From Terrimonas sp. (GTDB lineage Bacteria; Bacteroidota; Bacteroidia; Chitinophagales; Chitinophagaceae), in assembly GCF_003075435.1 (NCBI RefSeq), contig NZ_QCZJ01000010.1:124001-188000 (forward strand): a DNA stretch of 64,000 nt. Reading direction: 5' to 3'. The notes below the pieces were generated by a model, which was given only the letters and a program-made list of their open reading frames with translations, was not told where the DNA came from and searched no databases. This document shows, in pieces, positions 1-64,000 of the stretch. Made by a program: the position numbers and the translations under genes. The number at the start of each line of letters is the position of its first letter. Position 1 is the first letter of the stretch.

Positions 1-278
1 CCGTTCAATCCGAAAGCTGCATTATTCACCAGTACCTCCAGCTCATTATGCCAGGTTGAGCTCCATTTAAAAACGGCATCAGGAGTTTCTGCTATGGAAA
101 GATCCGCTACAAGATATACAACCCGTACACCGGTTATTCTTTCCAGGTCAAGTTTGGTTAATGCGAGGCCTTTACCATCAATATCAACCAACAGCAGGTT
201 ATAATTTCTTAAGGCTAACTCCAGCGCTATGGATCTGCCAATACCTTTTGCAGCGCCGGTAACAAGAGCATAAGCCAT
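1..278 (-). CDS. Short-chain dehydrogenase/reductase (SDR), C-terminus beyond window edge
   Basis: About 92 N-terminal residues are visible, starting MAYALVTGAAKGIGRSIALE. The TGxxxGIG dinucleotide-binding motif lies at residues 7-14 and the structural NNA motif near residue 86, so this is a Rossmann-fold NAD(P)-dependent oxidoreductase. The catalytic Ser/Tyr/Lys region is beyond the window, so the substrate cannot be guessed. The ATG lies only 5 bp past the stop of the PhyH-type dioxygenase, so the two form one leftward operon driven from the shared intergenic region near 1.35 kb. Confidence 0.85.
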   Translation of the reverse strand, partial: MAYALVTGAAKGIGRSIALELALRNYNLLLVDIDGKGLALTKLDLERITGVRVVYLVADLSIAETPDAVFKWSSTWHNELEVLVNNAAFGLN

Positions 279-283
279 AATGT

Positions 284-1195
284 TTATTGATTTACAGTAT
301 TACGAACATCGTTATCAGCGGCAATGCGGGACAGGTTTAATCCTTTCTTCAGGTTAGACCAGCGGAAAGTTTCCCTGTATTGCTCCAGCTTTGGTAAGGC
401 AAGCTTATGATAAAAAGGTGTTGGGCTGTTGGCGTGCCTGGGTTTGTATGCTCCTGTAATAATAGGTATATACATTACGCGACGCCTGCTTTCATCGCCA
501 AAAAATGATGAGCGTTGTACACGGTGCCATAAACGTCCGTCATGCACAGTAAGGTCGCCTGCTTCAATATCGAATCCTATTTCTTTTGGATCAGGGTCGT
601 TGTCAACAAAATATTTTTTTCTGAACAACAGTTTGAAGAGTCCCTGGTTGTGTGTACCTGCCAATACTCTTAACCCGCCTTTTTCAAAAGGGTAATCATC
701 AAGGTGCAGACCTACATTAAGCATGGGCATGATCCTGGAACCCAGGAATATATCCCGCGGACTGTCTGTATGCCATCCTAGTTGTTTATACTCGCTGTCA
801 GGCGTATTTACATAATGATTTAAAACAAGACCATCTTTTTCGTTCTCACCAATTCGCCCTTCATAAGGGTATAATAGTTCCGCTAATTGCGCAAGTCTTT
901 TGTCTTTAAGAAAATTGCTCAGTGTTTTACTGTATTGTGAAGTGAAGGCGATGCGCTGGATAAATTTTCTGCCATCAGTATTTACACCAAATTTTAATGG
1001 TATGCCATTTACTTTTTGAGTACCGGAAGAGATCAACTGTTCTTCTACATTTTGAATTTCGGTGATAAAATCTTTTACCGTTTCTTTATCTACAAAGTTT
1101 TTAAACTGTATTACACCATATTTATTAAAAATATTTTTTTGTTCCTCAGTGAGTGATTGCCCGAATTGGAAAATGAAATTAGTGATGTTGCTCAT
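284..1195 (-). CDS. Phytanoyl-CoA dioxygenase (PhyH) family Fe(II)/2-oxoglutarate oxygenase
   Basis: A 303-residue protein of the PhyH family, whose members hydroxylate substrates using Fe(II), 2-oxoglutarate and O2. The iron-binding HxD is visible in GWHTDSPRD (about residue 142), the distal His in HDGRLWHRVQ (about 218-225), and a candidate 2-oxoglutarate-binding Arg in the RRRVMY segment that follows. It is the first full gene of the leftward operon and precedes the SDR by 5 bp. Oxygenases of this fold (compare TauD and AtsK in other bacteria) often release sulfur from organosulfur compounds. Its place opposite three sulfatases, under a shared operator, makes such a role plausible, but that is inference. 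Confidence 0.85.
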   Translation of the reverse strand: MSNITNFIFQFGQSLTEEQKNIFNKYGVIQFKNFVDKETVKDFITEIQNVEEQLISSGTQKVNGIPLKFGVNTDGRKFIQRIAFTSQYSKTLSNFLKDKRLAQLAELLYPYEGRIGENEKDGLVLNHYVNTPDSEYKQLGWHTDSPRDIFLGSRIMPMLNVGLHLDDYPFEKGGLRVLAGTHNQGLFKLLFRKKYFVDNDPDPKEIGFDIEAGDLTVHDGRLWHRVQRSSFFGDESRRRVMYIPIITGAYKPRHANSPTPFYHKLALPKLEQYRETFRWSNLKKGLNLSRIAADNDVRNTVNQ

Positions 1196-1281
1196 ATCAT
1201 TTTTGATTTGATGATTAAGAAATAATGGAATGGGAAAATTAAAGTTTACTTACAGCGGGATAGATGGTTGTTACCCCTGGA

Positions 1282-1314
1282 TCAATATGTTGCCTGGCGG
1301 CAACAACAATACAT
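1282..1314 (-). CDS. Ten-residue poly-cysteine leader peptide MYCCCRQATY
   Basis: On the minus strand, ATG at 1314 opens a 10-codon ORF with three consecutive Cys codons (TGT TGT TGC), ending in TGA at 1282, 87 bp before the dioxygenase gene. The Cys codons run into a perfect 7-bp hairpin, TGTTGCC-GCCA-GGCAACA, so a ribosome paused at Cys would change the RNA fold. A matching Cys-rich ORF heads the divergent operon at 1780. This is what a cysteine-responsive attenuator would look like, as described for poly-Cys upstream ORFs in mycobacteria. The function here is inference. Confidence 0.6.
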   Translation of the reverse strand: MYCCCRQATY

Positions 1315-1342
1315 GATATGTGATTTTATAAATTTCACAGAG

Positions 1343-1384
1343 CAAAAATAGTATAAAATACTAGTCTACCAAATTTATAGACTA
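1343..1384 (-). promoter_or_regulatory. Promoter and operator of the leftward dioxygenase operon
   Basis: GTCTACCAAATTTATAGAC (1364-1382) is an inverted repeat with two mismatched pairs relative to the perfect copy at 1713. Read leftward it is followed by TAGTATTTTA, and then by TATTTTTG (1350-1343), which matches the Bacteroidota -7 consensus TAnnTTTG. The end of TAGTATTTTA is 39 nt from the leader peptide ATG, matching the 38 nt seen on the other operon. The operator lies where the -33 element would be, suggesting repression. The regulator is not encoded in the window. Confidence 0.6.
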
Positions 1385-1712
1385 ATATTTTAAAAATATT
1401 TTTTGCAAGTGAAGAAGGAAACCAGATAAAACGGATATGACGGAGACTCACGGAATGTATCTGAATTATTCAGCACCATCCGCGTATTCCGCATGCTATT
1501 CATATTTGTGTGAAGAATGTATAGCTTCAACGTTATCGCTGTTAATATATAGAGGAGGATGTTTGTGTGCTTTCCCCCGACAAATTGCTGACGGCCAGCC
1601 ACCCTGTATTTTTTTCATGAAGAGGTTTGTCCCATGAGGTTATTTATGAAGTATACATTTTTTACAAATTTTTCTACAAAAATTTTTTTTGAAAAAAAAA
1701 GACATTATTTTT

Positions 1713-1741
1713 GTCTACTAAATTAGTAGACTAATATTTTG
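1713..1741 (+). promoter_or_regulatory. Promoter with perfect 19-bp palindromic operator, rightward sulfatase operon
   Basis: GTCTACTAAATTAGTAGAC (1713-1731) is a perfect 9-1-9 inverted repeat, followed directly by TAATATTTTG, a near match to the Bacteroidota -7 box. The same arrangement (palindrome, then TArTATTTT) occurs at 1354-1384 in the opposite direction. The first ORF starts 38 nt downstream, at 1780. A dyad of this size placed over the -33 region is typical of a dimeric repressor; Rrf2-family sulfur regulators are one candidate, not proven. Confidence 0.65.
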
Positions 1742-1779
1742 TCAACCACCGGCAGAGTATTTAATAAGTAAAATCAAAA

Positions 1780-1911
1780 ATGGAACATGTAAACTGCTGC
1801 AATGCCAGTGGCATTGTTAATGATTTGATTGTAAGTACGGTGGAATATTATATACCTGCTCACAAATTTTCTTGTTGCACATCCTGTTGTTGTAATACTA
1901 TGCGCAGTTAA
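1780..1911 (+). CDS. 43-residue cysteine-rich leader peptide
   Basis: ATG at 1780 opens a 43-codon ORF beginning MEHVNCCNASG and ending FSCCTSCCCNTMRS. It has 7 Cys, in CC, CC and CCC runs. The first Cys pair is followed by the hairpin CAATGCC-AGT-GGCATTG (7-bp perfect stem), mirroring the hairpin of the divergent leader at 1282. There is no signal peptide and no recognised family. It could be a metal- or thiol-binding microprotein. However, its position just downstream of the operator-promoter and the short Cys-codon twin on the other side favour a translated leader that senses charged Cys-tRNA. Confidence 0.6.
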   Translation: MEHVNCCNASGIVNDLIVSTVEYYIPAHKFSCCTSCCCNTMRS

Positions 1912-1973
1912 GCGCTTTTTCATTTATTCAGCTTGCTATAAATTATTGCATTCATAAAAATTATGAATGGTAA

Positions 1974-2048
1974 GGTTGTCTCCACGTCATCACCTGTAAT
2001 CGGTGGTTGATTGCGGGAGAAGGACTGGGACAGCCTTTCTGTTCAGCC
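1974..2048 (+). ncRNA. Candidate structured leader RNA with two mutually exclusive stems
   Basis: GGTTGTCTC (1974-1982) can pair over 9 bp with GGGACAGCC (2027-2035), enclosing the hairpin ATCACC/GGTGGT. Alternatively GGACAG (2028-2033) pairs with CTGTTC (2039-2044), extended by GG/CC outside. The two folds share bases, as in attenuators or riboswitches, and a T-run follows at 2062-2068. An AT-rich inverted repeat (ATTCATAA-AAA-TTATGAAT) lies just upstream, near 1950-1968. It does not match the SAM-I or cobalamin riboswitch cores. The fold was derived by eye. Confidence 0.35.
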
Positions 2049-2069
2049 AATATATAAAACGTTTTTTCT

Positions 2070-2183
2070 ATGCAGAAGCAGGATTATTTTTTGCTGATCA
2101 AAAAAATAGCCATAGGCATACTGATTTTTTTGATCCCTTTCCTGGTTTTTTATTTTGGACTATTAATCATTTCTAAAAACTAA
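2070..2183 (+). CDS. 37-residue single-pass membrane microprotein
   Basis: The ORF starts MQKQDYFLLIKKIAIGILIF and continues with a strongly hydrophobic segment, then ends LLIISKN. Basic residues precede one transmembrane helix and a short polar tail follows. It ends 9 bp before the sterol-desaturase-family gene, so it is probably the first membrane gene of the rightward operon. No family recognised. It might assist the membrane-bound di-iron hydroxylase next door, but that rests only on adjacency and size. Confidence 0.5.
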   Translation: MQKQDYFLLIKKIAIGILIFLIPFLVFYFGLLIISKN

Positions 2184-2192
2184 TATTCAGCT

Positions 2193-3269
2193 ATGAGCTC
2201 TGCAAAAAATGCAACAGTTAATATCACGAGAGATGCGGTAACCAGCATTTTTATATACGCGTTGCCGGTAGCGCTGATGTTTGTGTATTTTAAAATTACA
2301 GGTCAGCAACCCTGGAACAGAGCAGCAGGAGAAACATTGCCATTTAAAGCTCCTGCGCCTGTAGAAAATGTTTTCAAAAATCTTAGAACATGGGGACTGC
2401 CATTATTAACACTCATTTGGGGCATTATAGAATTTTCAGCGGGACTATACAAGAATAAGTGGAATAAGAATGAAGCTATGCTTGATATAGTTTGCTTTGC
2501 TGCTCCAAAACTGGTTTTCCGTCCATTGCTGGTGTATATAACGCTGCTGGTATTCCCTTATGTATTACCGGGTCAGCAAAATGCATTCAGTTGGGTGCCT
2601 TTCTGGTGGGCTTGCTTAATTATTGCGGTTGCTGATGATCTTACACAATACTGGTATCACAGGTTGCATCACCAGGTGCCGTGGTTGTGGCGGTTTCACC
2701 GCACACATCATTCTGCTGATTATATGGGAATGGCAATGGCAGGAAGGCAGAATTTTATCTATACCATTTTCTTTTCTCAAATATACCTCACATCGGCGCT
2801 TACCTATCTTGGACTGGGATATGCAGCATTGTTTGTGGGAGGTGTAAAGTCTGTTATAACATTATCCGCACATTCAAGCATTCCCTGGGACAGGCCGTTT
2901 TACAAATACAAATTGTTGCATCCTCTTGCATGGATACTGGAACGTACCATATCAACTCCTGCTACACATCATGCGCATCACGCGGATTCTATGGATGATG
3001 GTATTGGCTATTACAAAGGGAATTTCGGGAATATGTTTTTTATATGGGATATTATTTTTGGCACTGCTAAAATTACGCGTCAATATCCTACGAGCTACGG
3101 CATCAGGCATTATAAGGAAGAAGAGTGGTATGCCCAGTTTTTGTGGCCCATCTTCAAATCAAAAAAAGAAGGCAGCGAGCTGTCGGCTGACGGACCAATG
3201 GTTGCTGATTTGGAACCATCAAACAATACTGAAGCTGTGGCACAAATAAAAGTAGTTCCCCAGGGATAA
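2193..3269 (+). CDS. Sterol desaturase / fatty acid hydroxylase superfamily membrane protein
   Basis: A 358-residue integral membrane protein with the three His clusters that bind the di-iron centre of this superfamily: HRLHH (about residue 155), HRTHH (about 168) and HHAHH (about 259). Several hydrophobic segments surround them. Family members use O2 to hydroxylate or desaturate lipids, sterols or ether lipids. The gene sits between the small membrane ORF and SusC in the operon with three sulfatases, and may act on a lipid-like sulfated substrate. The C-terminal tail of about 40 residues is polar and weakly conserved in type. Confidence 0.85.
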   Translation: MSSAKNATVNITRDAVTSIFIYALPVALMFVYFKITGQQPWNRAAGETLPFKAPAPVENVFKNLRTWGLPLLTLIWGIIEFSAGLYKNKWNKNEAMLDIVCFAAPKLVFRPLLVYITLLVFPYVLPGQQNAFSWVPFWWACLIIAVADDLTQYWYHRLHHQVPWLWRFHRTHHSADYMGMAMAGRQNFIYTIFFSQIYLTSALTYLGLGYAALFVGGVKSVITLSAHSSIPWDRPFYKYKLLHPLAWILERTISTPATHHAHHADSMDDGIGYYKGNFGNMFFIWDIIFGTAKITRQYPTSYGIRHYKEEEWYAQFLWPIFKSKKEGSELSADGPMVADLEPSNNTEAVAQIKVVPQG

Positions 3270-3474
3270 AATTTTTCTAAAATACTATACTGAATCAATA
3301 GACCAATCAATAACTGATGTTTACCGGAATCATTTTATATAAACGCCATCTGGCAGGATTGGAAAAATACCTGGACGCTATGTTGTACTATGAGTGTTGT
3401 GCATAGCATCATACAGTATCTATGTTTTAATTCTTTTTTACACAATTATTTTAACGAAGGTTATACTAACAAAC

Positions 3475-6400
3475 ATGAAAATTAAATTTTGGCTTCTTTT
3501 CTCATTACTGGGCAGCAGCTTATTTATAGCACAGGCTCAGCAGGGTACGATAATCAACTCTATACTGGAGGGACAGGTAACAGATAAAAGTAATAACGCA
3601 CCGCTGGAAGGTGTAAGCATCGTTATTAAAGGAACAACCAACCAAACCCTTACCAACAGTAAAGGTCAGTTTATTTTAAGAACAGGTCAGAAGCTTCCTT
3701 ATACATTGCTGGTTACCATTGTAGGTTATAAATCAACTGAAATAAAAGTAGATAGCTCACCTGTAAAAATTGAGCTGGAGCAGGATGTGCAGTCATTATC
3801 CGATATTGTTGTGGTAGGCTATGGTACACAAAAACGTAAAGACCTTACCGGCTCTGTGTCGTCAATCTCTGCCAAGGATTTTAATAAAGGCAGCAATGTA
3901 TCGGTTGATAATCTTATTGCCGGGCGTGCCGCGGGTGTGCAGGTAACCCAATCATCATCCGAGCCGGGCGCCGGCGTGTCTATACGCATACGCGGCGCTA
4001 ATTCTATTAATGCCAGCAATGAACCATTATATGTAATAGATGGTTTTCCCATTGACAATTCAAACCGTACTCCAACGTCAGCCGTGGTTACGGAATCTGC
4101 TCCGAGAAACCCCCTTAATTCCCTAAACCCATCTGATATTGCCTCTGTTGAAATTTTGAAAGATGCTTCCGCTACTGCTATTTATGGTTCACGTGGAGCA
4201 AATGGCGTTATTCTTATTACAACAAAGCGTGGCAAAAGGGGAAGATTGTCAGTGGAGTATAATGTATCAGGCGCAGTGCAGGAAGTGGCAAAAAAAATAC
4301 CGGTATTGTCTACATCACAGTATATCAGTTTGCTTAATGATCTGAAGGCCGCACAGGGGCTTGCACCTGAATTCACCGATGAGGATATAGCTGCTATTGG
4401 TAAAGGTGTAAACTGGCAGGATGAAATATTCAGAAAAGGATATACACAAAATCATCAACTGAGTTTTTCCGGGGGACAGGATAAATTTACTTATTACGCT
4501 TCGTTAAATTATCTTGATCAGACAGGAATTGTTATCAGCTCCGGTATTAAACGTTACACCGGCCGCGTAAACCTGAATTATACAGATGCAAAGTTTAAAT
4601 TCGGCATCAATCTGAACACTGCGAAAATTAATGATGATTATGTACCGAATGGTGTAAGCATTAACGAAGGCGCCGGAATAGTAAACGCTGCTATCTTCCA
4701 GGATCCTACATTGGGTATTTATGATAAGAATACCGGAAAATACGCGCAGACCAACCTGGTAAATCTTGAAAATCCGCTCGGGCTTGCTTACGGCGTATCT
4801 GATTACGCGGTCACCAGCAGAACATTTGGCAATGCTTTTCTCGAATACTTCATTATTCCTGAATTTTCGGTAAAAATAAATGGTGGCACAGATATTCAAA
4901 GTTCGCGACGTGATACATACCTGGGACGCAATACAAGAAAAGGAAACAATGCCAATGGTATTGCCAGTGTGCAAACAACAAACAGCAATAATGCTTTACT
5001 GGAGCTTACGGCGAGATATGCAAAAACATTCAGTAATCATTCCCTGGAAGTACTGGGCGGGTATACCTGGCAGAACTTTGGCTGGAATACATTGAACTCC
5101 GGCGCGCAGAATTTTACAACAGATGCTTTTGGCACAGATAATATGGCGGCAGGATCAAGCAGTACATTTACCATCAATACATATAAAAGCCGTAACCAGC
5201 TACAATCACTTTTAGGCAGGATCAATTATACCTTTAATGATAAATATCTTTTAACCGCCAACTTCAGGGCGGATGGTTCTTCGAGATTTGGCGCTGATAA
5301 TAAATACGGGTATTTCCCTTCGCTTGCTTTGGGGTGGCATGTTAACAGGGAAAATTTTTTTAGAAATGTGCGTACCATTTCAACGCTTAAACTAAGAGCA
5401 AGTTATGGCAGGACCGGTAACCAGGAGATAGGTAACTACCGTTCCCTTGTATTGCTGGGTACACAAGGACAGGCTGTTTTTGGCAATGCAGCGGAAGTGG
5501 GTATTTCAACCACGCAACTGGCAAACCCCAATTTAAAATGGGAAACGACCAGCCAATTTGATGCAGGTGTGGATTTTGGTTTGCTTGATGACAGGATTAC
5601 CGGTAGCATTGATTATTTTAACAAAAATACTAAAGACCTGCTGCTTGAACTGCCTGTGCCTGCTACAACAGGTTTTGCTACAACGCTTACCAATATAGGC
5701 AGCATGAATAACAGCGGCTTTGAATTTACAGTTAATACCGTAAACCTGCGTGGCAAATTTAACTGGACTACTTCGGCAAACCTTTCTGTAGTCCGGAATA
5801 AGGTAACAGGTATTGGCGGGCTGCCTGATATACTCCAGGGCTCTGCAGGCTTCTTTAATAGCTTTAGCATTCTCAAGGTTGGGCAACCATTGAATTCTTT
5901 TTATGGCTATGAAGTGGTTGGTGTGCTGCAGAAAGATGAGCAATACACTCCGCAGCCTTTATCTGCCCCGGGAGATTTGAAATTTCTTGATGCAAACGAT
6001 GATAAGACAATCTCTGCTTCCGACAGGAAAATTCTGGGCTCTTCATTCCCGGATTTTACGTATGGTATTAATAACAGCCTGGGCTATGGCAGATTTAACC
6101 TGTCGTTTTTCTGGCAGGGTGTTAAAGGTGGTAAAATTCTTAACCTGAATATTTCAGAGTCTGAAAACCCGATTTCGTTCAGGCGTAACCGTTTGAGCCG
6201 CTCATATACCGACAGGTGGACAGAAACAAATCCCACCAATGAGAACCCATCCGGTTTATCACCGGCATTTGCGTATGTTGATGCCAGCGGCACCATTAAC
6301 AGCCGGGCGGTACAAAGTGCCTCTTTCCTCAGGCTGAAAAATATTTCACTCAGTTATGATATACCCGCAAACCGTGTGTTCCAGTCTGCCCAGGTATATT

Positions 6401-6546
6401 TTGTTGCGCAAAACCTGGTTACATTTTCCAACTATTTTGGCTTTGACCCTGAGGTTACCGCTTTTGGAACATCTAATGTGAGGGTTGATTATAACGCGTA
6501 TCCGTTGTCAAAAATTTATACACTTGGATTAAATGTGAAATTTTAA
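3475..6546 (+). CDS. susC-like: SusC-type TonB-linked outer membrane transporter
   Basis: About 1,023 residues from the ATG at 3475. This start was chosen because MKIKFWLLFSLLGSSLFIAQAQ is a clean signal peptide, while upstream in-frame codons read through intergenic DNA. After it come a carboxypeptidase-regulatory-like domain (GQVTDKSNNAPLEGVSIVIKG), the DIVVVGYGTQKRKDLTGSVS segment typical of SusC, a plug domain (ANGVILITTKRG) and a 22-strand-type barrel ending in NVKF. SusC proteins import oligomers captured by SusD, powered by TonB. It is followed by its SusD partner after 10 bp. Three sulfatases downstream indicate a sulfated ligand. Confidence 0.95.
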   Translation: MKIKFWLLFSLLGSSLFIAQAQQGTIINSILEGQVTDKSNNAPLEGVSIVIKGTTNQTLTNSKGQFILRTGQKLPYTLLVTIVGYKSTEIKVDSSPVKIELEQDVQSLSDIVVVGYGTQKRKDLTGSVSSISAKDFNKGSNVSVDNLIAGRAAGVQVTQSSSEPGAGVSIRIRGANSINASNEPLYVIDGFPIDNSNRTPTSAVVTESAPRNPLNSLNPSDIASVEILKDASATAIYGSRGANGVILITTKRGKRGRLSVEYNVSGAVQEVAKKIPVLSTSQYISLLNDLKAAQGLAPEFTDEDIAAIGKGVNWQDEIFRKGYTQNHQLSFSGGQDKFTYYASLNYLDQTGIVISSGIKRYTGRVNLNYTDAKFKFGINLNTAKINDDYVPNGVSINEGAGIVNAAIFQDPTLGIYDKNTGKYAQTNLVNLENPLGLAYGVSDYAVTSRTFGNAFLEYFIIPEFSVKINGGTDIQSSRRDTYLGRNTRKGNNANGIASVQTTNSNNALLELTARYAKTFSNHSLEVLGGYTWQNFGWNTLNSGAQNFTTDAFGTDNMAAGSSSTFTINTYKSRNQLQSLLGRINYTFNDKYLLTANFRADGSSRFGADNKYGYFPSLALGWHVNRENFFRNVRTISTLKLRASYGRTGNQEIGNYRSLVLLGTQGQAVFGNAAEVGISTTQLANPNLKWETTSQFDAGVDFGLLDDRITGSIDYFNKNTKDLLLELPVPATTGFATTLTNIGSMNNSGFEFTVNTVNLRGKFNWTTSANLSVVRNKVTGIGGLPDILQGSAGFFNSFSILKVGQPLNSFYGYEVVGVLQKDEQYTPQPLSAPGDLKFLDANDDKTISASDRKILGSSFPDFTYGINNSLGYGRFNLSFFWQGVKGGKILNLNISESENPISFRRNRLSRSYTDRWTETNPTNENPSGLSPAFAYVDASGTINSRAVQSASFLRLKNISLSYDIPANRVFQSAQVYFVAQNLVTFSNYFGFDPEVTAFGTSNVRVDYNAYPLSKIYTLGLNVKF

Positions 6547-6556
6547 AAAGAACACA

Positions 6557-8011
6557 ATGAAGCTTAATAATATTAAAAATATGAAAATGAAACCCTATTA
6601 TATATTATTGTTGTTATCGCTTACACTTGGCGGTTGTGGTAAAGATGTTTTGGAAGAAGATGTGTATTCTTCGCTGGGCGTAAGTAATTATTTTAAAAAT
6701 GCCGATGACGCGGAAGCAATTTTAAATGCCACGTATGCTTCTGAGCAAAGAAGACCATTCCGCGATTATTTTATAATGTCTGATGTAACCAGCGGAACGC
6801 TTTATGATCGCGCAGGCGGGCTGGAAGCACTGGCTAAATCTTTTGAAACCTTTAGCTGGGGCGCTACCCACTCATTTTTTTCAGGCATCTGGGCAAGACA
6901 TTATACCACCATATATCGTGCAAATCTTGTGCTCGATAAAGTACCGGAAATTGATTTTGATGAAAACAGGAAAAAGCAAATACTGGCTGAGGCTACTTTT
7001 CTCAGGGCGTCTGCGTATGTAATTCTTAAAGATCTTTTTGGGCCTGTACCTATTATCACAACCAGTAATACAAGTGCCGACGACAGACCGTCACGACCTA
7101 CAAAAGAAGCATTTGATAAGTTTGTGACCGATGACTTTAAGGCAGCCGCTGAAGTTTTACCCGTTACTGCCGACAGAGGGAGAGCTACCAAAGGTGCAGC
7201 GCTTTCGCAACTGGCAAAATATTATCTTAATAATAAGGACTGGGCTAACGCTGCAGACTATGCGAAACAGGTAATTGATCTGAATGTATATCATTTGTTT
7301 GACGGATCGGCAGACAGGTCGGAATTATTTAACCCGCTTAATGAAGATAACAGCGAGTTTATATATATACGCCCGCGTTTGGCAGTTGCAGGGTTGGGGG
7401 ATAATTATATATCGCATGCTGCTCCGCCGAGTTACAGGTGGAAAGGAGGCAACAAAGAGAATTATGCAACGCAATTTAAAACATACAGCAGCTATTACGA
7501 TTCATTTGCAGATAATGATACAAGAAAAAATGCTTTTATTACGGAGTACTATAATACCAGTGGCAATCTGGTACAATTAGGTAAAGATGATATAAGAAAT
7601 TTTAAATTTAAGGAAGACTTCACTGCAACAGGTGCAAACAGTGGCAATGATTTTCCTGTTATACGCTATGCCGATATTTTATTGTCGCGTGCAGAAGCGT
7701 TGAATGAGCTTAACGGACCTAACGTGGAAAGTATTTCACTGGTGAACCAGGTTAGGGAAAAAGCAGGGATTGCGGATCTGAGCCTTGCTGATTTTGAAGG
7801 TAAAGATATTTTGAGGACTGCTATTTTCCAGGAGCGGTTGTGGGAGTTTCCGGCAGAAGAATTACAAAGGCAGGATTTAATAAGACAGGGTATCTTTATA
7901 CAAAAGGCGAAAGACAGGGGATTGGCAGCACAGGATTTCCAGGTGTTGTTTCCTATTCCTCAAAGTGAGATTGATAAAAACAGTAACCTTACACAAAATG
8001 ATGGATACTAA
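6557..8011 (+). CDS. susD-like: SusD/RagB family outer membrane nutrient-binding lipoprotein
   Basis: A 484-residue SusD-family protein that forms a lid over the preceding SusC. It has a lipoprotein signal with lipobox LGGC (Cys about residue 27). The true start may be one of the internal Met codons at 6581 or 6587, which would give a shorter signal. Family hallmarks are visible: early TPR-like helices (RANLVLDKVPEIDF, AEATFLRASAYVILKDLFG), and C-terminal VIRYADILLSRAEALNEL and RLWEFPAEELQRQDLIRQG. The stop overlaps the first sulfatase start, implying coupled translation. Confidence 0.95.
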   Translation: MKLNNIKNMKMKPYYILLLLSLTLGGCGKDVLEEDVYSSLGVSNYFKNADDAEAILNATYASEQRRPFRDYFIMSDVTSGTLYDRAGGLEALAKSFETFSWGATHSFFSGIWARHYTTIYRANLVLDKVPEIDFDENRKKQILAEATFLRASAYVILKDLFGPVPIITTSNTSADDRPSRPTKEAFDKFVTDDFKAAAEVLPVTADRGRATKGAALSQLAKYYLNNKDWANAADYAKQVIDLNVYHLFDGSADRSELFNPLNEDNSEFIYIRPRLAVAGLGDNYISHAAPPSYRWKGGNKENYATQFKTYSSYYDSFADNDTRKNAFITEYYNTSGNLVQLGKDDIRNFKFKEDFTATGANSGNDFPVIRYADILLSRAEALNELNGPNVESISLVNQVREKAGIADLSLADFEGKDILRTAIFQERLWEFPAEELQRQDLIRQGIFIQKAKDRGLAAQDFQVLFPIPQSEIDKNSNLTQNDGY

Positions 8012-9563
8012 CCAAAGCGCATCCCGTTTTTTACAAGGCATCGCATTTGTTTTGATGATGCTGGTATCGTATGGCAATGGGTATGCACAGCAAGCTTCCC
8101 ATCCTAACATTATTATCTTTTTGGTTGATGATATGGGATGGGAAGATACATCTGTTCCATTTTCAGGAACGGTAACTGCCAATAACAAAAAATATCATAC
8201 GCCTAATATGGAGCGGCTGGCTAGAGGCGGATTAAAATTTACCAATGCCTATGCGGCACCCGTATGTACACCCACACGGGTAAGCATTATTACCGGTATG
8301 AATGTAGCGCATCATGGCGTTACCAACTGGACATCACCATTTAAGGATACTTATTCAGATGCGAAAGACAGTCTGTATGATCCTGCCAATTGGAATGTGA
8401 ATGGTTTTACGCCGGTTGCAGGTATAGATAAAGCGGTACATGCAACTGCATTACCGCAATTGCTGAAAGAAGCAGGGTATTTTACAATTCATGTTGGTAA
8501 AGCACACTGGGGACCGCAGGGAACACCAGGCGCAAGCCCTTATAATGTTGGCTTTATTGTTAATATTTCCGGTCATGCCGCGGGCCATCCGCAGAGTTAT
8601 CTTTCTGAAGACAATTATGGCAACCTGCCGGGTAAAAATGCACCTCAATCCGTGCCCGACCTGGAGCAATATTACCAGTCAGGTACATTTTTAACCGAAG
8701 CACTAACGCAGGAGGCTATACGAAGTTTGGAATATCCTGTTTCCAGAAAGCAACCTTTCTTTTTAAATTTCGGGCATTACGCGGTGCATGTGCCTTTGAT
8801 GGCAGATAAAAGATATTATCAAAAATATATTGACCGCGGACTGGATTCTGCTGAAGCTAAATATGCTTCGCTGATAGAAGGCATGGATAAAAGTTTGGGT
8901 GATGTGCTGGATTTTGTAGAGAAGAAGGGCATTAAAAATAATACCGTTATACTTTTTCTTACAGATAATGGCGGGCTTGCCCTTACGCCTCCGAGGGGTG
9001 GAACGCATCTAACGCACAATGCTCCGTTAAAGGCCGGTAAAGGTTCGGTATATGAAGGCGGCATCCGTGTGCCTTTTATTATTCAATATCCGCCATTGAT
9101 TAAGGCAGGAGGCACTACGGAAAATCCTGTTATAGCAGAAGATATTTTTCCTGGCATACTTGAATTAGCCGGTGTCCGTAATTATAAAACTATTCAGGAA
9201 GTTGATGGAAGATCATTCGTTCCGGTATTGAAAAATCCATCCATAACAGATACTGCGAGGGTATTGCTGTGGCACTATCCCAATAACTGGAAAAACCAGG
9301 CAATACCCGGCACCAATTATTTCAGTGCATTAAGAAAAGGAAATTGGAAATTAGTATACAGTCAGCGTAATAATACCGCGGAGCTGTATGATTTGTCTAA
9401 AGACCTGGAAGAAGAGAAAGATTTGTCAGCTGCTTACCCGGACAAAACCAGGGAATTGATAAATCTTTTAGGGAAGCGATTAAAAGATTACAAGGCGCCA
9501 ATGCCTATTGATAAAAAAACAAATAAGCCGTTGCCATACCCTGGTGATGGCGTAAATAAGTAA
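7998..9563 (+). CDS. S1-family sulfatase (exported)
   Basis: About 521 residues from ATG 7998, which overlaps the SusD stop by 14 nt. A signal peptide ending near YAQQ precedes NIIIFLVDDMGW, the first metal-binding Asp pair. The formylglycine signature CTPTR (C-x-P-x-R) is followed by VSIITGM. Further sites are VGKAHWGP and FLTDNGG. S1 sulfatases hydrolyse sulfate esters after the Cys is oxidised to formylglycine by a maturase, which is not in this window. The periplasmic location fits degradation of a SusCD-imported substrate. Confidence 0.95.
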   Translation: MMDTNQSASRFLQGIAFVLMMLVSYGNGYAQQASHPNIIIFLVDDMGWEDTSVPFSGTVTANNKKYHTPNMERLARGGLKFTNAYAAPVCTPTRVSIITGMNVAHHGVTNWTSPFKDTYSDAKDSLYDPANWNVNGFTPVAGIDKAVHATALPQLLKEAGYFTIHVGKAHWGPQGTPGASPYNVGFIVNISGHAAGHPQSYLSEDNYGNLPGKNAPQSVPDLEQYYQSGTFLTEALTQEAIRSLEYPVSRKQPFFLNFGHYAVHVPLMADKRYYQKYIDRGLDSAEAKYASLIEGMDKSLGDVLDFVEKKGIKNNTVILFLTDNGGLALTPPRGGTHLTHNAPLKAGKGSVYEGGIRVPFIIQYPPLIKAGGTTENPVIAEDIFPGILELAGVRNYKTIQEVDGRSFVPVLKNPSITDTARVLLWHYPNNWKNQAIPGTNYFSALRKGNWKLVYSQRNNTAELYDLSKDLEEEKDLSAAYPDKTRELINLLGKRLKDYKAPMPIDKKTNKPLPYPGDGVNK

Positions 9564-9570
9564 TAAAAAG

Positions 9571-11190
9571 ATGACAATGAAAAAAATAAGCTTGTTCATG
9601 ATGTTGTTGTTGTGCATCGGCGTTGCTTTTGCACAGAATAAGAGGCCCAATATCGTTTTTATTTTTTCAGATGACCATGCTTACCAGGCAACAAGCGCTT
9701 ACGGTAATAAATTGATTCAAACGCCTGGAATTGACCGCATAGCAAAAGACGGTGCTTTGCTGGAAAATAATTTTGTGACGAATTCCATTTGCGGACCAAG
9801 CCGGGCAACATTGTTAACAGGTAAGTATAGTCACAAAAATGGATTTTACGATAACACTGGAAAAAAGTTTGATACCGCTCAACTGGTTTTTCCTGAATTA
9901 CTACAAAAAAATGGTTACCAAACTGCCTGGATTGGTAAAATGCATTTACATGCATTACCCAGGGGCTTTGATTATTTAAATGTATTAGCCGGCGCCGGGG
10001 GGCAGGGTACTTATTTTAATCCTGATTTTGTTAACCAGGATAATGATACTGCTTCGTATAAGGGGTATGTAACAAACCTGATCACAGATTTTTTCTTTGA
10101 CTGGTTAAGCAACAGGGATACAAGTAAACCTTTTTTTGCCTTAGTTGGAGAAAAAGCAACGCACAGAACATGGCTGCCTGATATTCCTGATCTAGGGGCA
10201 TATGATGATATTGATTTTCCATTACCGGATGATTTTTTTGATAACTATGATACACGGCTGGCAGCTAAAGACCAGGATATGACTATTGACAAAACCATGC
10301 GGTTGAAAGAGGACCTGAAAGTGGGAGAAAAATTTGGTACTGATATCACTGATGAAGATATAGACCAGCAGATCAGGAATCTGCAGAAACAAAATCCAAA
10401 CTATAAAGTAAATAAAGCGCAGTTTAGAAAAGGAAGTCTTGATAGTGCGCAAACAAAGGCCTATAGGGCATATTACGGAAAAATTACAAAAGAGTTTGAA
10501 GAAAAAAAGCTAACCGGCAAAGAACTGGTGAAATGGAAATACCAGCGGTATTTGAAAGATTATTATGCCACAGCTAAATCAATGGACCGTAATATAGAAA
10601 AAATACTGCATTATCTCGACAGCACCGGTCTCAGCAAAAACACGGTAGTGATTTATGCATCAGACCAGGGTTTTTATCTTGGTGAGCACGGATGGTTTGA
10701 TAAAAGATTTATTTATGAGCAATCTTTAAAAACATCTTTTCTTATTAAATATCCCGGCGTAATAAAATCCGGTATACGCGTTAATGATTTTGTTTCAAAT
10801 ATTGACTGGGCGCCAACTGTTTTAGATATTGCCGGTGTAAAGAGCCCTGCAGAAATACAAGGGCAGTCTTTTTTGCCTGCACTGAAACAACAAACCCCAA
10901 AAGACTGGAGAAAAGATTTTTATTATCACTATTACGAATACCCGCAGCCGCATCATGTATCACCTCATTTTGGCATCAGGACCAAAGATTATTTGCTGGT
11001 TCGTTTTTATAAGGGTGTAGAAAGCTGGGAATTGTTTGATCTGAAAAAAGATCCTGATGAATTGAATAATGTTTATGCCGATGTGAAATATCAAAAGATT
11101 GTAGCTGATCTTAAAAGCAGGCTTAAAAAACTGATACTTCAATATGATGATAAAGACGCGCTGGAGATTTTTAATCAGCAGCTACCATAA
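9571..11190 (+). CDS. S1-family sulfatase (exported), second of three
   Basis: 539 residues with signal peptide (MKKISLFMMLLLCIGVAFAQ) and NIVFIFSDDHAY metal motif. The formylglycine signature CGPSRATLLTGK, the catalytic IGKMHLHALP and the metal-binding SDQGFYLGEHGW segment all resemble glucosamine-6-sulfatase or iduronate-sulfatase-like S1 subfamilies. A polar insertion of about 100 residues (roughly 220-330, rich in Lys/Asp) separates the two halves. It follows the first sulfatase by 7 bp. Sequence overlap with the next reading frame shows the operon is tightly packed. Confidence 0.95.
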   Translation: MTMKKISLFMMLLLCIGVAFAQNKRPNIVFIFSDDHAYQATSAYGNKLIQTPGIDRIAKDGALLENNFVTNSICGPSRATLLTGKYSHKNGFYDNTGKKFDTAQLVFPELLQKNGYQTAWIGKMHLHALPRGFDYLNVLAGAGGQGTYFNPDFVNQDNDTASYKGYVTNLITDFFFDWLSNRDTSKPFFALVGEKATHRTWLPDIPDLGAYDDIDFPLPDDFFDNYDTRLAAKDQDMTIDKTMRLKEDLKVGEKFGTDITDEDIDQQIRNLQKQNPNYKVNKAQFRKGSLDSAQTKAYRAYYGKITKEFEEKKLTGKELVKWKYQRYLKDYYATAKSMDRNIEKILHYLDSTGLSKNTVVIYASDQGFYLGEHGWFDKRFIYEQSLKTSFLIKYPGVIKSGIRVNDFVSNIDWAPTVLDIAGVKSPAEIQGQSFLPALKQQTPKDWRKDFYYHYYEYPQPHHVSPHFGIRTKDYLLVRFYKGVESWELFDLKKDPDELNNVYADVKYQKIVADLKSRLKKLILQYDDKDALEIFNQQLP

Positions 11191-11215
11191 ATCCAAAACG
11201 ATTAATAATACTGAA

Positions 11216-12622
11216 ATGGATAATAAAAGAATTATATCAATTGGTTTTGTCATACTGTTTTTTGTGTCAGGAATAAATGTTATTGCTGCCCAGGGCAAAT
11301 CTTCGGGTAAACGCCCGAATTTTATTTTAATACTTACCGACGATCAGGGCTATGGGGATTTGAGTATTAATGGTAATCCAACTATTAAAACACCAAATAT
11401 AGACCGGCTTGCACTGGAAGGGCAGAAGTGGACAAATTTTTATGTAGCAGCCAATGTATGTACGCCCTCAAGAGCCGGATTGATAACCGGCCGCTTACCT
11501 ATACGCAGTGGTATGCAGGGAACAAAGCAGGCAAGGGTATTGTTTCCCAAATCAAAAGGAGGATTGCCGGAAAGTGAAGTAACCATTGCTGAGTTATTAA
11601 AGCAAAAAGGATATCATACTGCAATGATCGGCAAATGGCATTTGGGCAGCCTTCCGCAGTACCTGCCGCTCAACAATGGCTTTGATTATTATTATGGTCT
11701 TCCTTACAGCAACGATATGGACAAAGTTGATTCTGTTCCTTACCTTAAAGCTATAACCGAACCGAGGAATGAATATTTCCAGGTACCGCTTTACAGAAAT
11801 AAGGATATTATAGAAAAACCGGCGAATCAGAATACCTTAACGCAAAGGTATACAGCGGAGGCTGTGAGATATATAACTGATCATAAAAAAGAGCCTTTCT
11901 TTATTTATTTCGCTCATTCCATGCCGCATGTGCCTTTGTTTCCTAATCCCAGGTTTGCCGGTAAAAGCGCAAGAGGAATTTACGGTGATATTATTGAAGA
12001 GATTGACTGGAGTGTGGGTGAGATATTAAAAGCATTAAAGCAAAATGCCATTGACGATAATACTTATATTGTTTTTATAAGCGATAATGGTCCGTGGAAA
12101 TTATTCAGGGAACTGGGTGGTTCAACCGGCCCGTTATATGGCGCAAAGGGCAATAGTTACGAAGGCGGAGTGCGTGTTCCTGCCATTATATGGAGTAAAA
12201 AAAATGTTTTTGCCGGGCAGGTTACGGAAATTGGCAGCAGCCTGGATATTCTTCCTACGTTCGCGAAACTGGCTGGCGTTGATCTCCCGGCAGACAGGGT
12301 GTATGATGGTTATGATTTAAGCAGTGTTCTATCAGGCAGCAGCAATAAAAGTCCTCGCGATGAAATGTATTATTACCATGCAGATACATTGGTGGCTGTT
12401 CGTAAAGGAGTGTACAAGTTGTTGTTGTATGGCAATAGCGAAGTGGGTTACCCGGATGCATTAAAAAAGTTAGATAAGCCTGTCTTGTATAATTTGAATG
12501 AAGATATCTCCGAAAGATATGACATCTCGGATAAGCACCCCCGAACAGTGCAGCAACTGATCGCATTATTAGAGCAACACAGCAAAACCATCACGCGGGT
12601 AGAAGATCAGCTGTTGAAATAA
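11216..12622 (+). CDS. S1-family sulfatase (exported), third of three
   Basis: About 468 residues. ATG 11216 was chosen because it begins a signal peptide (MDNKRIISIGFVILFFVSG), while the open frame further upstream overlaps the preceding gene. Arylsulfatase-A-like motifs: FILILTDDQGYGD, formylglycine signature CTPSRAGLITGR, IGKWHLGSLP and FISDNGPW. It lies 25 bp after the second sulfatase and ends the operon. The three enzymes differ clearly in sequence, so they are likely to act on different sulfate positions or substrates rather than being recent duplicates. Confidence 0.95.
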   Translation: MDNKRIISIGFVILFFVSGINVIAAQGKSSGKRPNFILILTDDQGYGDLSINGNPTIKTPNIDRLALEGQKWTNFYVAANVCTPSRAGLITGRLPIRSGMQGTKQARVLFPKSKGGLPESEVTIAELLKQKGYHTAMIGKWHLGSLPQYLPLNNGFDYYYGLPYSNDMDKVDSVPYLKAITEPRNEYFQVPLYRNKDIIEKPANQNTLTQRYTAEAVRYITDHKKEPFFIYFAHSMPHVPLFPNPRFAGKSARGIYGDIIEEIDWSVGEILKALKQNAIDDNTYIVFISDNGPWKLFRELGGSTGPLYGAKGNSYEGGVRVPAIIWSKKNVFAGQVTEIGSSLDILPTFAKLAGVDLPADRVYDGYDLSSVLSGSSNKSPRDEMYYYHADTLVAVRKGVYKLLLYGNSEVGYPDALKKLDKPVLYNLNEDISERYDISDKHPRTVQQLIALLEQHSKTITRVEDQLLK

Positions 12623-12790
12623 GAAGTGTTAGGCCGAATACCGGTAACCTGCACCTGAAGTTGTATTGATGCTATAAAACATGTTTGTGTATTTTTTTTA
12701 ATCATGTATTTTTTAGCTGATTGTACCTATTGTTATCATGAAGTTGGTGGTGTATATTAGCCTGATACAAATGACACCTTCTGTTTTATT

Positions 12791-13390
12791 ATGGCGCTTC
12801 TTAAGCAGTTAAATATATTGACATTTTTTATTTTAACGCTGGCGACAACTGCTTCATGCCAGGCGAAAAATTCAAATAAAAGCAATCAGGAAGTCTATAC
12901 AACAGTAAAAGGACTTCGCTCATTTCAACAAATATTTTGGGATAGTTTACCTGAGCCAACAGGATACGTTAATGACTACGAAAATCTTTATACGGATACC
13001 GAAGAAAAAGCCCTGGATAGTTTAATGAGTGATTTTCAGAAAAGTACTGCTATCCAAATTGTATTAATCACTTTTGATACAACAATGACAACGAAAGATA
13101 GCCTTGAAGCATTGACGTTAAGAATTTTAAATGCTTGGGGAGTTGGGCAAAAAGATAAAAACAATGGTATAGTAGTCGGCATTAGTAGCGGATACAGGAA
13201 AATGCGAATTCAAAATGGTTACGGAATAGAAAGAATCTTGACAAACAGCGAAACAAAAGAGATTATTGACACAGCTTTTATACCAGGTTTCAAAGAAGGG
13301 AAATATTTTGAAGGAACATTGACAGGGCTTAAAACATTGATGGCAACTCTATTGAAGAATGCTGAAGAAAGGTCCAGGGTAAAATTCTAA
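12791..13390 (+). CDS. TPM-domain (TLP18.3/Psb32/MOLO-1-like) lipoprotein
   Basis: 199 residues with a lipoprotein-type signal (lipobox TASC near residue 23). The TPM domain is recognised by YVNDYENLYTDTEEKALDSL, then QIVLITFDTT and the GVGQKDKNNGIVVGIS...RKMRIQNGYGIE core (about residues 55-185). TPM proteins are small periplasmic or membrane proteins, some with acid-phosphatase activity, of unsettled function in bacteria. There is no C-terminal transmembrane segment or Gly-rich tail, unlike the YgcG form. It is monocistronic, and codons and gaps separate it from the sulfatase operon. Confidence 0.8.
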   Translation: MALLKQLNILTFFILTLATTASCQAKNSNKSNQEVYTTVKGLRSFQQIFWDSLPEPTGYVNDYENLYTDTEEKALDSLMSDFQKSTAIQIVLITFDTTMTTKDSLEALTLRILNAWGVGQKDKNNGIVVGISSGYRKMRIQNGYGIERILTNSETKEIIDTAFIPGFKEGKYFEGTLTGLKTLMATLLKNAEERSRVKF

Positions 13391-13667
13391 GTCTGCTAAT
13401 GTTGACAGGACAAAAAGGTATGTAAAAGCAGCTTCCCCCGGTAGCAGTGGCGATGAACAAATCAATATCTTAGTGTTACTGTCAGCTACATACCCGGTTG
13501 ACCGAATACTAATGAGCTACAAAAAATGTTCCTGGTTTTGGTGCCTTACATTGTATACTGACGATTATTAAAATTTAATCACAAGCTAAATATGGCTAAG
13601 AAATGCTAATTTCCAGTCTGCATAAAGCCCTGTTTGTTGGGCCTAAGTTTAAAAAAGCACCATTACA

Positions 13668-16388
13668 TTGGCAGGATATCCTAAAGACATAAAATTCAAA
13701 TATAACTGGCGAAAATACCAACAGCGGGTGCTTGACGACTTGCAAGAACACCTTATGGATGGACATTTACACGTTATTGCACCACCGGGTTCGGGCAAAA
13801 CGATTTTGGGACTTGAAGTGGCTATCCGGCTAAAAAAACCAACCTTAATACTTGCTCCAACTATTGCAATTCGTAACCAGTGGATACAAAGATTTTGTGA
13901 ACTGTTTTTGCAAGCGACGCAAATACCCGATTGGATTTCGAGGGATATTCGCAACCCCAAATTTATGACTGTTGTAACCTATCAAGGACTTCACGCAGCT
14001 TGTAATAATTTTAGAATTGAAGAAGATGATAAGGAAGAAGAAGAATGGGAAGAAAATGGAAACAGCAAAACAACAAATGCTAACCTTGACAATATTGTAA
14101 GCGGATTAAAATCGCAAAACATAAAAACCATTGTTGTGGACGAAGCACACCACCTGAAAAACGAATGGTGGCTAACCCTAACAAAAGTTAAAGAAAAATT
14201 AGACCCGGTTGTTGTGGGGCTGACAGCAACGCCACCTTATGATGTAACAGCAACAGAATGGCAACGGTATATTGACCTGAACGGAATTGTTGATACGGAA
14301 ATTTCAGTTCCCGAATTGGTTATTGAAGGAGATTTATGTCCGCATCAGGATTACGTTTATTTTACTTCGCCAACTGAAAAAGAAAATCAAAGCATTGTCG
14401 ATTTCAGGAAAAAAATTGAAAAACTTTTTCAGGAAATAAGGAAAGATGAAACAATTATTAAAGCCATTGAACAACATCCTATCTGGCAAAGGCCAAATGA
14501 ACATGTAGACTGGATTTACAATAATCTTTCCTGTTATTCGGCTTGTTTAATTTTTCTTCACGATAAAGGAAAAGAAATTTCAGAGTTCCATCTTGAGATT
14601 ATCGGAGATGTAAAATTTGAGATCCCCAAATTGGATTACGGGTGGATGGAAACACTTTTGGACTTTTATCTTTACAAAGAAAAGGAGTATTTTAAAGCAT
14701 TTGAAGAACATCAAATTTTACTCGAAAACAAATTAAGAAGATATGGGGCGATTGAAAGGCGGCAGATCAAGTTTGCTCATAATAAACGTGTAACAGGTTT
14801 TCTAACTTCAAGTATCAGTAAGCTAAATGGAATTAAAAGAATAGTTGATTTTGAATATGCACAATTAGGCAAAGATTTGCGGTTGGTAATTCTTTCTGAT
14901 TTTATAAGAAAGGAGTTTTTTCTCAATACAAAGGAAAATAATGTCGAACTTAATAAAATTGGGATTATTCCCATTTTTGAGAAATTAAGACGAGAAAATA
15001 CCGACAACAAGAAAATTGGTGTGTTGACAGGTTCGATGATTATCATTCCGAAAACGGCATATGAAGCATTTGAAGCAAAAGCAAGCAAGTTTGGAATGGC
15101 ACAAATCAATGCGAGCCCTGTTCCGTTTGACAACAATTATATTTTAATTCATCAAACTGAGCAACTTAAACACAATATTGTCCATATTGTTACACAAATT
15201 TTTCAGCAAGGAGAGATTGAGATTTTAATCGGGACTAAATCATTACTTGGTGAAGGTTGGGATGCTCCTGCAATCAACTCCTTGATATTAGCAAGCTTTG
15301 TGGGTTCGTTTGTTCTTTCCAATCAAATGCGTGGCAGAGCTATTAGAACACAAAACGGCAATCAAAATAAAACGGCAAACATTTGGCATTTGGTCTGTAT
15401 TGACCCCACTTCTGCCGTAGGTGGAGATGATTTTGAGTTATTAAAAAGGCGTTTCAGAAGTTTTGTAGGTGTTTCTTTTAAAAAAGAACCTTCTATCGAA
15501 AACGGGATCGGTAGATTGAATTTGCCTGAAAATATCTACCACAAAGAAGGAGCAGAAAAGAAAAATGATGAAATGCTTTCATTGGCAGGCAATAGAGAAA
15601 GTCTGAAACAGCGTTGGGAAGAAGCATTAGCGACAGGTGTAAATCTTGTGGAAGAAATCAAAATACCATTCCCTGAAGAAAAAGCATACAAGACTATCAA
15701 ATCAATGTATCTGACCAGGACCATTGCCAACTTAATTGCTACACTTGGGTTTAGCTTGCTTACTTATTTTGACGGATTACTACAAGGCTTGTGGCGTTCT
15801 ATCCGAAATATTAAAACGCTTCAGGATTTTTATCTTATCCTGATTTTATTTGCAGGTATGGGAGTTCTTTTTTTTGGCAGGCAAACCTACAAAGCTTTGC
15901 GACTCTATCTTAAGTATCGGGATATTTCAAAAGACATCAGGCAAATTGGAGAAGCATTACTGAACTCACTAATTAAAGCAAATGTAATTCTCACGGACTA
16001 TTCAAAATTAAAAGTTATGGCAACAGTTGACAGTTTTGGTGCTGTTTATTGCCACTTAGAAGGCGGAACAACTTTTGATAAATCAACTTTTATTAATGCT
16101 TTGCAGGAGATTATTGTCCCTATTGATAACCCGCGGTATGTAATTATCAGAAAAAGCAGGTTCATGCTTTTTATTAAACAAAAAGATTATCATTCCGTTC
16201 CCGAGATACTTGGGCGAAACAAAAACCTGGCGGAATATTTCAAGTACCAATGGGAACGATTAGTTGGGGCTTGTGACTTGATTTTTACGAGGACAATTGA
16301 CGGGCGAAAATTACTTTTGAAATCGAGAGTAAAATCATTAACGGCACAATTCGACGACAAAATAGAACACATAAACAAATGGAGATAA
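13668..16388 (+). CDS. SF2 DEAD/DEAH-box helicase with C-terminal membrane hairpin
   Basis: About 906 residues, starting at TTG 13668 (no in-frame ATG before the upstream stop at 13650). Helicase motifs: Walker A APPGSGKT (about 40), TIVVDEAHH (motif II), GLTATPP (motif III), then GTKSLLGEGWDAP and QMRGRAIR (motifs V and VI). Residues about 280-450 form a large insertion. Two hydrophobic segments, roughly 683-703 and 720-738, predict membrane anchoring, followed by a C-terminal domain of about 165 residues. No recognised named family. It may be a defence or nucleic-acid surveillance protein. An attC-like palindrome follows the gene. Confidence 0.8.
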   Translation: MAGYPKDIKFKYNWRKYQQRVLDDLQEHLMDGHLHVIAPPGSGKTILGLEVAIRLKKPTLILAPTIAIRNQWIQRFCELFLQATQIPDWISRDIRNPKFMTVVTYQGLHAACNNFRIEEDDKEEEEWEENGNSKTTNANLDNIVSGLKSQNIKTIVVDEAHHLKNEWWLTLTKVKEKLDPVVVGLTATPPYDVTATEWQRYIDLNGIVDTEISVPELVIEGDLCPHQDYVYFTSPTEKENQSIVDFRKKIEKLFQEIRKDETIIKAIEQHPIWQRPNEHVDWIYNNLSCYSACLIFLHDKGKEISEFHLEIIGDVKFEIPKLDYGWMETLLDFYLYKEKEYFKAFEEHQILLENKLRRYGAIERRQIKFAHNKRVTGFLTSSISKLNGIKRIVDFEYAQLGKDLRLVILSDFIRKEFFLNTKENNVELNKIGIIPIFEKLRRENTDNKKIGVLTGSMIIIPKTAYEAFEAKASKFGMAQINASPVPFDNNYILIHQTEQLKHNIVHIVTQIFQQGEIEILIGTKSLLGEGWDAPAINSLILASFVGSFVLSNQMRGRAIRTQNGNQNKTANIWHLVCIDPTSAVGGDDFELLKRRFRSFVGVSFKKEPSIENGIGRLNLPENIYHKEGAEKKNDEMLSLAGNRESLKQRWEEALATGVNLVEEIKIPFPEEKAYKTIKSMYLTRTIANLIATLGFSLLTYFDGLLQGLWRSIRNIKTLQDFYLILILFAGMGVLFFGRQTYKALRLYLKYRDISKDIRQIGEALLNSLIKANVILTDYSKLKVMATVDSFGAVYCHLEGGTTFDKSTFINALQEIIVPIDNPRYVIIRKSRFMLFIKQKDYHSVPEILGRNKNLAEYFKYQWERLVGACDLIFTRTIDGRKLLLKSRVKSLTAQFDDKIEHINKWR

Positions 16389-16403
16389 GAAGGACTGGCA
16401 TTC

Positions 16404-16516
16404 AACAAGCAGTTCTATGCAAGTTGGGCTTGACTTTGTAGTCATCAGCTCTTTTCAATTGGCAGCGGTTGTGTACAAAAGGCATAATACCCAACCTGCA
16501 TAATACCCGGCTTGTT
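16404..16516 (+). repeat. attC-like imperfect palindrome after the helicase gene
   Basis: Paired blocks run in mirror order: AACAAGC (16404) with GCTTGTT (16510), TATGCA (16416) with TGCATA (16497), and GTTGGG (16423) with CCCAAC (16490). The outer ATTCAAC (16400-16406) fits the RYYYAAC core of integron attC sites; the other end, GTTATAT, fits GTTRRRY less well. The arrangement resembles the palindromes at 41423, 49727 and 50275. A GTTGGGCC motif at 13636, just before the helicase, could be the other cassette end, but that match is weak. Confidence 0.5.
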
Positions 16517-16593
16517 ATATATCTTTTCTTGCAACACACATTTTATTATTTATGGCGGATTTTGTTTCTTTACTATTTATACATTGAAATTAT

Positions 16594-17040
16594 ATGAGAA
16601 ATATTTTTTACCTGATATTTATATTTATACCTGCAGTGTCATTTTCTCAAACGCCTGACAATGACTCAACAGAACAAATTATAAGGGTTATATGCGATGA
16701 TAAAATTTTTGAAAAATGCGAAATACCTGTCGGGTTTAAAAACGGTCAATTGGCCGTAAAAGACAGCATAACAAATTATTTGAAAGAAAATAATACACAG
16801 TTTCAAAACGGAAAAGCAACTTTTCAATTTGTTGTAGCAAAAAATGCTAAAGTTTGCGATGTTAAAAAGGTATCCGGAAATATTGCGAGCGAAGGAAATA
16901 TAATCAAAGCGCTACAGCAAATAGCTGATTTATGGACAGTCGGAAAACAGAATTCCCGCTTTATATGCAGTTATGCAAGACTTGAAATTGAGATTATTGA
17001 TTACAGCGTCAAAGTTAACCTGACCAATCTCCATAAATAG
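16594..17040 (+). CDS. Secreted protein with TonB C-terminal-like domain
   Basis: 148 residues with a signal peptide (MRNIFYLIFIFIPAVSFSQ). The mature part contains KATFQFVVAKNAKVCDVKKVSGN, which resembles the TonB_C fold pattern of a beta strand, turn and beta strand found in Bacteroidota energy-transducer-like proteins. Three Cys residues (VICDDKIFEKCEI and VCDV) could pair. It lies directly after the palindrome at 16404-16516 and reads in the same direction as the helicase. The assignment to TonB_C is by pattern only. Confidence 0.55.
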   Translation: MRNIFYLIFIFIPAVSFSQTPDNDSTEQIIRVICDDKIFEKCEIPVGFKNGQLAVKDSITNYLKENNTQFQNGKATFQFVVAKNAKVCDVKKVSGNIASEGNIIKALQQIADLWTVGKQNSRFICSYARLEIEIIDYSVKVNLTNLHK

Positions 17041-17154
17041 TATTACTTCAGTTTTAATACTTTGAAATTCAGGTTCCGCCTGGGCAGGTGAATGACTGAA
17101 CTTTTTAAAGCTTGGTATCGACTCCTGCTTAGCATTTTGTAAGTAAATTGCGCT

Positions 17155-18045
17155 ATGAAAACTTTTTTTTCAACGGGCACTATTATCATATTTTCTTTCC
17201 TGTCTTTACAGGTTTTTTCGCAGAAAAAGTATTTTATCAAGCTGAATAATCAAAAAGCTTTGCTGGATTATTTTCATTATTACGGTAAAGCTCATGCGCC
17301 TGTTATCAGCGGGCACAGGGGAGGAGTGATGAGTGATTTTCCTGAGAACTCGATAGAAACATTTGTGAATACACTAAAATATACTTCCGCATTTTATGAG
17401 ATAGACCCACGGCTTACCAAAGACAGTGTGGTTGTACTGATGCATGACGCAACACTTGACCGTACAACAACAGGCAAAGGAAAGGTTAGTGACTATACCT
17501 ATAAACAATTACAACAATTTTTCTTAAAAGATGTTGATGGGAAAGTAACTTCTTATAAAATTCCCACACTGCTTGAAGCTTTACAGTGGAGTAAGGGGAA
17601 AACGGTGCTTAATCTCGATCATAAAGGTGTCCCTTTTGAAATGATAGCGGCTATAATAAAGCAGAGTAAAAATCCGATAGTCATGCTTACAATTCACAGT
17701 CCGGAGCAGGCGCGGTTTTATCTGGATAATGATCCCAACAGTATGTTTTCCGTGCATATACTTACAAAGGAGGCTTACGATAAATATGAGGCAGCTGATA
17801 TTCCCTGGAAGAATATGATAGCATATATAGGTCCAAAGCTCACAGGTGAAAACAGGGTGTTGATGAAATTGTTGCATGAAAAAGGAGTGATGTGCATGGT
17901 GTCTGCGGCGCCTACATTTGACAAGCTTCCTGGTACCGCTGAGCGGGCAAAAAGCTATCGCGAAATTTTTTCCGAGGGTGTTGATATTCTTGAATCAGAT
18001 TTGCCCATAGAAGTTGCAAAAGCAGTGAATACTGATAAAAGATGA
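17155..18045 (+). CDS. Glycerophosphodiester phosphodiesterase (GDPD) family protein
   Basis: 296 residues with a signal peptide (ending VFSQ), so probably periplasmic. GDPD motifs: ISGHRGG with the catalytic His, ENSIETF, a metal-binding E-x-D (YEIDPRLTKD), then LMHDATLDRTTTGKG with the second catalytic His. GDPDs split glycerophosphodiesters into sn-glycerol-3-phosphate and an alcohol. The C-terminal half keeps the TIM-barrel pattern, including VDILESDLP. No obvious operon partner; the two-component pair downstream begins 128 bp later. Confidence 0.9.
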   Translation: MKTFFSTGTIIIFSFLSLQVFSQKKYFIKLNNQKALLDYFHYYGKAHAPVISGHRGGVMSDFPENSIETFVNTLKYTSAFYEIDPRLTKDSVVVLMHDATLDRTTTGKGKVSDYTYKQLQQFFLKDVDGKVTSYKIPTLLEALQWSKGKTVLNLDHKGVPFEMIAAIIKQSKNPIVMLTIHSPEQARFYLDNDPNSMFSVHILTKEAYDKYEAADIPWKNMIAYIGPKLTGENRVLMKLLHEKGVMCMVSAAPTFDKLPGTAERAKSYREIFSEGVDILESDLPIEVAKAVNTDKR

Positions 18046-18161
18046 TTTTGTTCAATACCTGTTTGCAAGGATACCTTGCTCCGTTCATCGATAAATCCGG
18101 TTTTCTGTCTACGAAATAAACCTGTGCCGTAATAAATGATATGGCAACAGCGCTCAGCCAT

Positions 18162-18169
18162 TAAGTTTG
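18162..18169 (+). promoter_or_regulatory. TAAGTTTG -7 box directly upstream of the LytS-type kinase
   Basis: TAAGTTTG matches TAnnTTTG exactly and ends only 4 nt before the ATG at 18174. If used, transcription would start at or next to the start codon, giving a leaderless or near-leaderless mRNA, or translation would begin at the second ATG (18180). No clear -33 TTG at the expected spacing. Confidence 0.3.
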
Positions 18170-18173
18170 CAAA

Positions 18174-19259
18174 ATGAACATGGGCAGGCTTTATAAAAAC
18201 AATAGCAGAGTGCTGGTACATTTGCTATTCTGGTTGTTCGCCTTTGTATTACTTACCTATATTTATTCCACAGCATATGAAAGTTATCAGCTTGGCGTTG
18301 TAGTGATCCTGATATTATTGCCGGTGCACATTTGCTATTATTATCTTATTACATACCGTGTGCTGCCTCCTTTCTTCAATGGTAATTATGGTAAGGCTAT
18401 TTTTACGGCAATAGGTATTATGATCGCTATGGCGGTACTGTACAGGCTGGTTGAAGTTTTTATTGCCAATCCATATATCTACAATTACTACAGGCAAAGA
18501 GATAGTGGTTTTACCTGGAATAAAATATCCAAAAGCTGGTGGTTTCAGTTGCAGGACAAAGGAGATTTTGTGAACGCCATAGAGAGAAGTAATGTGGTAG
18601 TATGGATAGGCATTACACTAAAATTATTTGCGTTGTGGCATGAAAGAAAAAACGCAGTATTGCAGGCTGAATTAAATGCGCTCAAAGGTCAGCTGCACCC
18701 TCATTTTTTGTTTAATTCGCTCAACAATCTTTACGCGTTATCCTTAAATAACGCACCCCAGGCGCCCGGCATTATCCTCGGGCTTTCCAATATACTCCGG
18801 TATGTAATTTATGAATGCGCGGCTGATCGTGTATCACTTGAAAGAGATGTGGAAATATTAAAAGATTATATAGCGCTTGAAAAATTGCGCTACGAAGAAC
18901 GCCTTGATCTTAATTTGAATATTGATGATAATATTAAGTTATGGAATATTGCACCACTGCTTATGCTGCCACTGGTGGAAAATGCTTTTAAGCATGGCGC
19001 CGGTGAAACGATAGATAATCCCTGGATAAATATTGAGCTCCGTATGCGTAACGGGGAAATGTTATTTAAGGTAAGCAACAGCAAACCGGAACAGGTTGTT
19101 TATAGTAACGGAAAACAAAACGGGAGTGTTGGGTTGTCTAATGTTCAGCACAGACTGAAGCTTTTATATCCTGATGCGCATTCGCTGAAATGGTTTGATG
19201 AACAGGACTGCTTTATACTTGAAATGAAAGTACAGTTATCTGCCAATAATAGTATATAA
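18174..19259 (+). CDS. LytS/YehU-type sensor histidine kinase
   Basis: 361 residues. Four hydrophobic helices cover about residues 10-145. The His_kinase domain follows with GQLHPHFLFNSLNNLYALS (phospho-acceptor His about 175-177) and an HATPase end, including LPLVENAFKHG and VGLSNVQHRL. The protein senses an unknown cue at the membrane and passes phosphate to the LytTR regulator, whose ATG is 2 bp after its stop. The pair is monocistronic otherwise. Confidence 0.92.
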   Translation: MNMGRLYKNNSRVLVHLLFWLFAFVLLTYIYSTAYESYQLGVVVILILLPVHICYYYLITYRVLPPFFNGNYGKAIFTAIGIMIAMAVLYRLVEVFIANPYIYNYYRQRDSGFTWNKISKSWWFQLQDKGDFVNAIERSNVVVWIGITLKLFALWHERKNAVLQAELNALKGQLHPHFLFNSLNNLYALSLNNAPQAPGIILGLSNILRYVIYECAADRVSLERDVEILKDYIALEKLRYEERLDLNLNIDDNIKLWNIAPLLMLPLVENAFKHGAGETIDNPWINIELRMRNGEMLFKVSNSKPEQVVYSNGKQNGSVGLSNVQHRLKLLYPDAHSLKWFDEQDCFILEMKVQLSANNSI

Positions 19260-19261
19260 TT

Positions 19262-20008
19262 ATGCCCATTCGAACTTTGATAGTTGATGATGAACCTCAT
19301 GCCATAGACATTATTTGCAGGTATGCTGCCAATGTACCGGATATTGAAATTGTGACAACAAGCAGTAATGCTGTGCACGCATTCCAGGTACTTCAGCATA
19401 ATAAAATTGATTTGCTGTTTGCAGATATAAAGATGCCCGGGCTTTCAGGCACTGACCTGATCAGGAGCCTGAAAAAACCGCCGATGGTGGTTTTTACTAC
19501 TGCCTACCAGGAGTACGCAGTTGAGGGATTTGACCTGAATGCTATTGATTACCTCGTAAAGCCCATACCCTTAAACCGTTTTCTTCGCGCAGTTGACAAG
19601 GTGATGCATTATATCAACGGGAATAATAATGATGGTATGGAAAAGGCTGAGCCTGTAGCCGTAACCCCGGGTAAACATTTTTTATACCTGCGCATTGAGC
19701 GGCAAACCGTAAAAATTGATACGGAAGATATACGCTGGATTGAGAGTATCAGGGATTATATCAAGGTAATAACAAAGGATAAAGTATATGTTACCAAGCA
19801 GAAAATAAGCGTAGCTGAAAAATTACTTCCTACAGGGCATTTTATGCGCATACATCGCTCTTTTATTATCCCGCTTAATAAAGTAGAAAGTTATCATCCC
19901 GGTTATTTTACGGTAGCCGGTACTAAAATTCCTATCGGTCGAAATTATAAATTGGCCTGTATGGAAAAGTTTCATGATGATATGCAAGACCAGCCTGGCC
20001 TACTTTAA
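19262..20008 (+). CDS. LytTR-family response regulator
   Basis: 248 residues. Receiver domain (about 1-120) with acidic pocket VDDEP and phospho-acceptor Asp55 in LLFADIKMPG, followed by conserved TTAYQEYAVEGF and VKP. A LytTR DNA-binding domain covers about 140-240 (RWIESIRDYIKVI, MRIHRSFIIPL, GRNYK). It is cotranscribed with the kinase. LytTR proteins bind paired direct repeats two helix turns apart; no clear pair was seen near this locus. Confidence 0.93.
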   Translation: MPIRTLIVDDEPHAIDIICRYAANVPDIEIVTTSSNAVHAFQVLQHNKIDLLFADIKMPGLSGTDLIRSLKKPPMVVFTTAYQEYAVEGFDLNAIDYLVKPIPLNRFLRAVDKVMHYINGNNNDGMEKAEPVAVTPGKHFLYLRIERQTVKIDTEDIRWIESIRDYIKVITKDKVYVTKQKISVAEKLLPTGHFMRIHRSFIIPLNKVESYHPGYFTVAGTKIPIGRNYKLACMEKFHDDMQDQPGLL

Positions 20009-20200
20009 TTTTTTTTGACTGCGAGGTTAACTATTAAGACTTTCTTATTAATCTTCTTCATAAGCGTTGCTTCTTCAAAACACGATAGTCGTCAGCATCA
20101 TGCGCCTGCCGATTAAAAAATGCGTGTGTCGATCTGTTTTGTACACCTGTTGAATTTACCTGAATCTTGCGCTCCTTTTTAAACAATTAATTATTTCAAC

Positions 20201-20668
20201 ATGGAACTATCTAAGGCTGATGATTACAGGTATTATAACGGAGGATATTTCAGAACGCTGCTCTCCCCTGAACAAACCAATAATGCTATGGCATTAATAG
20301 AATTTACATTACCAAAAGGAGCTGAACCGCCATTGCATATTCACCAGGATGAGGATGAAAGTTTTTATATCCTGGAAGGTGAGCTAAAGGTTAGAATAGG
20401 AGATGCGGTAACTACATTAAAACCCGGTGAGGCAATTTTTGCCCCGAGAAACATACCGCATGCCTTTACGATTCTTTCAGGTAAAGTAAAAATGTTAAAC
20501 CTTATTACGCCAGGCACACTCTGGAATTTCTTTAACGAATTCAGTGCGCCTGTTACAGGTCAGCCGCATATTCCGGAAGAACAGGTTATGCCTGATAAAG
20601 AAGCTGTATCGCTAATGCTGCAAACCATCAAATCAATATATCATATCAATTTTTTCGAAACAAAATAA
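20201..20668 (+). CDS. Cupin-domain protein
   Basis: 155 residues of a single cupin. Motif 1 is PPLHIHQDEDESFYILEGE with two His and one Glu, and motif 2 PRNIPHAFTI with the third His, so a metal site is likely. Similar proteins are annotated as quercetin-2,3-dioxygenase-like, but the substrate is unknown. It lies 10 bp upstream of the YceI lipoprotein gene, so the two are probably cotranscribed. Confidence 0.85.
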   Translation: MELSKADDYRYYNGGYFRTLLSPEQTNNAMALIEFTLPKGAEPPLHIHQDEDESFYILEGELKVRIGDAVTTLKPGEAIFAPRNIPHAFTILSGKVKMLNLITPGTLWNFFNEFSAPVTGQPHIPEEQVMPDKEAVSLMLQTIKSIYHINFFETK

Positions 20669-20678
20669 TATACAGAAA

Positions 20679-21281
20679 ATGAAGATCATTAATTATTCTA
20701 AGCTCATCGTACTGGTATCGTTTATTGCATGCACCCAAAAAGACTCATCCGAACCTGTGCGGTATAAGGTTGATGAAAGCGCTTCAGTTATTGAATGGAA
20801 AGGAAGCGCTCCCACGCATTTTCATACCGGTGCATTTAAAGTGTCGGGCACATTGATTGCTGATAAAAAAGGAAAGATATCTGGTGGAGATTTTTCAATT
20901 CCTATTGCCAGTATCAGCAATTTTGACCTGCAGGGAGAGGAGCAGGTTGAATTGCTGAAGCATTTGAAAAGCTCGGATTTCTTTGATCTGGTGTTATACC
21001 CGGAAGCCGCTTTTCATATTACAAAAGTGGAAGATTATAAAGATGAGTCTGCCGCAAATATTATGATCACAGGTGAGTTTACGATGAAGGGGCAAACCCA
21101 TCCTATCCGTTTTCCGGCAATTTTAAAAAATGAGCAACATGCCATTTCTGCTGAAGGCTCTTTTATATTAAACAGAACAAAATGGGGTATGAGCAAGTAT
21201 AATGACCCGCAGGAAGGGTTGTATATACTGCCTGGTATAGACATTAAGGTGAAGATCAGTTGCAGCAAGCCCGGGGTGTAG
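20679..21281 (+). CDS. YceI-family lipocalin-like lipoprotein
   Basis: 200 residues with a lipoprotein signal (lipobox FIAC, Cys about residue 18). The YceI fold is evident: YKVDESASVIEWKGSAPTHFHTGAF, GGDFSIPIASI, ITGEFTMKGQTHPIRFPA and NRTKWGMSKYND. YceI proteins bind isoprenoid-type lipids in a beta-barrel. A strong terminator hairpin lies 31 bp after the stop. Confidence 0.92.
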   Translation: MKIINYSKLIVLVSFIACTQKDSSEPVRYKVDESASVIEWKGSAPTHFHTGAFKVSGTLIADKKGKISGGDFSIPIASISNFDLQGEEQVELLKHLKSSDFFDLVLYPEAAFHITKVEDYKDESAANIMITGEFTMKGQTHPIRFPAILKNEQHAISAEGSFILNRTKWGMSKYNDPQEGLYILPGIDIKVKISCSKPGV

Positions 21282-21312
21282 AACCATGGGTTTCCATCAG
21301 GTATTCTCAATA

Positions 21313-21351
21313 AAATAAGCTGGCTCATACTCCTGAGGCAGCTTATTTTTT
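21313..21351 (+). terminator. Rho-independent terminator after the YceI gene
   Basis: AAATAAGCTG (21313-21322) pairs perfectly with CAGCTTATTT (21339-21348), followed by a T-run. The A-rich 5' side would also give a U-tract leftward, so it may serve the convergent cupin gene as well. Confidence 0.8.
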
Positions 21352-21490
21352 GGGATTACATTTAAAATTGTTGAAGAGGTTGAATAGCTTTACCTCAAAG
21401 TTGCACAAAGGGTTGCACAAAGCAACACAAAAGCGAAACAGCGATAATATAATTCAGCGCTTTATGTATACCGATGTCTCATGCTAAAAG

Positions 21491-22030
21491 TTATATACAA
21501 TACCTGCTTAATAATTTCTTCTCCAATCCGTTCATCCTGGCTATGCTGTTGAGTAATCCAAAGAGTGGTGTAAATAATGCGCCGGCGCCGGCTGCATGCA
21601 TGTCGCTCATTGTTGAAATAACTGCTAATGTTTGCAGGCTTTTGGGCACGCCCTTTTTATTGGTTGCCCCGTCTTCTGCCAGTCCGTACAATATCCGCAA
21701 TGCGTTTTCAAACCCGGTTGATCCGGGTAAAATAACTGTAGTAAAAATAACAGGTGCGTTTGACTCGTTGGAAAAGCGATGGGTGACTTCTTTTTCAACG
21801 GTAAATTTTTGACCGGATGAAAGCGTAAACCTGCTTTTTTTTGTAGTAAGTGTAAGCGTACCTTCCATCACAGCAAAAGTTTCTGAAAAGTTTTTGTGAT
21901 AATGCATCGGCGTTCCTCCGCCTGGCATAAGCTTTACAAGGAGTGAGGTAATGCGCCCACCAGTTTCCTCCGCAGTTTGCGTAAAAGTTACCTGGTCTTT
22001 AATAACCGGGTTAATGATTGTTTTTTTCAT
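21491..22030 (-). CDS. Cupin-domain protein with C-terminal extension
   Basis: 179 residues. Cupin motif 1 GGTPMHYHKNFSETFAVMEGTL and motif 2 VEKEVTHRFSN give a likely metal-binding site. After about residue 115 there is an extension of helical character (LAEDGATNKKGVPKSLQTLA...). Monocistronic. Function unknown. Confidence 0.8.
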   Translation of the reverse strand: MKKTIINPVIKDQVTFTQTAEETGGRITSLLVKLMPGGGTPMHYHKNFSETFAVMEGTLTLTTKKSRFTLSSGQKFTVEKEVTHRFSNESNAPVIFTTVILPGSTGFENALRILYGLAEDGATNKKGVPKSLQTLAVISTMSDMHAAGAGALFTPLFGLLNSIARMNGLEKKLLSRYCI

Positions 22031-22216
22031 GCCCTAAATTATTGTAGTAAAGGAGCTGTTGAAAAAATGATCGACGTAAGTGAAATGATATATACAGACA
22101 GCCGAAACTGTAGACAGGTGGATGCTATTAATTAATAGTAAGTGTAAAAAAAATAGTTTGCAGATTTTTAGTATGCATTATTACATCCCGCTTATACCTG
22201 TTGCTGTAATACTTTG

Positions 22217-22690
22217 TTAATCGGCAAGCGCATATTCCATTACGGTAATATTCCTCTTGTTTATTGTTAGCCTGTCAGTCACTGTCCACCCCAGGCGTTG
22301 ATAAAGCGGCTCTGCTGTATCTGTAAACAAATTCATTTTTTCTATACCGGAAATTTTTGCATGATGGAGTATATGGTTACAAATGACAGCGCCATATCCC
22401 ATACGTCTTTTTTCAGGTACAGTATAAACCAATGCCAGCCACTTTTTGTGGATAGCAAGTTCAGGTACTTTATCAAGTAATCCAACATGATTATAAACGC
22501 CGCCGGTGGCAATGGGTTTTCCGTCAAGCGTCATCAATACCTGGAACTGATCCTTGTCTGCGGTTATGGCTTTAAGTCTTTCTATTGTTGTGTTCACCGG
22601 GATATTCCATTCGGAAAAATACCAGTCTGCAATCAACATAAAGATATCCGGGTCGTAAGATTTTACAATTTTAAAATTGATATTGTTCAT
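22217..22690 (-). CDS. GNAT-family N-acetyltransferase
   Basis: 157 residues with the acetyl-CoA-binding signature PEKRRMGYGAVICNHIL (R-x-x-G-x-G/A) preceded by the LALVYTVPE strand, and a C-terminal LYQRLGWTVTDRL typical of GNAT. The acceptor substrate is unknown. It stands alone between the cupin and the beta-helix gene. Confidence 0.88.
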   Translation of the reverse strand: MNNINFKIVKSYDPDIFMLIADWYFSEWNIPVNTTIERLKAITADKDQFQVLMTLDGKPIATGGVYNHVGLLDKVPELAIHKKWLALVYTVPEKRRMGYGAVICNHILHHAKISGIEKMNLFTDTAEPLYQRLGWTVTDRLTINKRNITVMEYALAD

Positions 22691-22782
22691 TTATTGTTTT
22701 ATACTTTGTTGCTGAAAACATTACTGCGCGGGAGCAGCAGTGTTAATAGACATGATTGAGCAGATCTCCGTTGCTTCGTGTA

Positions 22783-24432
22783 TTATAAACCGGTTATTTT
22801 GGTTGACCTGAACATGAATGTATTGTTGCTGAGCCGCAGCGGTTTGCCACTGGACGTGGTCACATTTTTTAAGATCACTTCCTTGGTTACAACATAAGGA
22901 AATTGTTCTTTGTAGGTGTTGTCGTTCATCTTTGGGTTGAAATCAGAGAAGATAGCAGGTCCATCATAATTGGTGGGATGATTGCTGTCGTCTATTTTTA
23001 TATTTTCAATAGTGATGCGTTCCGGCATATAACAGGTGTATCCAAAATTATGCAAACCGGAGTACGATCCGGTAATAAGTGATGCGCTGACCGGTTTTCC
23101 GGCTTCGGGTATAAAAATGCAATTGCGTATAATAAACTCTCCCTGCCAGGTGCTGCCATAATCGTTGCGGAGATTAACAATACTTCTTCCATAAATAGTG
23201 CAGTTCTCAACAGTTAAAGTGCCGCTACCTATAGCGTTGATGCCCATATGCCCGAGTACCGAGTTGCGGATAGTAGCATTGGCAACGCCTTTGTGCGCAT
23301 CGAACCTTGAGAAAGTGCAGCCATCATACAAAATATTCTTGCAGTAATTAGAGCCCATAATACCCCAATACCTGTTGTCCTTGATATCATTTGTCTGGCT
23401 GCAATTCAGGAAAGATATATTTAGCGCACGGGTTACTGAAATATCATAAGTGCCCATAGAAACAGGCTCCCCTGCGGAGCCAATGGTGCGGTATGTTTTA
23501 TGCCCGGTTAGCATGGTGTTTTTAACCGTTACGTAAGCACAGTTGCTGATGTTGATGAAACCACCATAAGGCGCTCCATGATCTTCCTCCCCGGTAATGT
23601 GGTGCTCAAGTCCATCTATTACAACATTTGATCGCTGAATGGCAATGTTTCGGGCATAATAGGTATACTTTGATTGAGCTTTATTGGCAATGGTAGTAAA
23701 ATGCCCGCCGGTGATATTCAGTGTCTTTTCATCAACAGGAAGCGCGGTAATATCCGTGATACTGTCAAAGTTCCAGATAATAGGTGCGTTCATATCCACG
23801 TTGCCGTTTTTATCGGTAATAAAAATATCTGTTTGCGGAGATCCATTATCCTGGTTCGGGCCAAAGCGGATATATTGCTTTACCCCGGCGTTGGTTACTG
23901 TGACCAGGCAGGGGTAGGGCAGGGAGATATCTATCTTGCTTTGATTGCTTTTAAGCGATAATATTCCTCCTGGCTTAAATGGCAGCAGTTTAGAGCTTAC
24001 CTGAAAAACAGGCGCATTACGGTCCTGCACTTCGCTGTCATCAATAATAAAATTTGCTGTGTCAAAATCTGTGTCGGTTTGTACAATGGCTGTACGTTTC
24101 TTCCCACTGATGTAGTAAGTGGCTTTTTTATCTGCTTTTACCAAAAGCCCGTATTGATTGGCGAATGCATGAGCGGCGGCAATGGCATCCATGTCATCAT
24201 TTTTGCCATCTCCCTTTGCGCCAAAGTCACTGTAGCGCACCAGGCCTGCAGCTTTAAATTTTTGAACATCTTTTGGCGATACATTCACCTGCAATGCTCC
24301 GTTTTCATTACTATGTATTCCGGTTTTTTTATGCAGAGATGTTATGATTGTTTTTCCTGCTATACTTTCAGTTTGAGATAGCGCTGCACGTACAAAACAG
24401 AGCGAAAAGAATAAGAAGATGTATTTAATCAT
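22783..24432 (-). CDS. Exported right-handed beta-helix (pectate-lyase-like) protein
   Basis: About 549 residues from the ATG at 24432; the codon further upstream would be a TTG. Signal peptide MIKYIFLFFSLCFVRAALSQ. The phrase VRYSDFGAKGDGKNDDMDAI opens a pectate-lyase/tailspike-type beta-helix, and Asn-rich coils (IRNSVLGHMGINAIGSGTLTVENCTIYG) continue it. Proteins of this fold bind or cleave polysaccharides. No catalytic triad could be fixed by eye, so the substrate is open. Confidence 0.85.
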   Translation of the reverse strand: MIKYIFLFFSLCFVRAALSQTESIAGKTIITSLHKKTGIHSNENGALQVNVSPKDVQKFKAAGLVRYSDFGAKGDGKNDDMDAIAAAHAFANQYGLLVKADKKATYYISGKKRTAIVQTDTDFDTANFIIDDSEVQDRNAPVFQVSSKLLPFKPGGILSLKSNQSKIDISLPYPCLVTVTNAGVKQYIRFGPNQDNGSPQTDIFITDKNGNVDMNAPIIWNFDSITDITALPVDEKTLNITGGHFTTIANKAQSKYTYYARNIAIQRSNVVIDGLEHHITGEEDHGAPYGGFINISNCAYVTVKNTMLTGHKTYRTIGSAGEPVSMGTYDISVTRALNISFLNCSQTNDIKDNRYWGIMGSNYCKNILYDGCTFSRFDAHKGVANATIRNSVLGHMGINAIGSGTLTVENCTIYGRSIVNLRNDYGSTWQGEFIIRNCIFIPEAGKPVSASLITGSYSGLHNFGYTCYMPERITIENIKIDDSNHPTNYDGPAIFSDFNPKMNDNTYKEQFPYVVTKEVILKNVTTSSGKPLRLSNNTFMFRSTKITGL

Positions 24433-24623
24433 TATTAAAGTTAACAATTCCGGAAAGATTGTTCAGAGTGCAATTCAGGTTTTCGCGCTGAAAGTGGGCG
24501 GTGGGACATCGCCTGTGGTGGAGGGGGCGCTCACGGCGTACGAAGCCGATGACTATTGTGTCTTTATCAATCAGTGAAGATATGAGATGCCCAAAGCTCA
24601 CCGTTAAAGTACTAATCATTGAT

Positions 24624-25694
24624 TTACTCAATAACGGCATTTATTTTTTCCCAAAGTTGATTATCGAATCCTGAAACAGCGAAATCAGGATTGTCAGGAT
24701 TTGAAGCATCCCCCATACGTATAACAACCATTTTTTTACCGGGAATAACATAAATGCGCTGGTCATTAGCTCCCATGGCTGCATACATGTCGGCAGGTGC
24801 ATTGGGCACTAAATATCCCGGAAAAACAGTTTGTGCTCCCGGTACCATAAATTTTTCCCTGCCGTTAAGCCACCAGAAATATCCATAAGATGGATTGATG
24901 TTTTGTGAAGTGTTGACACTCTCTGTAAAGTAGGCTTCATTGACTATCTGTTCATTGTTCCATTTGCCTTTATTGAGTGCAAGCAGCCCAAACCTTGCCA
25001 TACTCCTTGTTGTACTATGGTAGATGGTAAATATGGTTCCATGGTTCCAGTAACCGTCCATACCTGTTTTATTCCTGATCTTTTCATTGAAATAGGTATC
25101 AAATTCCTGGTTGCCGGCTGCTGCCACAACATCAATTAATTTTTGAAAAACATTACCATAAGCCCATCGGGTACCTGCATCTGCTACATAAGTTAAATTA
25201 GATTTTATTACCCATTGTTTGCTGTCGTCTATGCCGGAAGTCATGGTTAGTAAATGCCGGAGTGTGATCAGGCTTTCCTTATCAGAAGGCATATTTGTCC
25301 ATCCCGCGCCAAGATAGTCAGATGCTTTATCACTGATTGTAAGCAGGTTTTCCTGTTGTGCTATTCCTGCAGTTGCAGATACCAGGGTTTTTCCGGCACT
25401 GTTCCATTCCCAGTCAGCAGCAGATGAATGCCCATTGAAATATTCCTCCATAGCAATCCTGCCGTTCACAAGTATCATAAATGATTTTGTGTGTTTGTCA
25501 GTAAGAAATTTTTTTAAGGGTTCAATTGCGTCCTGGTTCCAGCCCAGTGCAGTAACAGGCGTTTTTTCCCACCCGGTGCCTGAGTTTGCAGGAAAATACA
25601 TTGCTGTTTCCTGGTCATCAGGAGGAGTGACAGTATCTTTATTACAACCGGTTATCGATATAAGCAATAATACCGGCAGGATTATTTTTCTCAT
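24624..25694 (-). CDS. Serine hydrolase of the beta-lactamase/class C family, lipoprotein
   Basis: About 356 residues from the ATG at 25694, which gives a clean lipoprotein signal (lipobox ITGC) and avoids 13 leading residues of poor character. Catalytic motifs: SAGK (SxxK) in WEWNSAGKTLVSATAG and YGN (Yxn) in RWAYGNVFQKL, with the LLTMTSGIDD stretch typical of the family. Such proteins act as esterases, D-Ala peptidases or 6-aminohexanoate-dimer-type hydrolases. The substrate is unknown. Confidence 0.9.
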   Translation of the reverse strand: MRKIILPVLLLISITGCNKDTVTPPDDQETAMYFPANSGTGWEKTPVTALGWNQDAIEPLKKFLTDKHTKSFMILVNGRIAMEEYFNGHSSAADWEWNSAGKTLVSATAGIAQQENLLTISDKASDYLGAGWTNMPSDKESLITLRHLLTMTSGIDDSKQWVIKSNLTYVADAGTRWAYGNVFQKLIDVVAAAGNQEFDTYFNEKIRNKTGMDGYWNHGTIFTIYHSTTRSMARFGLLALNKGKWNNEQIVNEAYFTESVNTSQNINPSYGYFWWLNGREKFMVPGAQTVFPGYLVPNAPADMYAAMGANDQRIYVIPGKKMVVIRMGDASNPDNPDFAVSGFDNQLWEKINAVIE

Positions 25695-25972
25695 AACACA
25701 TTCAATTAAAATCTTGGACTTTGTATTCTTCAAAAAGTTAAATACGGGCTAGTGATTTATTTTGAAACGATTTTTTGTTAAGTTTCAGTGTGCTGCAGCA
25801 ATAAATATGCTTCATTACAGGCAGTAATGCCGGTAATCAAATTATCAGCAGTCGCAGTATCTATCCGGAAATATTGTCTCTCTGAAAAAATAATTATTTT
25901 AGCAACCTTGTTGCTCTGTGAGATCCCCGTCTTAATGGATGTTTATTTTAATTTTAAAGACTGGTTTATTGT

Positions 25973-26371
25973 ATGCGTATAATCACGGCATTTTTTTTAT
26001 TATTCCTTATAGGTTCATGGGCTGCCTGTTCGCACACAGGTAAAAAAGAAACAACCCTGCACGGCACATGGCAATCGCTATGGCAAAAGGATATGACGCT
26101 GCAATTGGAGCTTGACGATGGTAAACAATTTAAGGTAACACTAAACCGGACCGGCCAAACGCATACCAATATCGGCTGGTACGATACAGAAGGTAACACC
26201 TTTTTTATTAAAGATTCTATAAACTATCCTTTACCGGTATGCAATATTGCAGATACCGGTAAATATAACTTCAGCATCATTAAGGATACGCTTCACTTTA
26301 AAGTGATTGAAGATAAATGTGAGCGACGCAGCGCAGCGCTGCAACTGGAAAGATTTGTGCGGATTAAATAA
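25973..26371 (+). CDS. Small lipoprotein, lipocalin-like
   Basis: 132 residues with lipoprotein signal (lipobox WAAC, Cys about 19). The mature part begins LHGTWQSLWQKDMTLQLELDDG, a start often seen in lipocalin-like or META-type barrels (GxW motif). Two further Cys (PVCNI, DKCERR) may form a disulfide. It converges with the LytTR gene, leaving 13 bp between stops. Confidence 0.6.
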   Translation: MRIITAFFLLFLIGSWAACSHTGKKETTLHGTWQSLWQKDMTLQLELDDGKQFKVTLNRTGQTHTNIGWYDTEGNTFFIKDSINYPLPVCNIADTGKYNFSIIKDTLHFKVIEDKCERRSAALQLERFVRIK

Positions 26372-26384
26372 AGTGCTGTACGCA

Positions 26385-27152
26385 TCAGCGGTTAAACCAT
26401 TTTTTAAAGGCAGGCGCTTTATCCCTGCTGATATCAATTTCGGCTTGCAGCGGGGCCCTGAGTTTCAGCGTCAGCTTCTGGTTTTCATGCAGCTTTACGC
26501 TGGCAATGGCATTTATGTTTACAATATACTGCCGGTTGGCGCGGTAAAACCTGTTAGGATCCAGCAATTCCTCAATTTCTTCCAGCGAGGTGAATTCAAG
26601 AATATACTGATCACCTGAAAACGTATGAAGATAATGCAATGCCTCTTTTGAAAAGCAGGCAATATCTGTGGTGTTCACCGGTATCCATTGTTGCCGTACA
26701 TGCACAATAAATTTTTCTTTGTACAAAGATTTTACATTGCCGGAAGCAAAGGACTTCATCAGGCGAAGCAGGTCAGCTGCAGCAGGCGCAGGCTTATCCT
26801 GCATCTGCCTGCTTTTATCTATTGCTCTTTTAAGCTCAGCTACATCAATAGGCTTCAGTAAATAATCAATGCCATTTACCTTAAAGGCATTGATGGCATA
26901 TTCATTGTAGGCGGTGGTAAAAATAACCGGGCATTTTAATGTAAAATCATCAAACAGGCTGAAGCTGATGCCGTCTCCTAACTGAATATCCATAAAAAGC
27001 AGGTCGGGTTCAGCGTTTTCCATAAACCATCTCCTGGCTGTTTTCAAACTTGGCAACACGGTTTCCACTTTTATATCAGGAGCGATGGAAGAAATTTTAC
27101 GTTCCAGTTCTTTTGCCACCAGCAATTCATCTTCAATAATAACGGCATTCAT
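26385..27152 (-). CDS. LytTR-family response regulator
   Basis: 255 residues: receiver domain with IIEDE pocket, Asp55 in LLFMDIQLGDG and TTAYNEYAINAF, followed by a LytTR domain (about 150-253) with ALHYLHTFSGDQYILE and FYRANRQYIVNINAI. It lies 10 bp downstream of its hybrid sensor and forms a pair with it. The intergenic region beyond the sensor carries AACCGT repeats spaced 21 bp apart, the arrangement LytTR proteins bind. Confidence 0.93.
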   Translation of the reverse strand: MNAVIIEDELLVAKELERKISSIAPDIKVETVLPSLKTARRWFMENAEPDLLFMDIQLGDGISFSLFDDFTLKCPVIFTTAYNEYAINAFKVNGIDYLLKPIDVAELKRAIDKSRQMQDKPAPAAADLLRLMKSFASGNVKSLYKEKFIVHVRQQWIPVNTTDIACFSKEALHYLHTFSGDQYILEFTSLEEIEELLDPNRFYRANRQYIVNINAIASVKLHENQKLTLKLRAPLQAEIDISRDKAPAFKKWFNR

Positions 27153-27162
27153 ATGTATTGTT

Positions 27163-30100
27163 TTATAATAACGGGATACTGACCCAAAAGTGCTCAGCTG
27201 TTTCTTTCACCACAATCTCTTTTTCGGAAAGATAATTATAGAGTGATGAAAGATTGGCAAGCCCCTGCCCGTTGCTTGTTTCAACAAAAGTTTTTTTATT
27301 AAGATTATTTTTAACTACCAGTTGATTGGTTTCATTTACGTAAATATCTATTACCAGGGGTTCTTCGCCGGTAACAATATTATGCTTGATAGCGTTTTCC
27401 AGTAGGTTCTGTAATGTTACAGGTGCTATCTTATTGTAATGAAATGCTTCTTCTACTTTAATATTAACCTGCAGCGCATCACCAAACCTGGTTTTCTGTA
27501 GTTTGATATAGGTTTCTGAAAAACGGATTTCATTTAAAAGAGATACCAGTTCTTTATTCCGGTTATTAAGTATATACCGGTATATCCTGCTTAGTCCATC
27601 CAAAAATTCCTCTGCAAGCTCCTGGTCAGACCGTATGAGGCTGCCAAGCGATGTAAGTGAATTAAACAGGAAATGAGGATTAAGCTGCTGCTTGAGGCTT
27701 TCGTACATGATCATTGCCTTTTCTTTTTCAAGCTTGCCTGCCCGGCTATTTAACTCATATACCCTCCGCTGATTGCGAAGCCTTAGCTTGTAAATAAAAT
27801 ACATTACAGCAAATGCAGCAACAGCTACCATTAACCAGAACCACCACATGGTATAAAAATACCCGGATATATAAATCGGTACCGCTATCGCTTCGCTGTC
27901 GAGCTTGTGCGTGTTGCCTACTGCGCGAACTTTAAAAATATAATTGCCCGCTTTAAGATTACTGTAGCCTGCATAACGGTTATAGGTTGTTGTCCATCCG
28001 GTATCAATTCCTTCAAGCATATAGGCATATTGCTGCTTTGATGTACGGTTGAAATCTATGCTGGCAAACTCGAATGCAAACATTTTTTCAGACGGATCCA
28101 GCACCACTTTTCCATTCCTGGCAAGTTCATTGCCATAGTAACGCTGACGGCCATTTACATTAAAAGAAGTGACCAGTATCGGCGCTGTTTCCCTGAGTTG
28201 AGAAAGGTAGGCAGGGCTGAAGGTATAATACCCCTTAATAGTGCCTACTGCCATCTGACCATCATACAGTGTTTGTATTTTGGAGCTTATTTCAGGATTT
28301 TCCAAACCATCACTATACCCGTAATTAGCAATTACACCTGTACACGGATTAAGCCTGCAAAGCGATAGTTGCGTAACGCACCATATATTCCCGTCTTCTG
28401 CTTTTGCAACCCCTTTTACAAAATCTGAGCTAATACCGTTTTCAGATGTGAATACCTGTTTAAATACCGCGTTACCCTCACGTACCTGGTATTGTAATAA
28501 ACCTGCATCAGTGCCTACCCATAGTGAGAGGCTATCATCTGTAACAATATCAAATACAGTATTTGCATTTATATCTTCTTTGGGGAAATAGGTGGCGTAT
28601 GTTTGTACGATCCCGGATGTAATGTTTAACTTTCCTAAAAAGCCATTTCCACCGCCTATCCATAATGTACCATCTTTACTACTGTGCAACGCACTGATAT
28701 AACGGGTAGGGATATACTCCATTCCCTGCTTATCGGACGTATAATGATGCGTAAACCTGTTGTCTTTTTTATTATAAGCAAATAACCCGTTTCTGAGGCT
28801 GGCAATCCATAACACGCCTGATATGTCTTCCTGTATACGGATAAAATAATTTCCCTTTTTCTCCACAGAAGATGGTGAACTTATTTTTCTTAGCTTCATG
28901 GCAGTGGTATCAAGCTGGTATATATAATCCCTGGTCAACACCCATATTATTCCTTCACTGTCCTGTATAATGTCAGTTACAAGCAAAAAATTTTCTTCTC
29001 CCGGTAATGTTTCAAAAGCAAGTGTATACTGTTTACCGTTATGCTTGTTTTTGATGTGTAATCCGTCGCTGTAAGAAGTACCCAGCATAAGAAAGTGATC
29101 ATTTTCAAAAGCAACATTTACCCGGTGATAACCTCCATTCATGCTTACATTGGTGTTTAGAGCATGAAAGGAGAATTTTTTTGAAGTCCGCCATATTTTG
29201 ATCAATCCCCTGTCACTGGCGATCCAGATATTATCTGCCTTGTCCTGGTAAACGGATTTATAATCGCCTGTTTTTATTAGGTCGTCATTACCTGCAAAAG
29301 AAAAGCTGCCGGTATTTTTATTGAAATAACCCAGTCCCTTATCGTTAGATATAAAAAGGATGGAATCTCCTGGTAATAGCCGGATATCAATTATAATATT
29401 TGTTGTGGGAGAATAATAGTCGTATGGAAAATGCTTCCACTCATTTTTGACCATATCATAACAGGCCATTCCTCCAGCCCAGGCACCAAGCCAGAGTTTA
29501 TCTCCCTGTCTTGCTATACATAAAAACAAGTCGCGGTTTTCTGCACTTTCTCTTAAAGGTGTTTCCCGCAGTTGTTTCATGCTGTTTGTTGCCGGCTGAA
29601 AATAATACAGTCCGGCAGCAGTTGCCAGCCACAAAGCTCCTGATGGATCTTCATAAGCGCCAAACACTGTGTTGTATGCTTTAACGGCATCTGCGGTAAA
29701 AGCTATGCCTTTTTCATCTGCCAGGTTGTACCGTGTATATTCACCGGTGTGCTTATCCAGCTTAAACATTCCCTGCCGGGCTACCCCTATCCATACTTCA
29801 TTTTTCCGGTTAATAAAAAGCATGGTTACTTCGCCGGACTTTATGTGATCGCTTTTTGTATATGTTTTTAACGGATAGTGCCTGAACTTGCCGGTAGTAA
29901 TATTATAGCAGCTCACACCTCCAGATAAATAACCTATCCAGATATCACCCACCTGGTCTTCTGCCAGTTTGGTAATAAAATTTGATCTTATAGTGCTGCT
30001 ATCAGTGCTGCTTTTTCTGAAGGTATTGAATGTGTAACCGTCATAATAGTTCAACCCATCCGGTGTTCCTGCCCACAGTACGCCTCTGCTGTCCTGCAGA

Positions 30101-30243
30101 ACGCAACGCACTATATTACTGCTCAGCCCATCCGCTTCAGTATAAGCGGATACCCTGAGCTCGTCAGACTGTGCTTTTGCTCCTGCCGTAATACACAGCA
30201 GAAAAATGAGGCGATTTAAGGTATGTAATGAAAACAACTTCAT
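27163..30243 (-). CDS. Two-component sensor with reg_prop beta-propellers and LytS-type kinase domain
   Basis: 1,026 residues with signal peptide. Repeated reg_prop blades (VLQDSRGVLWAGTPDGLNYYD, DIWIGYLSGGVSCYN, GTLWIGGGNGFLGKL and others) fill about residues 30-690. A Y_Y_Y domain follows (FAFEFASIDF...YAYMLEGIDTGW), then one transmembrane helix (about 790-815). The cytoplasmic kinase has QQLNPHFLFNSLTSLGSL and NLLENAIKHN. The large periplasmic part suggests sensing of a saccharide or exported ligand. The partner regulator is 10 bp downstream. Unlike classical hybrid sensors it lacks a fused receiver and AraC domain. Confidence 0.94.
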   Translation of the reverse strand: MKLFSLHTLNRLIFLLCITAGAKAQSDELRVSAYTEADGLSSNIVRCVLQDSRGVLWAGTPDGLNYYDGYTFNTFRKSSTDSSTIRSNFITKLAEDQVGDIWIGYLSGGVSCYNITTGKFRHYPLKTYTKSDHIKSGEVTMLFINRKNEVWIGVARQGMFKLDKHTGEYTRYNLADEKGIAFTADAVKAYNTVFGAYEDPSGALWLATAAGLYYFQPATNSMKQLRETPLRESAENRDLFLCIARQGDKLWLGAWAGGMACYDMVKNEWKHFPYDYYSPTTNIIIDIRLLPGDSILFISNDKGLGYFNKNTGSFSFAGNDDLIKTGDYKSVYQDKADNIWIASDRGLIKIWRTSKKFSFHALNTNVSMNGGYHRVNVAFENDHFLMLGTSYSDGLHIKNKHNGKQYTLAFETLPGEENFLLVTDIIQDSEGIIWVLTRDYIYQLDTTAMKLRKISSPSSVEKKGNYFIRIQEDISGVLWIASLRNGLFAYNKKDNRFTHHYTSDKQGMEYIPTRYISALHSSKDGTLWIGGGNGFLGKLNITSGIVQTYATYFPKEDINANTVFDIVTDDSLSLWVGTDAGLLQYQVREGNAVFKQVFTSENGISSDFVKGVAKAEDGNIWCVTQLSLCRLNPCTGVIANYGYSDGLENPEISSKIQTLYDGQMAVGTIKGYYTFSPAYLSQLRETAPILVTSFNVNGRQRYYGNELARNGKVVLDPSEKMFAFEFASIDFNRTSKQQYAYMLEGIDTGWTTTYNRYAGYSNLKAGNYIFKVRAVGNTHKLDSEAIAVPIYISGYFYTMWWFWLMVAVAAFAVMYFIYKLRLRNQRRVYELNSRAGKLEKEKAMIMYESLKQQLNPHFLFNSLTSLGSLIRSDQELAEEFLDGLSRIYRYILNNRNKELVSLLNEIRFSETYIKLQKTRFGDALQVNIKVEEAFHYNKIAPVTLQNLLENAIKHNIVTGEEPLVIDIYVNETNQLVVKNNLNKKTFVETSNGQGLANLSSLYNYLSEKEIVVKETAEHFWVSIPLL

Positions 30244-30301
30244 AATAAAGGAACACTGTAAAACTAAAAAAAAGCATCAGCCATCAAATTTTATTTTACT
30301 G

Positions 30302-30407
30302 AACCGTGGTTAAATGCCATTGAACCGTTTTGCCCCTGTTCTTTTAAAAAATGGTAAAAACGGTTAAGAGGAGCTATACCCCCTTTCCGGAGATTTTTAC
30401 TACGGTT
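30302..30407. promoter_or_regulatory. Cluster of AACCGT repeats, candidate LytTR binding sites
   Basis: AACCGT occurs at 30302 and 30323 (21 bp apart, direct). Its complement ACGGTT occurs at 30360 and 30402 (42 bp apart). Direct repeats two helix turns apart are the usual LytTR target layout. The cluster lies between the sensor/LytTR operon and the divergent lipoprotein gene, just upstream of its promoter. Confidence 0.5.
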
Positions 30408-30420
30408 AAACCAATAATAA

Positions 30421-30451
30421 TTGACACGCGGAAACCGCCGGAATAATTTTG
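30421..30451 (+). promoter_or_regulatory. Bacteroidota-type promoter of the lipoprotein operon
   Basis: TTG at 30421, then 20 nt, then TAATTTTG at 30444-30451, which matches TAnnTTTG exactly. The ATG of the small lipoprotein follows 37 nt later. Confidence 0.7.
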
Positions 30452-30488
30452 CCTCATCAATTAAAACAAACAATTTAAAAAAATTACA

Positions 30489-30878
30489 ATGAAAAGGTTT
30501 TCGACATTACCAGGATTAAGCCGTCGTATAATGGCAATTGTTTTACTCGCCGGCATAGTAACGGTAACGTATAGCTGTAAAAAAGACAAAGCGCCAACCG
30601 GTAGTTTTATGTTTTATACTTTTTTAGATAGTGATGCTTACGACGCGATAAAAATATATGTTGACGGCAAAGAATCTGGTACTATCACACTTTCGCATAT
30701 TGAGCGGCCTGATTGTGGCACACCCACCAGCATTAACGTGGTAAATGTACAATTGCCCGCAGGTAAACACAGTTGGTCTGCCAAACAAATTAAAAACGGG
30801 CAGGAGATTGACGAATGGGATGAAAGAGATGATACCATTAAAGAAGGTGACTGCACATTTATAAAGCTTACTGATTAG
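30489..30878 (+). CDS. Small lipoprotein of unknown function
   Basis: 129 residues with a lipoprotein signal (lipobox TYSC, Cys about residue 30), then a beta-rich domain with FYTFLDSDAYDAIKIYVDGKESGTI, resembling the PEGA-type or carbohydrate-appendage small domains. No recognised family. It faces the LytTR/sensor operon across a region rich in AACCGT repeats and has a strong promoter and its own terminator, so it is a candidate target of that two-component system. Confidence 0.6.
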   Translation: MKRFSTLPGLSRRIMAIVLLAGIVTVTYSCKKDKAPTGSFMFYTFLDSDAYDAIKIYVDGKESGTITLSHIERPDCGTPTSINVVNVQLPAGKHSWSAKQIKNGQEIDEWDERDDTIKEGDCTFIKLTD

Positions 30879-30891
30879 TAGTGCATCTTAT

Positions 30892-30940
30892 GCTTCAATG
30901 TTATTATGGTTTAACTAAATAACATTGAAGCTTTCTCTTT
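30892..30940 (+). terminator. Terminator after the small lipoprotein gene
   Basis: GCTTCAATGTTATT (30892-30905) pairs perfectly over 14 bp with AATAACATTGAAGC (30918-30931), followed by TTTCTCTTT. Confidence 0.75.
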
Positions 30941-30967
30941 AAGTACATAAATAAAACAATCAGCATC

Positions 30968-33298
30968 ATGTTTTTTAAGTATGGGTCTTTTCTGCACTGT
31001 ATAGTTATTGCCTTTGCATTTTGCCTGCTGCTTCCCGGGTGTAAAAAGCCAGAAGAAAAATCAAAACCACCTTCGGTAAATACACAGCCTGGCATGTTTT
31101 TTATTACTGATATTGTGGGTGCAAATAAATATATTGGCTTTATAGTAAACGATCCTTTAGACAAAAAGCAATATGCTGCTTTCGGGTCTAAAAATGAAGA
31201 AGGGCAAATGGATTCCATAAAATTTATTATGGAAAACTATACGGAAAACGAAGGCTGGCTGTCACATGAGCTTGATGAAAATTTTATTCCAAAAGAAACA
31301 ACTACTTCCACCGGGCATACTATTGAGTACCGGGATATAGATGCCGGTTCCGGAACAGGCACCATCCGCGTGAAAGAAACTGCTAATGGTAAGGTACTGT
31401 GGGAAAAATCAGGATTGCCCTTACCCGATAATTTTTATGATCTCGCAGACAAAATAGAAGAATACAGAAAAGATGGTAAATACAGGAAACATCCCACCAA
31501 GGCAGACCTGCTGTACCTGGGAAGTAATATGGCAGGCTGTTTTATAGGAGCCGCGGGTATCGGCATGGGAGGACCTGTAGCCGCACTATGGGGCGCTTAT
31601 AATACCTACCAGAGTTGCAAAGGCGCTGTTGGGGCACTGAGCAATATGATGGATGGTAATCCGGCTTTCGGATGTATGTCGGCAGAAGATCATGCAAATG
31701 CACTATCCAGCTTTGGCGAAGCGTACAAGTTCGGGGGTAGCCTGGGTGGTATGGCAAAGGGTAGCTTGCCAACGCTTGTTGGTTATGCATTGCAATCTGC
31801 AGGACAGGGTGACTGCGACAATGGCGATGGGCCTCCGCCGCTTCCTGAATTGCCACCCCGCGATGCTGGTGTAAGCTGGGGTGATCCACACCTCATTACC
31901 CCGGATGGTTTTACTTACGACTTTCATGGCGTGGGAGAATTTATCGCGGTAAAATCCCTGACTGACAATTTTGAAGTACAGATAAGACTGGGTAATCCTT
32001 ATGTAAGTAATCCACAAACAACATATAATATGGGCATTGCAGTGCATACCGGGCAGGATGTGGTTTCTTATGTTGCAGAAGGAAAGAAACTGCGCATCAA
32101 TAACAGTGAACAATCGCTTCAGTTTACGTATATACCGCTTAACGGCAATGCTTTTATTAAAAAGGAAACCACTTCAGCTTTTGATCGTATTATTATACAA
32201 CATACAAGCGGAGACCAGGTAATATTGATCGTTTCAGGGCTGCCGTATCTTGATTATCATTTACGTCTCACCGACCTCAGGAAACAAAAAATACAGGGAT
32301 TGATGGGCAACTATGATGGTGATCCGAATAATGATCTTTTTTTACCTAACGGTGAAAAGGTTGAAAAGAAGCATGAATCCCTGTATCCCAAATTTGCAGA
32401 CAGCTGGCGTATAGAACAATCAAAATCCCTGTTTTATTACGAGCCTGGAAAAAACACTGAAAGCTATACACGTAAAGATCTTCCACAAAAAACAGTGGCA
32501 TTTGATATGGAAAAATACACCTGGGCAGAGCAGGTATGCAAATCTGCCGGCGTTCAGGAAGAACCATTTTTAAGTGGTTGCATTGTGGATGTATATACTT
32601 CCAACGATCCTGCGGTAGCACAAAGTGCCGTACATGCGCTGCAATCAGTAGATAATATTAATTTCCCGCCGTTAAATATGAGCGATATTACATTGCAGAG
32701 CGATGCTGCTTTTGTTGACAACAGTATCAGGCTTACCCGCAATCTTAGTTATCTCGCCGGACAGGCATATCATAAAAACCCGGTTTCGGAAAACTTTGAA
32801 ACGTCTTTTACCTTCCGTTTCGGGCTATCTGCTAATGGCGGAGCAGACGGGCTTGCCCTGGTAATTGCAAAACAAATACCTGCTGCGATTGAAAACGCCT
32901 ATCCGGGCAGAAGCGGAAAACTCGGCTACAATGGAGTGCCGGCCAGCCTTGCCATCGAGTTTGATTCAAATCTCGACTTTAATGATGAAGATGAAAGCAC
33001 CAACCATATAGCCATTCATACCAATGGCAAAGACACCAACGGAACAGGCAAGCCATACAGGATAGCATTCAATAAAAATATTCCACTGCTGGAAGACGGG
33101 TTATTTCATACGGTTAAGGTGCAGTATAAAAATAAAAACATAAAAGTATGGCTGGATGCCGCATTGGTGATAGAAAAGCAAATTGACCTCAAAGCAGTTT
33201 TGGCACTTGAAGGCGGTTGCTACCTGGGGCTTACTGCATCAACCAGCAGCTCTTCGCAGGCACATTATATTCATAGCTGGGAAATCAAGGCATTATAG
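30968..33298 (+). CDS. Large lipoprotein with von Willebrand type D and L-type lectin domains
   Basis: 776 residues with a lipoprotein signal (lipobox LLPGC). After an N-terminal region of about 280 residues including Gly-rich hydrophobic stretches (about 180-270), a VWD domain begins at VSWGDPHLITPDGFTYDFHGVGEF (about 300-460; GDPH and the C-terminal GLMGNYDGDPNNDL are hallmarks). The C-terminal 190 residues match a legume/L-type lectin fold (SFTFRFGL, GADGLALVI, LAIEFDSNLDFND). Such architecture suggests surface adhesion or glycan recognition. It is followed by a terminator. Confidence 0.85.
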   Translation: MFFKYGSFLHCIVIAFAFCLLLPGCKKPEEKSKPPSVNTQPGMFFITDIVGANKYIGFIVNDPLDKKQYAAFGSKNEEGQMDSIKFIMENYTENEGWLSHELDENFIPKETTTSTGHTIEYRDIDAGSGTGTIRVKETANGKVLWEKSGLPLPDNFYDLADKIEEYRKDGKYRKHPTKADLLYLGSNMAGCFIGAAGIGMGGPVAALWGAYNTYQSCKGAVGALSNMMDGNPAFGCMSAEDHANALSSFGEAYKFGGSLGGMAKGSLPTLVGYALQSAGQGDCDNGDGPPPLPELPPRDAGVSWGDPHLITPDGFTYDFHGVGEFIAVKSLTDNFEVQIRLGNPYVSNPQTTYNMGIAVHTGQDVVSYVAEGKKLRINNSEQSLQFTYIPLNGNAFIKKETTSAFDRIIIQHTSGDQVILIVSGLPYLDYHLRLTDLRKQKIQGLMGNYDGDPNNDLFLPNGEKVEKKHESLYPKFADSWRIEQSKSLFYYEPGKNTESYTRKDLPQKTVAFDMEKYTWAEQVCKSAGVQEEPFLSGCIVDVYTSNDPAVAQSAVHALQSVDNINFPPLNMSDITLQSDAAFVDNSIRLTRNLSYLAGQAYHKNPVSENFETSFTFRFGLSANGGADGLALVIAKQIPAAIENAYPGRSGKLGYNGVPASLAIEFDSNLDFNDEDESTNHIAIHTNGKDTNGTGKPYRIAFNKNIPLLEDGLFHTVKVQYKNKNIKVWLDAALVIEKQIDLKAVLALEGGCYLGLTASTSSSSQAHYIHSWEIKAL

Positions 33299-33324
33299 TA
33301 TACGTACATTAGGATTGGATATGC

Positions 33325-33353
33325 CCGGCTGGTAATGCAGCCGGCTTTTTGTT
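33325..33353 (+). terminator. Rho-independent terminator after the VWD/lectin gene
   Basis: CCGGCT (33325-33330) pairs with AGCCGG (33339-33344) and is followed by CTTTTTGTTT. Confidence 0.8.
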
Positions 33354-33373
33354 TATAGTAAAAATAGAGAGCC

Positions 33374-34110
33374 ATGAGAATTCATCATTTTTTTACAATA
33401 TTTATATTAACGCTTTTATTTGCCGGTAATGAGTATTCGCAACACAGGAAGGTATTAATTGTATCTACTAATATTGATAGCCTGCAAGGCGAGCCAACGG
33501 AACATTCCTGATGGAAATTGCTTATCCTTTTGCTGTATTTGAACGGATGGGAGTTGATGCTGATATACTGATGCCCCAGGGAGGGAAAGCAGCCATATAT
33601 CACCGGGGAAAGGTGGATAGCAGCCTTGCAGCTATAGAAAGTAGTGAATATTTTAGGCAGAAGATAACACATTCTCTTGCGCCCTGTCAGGTTATTCCCG
33701 GCGGTTATGCGGGTATTTTTTATCCCGGTGGCGGCGGGCAGTTTTATGATGTAGTTAATAACGATAGTATTGCGGGCATTGCTGCTACCATATATGCAAA
33801 CGGGGGCATAATAGGAACGGCAGGGCATGGCGCGGTATCATTGCTAAACATCAGGCTTAACGATAGCAGTTACCTGGTGAAAGGAAAAAAGATCACCTGT
33901 TTCCCAAAATCTATTTCTGCAAAATGGCTGCCTGTTGATTGGGAGAAAGGTTTGAAAGAAAGAGGTGCAACAGTAATACTACCTGTCACCGCGAACGAAA
34001 AAGAATACGGGGTTCAACTGGTTGATGAAAGCAGAAAGATCATTTCAGGATCTTATGCGGAAAATGCCGCATGGGTAGCTGAGCAAATAGCTGTATATAT
34101 TAAAATGTAG
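33374..34110 (+). pseudogene. Frameshifted DJ-1/PfpI family gene
   Basis: Reading from ATG 33374 gives a signal peptide and KVLIVSTNIDSLQGEPTEHS, then a stop at 33509-33511. Near 33496 the next frame takes over with NGTFLMEIAYPFAVFERMG, continuing to 34110. Together they make one DJ-1/PfpI protein of about 245 residues, split by a one-base loss (CCAACGG where CCAAACGG would stay in frame). In addition the nucleophile elbow reads GTAGHGAVSLL, with Gly where the family has Cys. Either the gene is decaying or the base is a sequencing error; the missing Cys argues against normal activity. Confidence 0.75.
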
Positions 34111-34344
34111 CTGCTGTCTTGGTGCAACCAGTTTGTTTGCATCATTGTAAGAGTGTCACGGAGCGCCCGCTCTGCGATAAATAGCTTATATGAAATAAAA
34201 CATACCGCGCAGCGGTATAATGCTACATGATGGCAGAATCGTTGTCTTGTTGGTAAAAAATCTTTGTAAAGGCTGATACTCTTGCTGAAATGCGATATAC
34301 ACTCTCTGAACCAAGATTGTTAAATTTTTATTTTATCCCATCGG

Positions 34345-34360
34345 TGTGACTATTATCACT
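34345..34360. promoter_or_regulatory. Crp/Fnr-like box TGTGACTATTATCACT
   Basis: Matches the TGTGA-N6-TCA dyad. Similar boxes occur at 35418 and 36333 in the same sulfur module, which encodes a Crp/Fnr regulator at 34741. About 20 nt downstream TATTTTG (around 34380) may serve as a -7 box. Confidence 0.5.
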
Positions 34361-34449
34361 CAGGTAGATATGCGCACAGTTTATTTTGCCTGTTTCAGCA
34401 TTAGCCATTTATAATGTAAAGCAATTCTGCGATCATTGATAGGCTGATA

Positions 34450-34596
34450 ATGAAATCATTAAACACTACTGGTTTTTTGATATTAGAAGCATTTGAAAAA
34501 GAGCAGTTAACTTTACCATCAGGAGGGCCAAAAGATGGAACGATATTGTATGATGCCCCATTGTTGTGTAATGATTTTCAGTTTTTACATATATGA
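34450..34596 (+). CDS. Hypothetical 48-residue ORF
   Basis: An ORF starting MKSLNTTGFLILEAFEKEQ, downstream of a Crp-like box and a possible -7 element. Its TGA overlaps the ATG of the next small ORF as ATGA. No family recognised and no signal peptide. It may be a leader or microprotein of the Crp transcript, or chance. Confidence 0.3.
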   Translation: MKSLNTTGFLILEAFEKEQLTLPSGGPKDGTILYDAPLLCNDFQFLHI

Positions 34597-34685
34597 ATTA
34601 CGAACAGGAGAACGTTTTTCCTGAAGTAGGGAAATTTCATTATGGCCAAGCTCCTATGCAAAGATTAAGCGGGCAAAAACTGTAA
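34593..34685 (+). CDS. Hypothetical 30-residue ORF
   Basis: Starts MNYEQENVFPEVGKFHYG, overlapping the preceding stop (ATGA), and ends 55 bp before the Crp/Fnr gene. Unrecognised. Reported because of the coupled overlap, which is typical of real gene pairs. Confidence 0.25.
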   Translation: MNYEQENVFPEVGKFHYGQAPMQRLSGQKL

Positions 34686-34740
34686 TAGTATTGAAGTAAT
34701 ATTTGTTTCTATACCGAATAATAAAACCTTATATCTGAAC

Positions 34741-35373
34741 ATGAATGATCAAAAACAATTTTATGAGCTCTTTCCAAATCTTGAAGAGGGATTATACGAG
34801 GAGTTAATGAAGTATGGAGACGTAAAAGAAATTCCTGCAGGAACGGCTTTACTTAAAGCAGGACAAACCATACGGTCAACAATGCTGGTACTGGATGGCA
34901 TTGTAAAACTATACCAGGAAGATGATGAAGGCAATGAGTTTTTTATGTATAACCTGCAGCAGGGACAGGCCTGTGCGGTATCTATGATTTGCACCTACCA
35001 GCAGGAAAAAAGCCAGGTAACGGCTAAGGCAGTGACAGATGTGGTTTTGCTTACCATTCCCCTGGAATACATGGATAAATGGTTAAGTAAATATAAGAGC
35101 TGGCATTATTTTGTAATTAAAACCTACCGTTCCCGCTACGAAGAGCTGCTGAAAACCATCAATGAAATTGCTTTTAAGAATATGGATGAACGCCTGGAGT
35201 TTTATCTTAAAAAGCAGGTAAAGCAATTTGGAAAACATGTAAAGCTCACCCATCAGGAAATAGCAACGGATCTTAATTCATCGAGGGAGGTGATAAGCAG
35301 GCTGATGAAAAAAATGGAGAGAAATGGCTGGATCATCATCAACAGGAACTCTTTTGAGTGGATTAAAGATTAA
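34741..35373 (+). CDS. Crp/Fnr-family transcriptional regulator
   Basis: 210 residues: cyclic-nucleotide-binding-like barrel (about 10-120; IPAGTALLKAG, MLVLDGIVKLYQEDDEG) and a C-terminal winged helix (about 150-205; LTHQEIATDLNSSREVISRLMKKM). Two Cys in QACAVSMICTYQQ, six apart, could sense redox or persulfide state, but no iron-sulfur ligand set of the Fnr type is present. It heads a run of sulfur-handling genes and three TGTGA-type dyads flank these genes. Confidence 0.92.
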   Translation: MNDQKQFYELFPNLEEGLYEELMKYGDVKEIPAGTALLKAGQTIRSTMLVLDGIVKLYQEDDEGNEFFMYNLQQGQACAVSMICTYQQEKSQVTAKAVTDVVLLTIPLEYMDKWLSKYKSWHYFVIKTYRSRYEELLKTINEIAFKNMDERLEFYLKKQVKQFGKHVKLTHQEIATDLNSSREVISRLMKKMERNGWIIINRNSFEWIKD

Positions 35374-35417
35374 ACAGTGTTCATTTTTCTTCAATAAAAG
35401 ATTCAACTAAATGTTTG

Positions 35418-35436
35418 TAAGTAACCATAATCACAG
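35418..35436. promoter_or_regulatory. Crp/Fnr-like box upstream of tauE
   Basis: TAAGTAACCATAATCACAG resembles the other two boxes (GTRAC-N5-TCAC). It lies 50 bp before the TauE start, and CATCTTTG just downstream is 7/8 of the -7 consensus. Confidence 0.4.
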
Positions 35437-35485
35437 ATAATACAATTTACATCTGCCATCTTTGCTGTGTAAATTATAGTACAGC

Positions 35486-36298
35486 ATGGAAATAGCAGGT
35501 TATATAGCATCACTGGTTATAGGCATCTCATTAGGATTAATAGGAGGGGGAGGATCTATTCTTACTGTACCGGTATTGGTTTATTTATTCAGGATTCAGC
35601 CGGTTATTGCAACAGCATATTCACTTTTTATCGTCGGCTCAACAAGCCTTGTCGGTAGTTATCCCAAATACAAGCTGGGGCAAATCAACCTGAAAACAGC
35701 GCTCATTTTTGGTATTCCTTCTATTGCAGCGGTATATGCAACAAGAGCTTTCATTGTTCCGGCAATACCTGAAAATATATTTACAGTTGGGAACCTGGTA
35801 GTAACAAAATCATTGTTAATGATGATACTTTTTGCAGTGCTTATGGTATTTGCATCTGTATCTATGATAAGAGATAAGAAAGGACCTGCGGAGGAAGAAG
35901 GAGAACAAAAATTTAATTACCCTTTCATATTGCTTGAAGGTTTGGTTGTAGGTACGTTAACGGGATTGGTTGGCGCGGGTGGCGGCTTCTTAATTATTCC
36001 CGCGCTGGTATTACTTAGTAAATTGCCCATGCAGCAGGCTGTAGGCACATCGTTGCTTATTATAGCGGTAAATTCATTAATTGGCTTTACCGGCAATCCT
36101 GGTAAAGAAGCTATGAATTGGTCGCTGCTTTTCACCGTAACAGGACTTGCCATTGTTGGTATATTTATAGGAAACAAATTAAGCGGCAAAGTATCAGCAG
36201 GTAGGCTTAAAAAAGGATTTGGCTGGTTTGTGCTGGTAATGGGTATTTACATTATAGTAAAAGAACTATTCTTTCCAGGTACAGGCGGAGGACATTAG
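35486..36298 (+). CDS. tauE: TauE/SafE-family sulfite/organosulfonate exporter
   Basis: 270 residues with about eight hydrophobic segments. The two family repeats are seen: SLGLIGGGGSILTVPVLVYL near the N-terminus and GTLTGLVGAGGGFLIIPALVLL in the middle. TauE/SafE exports sulfite or small organosulfur anions. Next to the persulfide-dioxygenase-like gene, it would remove sulfite made in the cytoplasm. A second family member is at 52805. Confidence 0.92.
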   Translation: MEIAGYIASLVIGISLGLIGGGGSILTVPVLVYLFRIQPVIATAYSLFIVGSTSLVGSYPKYKLGQINLKTALIFGIPSIAAVYATRAFIVPAIPENIFTVGNLVVTKSLLMMILFAVLMVFASVSMIRDKKGPAEEEGEQKFNYPFILLEGLVVGTLTGLVGAGGGFLIIPALVLLSKLPMQQAVGTSLLIIAVNSLIGFTGNPGKEAMNWSLLFTVTGLAIVGIFIGNKLSGKVSAGRLKKGFGWFVLVMGIYIIVKELFFPGTGGGH

Positions 36299-36332
36299 CA
36301 AAAAGAATTTATTTAACTTCAGAATCATGGTA

Positions 36333-36347
36333 TGTGACTAATGTCAT
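36333..36347. promoter_or_regulatory. Crp/Fnr-like box upstream of the MBL/rhodanese gene
   Basis: TGTGACTAATGTCAT shares TGTGACTAWTRTCAY with the box at 34345. It lies about 55 bp before the start codon at 36401, and ATATTTGC between them is a plausible -7 element. Confidence 0.5.
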
Positions 36348-36400
36348 TTATGGATGAATAAAACTGTCGGATATTTGCATCATTATAAAAATTAATAACT

Positions 36401-37822
36401 ATGAAAATAGAACAGATATACACAGGGTGTTTAGCACAAGGTGCTTATTATATTGAAAGTGATGGTGAGGCTGTGATCATCGATCCATTACGTGAAGTAC
36501 AGCCTTATATTGACAGGGCTGAGCGCAGCAAAGCAAAAATTAAATATGTTTTGGAAACACATTTTCATGCGGATTTTGTATCTGGTCACCTGGATCTTTC
36601 TAAAAAAACGGGTGCGCCTGTTGTATACGGACCTAATGCAAAGCCTGCATTTGATTTCTATGCAGCAAAAGACGGAGAGGAATTGAAGGTTGGTAAAGCA
36701 ACCATTAAGGTTTTGCATACTCCGGGGCATACCATGGAAAGTACCTGTTATTTATTAAAAGACGAAAAGGGCAAAGCAATTGGTTTGTTTAGTGGCGATA
36801 CATTATTTATTGGTGATGTTGGCCGTCCTGATCTTGCGCAAAAAATAAAATCTGATTTAACACAGGATAAACTTGCCGGCTATTTATTTGATTCATTAAG
36901 AAACAAAATTATGCCGCTGGCAGATGATATTGTTGTATACCCTGCACATGGAGCAGGGAGCGCCTGTGGTAAAAATATGAGTAAAGAAACTACGGATACG
37001 CTTGGGCACCAGAAGAAAACCAATTATGCATTACGTGCCGATATGACGAAAGAAGCGTTTATTAAGGAAGTAACAACAGGACTTGTTGAGCCACCTGCTT
37101 ATTTTCCGCTGAATGTAATGATGAATATACAGGGATATGAAAGTATTGATAAGGTATTGGAAAGAGGTTTGCACGCAATGTCGCCTGATGCTTTTGAAAC
37201 CGCTGCTAATGATACCGGTGCTTTAATGCTTGATGTAAGAGAAGCGCAGGAATTTGCAAAAGGGTTTATCCCTAACTCAATCAATATAGGCCTTGAAGGA
37301 TCATTCGCTCCATGGGTGGGCGCAATGATACCTGATATCAAACAGGAAATATTGCTCATTTGTGAGCCGGGCACAGAAGAAGAAGTGGTGACACGTTTAA
37401 GCAGGGTTGGATATGATTATGTAATTGGTTACCTGGAAGGAGGATTTGCATCATGGAAAAAAGCCGGTAAGGAAATTGACGAAATTAAAAGCATTAGTGC
37501 TGATGAGCTGGCTGAACTTCAGGCGAAAAATTCTTCGTTACCCATACTTGATGTACGTAAAAACAGTGAATACCTGAGCGAGCATATTGTTAATGCGGAA
37601 AACACACCGCTTGATTTTATCAACGATTCTATGGGCGTAGTAGACAAAGATAAAACTTACTATGTGCATTGTGCCGGAGGATATCGTTCCATGATATTTA
37701 ACTCAATAATGAGGGCAAGAGGATTTGATAACCTGGTTGACGTGAAAGGTGGTTTTAAAGCAATTAAAGAAACTAATCGTTTTAAAGTCACTGACTATGT
37801 TTGTCCGTCAACCTTATTGTAA
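36401..37822 (+). CDS. Metallo-beta-lactamase/rhodanese fusion, persulfide dioxygenase-like
   Basis: 473 residues. The metallo-beta-lactamase part (1-220) has ETHFHADFVSGH and HTPGHTMES, the iron-binding set of ETHE1-type persulfide dioxygenases. Two rhodanese domains follow (about 265-360 and 370-470). The second has HCAGGYRS with an active Cys loop; the first has LLICEPGTEEE, a Cys with a degenerate loop. The enzyme would oxidise persulfide sulfur to sulfite, for export by TauE next door. Confidence 0.92.
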   Translation: MKIEQIYTGCLAQGAYYIESDGEAVIIDPLREVQPYIDRAERSKAKIKYVLETHFHADFVSGHLDLSKKTGAPVVYGPNAKPAFDFYAAKDGEELKVGKATIKVLHTPGHTMESTCYLLKDEKGKAIGLFSGDTLFIGDVGRPDLAQKIKSDLTQDKLAGYLFDSLRNKIMPLADDIVVYPAHGAGSACGKNMSKETTDTLGHQKKTNYALRADMTKEAFIKEVTTGLVEPPAYFPLNVMMNIQGYESIDKVLERGLHAMSPDAFETAANDTGALMLDVREAQEFAKGFIPNSINIGLEGSFAPWVGAMIPDIKQEILLICEPGTEEEVVTRLSRVGYDYVIGYLEGGFASWKKAGKEIDEIKSISADELAELQAKNSSLPILDVRKNSEYLSEHIVNAENTPLDFINDSMGVVDKDKTYYVHCAGGYRSMIFNSIMRARGFDNLVDVKGGFKAIKETNRFKVTDYVCPSTLL

Positions 37823-37843
37823 ATGATTTAATAACTGGTAACG

Positions 37844-38158
37844 ATGTTAGGAATAATAAAAAAATTATTGGGTGGTGGCAGTACTGTTGACTATAAGTTG
37901 CTGCTGAGCCAGGGTGCTGTAATTGTAGATGTAAGAACAGTCGGTGAGTTCAGGGGCGGGCATATTAAGGGTGCTATAAATATTCCGCTTGATGAAGTAA
38001 AAAGCAGGACGGCAGAGTTGAAGAAAAAAAATAAGCCGGTTATTACCTGCTGCCGCAGCGGCAACAGGAGTGGTGTTGCAAAGAGCCTGCTTGTATCAGC
38101 AGGAGTGGAATGTTATAATGGCGGTGCATGGGATACATTGAATCATAAAATAGTATAG
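37844..38158 (+). CDS. Single-domain rhodanese sulfurtransferase
   Basis: 104 residues of a single rhodanese domain with VIVDVRTVGEFRGGHIKGAINIP and the active loop CCRSGNRSG (CxxGxR). It would carry sulfane sulfur between donors and the fusion enzyme upstream, from which it is separated by 21 bp. Confidence 0.92.
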   Translation: MLGIIKKLLGGGSTVDYKLLLSQGAVIVDVRTVGEFRGGHIKGAINIPLDEVKSRTAELKKKNKPVITCCRSGNRSGVAKSLLVSAGVECYNGGAWDTLNHKIV

Positions 38159-38413
38159 ATGATGAAAGCATTATTAACTACAGGCTGGAGTTTCATGCGT
38201 ATCCTCAGAACAGGAATGGGGATCGCGGCCTTGATATTTGCAATTAAAGATCATGATGTTATGCTTGGTATGGCCGGCGGGCTTTTATTAATAATGGGAG
38301 TAATGAATACAGGATGCTGCGGCGTTAACGGGTGTAGTGTAAATGCGCGTCCTGCTAAAAAAAGTACCACAAAAAACACCGGAGAAGAAATAGCATTTGA
38401 GGAAGTGGTGTAG
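38159..38413 (+). CDS. DUF2892-like inner membrane protein
   Basis: 84 residues (start may be the second Met at 38162). Two hydrophobic segments and a Cys-rich turn, MNTGCCGVNGCSV, fit the YgaP-type DUF2892 domain often found beside rhodaneses. It begins directly at the rhodanese stop. Possible membrane partner for sulfur transfer. Confidence 0.8.
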   Translation: MMKALLTTGWSFMRILRTGMGIAALIFAIKDHDVMLGMAGGLLLIMGVMNTGCCGVNGCSVNARPAKKSTTKNTGEEIAFEEVV

Positions 38414-38860
38414 TATCTTATGATTGATAACAGACAATAATCTGCTACATAGTATCCTTATAAAATAACGGAGGGCTTAGCACATACATAATAGTGGAAG
38501 AATATTTATCAAAAAAACAGTTGAACGAAGCAAGTTAGTATCTGCCTGGCTAACAGGGTAATATGGTTTTAGTACAACAAAGCGGCATTCTGATTTCCTA
38601 AAAATGAACAGGATATCTTAAATTACAGTATAACAGCAGGGCATATACAGTTATCAGGTATATTGGTTATTGGTATCTTTTCTGAACAAGGCACCTAAAA
38701 TCAGCGGAATTGAGATAAAATAATATGCTGAAACAACAATGATCAACCCGTTAAAAAAGTTTTTCAAAAAAATAAAGTGTATAACTGGTGATCATAAAGC
38801 GCCGGTCGGTGCCATACAGAATTTTATGTTTTGCAGGGTTAGAAAAAAAGCAATAAAACA
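38414..38860. other. Intergenic stretch, possible gene remnant
   Basis: No convincing gene. On the minus strand about 38660-38795 reads as an ATG-less open frame encoding a hydrophobic stretch (FFNGLIIVVSAYYFISIP), which could be the tail of a lost membrane protein, but the match is unaided and short. Confidence 0.3.
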
Positions 38861-39379
38861 ATGAAGCATATTTATTTCTTTCTTCTTCTTGTCATTTTTG
38901 TATATGGTTGCGGTAACAGTGTTAATAATATAACGGCTGCCCCAAAAGATACCGGGGCTGTATCTTCTGAGGCAGGAAAGCAACTTCCTTCCCTCAGTTT
39001 AAAAGATGTTAACGGTAACACCATAAACCTTGCAGATTTTAAAGGAAAGAAAGTATTTGTAAATATGTGGGCAAGCTGGTGTCCGCCATGCCGTGCGGAG
39101 ATGCCTTCTGTTCAAAAGCTGTATGAAAAAACAAAAGATAAGAATGTGCAGTTTGCCATGATAGCCCTTGATGATAACTTCAGTAAATCCATTTCATTTA
39201 TGAAATCAGCCGGATTATCGATGCCTGTATTTTACCCCGACGCTCAGTTACCTGAATTGTTAAATGTTGAAGCTATACCTTCCACATTTATCTTTAATGA
39301 AAATGGTAAGCTCATTAAGCATATAGCAGGAGGAGATGATTATGATACGGCAGCATACCTGGAATTATTAACACAATAA
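38861..39379 (+). CDS. TlpA/ResA-type thioredoxin-like lipoprotein
   Basis: 172 residues with a lipoprotein signal (lipobox VYGC) and a thioredoxin fold with active site [14 protein letters not shown]. TlpA-like proteins reduce disulfides in the periplasm. In this neighbourhood it may reduce sulfur-bound or thiol carriers. It precedes the YeeE/YedE pair by 30 bp. Confidence 0.92.
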
Positions 39380-39409
39380 CACTTTTGTGCAATCAAAATA
39401 TAAAAGAAA

Positions 39410-39973
39410 ATGATAGCGTTTTTAAAGCAGCCCTGGCCCTGGTATGTGGCTGGTCCAATTATCGGATTGATTGTTCCGGCGCTGCTGATACTGGGTAATA
39501 AGCATTTTGGGGTTTCAGCGAATTTGCGGCATGCATGCGCCGCATGTTTTCCCGCTAATATTAATTTTTTTAAGTACGACTGGAAAAAAGAAGCCTGGAA
39601 TTTCTTTTTTGCAGGAGGAATATTTCTGGGGGCAATTATTGCGTCGCAATTATTAGCCAATCCTGAACCTGTTAAAGTTAACCCCGGGCTTGTTGCTGAA
39701 GTAGGCAGTTATGGCATTAATGATTATAGTAACATGATACCGAAACAAATATTCAGTTTAGAAAGTTTGTTTACACTAAAAGGACTAATACTATTGGTAG
39801 GTGGAGGCTTCCTGGTAGGCTTTGGTTCAAGGTACGCTGGGGGATGTACTTCCGGTCATTCCATTATGGGGTTGAGCAATCTTCAATGGCCTTCACTTGT
39901 TGCAACAATAATGTTTATGGCCGGAGGATTTTTAATGGCAAATCTTATTTTGCCTTTTATTATGAAGCTGTAA
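39410..39973 (+). CDS. YeeE/YedE-family sulfur transporter, N-terminal half type
   Basis: 187 residues with about five membrane helices. The conserved Cys motif is [18 protein letters not shown]. The family, including YeeE, imports thiosulfate through a Cys relay. It is paired with the following gene, so the transporter is split into two halves, a form common in Bacteroidota. Confidence 0.9.
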
Positions 39974-39998
39974 TTATCATCACTATAAAAAAATATCA

Positions 39999-40541
39999 AT
40001 GCAAACCCCACATATTTTACCCGTTCAACAACCCGTTGCAGAAGCAGACCTGGCAACGGACAATACAGATTTTGAAGTAAGATCCCTTGATACCATATGT
40101 GTGAATGAATCCAGCAAAATTCATCCCTGGTGGCATAATTTTAAATATATTATTGTGGGTGCGGTATTTGGAATTGTATTTGTAAAGGCAGAAATTATTT
40201 CCTGGTTCAGGATGCAGGAAATGTTCCGGTTACAAAGTTTTCACATGTATGGAGTAATAGGCAGCGCGGTAGTAGTAGGAATGATTTCAGTATGGCTTAT
40301 AAAAAAGTTCAATGTTAAAACCATATATGGAGAGGAGATCGCTTTTCATCCTAAAAAATTTAATAAGGGGCAGGTATACGGAGGTTTATTATTTGGCTTA
40401 GGATGGGCAATGACCGGCGCATGCCCGGGTCCCTTGTTCGCGCAAATAGGAACCGGGGCATTTGTAGTGCTCGTTGTACTCTTCAGCGCCATTGCCGGAA
40501 CATGGACTTATGGCTATTTCAGGGAAAAGCTTCCGCACTAA
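39999..40541 (+). CDS. YeeE/YedE-family sulfur transporter, second half
   Basis: 180 residues; four or more helices; conserved Cys in WAMTGACPGPLFAQIG. Together with the gene 25 bp upstream it should form a thiosulfate-type importer that supplies the rhodaneses. Confidence 0.9.
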   Translation: MQTPHILPVQQPVAEADLATDNTDFEVRSLDTICVNESSKIHPWWHNFKYIIVGAVFGIVFVKAEIISWFRMQEMFRLQSFHMYGVIGSAVVVGMISVWLIKKFNVKTIYGEEIAFHPKKFNKGQVYGGLLFGLGWAMTGACPGPLFAQIGTGAFVVLVVLFSAIAGTWTYGYFREKLPH

Positions 40542-40544
40542 TAA

Positions 40545-40795
40545 TATGTTTTGAAAGCGTTGATAAAGGATATGCTCATTGTGTATTCTTATATTATATT
40601 TTGTAAACTTGCGTGTGCTGTTCTTAAAGATTTCCAGGGAATAATCCCACTTATTTGCAAATGGAAGCGTGTCTTTTAGCTGGCTCTGTCTGTCAAGTCC
40701 ACAACTGAAGTTGAATAGTGAATAAATGTTGAAAATTTTTCCGTCTCCTACGATTGCGCCAATGTTAGTTGTAGTTTTTAACTTATCGATGTATT
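40545..40795 (-). other. Possible remnant of a minus-strand gene
   Basis: The minus strand is open without an ATG and codes for KIFNIYSLFNFSCGLDRQSQ and further protein-like sequence, running into the antisense side of YeeE. It could be a decayed cassette gene, or it could be chance. Unconfirmed. Confidence 0.2.
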
Positions 40796-41177
40796 AGCGA
40801 CTTTGAATTTTAAAAAAAAGATACGGGGCAAACGAAACCCAAATAGGAATTAATACCCAAACACGGCCTTTCATAATATTATACTCTCCCAGTAGCTGAG
40901 ATATTGTACTTCCTCGCATCAACCCAAATCCAAATTCAAAAATCAAAGTCAGGATTAACCAAAATAATCCCAGTAAAATGGCATTCATCTCTGATTCAAC
41001 AGGAGTTTTTTTCATAACTATCCAAATGTAAATACCAAAAAGAAGCACAAGTGAAAACGTAGAAATTTGATGCGCTCTAATTTCACCAACATATTTTTTA
41101 TACCACAAATCTCTTGCACTGCCATTAATAATGGCAAGAATAAGCATAGGAAACCAGCATAAAAAATATCTCCACAT
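40794..41177 (-). CDS. Small four-helix membrane protein, unknown function
   Basis: 127 residues with four hydrophobic segments (about 1-22, 42-58, 66-86 and 108-122) and short loops. No family recognised. It lies in an AT-rich region just outside the cassette-like array and is probably an accessory gene. Confidence 0.6.
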   Translation of the reverse strand: MWRYFLCWFPMLILAIINGSARDLWYKKYVGEIRAHQISTFSLVLLFGIYIWIVMKKTPVESEMNAILLGLFWLILTLIFEFGFGLMRGSTISQLLGEYNIMKGRVWVLIPIWVSFAPYLFFKIQSR

Positions 41178-41422
41178 GTAATGTCAATTAATAACTTAAT
41201 GCTTATTAAAATTACAGATAACGTTCAACAGCTTTGCGTTCGGCAGGGCATTTGAAAAACGTTCAGCCCGGAAATGCTGCTGGTGTAAGATACAAAAGTT
41301 GAGAATATATTTTACTGTTCATTTGCGTTCACTTTTAGGTTTGTGCTGCCTTTTCTGTTTTGGATTATTGAACAGTCTGTTTAAAAAATTTCGAAGCATT
41401 GGGAATGTTAATTAAAATACCA
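41178..41422. other. Intergenic region before the cassette array
   Basis: A 26-codon minus-strand ORF (41319-41399; MLRNFLNRLFNNPKQKRQ) is the only coding candidate. The motif AGATAACGTTCAACAGC near 41218-41234 resembles the cassette-boundary element but has no clear partner. Confidence 0.3.
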
Positions 41423-41453
41423 GCTAACGTTTTTGCCAATACCGTGTTATAGC
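41423..41453. repeat. Cassette boundary palindrome (attC-like), left of the RM block
   Basis: GCTAAC (41423-41428) pairs with GTTATAGC (41446-41453), with one two-base bulge. The same type of termini recurs at 49727 and 50275. It marks the outer edge of the unit that contains the type I RM genes. Confidence 0.5.
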
Positions 41454-41775
41454 CAGTGGTGTTTGTCCTCAGTCTTTGTAAACCATTGTTCATACTGCGT
41501 TTCAAAGACGTATCGGGTTGTGCGGGTGCGTATTTTTTATTTTACTCACTGGTTTATTATCATTTTAATTGTGTTCGTGAATGCTTCGCATTTCAGAAGG
41601 GGAGGAGATTTTTTTTAATTACTCACTTTATAATTGTTTTTTAAAAGGTGTTCGTGAACCGTAAACGGTTTCAATTTTGTCTGCGTAGGAAAAGTGGAAG
41701 CTCTTTTGCAAGCTTTGGCCTGTGCTTGGGCTTGTGCGGCTTGCAAATGTGCTTACACCTGTGCATTGGCCAATC

Positions 41776-43596
41776 TTAGACAGATTGAGGATATAGTTCA
41801 TTTGTCTGCATGTATTTATAGCCAGTCATAATTTGTTCCGGTGTGAACTTCTTCTTTTCAGGATGAAATTTATAGAATCCCTCAATCAAAGCGTTGTCCG
41901 AAATGATTGTCTTTTCTGCCTTCAGTTCTTTCCAGGCGAAATACAAAGTAGCTACAATTTCTGCTGTCTGCGTTTTTTCTTTTCTGAAAAGCTCGATTAT
42001 TCTGTTTATGGTTTTAGCCTCTGATTCAAAATAATTGTTGAAGTACTTTTTGTATAACAATGATTTATCGGTCTTTTTATAAACTGTCGCTTCTCTTTGC
42101 TGATCGTTTACTAAAAAAGTTTTTTTCTCAATCGTAAACCATTTATTTTTTTCAAATTCTTTGTCAATGAGTGTAAGTGTTTTGCCGTCAAAAGGGCCTG
42201 CGGCAAATTTCTTATAGTTCGTTTGTAAAGCCATTCCGCCAGCCTGTTCACATAAATACAGTAACTTCATTAACTTGGTATGCCCAAATGTTGGTTCTTC
42301 ACATAGTTCATATGCAATATGGGAGGCCAGCATCAGTTTTCTTAAAAATGCCTGTTGTTTGGTCAGTTCAGTCTGAATAATTTTTGCTTCCTGTTTGATC
42401 GGAATAACAACTTTTTGTTCTTGGGCTTTTGTGGTCAACTCCCCACTAAACGCCTTTTGGCTTAAACTGCCATATAAATTTTCCAACTCCTGCAAGCTTT
42501 GCTGGTATTGGGTTTTGAGGGCTTCTGTTTTTTCTACGATTTGGGCAAATTGGGTTTGGAGTGAGAGGGGTGGTTTTATCATTTTTATTTTTTCAAAACC
42601 TCCTTTAGTCAATATTTTCTTCATTCCATTAGAAGCAGCATCTTGGATATATTTTCTTGAAATCTTGAATAGCCAATACAAATACAAAGGTTCAATTTCT
42701 TCGTTCGGTTGTATTGCATTTATTTGTTGATTAAAAGATACTTTTCTATTAGTCAATGCTGCTCTACCAACTGATTGAATACTTCCTGCAATGCAAGCAA
42801 CAAGTAAAGCACCAGCTTCAACAGTTCGTGCATATCTCAATCCTGATTCAGAAAGAAATTCGACTGCCTTTGTAATGTATGTATCATCAACTGGAATGTT
42901 ATCTGTTTTTATCCATTCAATAAAATCAGATGAGTAGTTTTCTGCATTATTTCTCGGTGGTGTATTTCCTGTAACTATTTCACCAAAATATTTCAATTCA
43001 ACCTTATCCCATTTCTTTTCATTTTTGGTGAAGTCTCCAAACATCTCCAAAAAAGTGCTTTTCAAAAATTCATCCAGCAGGCGGATGCTTTCTTTGCGTT
43101 GGGCTATCAGGTTTTCGGCTTTGCTTAATAGGTTGGCGATGTGGAGTTGGTCGGGAAGGGAGGGAACGGGAATTGTGAATTCTTCAAATTTACTCTTTGA
43201 CAATTCTTTGAATGTTGAACCCGTTCCTAAATCTTGTAGTTTCTTTACGCTTCTTTTTAAAGCATAGTAAACATATTCAGAGGCGTAGTCTTTTTTTAAA
43301 ATAATGCTTTTGAATCCTTGATTAGTGCATACTTCAATATTGTTGATAGCTAAATGTCCAATAGGAGCTCTTGATGTAAAAAGAATATTCCCTGGTGGAA
43401 TCAACCGTGTTGAGCATGATTTAAAGCCTTCTTCTGTAATTTTCCTTTCAGTATCGGTTAAATATTTTTCGTGTAATTGACCAAGTTCTTTTGGAGTTAC
43501 CCAATTTATTTCACCGTCCCAATATTCTTTTTTCTCAGTCTTAGGAGTAGAACCAGAAATGACATCACCTATTTCTTTGATTTTTAAATATTTCAT
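41776..43596 (-). CDS. hsdS: Type I restriction-modification specificity subunit with fused C-terminal domain
   Basis: About 606 residues from ATG 43596, which overlaps the hsdM stop as TGATG. Two target-recognition domains lie at about 1-185 and 200-385 (IKEIGDVISGSTPKTEKKEYWDG; VTGNTPPRNNAENY), each followed by a coiled coil (PDQLHIANLLSKAENLIAQRKES; QTQFAQIVEKTEALKTQ). They specify the bipartite DNA site. The last 200 residues are not HsdS-like: GHTKLMKLLYLCEQ...AAGPFDGK resembles the DUF4065/Panacea (SocA-like) domain. This is an unusual fusion. Confidence 0.9.
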   Translation of the reverse strand: MKYLKIKEIGDVISGSTPKTEKKEYWDGEINWVTPKELGQLHEKYLTDTERKITEEGFKSCSTRLIPPGNILFTSRAPIGHLAINNIEVCTNQGFKSIILKKDYASEYVYYALKRSVKKLQDLGTGSTFKELSKSKFEEFTIPVPSLPDQLHIANLLSKAENLIAQRKESIRLLDEFLKSTFLEMFGDFTKNEKKWDKVELKYFGEIVTGNTPPRNNAENYSSDFIEWIKTDNIPVDDTYITKAVEFLSESGLRYARTVEAGALLVACIAGSIQSVGRAALTNRKVSFNQQINAIQPNEEIEPLYLYWLFKISRKYIQDAASNGMKKILTKGGFEKIKMIKPPLSLQTQFAQIVEKTEALKTQYQQSLQELENLYGSLSQKAFSGELTTKAQEQKVVIPIKQEAKIIQTELTKQQAFLRKLMLASHIAYELCEEPTFGHTKLMKLLYLCEQAGGMALQTNYKKFAAGPFDGKTLTLIDKEFEKNKWFTIEKKTFLVNDQQREATVYKKTDKSLLYKKYFNNYFESEAKTINRIIELFRKEKTQTAEIVATLYFAWKELKAEKTIISDNALIEGFYKFHPEKKKFTPEQIMTGYKYMQTNELYPQSV

Positions 43597-45254
43597 CACA
43601 CAAACTCTTTTAATTCCGCCAACCCTTTTTGAATATCGGCTTCAATGCTTTCTAATCTCCTGAATATCACATCGGGCTTTTCATATGCCACTTCTTCATA
43701 CACTTCTTCCTTGTAGGTGCTTAGGTTCAGATCGTAGTTGTTTTCGACAATTTCCTTTTTCGGCACCATAAAGTATTTCTGTCTCCTGTCTGAATCAGGA
43801 TTTTCAGAATTTGAGGATTTGCCGGATTTTTTATTTGCATTTATCTTGTTCATCCCATCATCCTGAAAATCCTGATTCAGACGGTTTTTGTAGCGTTGCA
43901 CAATGTCGGGCAAATCACTTTCGGCAATTTTGTTGCGTTTATCGTCTAAAGTGTAGCCGTCTGCCTGCATATCGTAAAACCACACATGATTGGTTTCACC
44001 GCCTTTAGTAAAAATTAAAATGGCGGTGCTTACGCCTGCATAGGGCTTAAACACTCCGCTTGGCACGGCAATCACGGCTTTCAGTTCGGCTTTTTCAATA
44101 ATCAGTTTTCGCAGGGCTTCAAATGCCTTTCCGCTGTTTTGTATTACACCACTTGGTACAATTACGGCAGCCGTTCCGCCCATTTTCAGCATGTTAAAAA
44201 TGCGTTCAACAAACAGCAGTTCGGTTTTGGTGGTGGGCAGTTTCAGCCCTTCGTTAATATCGCCTTTGTCTATGTTTCCTGTAAAGGGCGGGTTCGCCAT
44301 AATGATGTCGAACTGGCTGTCTTCGTTGTAGCTTTTGCTCAGGGTGTCTTTGTAGTCTATTTTGGGTTCGTCAATGCCGTGCATCATCATGTTCATCAAA
44401 CCCAGGCGCACCATGGTGGTGTCAATATCATAACCTACAAAACTCTGGTCTAAAATGGTTTTTACTTTTTGCGTCAACATGGCACTAATGGCGGCACGTT
44501 CAAAACCGTCTTCGTCTTTGCTTAGTTTGGCAGGGTCTTTTTTTCTTACCAAATCGGTAAGAATGTATTGATACGCCCCCAACAGGAAACCACCTGTTCC
44601 GCAAGCCGGGTCGGCAATGCGTTGTCCCAACTGCGGAGCCACCAGTTCAGCCATCAGTTTTATAATGTGCCGGGGAGTGCGGAACTGTCCGTTTTTTCCT
44701 GCCGTGGCAATTTCACTCAACAGCATTTCATACACATCGCCCTGTATGTCCTGAAAAGCATGTCCGCCTTCGGTGGCATCTTTTTCAATTTCCCTGAAAA
44801 TTTCCTCTACAATGTTGATGGCAGAAACCAGCAAACTGGCTTTGGGCATGATGAACACAGCATTTGCCATGTGGCGGGTAAAATTGTCTGAATCAGAATT
44901 TTCAGGATTAGAGGATTTGCTGAATTCTTTAAGGAAAGGAAATACTTTCATTTGCACATGCATCAGCATTTCGTCTGCGGGCTTGTGTTTAAAAACACTC
45001 CAACGCAATTCGTTTTTGTCAATGCTTTCGTTGCTGCCCGGTATTTGAAACTTGCCTTTAAAACGGCTGCTGTATTTTTCGCCTGTAAACTCGGCATCCC
45101 TTTCCCGTTTGGCTTCCAAATCGTCCAAACGTTTCATAAAAATGAGGTAGGTAATTTGCTCAATGGCGGTTAAGGGGTTGGCAATGCCGCCTTCCCAAAA
45201 GTTTTGCCAGAGCTTGTCTATAAGCGATTTGAGTTGTGCGTTGTTTTGTAACAT
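43596..45254 (-). CDS. hsdM: Type I restriction-modification DNA methyltransferase subunit
   Basis: 552 residues. N-terminal HsdM helices, then the SAM-binding DPACGTGGFLLGAY (about 218-231) and catalytic MANPPF (about 317-322, the N6-adenine methylase motif NPPF), with a C-terminal YDLNLSTYKEEVYEE. It makes N6-methyladenine and with HsdS and HsdR forms the type I enzyme. Two palindromic-repeat pieces (43788-43882 and 44886-44927) lie inside the frame, adding SSNSENPDSD and SSNPENSDSD peptides. The start directly abuts the stop of the Bro-N gene. Confidence 0.96.
   Translation of the reverse strand: MLQNNAQLKSLIDKLWQNFWEGGIANPLTAIEQITYLIFMKRLDDLEAKRERDAEFTGEKYSSRFKGKFQIPGSNESIDKNELRWSVFKHKPADEMLMHVQMKVFPFLKEFSKSSNPENSDSDNFTRHMANAVFIMPKASLLVSAINIVEEIFREIEKDATEGGHAFQDIQGDVYEMLLSEIATAGKNGQFRTPRHIIKLMAELVAPQLGQRIADPACGTGGFLLGAYQYILTDLVRKKDPAKLSKDEDGFERAAISAMLTQKVKTILDQSFVGYDIDTTMVRLGLMNMMMHGIDEPKIDYKDTLSKSYNEDSQFDIIMANPPFTGNIDKGDINEGLKLPTTKTELLFVERIFNMLKMGGTAAVIVPSGVIQNSGKAFEALRKLIIEKAELKAVIAVPSGVFKPYAGVSTAILIFTKGGETNHVWFYDMQADGYTLDDKRNKIAESDLPDIVQRYKNRLNQDFQDDGMNKINANKKSGKSSNSENPDSDRRQKYFMVPKKEIVENNYDLNLSTYKEEVYEEVAYEKPDVIFRRLESIEADIQKGLAELKEFV
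43788..43882. repeat. 95-bp palindromic element inside hsdM
   Basis: Ends are perfect 20-bp inverted repeats: GTCTGAATCAGGATTTTCAG (43788-43807) and CTGAAAATCCTGATTCAGAC (43863-43882). It encodes about residues 458-489 of HsdM, in a spot between the methylase core and the VPKKEI segment where HsdM normally has a short loop. The ends are those of the GxxExxY element at 46114. Confidence 0.85.
44886..44927. repeat. Solo end of the same repeat family inside hsdM
   Basis: GTCTGAATCAGAATTTTCAG and the following 22 bases (GATTAGAGGATTTGCTGAATTC) match the left end of the 95-bp element at 43788 closely. It codes for HsdM residues about 110-123 (FSKSSNPENSDSDNF), next to the N-terminal helices. No opposite end is nearby. 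Confidence 0.75.
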
Positions 45255-46112
45255 CTACTTCTTTTTGTTTTTCGGTTTTTTCTTTTCACCCTCATTCAAT
45301 TGCAATGCGCTTTTGGCATTTAGAGAGGTTACTACGTTTTTTCCTGTTTTAGCTTCCAGTTCTTTGCGGGCTACTCTTGCTACATTGCCGCCTTGTTTGG
45401 CTACTTTCTTGCTTTCTTCAAAATCTTTCGGACTGGTTGCAGCTGATATGTCCTTTGTGGATGCTTCGGCAAGCATGTTTAAAATAAGTTCCGTGTTGGT
45501 CATGTTATCCCTCAAGTTTTGTTTTTTTAGCCCTTTCAGGATTTTATATTCTTTCGTGGTTTTATCACTCCATGCTTTGGTAATAATATCGGTAAGCGTT
45601 GCAAACTGAACGCCCTCTTTCAAGCCTCTTTTTTTCCATTCGTCTGTTAGTTCCTTTCTAATTTCAATACTTTTCAATCGTTGGTTTATCCAGTTTTCTG
45701 AATAACCGAGTTTCATGTATTGTTCCAATGCCCGGTCAATACTCAGTTCAGGGTCTTGCATTTCATCTAATCGTTCTGCGGCTACCTGTGCCAGCCATTG
45801 TTTAAAGGGTTCTGCTTTGGGCGATGGTATGGATTGTATCAGGCGAAAAAGCTGTTCGGTATCAGCCACATCGGTCAATCTCATTTTGCCGTCTGGGGCT
45901 GGCATTTTCAAAGCGTTACAATTTGTAACGGTTTCATTTCCCTCGTCTTTTAATCTCTTTTTTAATACCCGCCAATACACCTGAGGATTAGGGCTATCGG
46001 TTAAAACTGCAATAACATCAACAATCGATAAATACCATTTTTCGTTTTCAGCATCCCAAAGCGTTCTAACCTTTTTGTCCTCAAATATTTTTATTTCATT
46101 TTGCTTTTTCAT
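45255..46112 (-). CDS. Bro-N domain protein in the RM operon
   Basis: 285 residues. The N-terminal Bro-N domain of phage antirepressors is clear: KIFEDKKVRTLWDAENEKWYLSIVDVIAVLTDS, then FRLIQSIPSPKAEPFKQWLAQVAAERLDEMQDPE. The C-terminal part is a long basic helical region (KKWAK and EGEKKKPKNKKK tail). It is often found next to type I RM genes and may regulate or protect them; not known here. Its ATG abuts the inserted GxxExxY element, and its stop TAG abuts the hsdM ATG. Confidence 0.88.
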   Translation of the reverse strand: MKKQNEIKIFEDKKVRTLWDAENEKWYLSIVDVIAVLTDSPNPQVYWRVLKKRLKDEGNETVTNCNALKMPAPDGKMRLTDVADTEQLFRLIQSIPSPKAEPFKQWLAQVAAERLDEMQDPELSIDRALEQYMKLGYSENWINQRLKSIEIRKELTDEWKKRGLKEGVQFATLTDIITKAWSDKTTKEYKILKGLKKQNLRDNMTNTELILNMLAEASTKDISAATSPKDFEESKKVAKQGGNVARVARKELEAKTGKNVVTSLNAKSALQLNEGEKKKPKNKKK

Positions 46113-46113
46113 T

Positions 46114-46586
46114 GTCTGAATCAGAATTTACTGAATTTTTGAATTTGCTGAATTGTGTTTTGGATAATACTTAGGATTAAATAAAAGTTTATGCTGCAAA
46201 CTTTGGCTTCCAAAATTTATCAATAGTCCAAGGGGGAAATCATAAGCCACCGTATAGTTTTTTGCTTGTGCGATATGAACATCTTCAAGATTCACCAACG
46301 CTTTAAGTTCAACTACTACTTTGCCTTCCACAATGAAATCCGCCCTTCTTGTTCCTACTTCAATGTTTTCATAAAACACAGTTTGCTCTTGCTCTCTTTT
46401 GAAACCTAATCCTACTCTCTCTAATTCTATCGCAAGGCATCTTTGGTAAATCACTTCCTGAAAGCCGGGACCCATCGTATTGTGAACCTTCATTGCACAA
46501 CCAATTATCTTATACGTCAACTCGTCCTTTTCCATATCCTATTTTTATTCTGTTATTTTTTTCATTTTGTAAATTCTGATTCAGAC
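46114..46586 (-). mobile_element. 473-bp element with terminal inverted repeats encoding a GxxExxY protein
   Basis: Ends are perfect 18-bp inverted repeats: GTCTGAATCAGAATTTAC at 46114-46131 and its complement at 46569-46586. The element is flanked by the direct repeat CATT (46110-46113 and 46587-46590). It contains just the GxxExxY gene. Removing the element and one CATT copy leaves CATTTA, giving hsdR stop TAA directly followed by ATG of the Bro-N gene, as at the other junctions in this operon. The insertion is therefore secondary. Confidence 0.8.
46128..46535 (-). CDS. GxxExxY (PD-(D/E)XK-like) protein carried by the element
   Basis: 135 residues of the GxxExxY family, a PD-(D/E)XK nuclease-like fold of unknown function. 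Signature GPGFQEVIYQ near residue 22, with the catalytic-like RRADFIVEGKVVVELKA (D...ExK) and C-terminal AQAKNYTVAYDFPLGLLINFGS. The stop codon lies within the left terminal repeat, and the C-terminal NSANSKIQ is encoded by it. The gene sits between hsdR and the Bro-N gene, but only because the element is inserted there. Confidence 0.92.
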   Translation of the reverse strand: MEKDELTYKIIGCAMKVHNTMGPGFQEVIYQRCLAIELERVGLGFKREQEQTVFYENIEVGTRRADFIVEGKVVVELKALVNLEDVHIAQAKNYTVAYDFPLGLLINFGSQSLQHKLLFNPKYYPKHNSANSKIQ

Positions 46587-46589
46587 CAT

Positions 46590-49379
46590 TTATGCTGCTA
46601 ATACTTGTTCGGTTAAACTTAAAATTTCGTCAATCTCTTTTTGATTGAAAATTCCCCTGATGCCTTCGGGATGAAGCATGGTAAAAGGCGATTCAATCAG
46701 GTTGCATTTGCTCACATCACCTTTTTCCAACACAAAGTTTTTGAGCAAATCCAAAAATTGAAGTTGTCGGCTGGTGAGGTAACTGTGTTTGGCAATAAAA
46801 TCATCAAATGCTTTGGTAACGGTTTCGGCAAAGGTTTCTAATTGCTCTATACCCAAAATATGTTTTATGAATTGCACCAATGCCGCTTTGCGATGGTTGT
46901 AAACCTTGCGAAGCAAATCAATAGTAATATGCGGATGCTCGTTGTGCAGTTCTTCTGCCAATTGTTCCGCTTCATCTGTTGAGATTTCCTGTCCCTGTTT
47001 TAATTTCTGTAAAATCGGATTGCTTGAAACCAGTTCGTTGATTTTCTTTTCAACCAGTTCACGGTATTTGGCTACACTCAACGCTTCGTGTTGCGGACCA
47101 AACTCTACAAACTCCTTTTCGGCAACAATGTCTTTCAGGTTGAATTTTGCAGGAGCCAGCGGAATAACCGCTTCACGGAATTTCATCAATGGTGATAACT
47201 TCTGAATCAGTTCTTCAAACTTGTCTTCATTGATGGTTGCCCAATAATGATTGCTTTGTGCCTGTCGAATCAATTCCTGCTCTCTTGCTACAATGTTGAT
47301 ACTCAAAGGCAGTTCGCCAATTTCTTCAATGATGCTTTCTTTCAGTGTTTCAAACTTTTCCGTTTCACCTGCCAAATGAGCCAAAGAAACTTCCACAATG
47401 TCTTTTTCAAATCGCATGGCTTTGAAATCAACATCTGAAACCGTGCGAAGCAGTGGTTTTACAACGGCTTCCAAAAACTCCATTTTGTCGGAAGTCAGAT
47501 TGTTCCAGAAGTTATCATCTTCTAAGCGTTGCAGTTCGTGTTTGGCTTCCATGATTACAACTGAATTCTTCGGAAGCGACTCAACCTGCTTTCTGATTTT
47601 CTGAACTTCTTTATTTACAATTTCGGAATTGCTTTGTGTTTGGGCTTCTTCAATTTTTTCCAGTCGAATACCAAACAAGCGAACAGGCAAAGGAATTTGT
47701 CCTTTCAGTTCTTTGCCTCTCGGATTGAGTTTGAAATATTCAAAGTTGTCCCAGCAATCAAGAATCAGGAAATTGTCTTTCTGTGTGCACCAGGGTTTTA
47801 TTTTTTCAGGTTCGAGTAAACGGGTTCCTCTGCCTATCATTTGCCAAAATTTGGTATAGCTGTAAACAGGTTTTGCAAAAACCAAATTCACCAATTCCCG
47901 AACATCAATACCCGTGTCGAGCATGTCCACACTGATGGCAATGCGTGGCATGTCGTTGCTCACAAACTGGTCGAGCAAACCGCCTTTTCCGTAAACTCTT
48001 GGGTCTTCACTTACCAATACTTTGGCTAATTCTCCTTTGTATTCTGGATAAAGCGAATCAAAAATTTCTTCAACTCGTCTTGCATGTGCTTTGCTGATGC
48101 AAAAGAAAATCGTTTTCCCTGGCAAAACTCCGTTGGCATCTTTGATGCTTTCTTCCATGAATTCACGGACAATTAAAGCGTTGGTGCCACGGTTGATTAC
48201 CTTCTTTTCAATCTCTGTTCCTTCGTAGTTGATTTCTTCAATTTCCTTTCCTTCCAACATCAATTTTTGTTGGTCTTCTAAAGAAATTGTCCGCTTGCTT
48301 ATGCCTTCGTCCTGAAACTTGGTTTTAATTTTCATTACCTGAAAATTGCTCAGGAATGGAGGAATGTGATTTACTGCTTCATCATAAGAATAAGCAAAAG
48401 TCGGAACGCCATCCTCGCATTCAAACAATTGAAACGTGTTGTGGTCAATTACGTCCGTTGGCGTGGCGGTCAAGCCAAGTGTAATGGTATTGAAGTAATC
48501 AAGAATTTCCTGATAGGTGTTGTAAATGCTGCGGTGGCTTTCATCCACCACAATCAAGTCAAAGAAATGCGGACTTAATGATTTTTCTTCATTGCGAATT
48601 ACATTCAACATAGTCGGATAAGTTGAAACATAAATCCGTCTGTCGGTGGCAATTTCCTTTTCGCCTTGCTTTAGCCAGCGAGGTTCGTTTGGCAAATGCT
48701 CTTTGAATGCTTCCAGTGTTTGGTCACGCAATGCGATTCTGTCAACAAGGAATAAAACTCTTTCTACCCAACCTGCTCTCATTAAAGCGTCCACCAGGGC
48801 AATGCAGGTTCTTGTCTTGCCCGTGCCGGTAGCCATTACCAACAAGAATTTGCGTTTCCGTTTTTCAACGGCTTCCATTACGGCACGAATAGAAGCAATT
48901 TGATAGTTCCTTCCTGCAATGTTGGTATTGATAAGTTCTCCTGCTAATGGCTTTCTCGCTTTGCGTATGTAGGCATAGCGTTCAAGGTCGTCCCGTGTCG
49001 GGAAACCATAAACTTTCTTTGGGGGATAGTTTTCTAAGTCCCAAAAGTAAATGTCGTGTCCATTGGTATAAAAGCAGAAAGGCAGGTCAACGCCTTGTGT
49101 TGATTGAATGTTGTAGCAATATTGTTTGGCTTGCTCCCGTCCGAGTGCAGCGTCCACCGAAGTTTTTTTGGCTTCTACAACGGCAAGTGGTTTACCGTCC
49201 TTGCCCAATAAAACATAGTCGCTGTATTGGTGTCCAGCGTATGGAGTTGTCGGTTCTTCAACAACTGTCAAGTGAATGTCAAATTCTTCAATTACCTGAG
49301 TTAGGTCAGTCACATTCCAACCCGCTTGTTTTAAGCGGTTGTCAATGATTTCTTTCCTTGTCAGTTTTTCGTTCTTCAC
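46590..49379 (-). CDS. hsdR: Type I restriction-modification endonuclease/translocase subunit
   Basis: 929 residues. An N-terminal nuclease region with PD-(D/E)XK-like KPLAVVEAKKTSVDA is followed by SF2 translocase motifs: VMATGTGKT (Walker A), VVDESHRS, LGLTATP, SVDMLDTGIDV and QMIGRGTR. The C-terminal part is an EcoEI_R-like helical domain. It cuts unmodified DNA while translocating, together with the HsdM/HsdS complex. It is first in the operon; the inserted GxxExxY element now starts 4 bp after its stop. Confidence 0.96.
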   Translation of the reverse strand: MKNEKLTRKEIIDNRLKQAGWNVTDLTQVIEEFDIHLTVVEEPTTPYAGHQYSDYVLLGKDGKPLAVVEAKKTSVDAALGREQAKQYCYNIQSTQGVDLPFCFYTNGHDIYFWDLENYPPKKVYGFPTRDDLERYAYIRKARKPLAGELINTNIAGRNYQIASIRAVMEAVEKRKRKFLLVMATGTGKTRTCIALVDALMRAGWVERVLFLVDRIALRDQTLEAFKEHLPNEPRWLKQGEKEIATDRRIYVSTYPTMLNVIRNEEKSLSPHFFDLIVVDESHRSIYNTYQEILDYFNTITLGLTATPTDVIDHNTFQLFECEDGVPTFAYSYDEAVNHIPPFLSNFQVMKIKTKFQDEGISKRTISLEDQQKLMLEGKEIEEINYEGTEIEKKVINRGTNALIVREFMEESIKDANGVLPGKTIFFCISKAHARRVEEIFDSLYPEYKGELAKVLVSEDPRVYGKGGLLDQFVSNDMPRIAISVDMLDTGIDVRELVNLVFAKPVYSYTKFWQMIGRGTRLLEPEKIKPWCTQKDNFLILDCWDNFEYFKLNPRGKELKGQIPLPVRLFGIRLEKIEEAQTQSNSEIVNKEVQKIRKQVESLPKNSVVIMEAKHELQRLEDDNFWNNLTSDKMEFLEAVVKPLLRTVSDVDFKAMRFEKDIVEVSLAHLAGETEKFETLKESIIEEIGELPLSINIVAREQELIRQAQSNHYWATINEDKFEELIQKLSPLMKFREAVIPLAPAKFNLKDIVAEKEFVEFGPQHEALSVAKYRELVEKKINELVSSNPILQKLKQGQEISTDEAEQLAEELHNEHPHITIDLLRKVYNHRKAALVQFIKHILGIEQLETFAETVTKAFDDFIAKHSYLTSRQLQFLDLLKNFVLEKGDVSKCNLIESPFTMLHPEGIRGIFNQKEIDEILSLTEQVLAA

Positions 49380-49720
49380 TTTATATATTCTAAAATTTAT
49401 AGTTGGTCAAAATACGCAAAAAATCTGTTTTGTTGTCCGAATGCTCTGTCGGTGCGTTGGCAGAAACAGCTCTTTGGATTTTGTCACAGGGTTGGCTTTG
49501 TGCGGATGGGGCAAAATCCAATGTGCCGTTTGCGAGTCGGCATAAAATTGAATTAAAAAAAATGTGCGGTGGGGAAAATAAAAAATACACAAGGGTAGGC
49601 AATGAGTGCCGGCTCAGTGCTGTCCGTTTGTAATATGGTCTGTATGTTGGTCATTTGTCAAAATGGTTTACTTTCTGTTTATGTTTTGGTCGTCCTTTCT
49701 ATGTTCGGAGTGTCGTCCTA
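49380..49720. other. Upstream region of the RM operon
   Basis: Short overlapping open frames occur on both strands (49339-49633), with no family match and no convincing start context. This is presumably the promoter region of hsdR; no clear -7/-33 pair could be chosen. Confidence 0.4.
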
Positions 49721-49726
49721 CCATTG

Positions 49727-49750
49727 GCTATAACGCCCCGTGTTGTACGC
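49727..49750. repeat. Cassette boundary palindrome between units 1 and 2
   Basis: GCTATAAC (49727-49734) and GTTGTACGC (49742-49750) are near inverted repeats (GCnTAyAAC) with a seven-base linker, GCCCCGT. It joins unit 1 to unit 2. Confidence 0.5.
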
Positions 49751-50283
49751 TGGCTCTCTACTTTTAATATCAAGGGTATATTCTTACTTTGTAATTCCTA
49801 TCAGTGATAACTTTGTAGTGCTGTTTGAATATTTGTCAAAATAAAATGTTATTGTTAGAACTTGGAAATACCTAATCCAAATTACTTGTTCTTCCTCGTT
49901 TATTTCAAATTTTAATTTATTAATTTTTAAGTATGATTTCAGGTTTTCGGCATTACAATTATTAAGGTTAAATCGCCTTTTATTACTGTCACCCAAAAAA
50001 AGGTGGTTTTCCTGATTTTGCATTAAAATATCAAAAGAGTTAATAATTCCTCCATTAGTTGAGACCTCAACATCTACCTCCCTATCAAAGAAATAATAAG
50101 CATTCGTATTATCTCCAATTGGATTATAGTCAATTTCTACCTTAAAAGAAGTTAGGTCAAGTGGAGATCCTATCTTGAATTGGAAAAAAGTATCTGGGCT
50201 AATATAATTTTCTAAATAAATGTCTCCCATTAATTAGTAATTCTTAGTTACAATATAGAGTATGTCCACTGCTAGCGTACAAC
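49742..50283 (-). mobile_element. Cassette-like unit 2 with one hypothetical gene
   Basis: Begins GTTGTACGCTGGC (49742-49754) and ends GCTAGCGTACAAC (50271-50283). The ends are inverted repeats with one mismatch in 13. It contains a single leftward gene. Confidence 0.5.
49784..50230 (-). CDS. Hypothetical protein, 148 residues
   Basis: A soluble protein beginning MGDIYLENYISPDTFF, with beta-rich composition (TSFKVEIDYNP, IRYFQVLTITFYFDKY). No signal peptide, no recognised family. Single gene of a cassette-like unit, as often seen for accessory or immunity-type proteins, but nothing shows a role. Confidence 0.55.
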   Translation of the reverse strand: MGDIYLENYISPDTFFQFKIGSPLDLTSFKVEIDYNPIGDNTNAYYFFDREVDVEVSTNGGIINSFDILMQNQENHLFLGDSNKRRFNLNNCNAENLKSYLKINKLKFEINEEEQVIWIRYFQVLTITFYFDKYSNSTTKLSLIGITK

Positions 50284-50442
50284 GTTCCTGGGCTTTGCGA
50301 AGTACGGGCATTAGAATTCCGTCTGCTCGCTTGGCTGTAACTTTTTATTTAGTACGGCCAAGTTACAAAAGCCGATTAGAATTCCAACTGTATTTAAGGC
50401 GATATTCTATCGCCCGTATTTTGCAAAACCCTTGTTATATGC
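50275..50442. repeat. attC-like palindrome of 168 bp between units 2 and 3
   Basis: GCGTACAAC (50275-50283) pairs with GTTATATGC (50434-50442). GGGCTTTGCGAAGTACGGGC (50290-50309) pairs with GCCCGTATTTTGCAAAACCC (50412-50431) at 17 of 20 positions, and all three differences are transitions, so G-T pairs would still hold the stem. The intervening 100 bp are the loop. Confidence 0.7.
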
Positions 50443-51029
50443 CGTTTAGTCTTCGATTATATAACTTCCATTCTTTGCAAATTTAATCGTTGCGCCAATC
50501 CCAACGTCTGTCGTTGGAATAGAAATGCTATAGTGTAATTTTATTGTGTCGTTTGCTATATAAAAATTCGGATAGAGTAGGGTCGCATGTTGTCTGAGTT
50601 CAGTACTAAGTAATCTGTCAAATAAGGATTTAGTAATAGTCGTATGAAAAAGTGTGTCATTGTCGGAAAGGAGTGTAAGTTCTGAGATGAGGTTATATGT
50701 GACGAAATCTTTATGCGTGTCGAAGTCATACCTGGCTGGAACGACAATACCACTGTCGTTGGATGATTCATGTCTAAATAAGACCTGGTATTTTATATCG
50801 CTGTCAATAAAGGAAGTGTCAATTAAGATCGGCTTTGAATATTGAGATAGAAATTCATTTCGTAATTCGTCAATAGATTGTTGGACAAAATCAGTAGTAT
50901 CAATTTTCTCAATGTGTTTTGTCGAATCGGTCTTGTTGTCTGAATTTGGTTGTCCAGTCGAACAACCAAGAAGTGTCGAATAAATAAATACTGATATGAT
51001 TGGCAGGGTCTTCATAAATGGCACACAAC
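50434..51029 (-). mobile_element. Cassette-like unit 3 with a lipoprotein gene
   Basis: Begins GTTATATGCCGTTT (50434-50447) and ends AAATGGCACACAAC (51016-51029), inverted repeats at 11 of 14 positions, with transition differences only. The gene's stop codon lies at the edge of one repeat and its ATG directly next to the other, so the unit is little more than the gene. Confidence 0.45.
50446..51015 (-). CDS. Hypothetical lipoprotein
   Basis: About 189 residues from ATG 51015 (a GTG three codons upstream is less likely). Lipoprotein signal with lipobox LLGC (Cys about 18) followed by a polar Asn/Asp/Thr-rich stretch and a beta-rich domain (ITKSLFDRLLSTELRQHATLLYPNF). No recognised family. Cassette gene of unit 3. 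Confidence 0.6.
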   Translation of the reverse strand: MKTLPIISVFIYSTLLGCSTGQPNSDNKTDSTKHIEKIDTTDFVQQSIDELRNEFLSQYSKPILIDTSFIDSDIKYQVLFRHESSNDSGIVVPARYDFDTHKDFVTYNLISELTLLSDNDTLFHTTITKSLFDRLLSTELRQHATLLYPNFYIANDTIKLHYSISIPTTDVGIGATIKFAKNGSYIIED

Positions 51030-51220
51030 TTGTAAATTTATATTATCACCTCCAATTTACAAGTATTGACAACCAATATCTTAACCTTATGAATTTTATG
51101 TTGTTGTTAGAACAATACGATTTTGACCTTTCTACCTTACCTCCTTCCAAATGTTGCCAAAAATTTAATTCAATGCCATATTTTTACAGAATTACCATTA
51201 GGTATCAATCAAATATAACA

Positions 51221-52039
51221 ATGAAAAAGTTTTTTCTCTTTATTATAGCCGGCTGTTTCCTGTTTTCATTCACTCAAAAAGAAACTGCCTGGGTAGCCAT
51301 TGGCGATTCCATTACTTATCTCAATGATCATCCTGATGAAGCTGGCAACAGAATAACAAAAGGCTATTTAACCATGGTCCGGGAAAAAATGCCCAACATC
51401 AAGGCGCTCAATAAAGGGTTTAATGGCTGGACTTCCGGTGGTATAGCTGATAAGTTTTCGGAACTTGATATACCCAAAGCAGATATCTACAGTATATTTC
51501 TTGGTACCAACGACTGGTGGCAGGGAAGACCTGTCGGCACCCTGGATGATTATAAAAACAATAGTGGAAATAATACTGTATATGGTTCTTTCCGTATTAT
51601 TATTAATGAACTGCGAAAGCTGAATCCCAAAGCAAAAATCATTCTTATTACGCCTTTGCAGCGTGCAGATTTTGTATATATAAATAATGCACATAATAAC
51701 GCTTACGGATCATATAAACCAAAGAACAATCAAACGCTGGCACAATTTGCAGAGGCAATTAATGCTATAGGGAAGTTTGAAAAATTTTCAGTGGTTGATC
51801 TATATAATAAGAGCGGAATTACGCAACAGAATATTATTAAATACAAAAGACTGAAAGATCCGTTAACAGGTGTTTATAAAGATTACGGCTACCCCGATTT
51901 TATCGATATCCCTTTTAACCCTGATACAGATGAATACCCTTATCCTGTTGATGCAATTAATATGACCTACGATGGGCTTCATCCTTCTGATAAAGGATAT
52001 AAAGTAATTACAAATATGCTGTTGAAAGCGTTGCGATAA
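51221..52039 (+). CDS. SGNH/GDSL-family hydrolase, exported
   Basis: About 272 residues. ATG 51221 is chosen because it gives a signal peptide (MKKFFLFIIAGCFLFSF); the open frame upstream runs through a cassette boundary. SGNH blocks: WVAIGDSITYL (Ser nucleophile), LGTNDWW (block III) and DGLHPSDKGY (Asp-His). Such enzymes are esterases or acetylhydrolases, often of carbohydrates or peptidoglycan. Substrate unknown. Its gene lies just outside the cassette array. Confidence 0.9.
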   Translation: MKKFFLFIIAGCFLFSFTQKETAWVAIGDSITYLNDHPDEAGNRITKGYLTMVREKMPNIKALNKGFNGWTSGGIADKFSELDIPKADIYSIFLGTNDWWQGRPVGTLDDYKNNSGNNTVYGSFRIIINELRKLNPKAKIILITPLQRADFVYINNAHNNAYGSYKPKNNQTLAQFAEAINAIGKFEKFSVVDLYNKSGITQQNIIKYKRLKDPLTGVYKDYGYPDFIDIPFNPDTDEYPYPVDAINMTYDGLHPSDKGYKVITNMLLKALR

Positions 52040-52040
52040 A

Positions 52041-52073
52041 ATAAGCTGGACATATCAAAACTTTGATCTCAGC
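52041..52073 (-). terminator. Possible terminator between convergent genes
   Basis: An imperfect hairpin with ATCAAA/TTTGAT core and AGCTG/CAGCC arms lies between the two stops. Read leftward it is followed by TTATTTT, which would end the flavin reductase transcript. Confidence 0.4.
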
Positions 52074-52730
52074 CTACTTCTCAAACACCAGCGCCTCAGG
52101 TTTTGCTCCTGATTCCTGCAGGATATTGCTGATGACTTCAACCATTTTATCAGGTCCGCAAATGTAAAAAGGCTTTGAAAAATCTTTTATATGCTTTTGA
52201 AGAAAGGCTTTATCTATATATTCTTTTTTATTCCCTTCCTGTGTTAATATAAAGTGCGCTTTATCGCCTAGTATTTTTTCAAATTCATCTTTCATGATAA
52301 TATCGGCTGATGTTTTGTTTGAAAAAAACAATTCATTATCATCAATCATATTATCCTTATACAACTGCCGGAAAATGGCAATAAAGGGTGTAATGCCTGC
52401 GCCGCCTGCAATGAAATACCCGGGACCGTTGTATGCGATAGCGCCCCATACATCATGAATGATCAATTCATCTCCAGGTTGCAAATGATCTAAGTCATTT
52501 GTTACACCATTATGATCGCGGTAAGATTTTATAGTAAATTCCAGGTGCGGCCATTCATTTAAGCTTGTAAAGGTAAATGGGCGCTTTTCGTCCTTCCATT
52601 TTTCCTGGTTGATGGCTACTTCCGTTGCCTGCCCGGGTTGAAACTTATAACCTTTGGGCTTTTCTACACGGTAATGTTTTACATCATGTGTTACCGGCTC
52701 AACAGATATTATTTTTACAATCTCTTCCAT
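52074..52730 (-). CDS. FAD/NAD-binding oxidoreductase (ferredoxin reductase type)
   Basis: About 218 residues from ATG 52730 (a longer open frame exists but has a poor N-terminus). FAD-binding RPFTFTS (about residue 50), NAD-binding GGAGITPFIAIFRQL, and YICGPDKMVEVI near the end. Single-domain flavoprotein reductase, probably feeding an oxygenase or haem/iron-sulfur partner. It is 74 bp downstream of the TauE gene and may share its transcript. Confidence 0.9.
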   Translation of the reverse strand: MEEIVKIISVEPVTHDVKHYRVEKPKGYKFQPGQATEVAINQEKWKDEKRPFTFTSLNEWPHLEFTIKSYRDHNGVTNDLDHLQPGDELIIHDVWGAIAYNGPGYFIAGGAGITPFIAIFRQLYKDNMIDDNELFFSNKTSADIIMKDEFEKILGDKAHFILTQEGNKKEYIDKAFLQKHIKDFSKPFYICGPDKMVEVISNILQESGAKPEALVFEK

Positions 52731-52804
52731 TATATTGATTTTTGAATTAACGATTTTGAATAATAATACAACTGTCGTGCCTGTATTCACTATTGCCTTC
52801 TCTA

Positions 52805-53560
52805 TCATCTTTTCAAAAAAATGAACAACGCCCCGATAAACGTTAACACTATAATTATTTTCCTGTAATTGTCATCCTTTATAGCGGCTACAATTTTTAT
52901 TCCAAGCAAAAAACCAATAAGCAGAGAAGGTAAAAGTAGTATATCTGTTTTAAGCGTGGAAACAGTAATGTTTTTCCAGAAAAATATTTGGAAAGGAAGC
53001 TTGAAATAGTTTATCGCAAGAAATACCCAGGCTGCTGTTCCTATAAAATCATTTTTGGGTAAGCGCATAGCCAGGAAGTAAATATTGGAAAAGGCACCGG
53101 CAAGATTTCCAAGCATGGTTGTCAGTCCTGACACAAGCCCCATTGACGAAACAAATAATTTGTTGGAAGGTATAACCACCGTTTTACGTATTTCAAGAAA
53201 GAGCATGATGATTACCGTGAGTATAATAAAGACTGCCATTACTTTCCTGAAAACAGTTTCATCCATATCCTGCCCTATAAATACACCTGTCAGCACACCT
53301 ATCGCCATCCAGGGAATAAGTTTCCAGAAATGATTCCATTGCACATGCCGGTGGTAATATTTTACAGCCATCAGGTCAGCAAAGCATAATAGCGGCAACA
53401 CAATTCCTGTAGAAGCTTTGCTGCCGAGCACCACTGCCATAAGGGTAATATTCAACATGTCAACGCCTTTAAGTCCGGCTTTTGACAGCCCTATGAAAAA
53501 AGCGGCGAGTGATATCAGTATCCAGTCTAATAATGAATGAGCAGCAAATAATTCATGCAT
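52805..53560 (-). CDS. TauE/SafE-family exporter, second copy
   Basis: 251 residues with about eight hydrophobic segments and the paired repeats (LISLAAFFIGLSKAGLKGVDML and SMGLVSGLTTMLGNLAGAFSN). It is divergent from the copy at 35486. Together with the reductase downstream it may handle an organosulfonate or sulfite. Confidence 0.88.
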   Translation of the reverse strand: MHELFAAHSLLDWILISLAAFFIGLSKAGLKGVDMLNITLMAVVLGSKASTGIVLPLLCFADLMAVKYYHRHVQWNHFWKLIPWMAIGVLTGVFIGQDMDETVFRKVMAVFIILTVIIMLFLEIRKTVVIPSNKLFVSSMGLVSGLTTMLGNLAGAFSNIYFLAMRLPKNDFIGTAAWVFLAINYFKLPFQIFFWKNITVSTLKTDILLLPSLLIGFLLGIKIVAAIKDDNYRKIIIVLTFIGALFIFLKR

Positions 53561-53619
53561 AGTATACCAACAAATATACTTGTGATATACTAAGCATGAA
53601 TATAATCCGGAGTCTTATT

Positions 53620-56600
53620 TTATTTTCCGGCGGAAATCAGCTGCACGGGGCCAAGCAATCCGGATGGCAGCAGGGGTGAACCTGCTTTATAAAAAGGCAT
53701 AGTAGTATAAGTGATTTTCTTGTCCACACCAGGTTGCTGATCGCCAATCAACCTGTTTACCCAAAGGTTGGTTACTTTAATTGTCAATATGTTTTTACCT
53801 GGTTTTAATAAGCCACTCACATCAACTTTAAACGGTTTTTTCCAAACTATACCGGCAGGTTTTCCGTTCACCAATACCTCGGCAATATTTTTTACATCAC
53901 CCAGGTCAATCCATAGCTTAGCGCCCTGTTTAAACCAGCTTGCCGCTGCATTAATGGTTTTGGTATAGGTAGCGGTTCCCGAGAAATATTTTATACCATT
54001 GTCATTGTTTTCTGTCCATGAAGCAAGCTTATCTATACTGGCAGATGCCGGTGCGCCACGGTCTTTCTGAAAATCTATTTTCCATGCTTCATCCAGCATT
54101 GCTACAGGTGTTTCTTTTACGGCGGGAATATTTACGGCAGATGAATTACTATTCTTACCGAATACTACAAATATTGCATCGTTTGGGGTGAGCCGCAATG
54201 AAATTTTGGTACGGCCTTCCTCAACAGTATATGAAACGGGTTCTTTCTTTCCTGTTTCAGGATGCCATATTTCAACTGATTTACCGGCAATCCTGAAACT
54301 TGCATCAACGGTTTCGTTTTTATCAGTTCTGCTGTTAATCCAATAAATATCCTGTGCAGCAAGTTTCCTGTGCACAAACAGCAGTTGTGTTTTTACATCG
54401 GGCTTTGAATATTCAAAGTCTGCTTTTACCTGCAAAGCATCCAGCACCTGTTGAATGTCTGATGTGGCATATACTTTTCCGCTGCCTGTTACTTTAGGCT
54501 TATTATCATCACCCCACAATTCATTGGCGAGAGCGATAAATGCATGGTTATCTTCCTGCAAGCCTGTGCTGGCAACAGGTTTAGGCCCTGCCACAATAGC
54601 GCCTGCCTTAACCAATGTTTCTATTTTTTGCAATACTTTCAATGGAAGATACATACTGTTGGAATCGAGCACCAGCACGGTATATTGCATGCCGCTATGT
54701 GTAACCAATTTGTTATTGTTTACCGTAAGTAAATGCAGCAATGCATCACTGTTTATAAAATCATAGTTATATCCTTCAGGTATTGCCGGTAATTTTTTAC
54801 CGAATAAAGAAGTGATATTATTGTCTTCTCCATAATAGTATACAATATCCGCAACAAATTTTCCCTGCTGCAGCAAATAACAACTACGGGCAAGATAATC
54901 GGTCCATGCTTTTGCCTGTTCTGCCCACGTTTCGTGTCGGTTAAACCATTGCCCAAATGGTCCTAATCCCAGTCCCGGAATTTTATCATCCACTGGTTGA
55001 TGCACGGAGGTATGAATAACAAACCTGTTCAACCCGTTTGCCATTTCAAGATCTGCGGTTGGCTTAAGCTTTTCAGGTGAATAAGACCATGCATTGCCCA
55101 AAGTGCCAATAGCGGTGAGGGACTCCGCTGCGGTAATATTTTGCCCGTATATATGGGCAACAGATGCAGATTCACGAATGTCTGCTTTATAACCTGTGCC
55201 ATCTCCTCCAATAGGACCGGGCGTCCACATAGCAGACATAGGTACGGCGGCAGTACGTTTTACTTCCATGCCATCGGCAATTAATGCTCTGCCGCTTTCA
55301 TGCGATTCAGAGTATCGCTTCATGCCACGTTCTTTCAACAAAGCAGTTAGCTGGTCGTAATGGTTTTCAACCACAAGCTCGGCAAGGGTTTTACGAAAAT
55401 CCCACAGAAAGCGTTCGCTTGCTTCTGTGTTTTTAATGATATGTCCGTTGAGCGCAGGCATCCATTGAATAAGATCATATCCTCTTCTTTTTTTAAATTC
55501 AGCGGCCAGATCATTTGTCCAGTTTTGTGTGCCTGCTTCCCAGCTGTCTGTTACCATATACTGCAATCCTTTATTGCCCATCAATCCATTGGTGGCGCTT
55601 TTATACTGATCAAGATAGTTGGTAAAATATGCTTTTACTGCAGCAGCATCTAATTTGTCCACCTCAAGGCCGGTAGCTTCAGGAGATGCAGGATGGTTTT
55701 GTTTACCGGTTAAAGAAAACCCGTAGCGTACAATATTCCAGTTACCTGCGGGGGCATCCCATCTTAATATAGCATCAGGCCCAAATTTATTGCTGATATC
55801 AATAATGTCATTTTCGTTAATAATATCATCTGATGCCGGGGTTGCAAGCGTATAAAAATTTCCACCTGTTGAGAATGCCGCTTTCTCTTCGAACATATGT
55901 ATTCTTGACGCGGTATGTAATACCAACTCGGCAATGCCTGTACCGGGCGGAGCTTTAGGAGGTTCACTGCCGCCATTTAAGCCGGCAAACGTGAACATTG
56001 GCGGCGGATTTTTGATAGTAACCCTGAAATATTTTGCAGTTGTAACGGGTATTGAAATAGTTTGCTGCAGCACATTACCCGCGGGTATATAACAAATTCG
56101 TTTAAAATTTTGTCCATCATCACTTGCTTCTAAAGTGCGGGTATCTTTAAACTCGCCATATAATCCAAACGGGCCTTTGTCTCCGCCTCCTACAATCGTA
56201 ATGGCTTTAAAAGTTTGTGGTTGCTCAAAGGCAAATTGTATCCAGGCATATCCTTTAACCGTATCAGAAGGCAGCAGGCTGGTTGTGGCAAGATCGCCAT
56301 CCGTAAGCTGTGTCACATTAAAGTTGCCGCCACTTGAAGTAATTACAGGTTTCAAATCGCTCAGCGGAATATCGGCATCAGGCATTTTGTAGGCAATCAC
56401 AGCAATATCCCTGTAATATGCAGGAGGAGTTTCAACCGGTGTGCTTAAACTCAGCTGTGCCTGTAAAGGAATATTTTGAAAAGTACCTGTTACAGAAGGC
56501 GGTTGTGATAATCTTTCTACCAATGGTTTTCCTCCTGCAACCCTTTTCTCACTCCATACAATTTTCTTCATACCATCTTCAGGCTTTACCCAGGGTCCTC

Positions 56601-56982
56601 CGCTTTCACTCCATCCCGGAGATCCTGCTATTGCCATTTCGAGTTGTAATGAATCGGCAAGTTTTGCGGTAAATGCAAATACGTTTTTCCATTCAGGCGT
56701 CATATAGGTGAGGCGCTTTTCAACTATTTGCGGTGTCATTAACGCGGCATCAAAATTCTGAAAACCTCCAATGCCCGATCGTTTCATCCATTTCAGGTCT
56801 TCGGCAATACCTTCTTTGGTAATATTCCCGTTCATCCAGTGCCACCATACACGCGGTTGGGCAGTTGCAGGAGGCGTTAAAAAATTTTTATACAGTGCAT
56901 CAGGGGTTGGTTGTGTTATTTGTTGTGCAGTCAAAACAACGCACAACAACAATGCTGCGGGGAGCAATAGCAGTTTTTTCAT
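53620..56982 (-). CDS. GH106-type glycoside hydrolase (alpha-L-rhamnosidase family)
   Basis: About 1,120 residues from ATG 56982, which starts a signal peptide (MKKLLLLPAALLLCVVLTAQ); longer reading gives a poor N-terminus. The family core is visible: PRVWWHWMNGNITKEGIAEDLKWMKRSGIGGFQNFDA, SPGWSESGGPWVKPEDGMKK, TDSWEAGTQNWT, then a beta-sandwich C-terminus (KLWIDLGDVKNIAEVLVNGKPAGIVWKKPF). GH106 enzymes remove L-rhamnose from pectic polysaccharides and flavonoid or surface glycans. Confidence 0.92.
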   Translation of the reverse strand: MKKLLLLPAALLLCVVLTAQQITQPTPDALYKNFLTPPATAQPRVWWHWMNGNITKEGIAEDLKWMKRSGIGGFQNFDAALMTPQIVEKRLTYMTPEWKNVFAFTAKLADSLQLEMAIAGSPGWSESGGPWVKPEDGMKKIVWSEKRVAGGKPLVERLSQPPSVTGTFQNIPLQAQLSLSTPVETPPAYYRDIAVIAYKMPDADIPLSDLKPVITSSGGNFNVTQLTDGDLATTSLLPSDTVKGYAWIQFAFEQPQTFKAITIVGGGDKGPFGLYGEFKDTRTLEASDDGQNFKRICYIPAGNVLQQTISIPVTTAKYFRVTIKNPPPMFTFAGLNGGSEPPKAPPGTGIAELVLHTASRIHMFEEKAAFSTGGNFYTLATPASDDIINENDIIDISNKFGPDAILRWDAPAGNWNIVRYGFSLTGKQNHPASPEATGLEVDKLDAAAVKAYFTNYLDQYKSATNGLMGNKGLQYMVTDSWEAGTQNWTNDLAAEFKKRRGYDLIQWMPALNGHIIKNTEASERFLWDFRKTLAELVVENHYDQLTALLKERGMKRYSESHESGRALIADGMEVKRTAAVPMSAMWTPGPIGGDGTGYKADIRESASVAHIYGQNITAAESLTAIGTLGNAWSYSPEKLKPTADLEMANGLNRFVIHTSVHQPVDDKIPGLGLGPFGQWFNRHETWAEQAKAWTDYLARSCYLLQQGKFVADIVYYYGEDNNITSLFGKKLPAIPEGYNYDFINSDALLHLLTVNNNKLVTHSGMQYTVLVLDSNSMYLPLKVLQKIETLVKAGAIVAGPKPVASTGLQEDNHAFIALANELWGDDNKPKVTGSGKVYATSDIQQVLDALQVKADFEYSKPDVKTQLLFVHRKLAAQDIYWINSRTDKNETVDASFRIAGKSVEIWHPETGKKEPVSYTVEEGRTKISLRLTPNDAIFVVFGKNSNSSAVNIPAVKETPVAMLDEAWKIDFQKDRGAPASASIDKLASWTENNDNGIKYFSGTATYTKTINAAASWFKQGAKLWIDLGDVKNIAEVLVNGKPAGIVWKKPFKVDVSGLLKPGKNILTIKVTNLWVNRLIGDQQPGVDKKITYTTMPFYKAGSPLLPSGLLGPVQLISAGK

Positions 56983-57236
56983 GATGGCAATGTTTGTAGT
57001 AAATGTATAATATGAATAGTGAAATACTGTCATGCGCTATCATGCTTTTCAAATGCAGCTATCAGCTTACCAGTCCGAATCCTTCCTTTGTGTTTCTTTG
57101 TGTAAGCCCTTTGTGTATTTTGTGGTTAAAACCGAAGACCCCGGTTGCGTATCTTTACCAACCAGCGGAAAGAGTAGTATATACTTTTAGATACGCAATT
57201 ACACAGTATCTTCAATAAAAAAAGCATCAGCATATA

Positions 57237-58490
57237 ATGAAAAGAAGGCGTTTTATCACAGGTGTTTCAATAATGGCAGGCTCTACTGCAGTAACAGGGT
57301 TTACATCATCCTCACACAAAAAAAAAGATACTATGAGCAGCGCCAGGTTGCCGGATATACCATTGATCACTGTTGAGGAGCATATGCGGCGTATTGAGAA
57401 AGCACAGAGGCTGCTGGGAGAGCAAAAAATGGGCGCGCTCCTGCTGGATGCAGGTACATCTATGGAATATTTTACAGGCATGCGCTGGTGGCAAAGCGAG
57501 CGGCCGATGGTAGTGATCATTCCTGTGAAGGGCGAGATAGTATATGTATGTCCTGCTTTTGAAGAAGACAGGTTGCGGGAAAATATTAAAACCGGCAACA
57601 AAGTATATATATGGGAAGAAGATGAAAATCCATATAAAAAAATGATAGGGGCACTAACGGATGCGGGTATACGTAGTGGTGATATTGCCGTTGAGGAGCG
57701 GGTGCGTTTTTTTATAGTGGATGGTATGAAAAAAGTATCTGGTAAATTTAATTTCAGGAGCGGTGATACTGTAAGCGCTGCCTGCCGCCTTATTAAATCG
57801 CCTGCTGAAATTGCATTAATGCAGGCCGCTAATGATGCTACTGCATCAGCAATAACAGCAGCAATTAAAGAAATGCAGGAAGGTATGAGCCCGATGGATG
57901 TAGGCGCTATTGTTGCCAAACAACACAGGGCACTTGGAGCAATGCATGATTTTGCTTTGGTGCTTTTTGGCGCAGCCTCTGCGTTACCGCATGGCAGCAG
58001 TAAGCCGCAGGTGCTTAAAAAAGGAGATATTGTATTGATGGATTGCGGATGCAGGGTAGGAGGGTACAGCGCAGATATTACAAGAACAATTGTTTTTGGT
58101 GCTGAACCTACAAAGCGTCAACAGGATATATGGAATCTTGAAAAGCAATCGCAGGCTGCCGGCTTTGCCGCTGCCAAGTCAGGCGCCACCTGTGAAAGTG
58201 TTGACGCGGCATCGCGTAAAGTAATTGTGGATGCAGGTTTTGGGCCAGGATATAAATTACCCGGCTTACCGCACCGCACAGGGCATGGCATTGGCATGGA
58301 TGGACATGAATGGGGCAATATAGTAAAAGGAAATAAACAGTTGCTTGAGCCAGGCATGTGTTTCAGCATTGAACCAACCATTGCCATACCGGGCGAATTT
58401 GGGGTGAGGCTGGAAGATTGCGTATATATGACAGAAAGCGGGCCCAAATGGTTTTCGAAAACAGCCGGGTCAATTGATTTGCCATTTTAA
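57237..58490 (+). CDS. M24-family Xaa-Pro aminopeptidase-like protein, exported
   Basis: 417 residues with an RRR-type N-terminus (MKRRRFITGVSIMAGSTA), suggesting Tat or lipid-linked export. N-terminal creatinase-like domain to about 180. The catalytic domain carries the metal ligands: MDCGCRVGGYSADITRT (two Asp), GHGIGMDGHE (His), SIEPT and VRLEDCVY (two Glu). Probably cleaves Xaa-Pro peptides in the periplasm. Alone between GH106 and the heptose operon. Confidence 0.92.
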   Translation: MKRRRFITGVSIMAGSTAVTGFTSSSHKKKDTMSSARLPDIPLITVEEHMRRIEKAQRLLGEQKMGALLLDAGTSMEYFTGMRWWQSERPMVVIIPVKGEIVYVCPAFEEDRLRENIKTGNKVYIWEEDENPYKKMIGALTDAGIRSGDIAVEERVRFFIVDGMKKVSGKFNFRSGDTVSAACRLIKSPAEIALMQAANDATASAITAAIKEMQEGMSPMDVGAIVAKQHRALGAMHDFALVLFGAASALPHGSSKPQVLKKGDIVLMDCGCRVGGYSADITRTIVFGAEPTKRQQDIWNLEKQSQAAGFAAAKSGATCESVDAASRKVIVDAGFGPGYKLPGLPHRTGHGIGMDGHEWGNIVKGNKQLLEPGMCFSIEPTIAIPGEFGVRLEDCVYMTESGPKWFSKTAGSIDLPF

Positions 58491-58707
58491 GAATGATGCA
58501 TTACTGCTTTCATAAATTGTACCTAAAGAAATAATGTTATTGTAATTACAGATGGTTGCAGGTCAATGCTATGATTTCCGGGTATACATCATTTTTCTAA
58601 AGCTATAACCGGTCATTTGCTGTGTTGGCAGTTTGCGTGTTTACTTATACAGTTTTTGAATTCTACAGCTTTATAATGGTTTGGTTTAAACGTTGAATAT
58701 AAACGCC

Positions 58708-58733
58708 TTGAACCAACATTTCCATTAACTTTG
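58708..58733 (+). promoter_or_regulatory. Promoter of the GDP-heptose operon
   Basis: TTG (58708-58710) then 15 nt, then TAACTTTG (58726-58733), an exact TAnnTTTG. The ATG of the first gene follows 28 nt later. Spacing is shorter than usual, so the -33 part is less sure. Confidence 0.55.
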
Positions 58734-58761
58734 CGGGCAATTTAACCTTTCCAGCCTCTAT

Positions 58762-59784
58762 ATGATATACAGAAGCAAAGCTCCTTTACGAATTGGTTTA
58801 GCCGGCGGTGGTACAGATGTTAGCCCTTATTGTGATTTATACGGCGGAGCTATTCTTAATGCTGCCATTTCACTATATGCTTATGCTAATATTGAGCCTG
58901 TTACCGAAAAAAAGATTTATCTAACGGCCGCCGACAGGAATGAATACCTGGAATACGAGTTTGCTAAAGCGCTTCCACTCGATAGCAAGCTTGATTTGCT
59001 GAAAGGTGTATACAACCGTATTGTAAAGGACTATGGATTTCCTGAAACAGGTTTCAGGTTGCATACGTTTGTTGATGCACCGGCAGGTTCGGGTTTGGGA
59101 ACATCATCAACTTTGGTGGTGGCTATTGTTGGTGCTTTTGCTGAAATGCTGAGCTTACCCCTGGGTGAATATGATATAGCACACTATGCTTATGAAATAG
59201 AGCGCCAGGATCTGAAGCTTGCCGGTGGCCGCCAGGATCAATACGCGGCTACTTTTGGCGGCGTGAACTATATGGAGTTTTATGAAAACGATAAAGTGAT
59301 TGTAAACCCTCTCCGTATAAAATCCAAATACCTGAACGAACTGGAAAACAACCTGCTGCTTTTTTATACTTCTACCAGCAGGGAGTCTGCCACTATTATT
59401 AAAGAGCAGCAAAAAAATGTGCAGCAAAAAAATGATAGTTCAATTGAAGCAATGCACCAATTGAAAGAACAGAGCCGTATGATGAAAGAAGCATTGCTGA
59501 AAGGACAACTGGGCGAAGTGGGAGAAATACTGGATTACGGTTTTCAGCAAAAAAGAAAAATGGCAGCAAATATTTCCAACTCAAAAATTGAAGAGATATA
59601 CGATGCCGCAAAAAAGGCAGGTGCTTCCGGTGGAAAAATATCTGGCGCCGGCGGCGGCGGCTTTATGAGTTTTTATTGCCCTGGCAATACAAGGTATAAT
59701 GTTATTGAAGCGTTGCATCCTTTTGGTGGTGAAGTAAAACAATATAGTTTCACAAAGTATGGTTTAACAACCTGGTCTGTTTAA
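58762..59784 (+). CDS. hddA: D-glycero-alpha-D-manno-heptose 7-phosphate kinase (GHMP)
   Basis: 340 residues. GHMP kinase motifs: PLRIGLAGGGTDVSPYCD at the start, the ATP loop DAPAGSGLGTSSTLVV (about 110-125), and GGKISGAGGGGFMSFYC near the end. HddA phosphorylates D-glycero-alpha-D-manno-heptose-7-phosphate at C1. It heads a four-gene operon that makes GDP-heptose for surface glycans. Confidence 0.93.
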   Translation: MIYRSKAPLRIGLAGGGTDVSPYCDLYGGAILNAAISLYAYANIEPVTEKKIYLTAADRNEYLEYEFAKALPLDSKLDLLKGVYNRIVKDYGFPETGFRLHTFVDAPAGSGLGTSSTLVVAIVGAFAEMLSLPLGEYDIAHYAYEIERQDLKLAGGRQDQYAATFGGVNYMEFYENDKVIVNPLRIKSKYLNELENNLLLFYTSTSRESATIIKEQQKNVQQKNDSSIEAMHQLKEQSRMMKEALLKGQLGEVGEILDYGFQQKRKMAANISNSKIEEIYDAAKKAGASGGKISGAGGGGFMSFYCPGNTRYNVIEALHPFGGEVKQYSFTKYGLTTWSV

Positions 59785-59800
59785 TATTCAATTTCAATAC

Positions 59801-60382
59801 ATGATCAACACAATTAAAGATATTATCAACGCGTCAGTATCAGTAAAACAACAGCTGCTTGCAGACGAAAAAATATTGAGCACCGTAAATACATTGGTTG
59901 ATGTAATTACTGATGCATTTAAAAACGGTAATAAGGTATTGTTTTGCGGTAATGGCGGAAGCGCGGCAGATGCACAGCACCTGGCAGCAGAATTCAGCGG
60001 AAGGTTTTATATAGACCGCGATGCTTTGCCTGCAGAAGCACTGCACGTAAACACATCTTATCTCACCGCTGTGGGTAATGATTACAGCTATGATGTTATC
60101 TATGCACGCCTTATAAAAGGCTTAGGGCAAAAAGGAGATGTGCTGGTTGGATTATCCACCTCCGGCAATTCCAAAAATGTGGTACTTGCTTTTGAAGAAG
60201 CAAAAAGAAAGGGTATGATCACCGTAGGTTTTACAGGCGCAACAGGAGGTAAAATGAAAGACGTGAGCGATTACCTGCTGAATGTTCCTTCCATAGATAC
60301 TCCGCGTATACAGGAATCGCATATTTTATTGGGTCATATTATTTGCCAGTTGGTTGAAGAAAAGTATTTTAATGGCAAATAA
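59801..60382 (+). CDS. gmhA: Sedoheptulose-7-phosphate isomerase
   Basis: 193 residues of the SIS domain, with VLFCGNGGSAADAQHLAAEFSGRF, the GLSTSGNSKNV motif and SHILLGHIICQLVE. GmhA converts sedoheptulose-7-phosphate to D-glycero-D-manno-heptose-7-phosphate, the first step of the pathway. It is 16 bp after hddA and its end overlaps hddC by 11 nt. Confidence 0.95.
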   Translation: MINTIKDIINASVSVKQQLLADEKILSTVNTLVDVITDAFKNGNKVLFCGNGGSAADAQHLAAEFSGRFYIDRDALPAEALHVNTSYLTAVGNDYSYDVIYARLIKGLGQKGDVLVGLSTSGNSKNVVLAFEEAKRKGMITVGFTGATGGKMKDVSDYLLNVPSIDTPRIQESHILLGHIICQLVEEKYFNGK

Positions 60383-61085
60383 AATAACCGAAGCGATTAT
60401 ACTTGCCGGCGGGCTTGGCACAAGGTTGCGCAGCGCAGTACCTGATCTCCCTAAATGCATGGCGCCGGTTAATGGAAGACCTTTTGTTGAATATGTAATT
60501 AATAGTCTTCGTAAACAAGGTATTCAAAAATTCGTATTTGCATTGGGATACAAAAGCGAAGCTTTTGATGATTTTTTGAACGCTGTGTTGCCAGAAAATG
60601 AATATACTGTTTCTCTTGAAGATGAGCCTTTGGGCACAGGTGGTGCTGTTCGGTTAGCCGCCAGCGTTACCTCTAACGAAAATGTATTGGTTACCAACGG
60701 CGATACCTTATTTAAGGCAGATATACAGCAGGTAGCTGCTTTTCATAAAAGTAAATCTGCCGAATGCACACTCTCTTTAAAGCCTATGGAAAATTTCGAC
60801 AGGTATGGCGCGGTTGAACTTGATGCGGAAGGCCGGGTAAAAAATTTTAAGGAGAAACAATATTTTCCTGAAGGATTGATTAATGGCGGTATATACCTGC
60901 TGAACCTAAAAGCATTTCAACAAAAACCTTTCCCTGAGAAATTTTCTTTTGAAAAAGACTACCTGGAAAAGTATTATACCGCAGGAAATATATATGGAAT
61001 AGCCCGGGATGCTTATTTTATTGATATTGGAATTCCTGAAGATTATGAAAGAGCGCAAAACGAGCTAAAGCAAGGCAATGATTGA
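60372..61085 (+). CDS. hddC: D-glycero-alpha-D-manno-heptose 1-phosphate guanylyltransferase
   Basis: About 237 residues from ATG 60372; a TTG 18 nt upstream is possible but less likely. Nucleotidyltransferase signature AIILAGGLGTRLRSAVPDLPK and metal-binding VTNGDTLF. Forms GDP-D-glycero-alpha-D-manno-heptose. Overlaps gmhA by 11 nt and gmhB by 8 nt, consistent with coupled translation. Confidence 0.93.
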   Translation: MANKITEAIILAGGLGTRLRSAVPDLPKCMAPVNGRPFVEYVINSLRKQGIQKFVFALGYKSEAFDDFLNAVLPENEYTVSLEDEPLGTGGAVRLAASVTSNENVLVTNGDTLFKADIQQVAAFHKSKSAECTLSLKPMENFDRYGAVELDAEGRVKNFKEKQYFPEGLINGGIYLLNLKAFQQKPFPEKFSFEKDYLEKYYTAGNIYGIARDAYFIDIGIPEDYERAQNELKQGND

Positions 61086-61635
61086 TTTTAAAAAGATAGA
61101 TAAATCCTGGACATTGTTTTTGGATCGTGATGGTGTAATTAATCACGAAACGGTGGGGTTATATATAACCAGATGGGAGGATTTTATTTTTTACGAAGGC
61201 GTGCTGGATGCCCTGCATATCTTTACCCGGAAATTTGGGCGCATTATCATTATTACCAATCAGCGCGGTGTAACCAAAGGTTTAATGACGGAGGATGATC
61301 TGAAAGATATTCATGCGAATATGCTGAAGGTAGTTCAAGAAAATAATGGCAATATCCATAGGATATATTATTGTCTCGATAAGAATGATGACAGCCCTAA
61401 CCGTAAACCAAACCCTGGTATGGGATATATGGCTAAGGCTGATTTTCCTGAAATTGATTTTAGTAAAAGCATTATGATAGGGAATACAATGGGGGACATG
61501 AAATTTGGTAAAAATATAGGGGCTTCAACTATTTTTATTCCAAGCAACCGCCCTGCCCCTGAGCTTCCTGATGCGTATACTGATGCCATATATCCTTCGT
61601 TGATCAGTGTAGCGGAAGCGATGCAAAAAAAATAA
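61078..61635 (+). CDS. gmhB: D-glycero-D-manno-heptose 1,7-bisphosphate phosphatase (HAD)
   Basis: 185 residues of the HAD superfamily: catalytic LFLDRDGVIN, ITNQRGVTKG, KPNPGMGYMAKADF and IGNTMGDMKFG. It removes the C7 phosphate from the heptose bisphosphate made by HddA, before HddC acts. Last gene of the GDP-heptose operon. Confidence 0.93.
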   Translation: MIDFKKIDKSWTLFLDRDGVINHETVGLYITRWEDFIFYEGVLDALHIFTRKFGRIIIITNQRGVTKGLMTEDDLKDIHANMLKVVQENNGNIHRIYYCLDKNDDSPNRKPNPGMGYMAKADFPEIDFSKSIMIGNTMGDMKFGKNIGASTIFIPSNRPAPELPDAYTDAIYPSLISVAEAMQKK

Positions 61636-61666
61636 CTGATCAATTATCTTTACAAAAAATATTGAT

Positions 61667-62740
61667 ATGCAAAAGCCCGGAGCGGATTTTGAAGATGAAC
61701 TGGAAAATTCAGAAGGAGCGGAAGAATTATATGAACGTATGTCTTTTACCGTTGATAAAGGGCAGGAGCCATTGCGTATTGATAAATTCCTGATCAACCG
61801 CATTGAAGGCGGCACAAGAAACAAATTGCAGCAGGCAATTGAAAAAGGGCATGTGCTGGTGAATGGCAAAGCGATTAAGTCAAACCATAAGATAAAGCCG
61901 GGCGATGAAGTGCTGGTATATTCTGAAACCTCACCTGAGTCTACTGAGATAGTTCCTGAAAAAATGGAGCTGAATTTTGTATACGAAGATGATGATATTA
62001 TAGTGATCAATAAGCCTGCGGGTATGGTAGTGCATCCTGGTTCGGGCAATTATAATGGTACGGTGGTAAATGGTATTGCATGGCATTTGCAACAGCAATC
62101 GCCTGAGTTAACAGAAGTAGCGCTTCCCCGTTTCGGACTGGTGCACCGCATTGATAAAAATACCAGTGGGTTACTTGTGCTTGCTAAAAATGAAAAAGCT
62201 TCTATTGGTCTTGCCGCGCAGTTTGCCGCGCATACGGCTCACCGCAGGTATATAGCATTGGTTTGGGGCGATTTTGAAGACAGCGAAGGAACCATCTCCG
62301 GTCATGTAGGGCGTCATCAGCGTTTCCGGAAAATAATGGATGTATACCCCGAAGGAGATCATGGCAAAGATGCAGTAACGCATTATACCGTACTGGAAAA
62401 ATTTGGTTATGTGAGTTTGGTTGAGTGCCGGCTTGAAACCGGTCGTACACACCAGATACGTGTACACATGAAGCATATAGGTCACCCTTTGTTTAATGAT
62501 GATACTTATGGTGGCGACAGGATTGTAAAAGGAACAGTATTCACCAAATACAAGCAGTTTGTTGATAATTGCTTTGCTATCTGCCCGCGTCATGCACTGC
62601 ATGCAAAGACCTTAGGTTTTATTCATCCCACTACAAAAAAAGAAATGTTTTTTAATAGTGAGTTGCCAGAGGATATACAACAGGTTATTGAAAAATGGCG
62701 AAGATATGTAAGTGCAAAGGGCATTATGACAGAGGGATAG
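61667..62740 (+). CDS. RluA/RluD-family pseudouridine synthase
   Basis: 357 residues. S4 RNA-binding domain (about 30-95; RIDKFLINRIEGGTRNKLQQAI), then the catalytic domain with GLVHRIDKNTSGLLVLAKN (HRID, active Asp) and RTHQIRVHMKHIGHPLFND. RluD-like enzymes modify 23S rRNA uridines. It is 31 bp after the heptose operon and could be on the same transcript. Confidence 0.95.
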   Translation: MQKPGADFEDELENSEGAEELYERMSFTVDKGQEPLRIDKFLINRIEGGTRNKLQQAIEKGHVLVNGKAIKSNHKIKPGDEVLVYSETSPESTEIVPEKMELNFVYEDDDIIVINKPAGMVVHPGSGNYNGTVVNGIAWHLQQQSPELTEVALPRFGLVHRIDKNTSGLLVLAKNEKASIGLAAQFAAHTAHRRYIALVWGDFEDSEGTISGHVGRHQRFRKIMDVYPEGDHGKDAVTHYTVLEKFGYVSLVECRLETGRTHQIRVHMKHIGHPLFNDDTYGGDRIVKGTVFTKYKQFVDNCFAICPRHALHAKTLGFIHPTTKKEMFFNSELPEDIQQVIEKWRRYVSAKGIMTEG

Positions 62741-62806
62741 TAATGCAGCCTTTACGGTAATTTCGAAAAGAAACACAGTAGTGTACGCAATTGCAGCTAT
62801 ATATAA

Positions 62807-63895
62807 TCATTTCGCTTTAATCTTCCTCCATACTTCCCCTGCGTGCCTGCTCTGAGGATATAGTTTTGTTGCCATCTCATAAAAGGCTGCCGCTTCTTTA
62901 AGCATACCCGATTTTTGGCAAAAGTTCCCCATCCAGTCGAGGTAAGGTTCTGAGGGCTGAAAGCTGAATCCTGTTTGTGCGGAAAGCTTTTTAAAGTGGG
63001 TAGTTACAAGCTGTGGATTAAATACAGCCTGCTTTACCTGTACAAGATGACCATCAAAAATAAATCGCAGCCCGTTGTAAGCGGCAGGTACAGCTATCGT
63101 ACCATGATCTTCTCCAGGATAATATTGGAAGCTCCATCGCAGATTTTTTGGGGAATATTTTTTCAGCAGTGTTTCAAAACCAAGGATAGACCGCTCCATA
63201 TCTGTAGTAGTATCCTGCGGAATGATTTCTTTGTGCGCCATTGCAACATAAATATTAGCCTGCCCGAAATCCTTTTTGGCTAACATACTATCTGCCTGGC
63301 GCAGCATAATCCCGTCATCCCACCATAGACTGGGATCAATCATAATATATGCATTGAATAATGTTGTGTAATTCAGCAGGAGATTTGCAGCGGTAAGTCC
63401 GCCAAAAGAATGCCCTACTATAATACTATAACCCGATGTCCGGTACACGGAATCAATATGCATACGCAGCTCAGCGGTTAAGAATTGTATGAAATGATGA
63501 TTACCGCCTCCACCTTTAAACATGGTTTGCGATTTATCGTAAAACGCTGTTCTGCCTGCATCGGTTGGTGTAAGGTCGCGGGTACGTTGTGTGTTTACAA
63601 TACCAACTACAATGGCATTGGGCATATATGCATAAGGTCCTTTGCTGAGCGACTGTTGTAGTCCGGTAAAATAATGGAAGCTGCTTTCGCCATCAAGCAG
63701 GTAAATTACAGGATACTTTGCCGGCGCATATTCATTGCTGTTATACTCAGGTGGAAGATATACATAGTATTCTCTTGTTTCTTTCAATGCCTGCGATGGT
63801 ATGCTGTATTTTGCTCCAATAGTAAACGGCTGTTGAGCCGTGGCGCTGAATATTATTTGCAAAAACAAAATAGCAATACTTATTCTCAATATCAT
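62807..63895 (-). CDS. Exported alpha/beta-hydrolase, IroE/Fes-type esterase
   Basis: About 362 residues from ATG 63895, giving a signal peptide (MILRISIAILFLQIIFSATAQ). Serine nucleophile in IIVGHSFGGLTAAN (GxSxG); the early YLLDGESSFHYFTG and later YYPGEDHGTIAVPAAY (His) match the esterase D/IroE-like family. C-terminal TPR-like KSGMLKEAAAFYEMATKLYP. Such enzymes cut siderophore or other esters. The stretch from 63896 to the window end is its upstream region and contains nothing else. Confidence 0.9.
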   Translation of the reverse strand: MILRISIAILFLQIIFSATAQQPFTIGAKYSIPSQALKETREYYVYLPPEYNSNEYAPAKYPVIYLLDGESSFHYFTGLQQSLSKGPYAYMPNAIVVGIVNTQRTRDLTPTDAGRTAFYDKSQTMFKGGGGNHHFIQFLTAELRMHIDSVYRTSGYSIIVGHSFGGLTAANLLLNYTTLFNAYIMIDPSLWWDDGIMLRQADSMLAKKDFGQANIYVAMAHKEIIPQDTTTDMERSILGFETLLKKYSPKNLRWSFQYYPGEDHGTIAVPAAYNGLRFIFDGHLVQVKQAVFNPQLVTTHFKKLSAQTGFSFQPSEPYLDWMGNFCQKSGMLKEAAAFYEMATKLYPQSRHAGEVWRKIKAK

Positions 63896-64000
63896 GCTGC
63901 GTAATTTATTGCGTTTTTGGAGCAAAAATAAAAACAATACAGGCAGATGAATTACGCCGAACGGAATTGTAGTATCGAAATAGGAAAATAATAATAGTTA

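Follow-up and report, generated by a model that had tools for sequence, protein, structure and literature searches.

A GxxExxY gene as the only gene of a small inserted element with inverted end arrays, and its possible role as mobilizing nuclease

Why does an hsd operon carry, at the junction of two of its genes, a GxxExxY gene framed by inverted repeats, and might the product of this gene be what moves it? To our knowledge, GxxExxY genes have no assigned role. In the window, by which we mean the whole 64-kb stretch of DNA analyzed, an inserted element of 473 bp (GTCTGAATCAG...CTGATTCAGAC; 46114..46586), delimited by its ends, its length and an empty junction in a relative, separates hsdR (46590..49379) upstream from the Bro-N gene (45255..46112; PADLOC candidate defense model PDC-S13) downstream; these features and all others named below for the window lie on the minus strand, apart from the strandless short flanks. 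As stated in the initial annotation, the ends of the element are perfect over 18 bp, the two arms being exact reverse complements. On the sense strand of the gene, the 5′ terminal inverted repeat (46569..46586) comes just after the hsdR stop codon, and the 3′ repeat (46114..46131) is continued inward by an array (plus strand TGAATTTTTGAATTTGCTGAATT) that overlaps the 3′ end of the GxxExxY gene (46128..46535; 135 aa). Chance is rejected as the origin of these ends, because the window has only one other place where inverted arms within 1 kb of each other match exactly over 18 bp: a gene-less mini element of 95 bp (43788..43882), which has the same ends and is located in frame within hsdM (43596..45254). 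The other of the two element relics in hsdM is a single end of the same type (~42 bp; 44886..44927), also in frame, at a second tolerant site.

Has the element moved? An empty site of the kind to be expected in related genomes exists in L047 (= L186), whose hsdR is ~97% identical to that of the window: no element lies between its hsdR and Bro-N genes, and the next junction, Bro-N/hsdM, is taken by a GxxExxY gene of 74% identity with GTCTGAATCAG ends. Removal of the window element had been predicted to join the hsdR TAA to the Bro-N ATG, and in L047 the two are joined directly (...GCGGCATGAGCAAAC); these reciprocal empty junctions bear out that the small element, with its inverted ends and GxxExxY as only cargo, is an insertion. 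In L187 and L191, a GxxExxY gene of this kind is located after hsdS in the same type of operon. The hsdM position of the 95-bp mini element is occupied in L186 by an element with other inner units and holds none in L187 and L191, and the second tolerant site contains a complete mini element in L191. Not every insertion is clean: the final ~18 Bro-N codons next to the L047 element are replaced, and a number of host bases are altered or missing at either site in hsdM. At the trpG/trpD junction, measurable in 15 of 30 trp loci, a GxxExxY gene is found in 4 of the 15, end-like sequence of 213 bp without a gene in one, and a spacing of 10-110 bp in ten; the window genome's own copy there is a pseudogene. 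We take presence and absence at orthologous sites as the mark of a mobile element, and it is found here. Mobility of the GxxExxY element is well supported by these sequence comparisons, and the gene and its ends very probably form one mobile unit. Two near-identical recent copies within one genome were not demonstrated, the L310/L312 pair having common flanks.

What kind of protein does the element encode? The window ORF matches TIGR04256 with 132.1 bits (cut-off 35) and PF13366 with 128.5 bits (cut-off 22); its only family matches are PDDEXK_3 and GxxExxY, with neither a Y1 tyrosine transposase (Transposase_17) nor a DDE transposase among them. A profile search of the sequences of solved structures gave nothing at E 1. 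The AlphaFold2 model (pLDDT 94.4) found its closest solved folds by Foldseek in SSO0001 (E 2.8e-4), which we take to be a Cas4, and in lambda exonuclease (2.1e-3), two matches only having E ≤0.001. The closest folds also include the AddAB and MGME1 nucleases; unlike all of these, GxxExxY proteins are ~125-140 aa long, stand alone in their element and have a family model of their own. Across 45 GxxExxY sequences, E27, E76 and K78 are invariant and D66, Q90 and Y94 are conserved to at least 90%, and the arrangement of these residues in the window protein (E27, D66, E76xK78, Q90xxxY94) fits the PD-(D/E)XK superfamily. Predicted structure, fold matches and catalytic residues thus agree with the fold proposed initially, and by these marks GxxExxY belongs to the superfamily and is a predicted nuclease. 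Of 58 genomes related to that of the window, 42 have GxxExxY genes, as do 59 of 118 that were drawn from the phylum. A phage origin is not supported, as none of 50,697 phage records match at E 1e-5; a pattern scan of viral contigs gave one match (35% identical), and 8 of 72,556 plasmid records match.

Do other GxxExxY genes carry such ends? In three samples, inverted repeats are present at 86/114, 58/78 and 52/69 loci, as opposed to 9/322, 4/142 and 7/268 shifted controls, and the remaining 28/114, 20/78 and 17/69 loci have none at the threshold. The samples comprise 114 of 121 GxxExxY ORFs (short ORFs and flanks left out), 78 of 80 loci, these being the closest 80 of at least 570 GTDB loci, and 69 of 71 ORFs; the 30 leading loci of every family search were taken by score and do not form a random draw. 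Flanks taken strictly outside the ORF still give 77/116 loci at a score of at least 25. Outside the phylum, too, similar ends surround many of the closest GxxExxY genes: GTCTGAA-type ends occur in genomes of Bacteroidota, a Spirochaete, Fibrimonadales, Calditrichia and Ignavibacterium, and GTCTTAAC ends in two Chloroflexi. Among the Bacteroidota, Pontibacter fetidus BT213 has two loci of the GTCTGAATCAG type, L198 and L210. Poribacteria, Deltaproteobacteria and Dolichospermum loci of the GTDB sample show no inverted repeat at the threshold. Behind a fixed outer word, which is GTCTGAAYC in the window's clade, the ends consist of degenerate 8-9-bp units in inward-pointing arrays; the period of 8-9 bp has z 8-13 in three groups (35-93 ends each) and z 4.9 in a group of 19. 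The single 18-bp end type seen initially is that of the window element, and in general several types exist, each an array of such units; a sequence common to all GxxExxY genes was rejected because end types differ.

The type of array varies between clades, yet similar proteins keep it where their contexts are unrelated. When only flanks beyond the ORF are used, with the start codon set by rule, ends match across sides in 64% of 56 pairs at a protein distance below 0.3, in 3.5% of 3209 pairs at 0.6-0.7 and in 2.1% of 1400 above, a fit between ends and protein distance that none of 500 permutations reaches. Joint movement of gene and ends would not by itself imply that one recognizes the other.

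Does insertion leave a duplication? The CATT repeat reported initially is present on both sides of the window element, at 46110..46113, where it overlaps the Bro-N start codon, and at 46587..46590, where its last base lies within the hsdR stop codon. As an insertion signature it is not supported, and as a general target duplication it was rejected: around 89 GTCTG-type elements, which include a few with poorly matching ends (e.g., L023, L194, L237), equal flanks of 2-6 bp do not exceed their frequency in shuffled data (for 4 bp, 5/89 versus 3.3 expected, p 0.23). The flanks of these elements tend towards AATT/GTCTG...CAGAC/AAT, and this tendency together with a start codon can give rise to the AATG at the window element. 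Longer direct repeats were sought for elements with defined ends, in sets of 130 and 42, and reach a score of at least 26 in 13/130 (null 0.18%) and 4/42 (null 0.03%). These raw counts include end-like repeats (L134, L043, L272, L034), a case of low complexity (L379) and a partly end-like one (L391), and in L021, L131, L115 and L364 the repeat begins 8-44 bp from the element end. Seven among the 172 elements have clean long repeats, a feature absent from the initial annotation, which lie at most 4 bp from both ends and are not composed of end units: 46 bp in L228 and 42 bp in L191 (one mismatch each), 22 bp in L093 and 21 bp in L257 (two each), 21 bp in L238 (three), 18 bp in L239 (two) and, in the smaller set, 84 bp at ~88% in L407. 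Among 17 elements that lack the gene or are broken, no long direct repeat was seen.

How might such an element move? In the scheme that we propose, the GxxExxY protein would bind arrays of its own type and cut at the outer word, the two target strands would receive nicks staggered by tens of bases, and host repair would fill in the gaps, leaving a long and variable duplication in some cases; most insertions are now without one. Gene-less copies (95-217 bp) would depend on mobilization in trans, a route already suggested for REPINs and RAYTs, and insertions would persist where one operon gene meets the next and, in frame, in tolerant loops of proteins. Two findings make it likelier that the nuclease would act on the ends: end types fit protein clades, and the catalytic residues are conserved. 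We infer, with moderate confidence, that GxxExxY is the mobilizing nuclease of the element. Widely staggered nicking at insertion is a more tentative part of the scheme, which we would put at somewhat less than an even chance. The window element is probably one copy of a widespread family of tiny insertion elements with the GxxExxY nuclease as their only gene. The full proposal, in which GxxExxY mobilizes an undescribed type of ~0.5-kb element through unit arrays, staggered nicks and gene-less in-frame copies, and in which S23 four-helix proteins with arrays of 7-bp units represent a second, independent system, seems to us evenly balanced between right and wrong.

Alternatively, the ends may be MITE-like and moved by a transposase encoded elsewhere, with GxxExxY riding along as cargo, for example as a defense or repair gene. 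This is unlikely in our estimation, even though gene-less copies are common and three genomes (G015, G016 and G027) have 13, 14 and 2 strict GTCTGAA-type ends without a matching GxxExxY gene, the first containing two GxxExxY genes with other or no ends and the latter two none at all. Once matches less than ~1 kb from a GxxExxY gene had been removed by hand, dispersed ends remained in 7 of the 16 genomes that have GTCTGAA-type genes and in 5 of the 42 that lack them, which is a weak association; a Fisher test relating ends to genes was set aside as partly circular, since the element's own ends counted as matches. A common mover would impose common ends, so that the variation of the end sequence with the GxxExxY clade argues against a passenger role. 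Moreover, in 40 regions around GTCTGAA ends (part of 104 pattern hits), inverted pairs less than 3 kb apart enclose nothing (95-217 bp), a broken GxxExxY gene (480 bp) or, at ~1 kb, ORFs with Por_Secre_tail or DUF1361, and no cognate transposase was seen in them (Pfam was applied to 4 ORFs). The case of L308 speaks for a passenger role, as an ORF with an integrase core (rve) and a complete 217-bp mini copy are found there between strict inverted ends spaced by 3.3 kb; being flanked by a single end and this complete copy, the ORF may be a mere neighbor. An ORF between cas4 and cas1 in L318, by its look an IS200/REP transposase, was discarded as a candidate; Pfam gave it no family.

Might the ends act in RNA instead? 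They could pair in the transcript and be cut by RNase III, as in an intervening sequence (IVS) of the S23 kind, with the protein as an RNA maturase or a neutral passenger. Such a function would be in keeping with the orientation of the genes, as both adjacent ORFs are co-directional with GxxExxY in 124 of 170 loci (loci with short flanks or lacking an ORF of 60 aa were dropped), and with the analogous inverted-array layout around genes of S23, the IVS protein family. According to an excerpt of the source, the 23S rRNA IVS of Coxiella, with 428 nt, terminal inverted repeats and an S23 ORF, is similarly built (PMC4990558), and as far as that excerpt describes IVSs (~430 nt), they share one small ORF and inverted ends with the GxxExxY element. 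We nevertheless regard this as improbable. The closest solved folds are DNA nucleases; in the window only ~18 bp pair and the inner arms are unpaired by eye; and RNA removal is not needed in hsdM, since the in-frame copies leave the ORF open. RNA processing alone would also leave movement between sites unexplained. Unlike an IVS, the element encodes PDDEXK_3 rather than S23 and lies outside rRNA, Rfam having no match in 41000-50000. S23 genes themselves show a parallel design, with inverted arrays of a 7-bp unit in this order (best-scoring 30 S23 loci), and the idea that they share the ends of GxxExxY genes was dropped, as their units differ. Regulatory or terminator hairpins that gather beside GxxExxY genes without being part of the moving unit are disfavored as very improbable, because, despite full hairpins on each side in some flanks (L129, L130) and the intergenic position of many repeats, empty and filled sites exist, similar proteins keep the same ends in unrelated contexts, and a few elements have direct repeats outside their ends.

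How does an element mobilized by GxxExxY compare with known systems? MITEs and small IS elements have terminal inverted repeats and gene-less derivatives; the GxxExxY element resembles them in both respects and differs in having no DDE transposase and no short fixed target duplication. Rickettsia palindromic elements are palindromic repeats found in frame inside protein genes, as are the hsdM copies; we know of no protein partner for them, whereas here gene-bearing relatives exist. REP/RAYT systems and REPINs share the layout of one gene flanked by two inverted repeats plus gene-less inverted pairs: excerpts of the sources describe a small gene for a nucleic-acid-cutting protein between two inverted short repeats (PMC2817692) and dispersed gene-less inverted pairs (PMC3116915). 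RAYTs, however, are tyrosine transposases related to IS200/IS605, whereas GxxExxY is of the PD-(D/E)XK type. A REP repeat usually has more than 100 copies per genome (same excerpt of PMC2817692); strict GTCTGAA-type ends, the one type of GxxExxY end counted, number 0-24 per genome in 58 genomes. The GxxExxY ends also differ in being arrays of 8-9-bp units.

A search of the open-access literature, with subscription journals and preprints outside its scope, found no paper on GxxExxY as a nuclease of mobile elements, and we propose that this kind of element is so far undescribed. The proposal is directly testable in a system of ~0.5 kb. If true, it would account for GxxExxY genes, for a large and anonymous class of degenerate repeats and for odd in-frame insertions such as those in HsdM, and PD-(D/E)XK nucleases acting alone would join the enzyme classes by which DNA is known to move.

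The 473-bp element occupies positions 46114-46586 of the window, on the minus strand, between hsdR (46590-49379) and the Bro-N gene (45255-46112; PDC-S13 in PADLOC), and hsdM (43596-45254) and hsdS (41776-43599) follow in the same minus-strand operon. Its arms, GTCTGAATCAGAATTTAC, are exact reverse complements across 18 bp and extend without gaps to 26 nt at 88%; its single gene encodes a GxxExxY protein of 135 aa. The perfect inverted ends and the sole gene of the initial annotation are thus borne out, the former at base level and the latter by one ORF with a family match. The element's ends recur at two further places in the operon, in each case within the reading frame of hsdM: 43788-43882 is a full 95-bp copy that lacks the gene, and 44886-44927 is a lone end of the same type. 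Elsewhere in the 6.2-Mb genome, on other contigs, TCTGAATCAGRATTT occurs three times, each with one mismatch, and never exactly. HsdS has an additional C-terminal stretch of ~200 aa (GHTKLMKLLYL...), reminiscent of the DUF4065/Panacea domain; a Pfam search of HsdS at E 0.001 returned Methylase_S alone.

Relatives provide empty and filled forms of these sites. At locus L047 (genome G096, another family of the same order), an hsdR ~97% identical is joined directly to the Bro-N gene, and a GxxExxY (74% identical) with GTCTGAATCAG ends occupies the next junction, between Bro-N and hsdM, where the window has no element; the proposed search of relatives for empty sites was in this way successful. 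The L047 insertion is unclean, the final ~18 codons of Bro-N being altered next to the element. In L187 and L191, GxxExxY (55-57% identical) follows hsdS, with ends that pair free of mismatches in the outer 9-10 bp only. The hsdM site of the 95-bp copy is empty in these two loci, and in L186 it holds an element with other inner units at an unchanged outer position (AACC/GTCTGAACCATGATT...AATCATAGTTCAGAC/AGGAG). The single-end site is empty in L187, L188 and L192; L191 has a full mini element there, and L186 an unrelated in-frame palindrome (CCCCTCTCCAAATGGAGAGGGG). This VFPFLK loop of hsdM tolerates insertions of several repeat families. At both hsdM sites some host bases differ between empty and filled forms. 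Judged from such sequence comparisons, the window element is an insertion. The slot between hsdR and hsdM, which contains differing accessory ORFs in relatives (L048, L049, L051, L053) and the Bro-N gene in the window, looks like an exchange site for candidate defence genes.

Other loci vary in a similar manner. The trpG/trpD gap, measurable in 15 of 30 loci, contains GxxExxY in four (among them the window genome, whose copy is a pseudogene), a gene-free 213-bp stretch with end-like sequence in one, and 10-110 bp in ten. Four genomes of the genus (L314-L317) have GxxExxY immediately ahead of the cas1 gene of a CRISPR-Cas operon, with cas4 (by Pfam) on the far side of GxxExxY in the window genome (L003); in L318 and L319, cas1 has no adjoining GxxExxY. 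A 105-aa ORF separates cas4 from cas1 in L318 (G033); it resembled part of an IS200/REP-type transposase, but Pfam assigned it to no family.

Inverted ends accompany GxxExxY genes in general. Taking the best repeat score between the two gene flanks, with a threshold of at least 25 and windows shifted along the same DNA as control, we found inverted flanks at 86 of 114 GxxExxY loci vs 9 of 322 shifted windows in a first sample (77 of 116 loci with flanks strictly outside the ORF), at 58/78 vs 4/142 in named GTDB genomes, and at 52/69 vs 7/268 in a later phylum-wide sample; the suggested check around other GxxExxY genes was positive for inverted ends in all three samples. The ends are of several types (GTCTGAAYC...GATT, ACCACAGAG, TTTCACGCAAAG, GCCACGAAT, ACAGATAACACAGAT and others) with a common build, a fixed outer word followed by inward units with a period of 8-9 bp (three groups of 35-93 ends gave z 8-13, and one of 19 gave z 4.9). 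Four-helix-bundle S23 genes (TIGR02436), taken for comparison, likewise have inverted flanking arrays, at 24 of 30 loci (L156-L185), but their degenerate units measure 7 bp (z 26 at a lag of 7 in 39 ends). Each of the two protein families thus has a repeat design of its own.

The type of end follows the protein. Across 116 loci, we matched the 5' end of each locus against the 3' ends of other loci, a comparison that excludes shared flanks as the cause of a match, and kept pairs without detected common neighbour genes. Matches (score at least 26) were found in 64% of 56 pairs at protein distance <0.3, 32% of 260 at 0.3-0.4, 3.5% of 3209 at 0.6-0.7 and 2.1% of 1400 at >0.7, a correlation attained in 0 of 500 permutations. 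Among the GTDB loci nearest the window protein, GTCTGAA-like ends occur in Bacteroidota, a Spirochaete (L265), Fibrimonadales (L202, L211, L226), Calditrichia (L235), Ignavibacterium (L228) and a Thermochlorobacteriaceae genome (L230), and two Chloroflexi loci (L254, L257) have GTCTTAAC ends; such a repeat was not found at the Poribacteria, Deltaproteobacteria and Dolichospermum loci of this set. Gene and ends occur as one unit, and recognition of the ends by the GxxExxY protein would be the simplest reading, although not proof.

The protein itself is consistent with a nuclease. G22, G24, E27, Y30, E76 and K78 are invariant in 45 diverse sequences, and D66, Q90, Y94, G103, N107 and F108 are conserved in at least 90%; among them is a complete PD-(D/E)XK set together with a QxxxY motif of the RecB/Cas4 kind. 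A structure model (pLDDT 94.4) matched SSO0001, a Cas4, first and lambda exonuclease second, with MGME1, AddAB and R2 among the weaker matches. In three genomes of one genus (L429-L431), an 878-aa ORF has GxxExxY at its N terminus, and the remainder is a RecQ helicase by Pfam in L430, the sole fusion tested; the linker DNA reads like a decayed element end, with inverted-repeat scores of just 19-26.

What do the targets reveal? Over 89 elements, exact flanking repeats of 2-6 bp were at chance level, and the CATT repeat, previously noted at the window element, is therefore no signature of insertion. Longer direct repeats in the outer flanks accompany 13 of 130 elements at score 26 (0.18% in mismatched flanks), 11 of 130 at score 30 (0.1%) and 4 of 42 in a later sample (0.03%). 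Clean repeats, which lie no more than 4 bp from each end of the element and do not consist of end units, flank seven of 172 elements: L228 (46 bp with one mismatch, beside an hsdR-like 3' end), L191 (42 bp, at an hsdS 3' end), L093 (22 bp), L257 and L238 (21 bp each), L239 (18 bp) and L407 (84 bp, ~88%). Elsewhere the repeat begins 8-44 bp off the element (L021, L131, L115, L364), is composed of end-like repeats (L134, L043, L272, L034; partly L391) or is of low complexity (L379), and long repeats were absent from all 17 broken or gene-less elements examined. Both neighbouring ORFs are co-directional with GxxExxY at 124 of 170 loci, 3' ends often adjoin the next start codon (ATG within 8 bases in 35/76), and an hsd homologue is nearby at 21 of 197 GxxExxY loci vs 0 of 30 loci of the S23 family, with fetched flank lengths unequal.

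How might such a unit move? What the sequences show is an inserted unit whose ends are matched and whose catalytic residues are intact, together with derivatives lacking the gene and, in a few cases, long direct repeats. We envision that GxxExxY binds the end arrays and cuts at their outer word, that target nicks are widely staggered and subsequently filled in, and that gene-less copies would be moved in trans. Alternatively, GxxExxY may be a passenger of some other mover, which we consider rather unlikely. The strict pattern GTCTGAAYYNNGATTN{4,6}GATT, the end type of the window element's clade, gave 104 matches (table sum) in 18 of 58 genomes and none when reversed. In 40 fetched windows, with Pfam run on four ORFs only, inverted pairs <3 kb apart enclosed 95-217 bp or a broken GxxExxY (480 bp), pairs ~1 kb apart enclosed ORFs with Por_Secre_tail or DUF1361, and a strict pair 3.3 kb apart (L308) surrounded an rve integrase-core ORF and a complete 217-bp copy. 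Genomes G015, G016 and G027 have 13, 14 and 2 strict matches, yet no GxxExxY with such ends was found in them, which speaks against a simple partner model. Of ten windows fetched from G015 (L273-L282), eight contain gene-less elements that are 133-140 bp long and have GTCTGAACC ends, and a matching GxxExxY was not found in that genome.

Identity as an RNA intervening sequence appears quite improbable, and the element does not belong to the rRNA intervening sequences (PMC4990558). That the ends are hairpins without mobility is scarcely credible beside the filled and empty sites.

Returning to a GxxExxY-driven element, REP/RAYT and REPIN systems (PMC2817692, PMC3116915) are similarly organised, but the GxxExxY element lacks their defining tyrosine transposase and the copy numbers of its ends are low, which places it outside that class. 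By the duplication test the element does not qualify as a MITE of a known IS. Searches of the open-access literature turned up the name GxxExxY in 2 papers and PF13366 in 1, and no description of such elements; PMC4679880 concerns TAACTGA direct repeats. We class the element as a new kind because of its enzyme class and end design; if GxxExxY were a passenger, it would instead be a variant within an already known kind.
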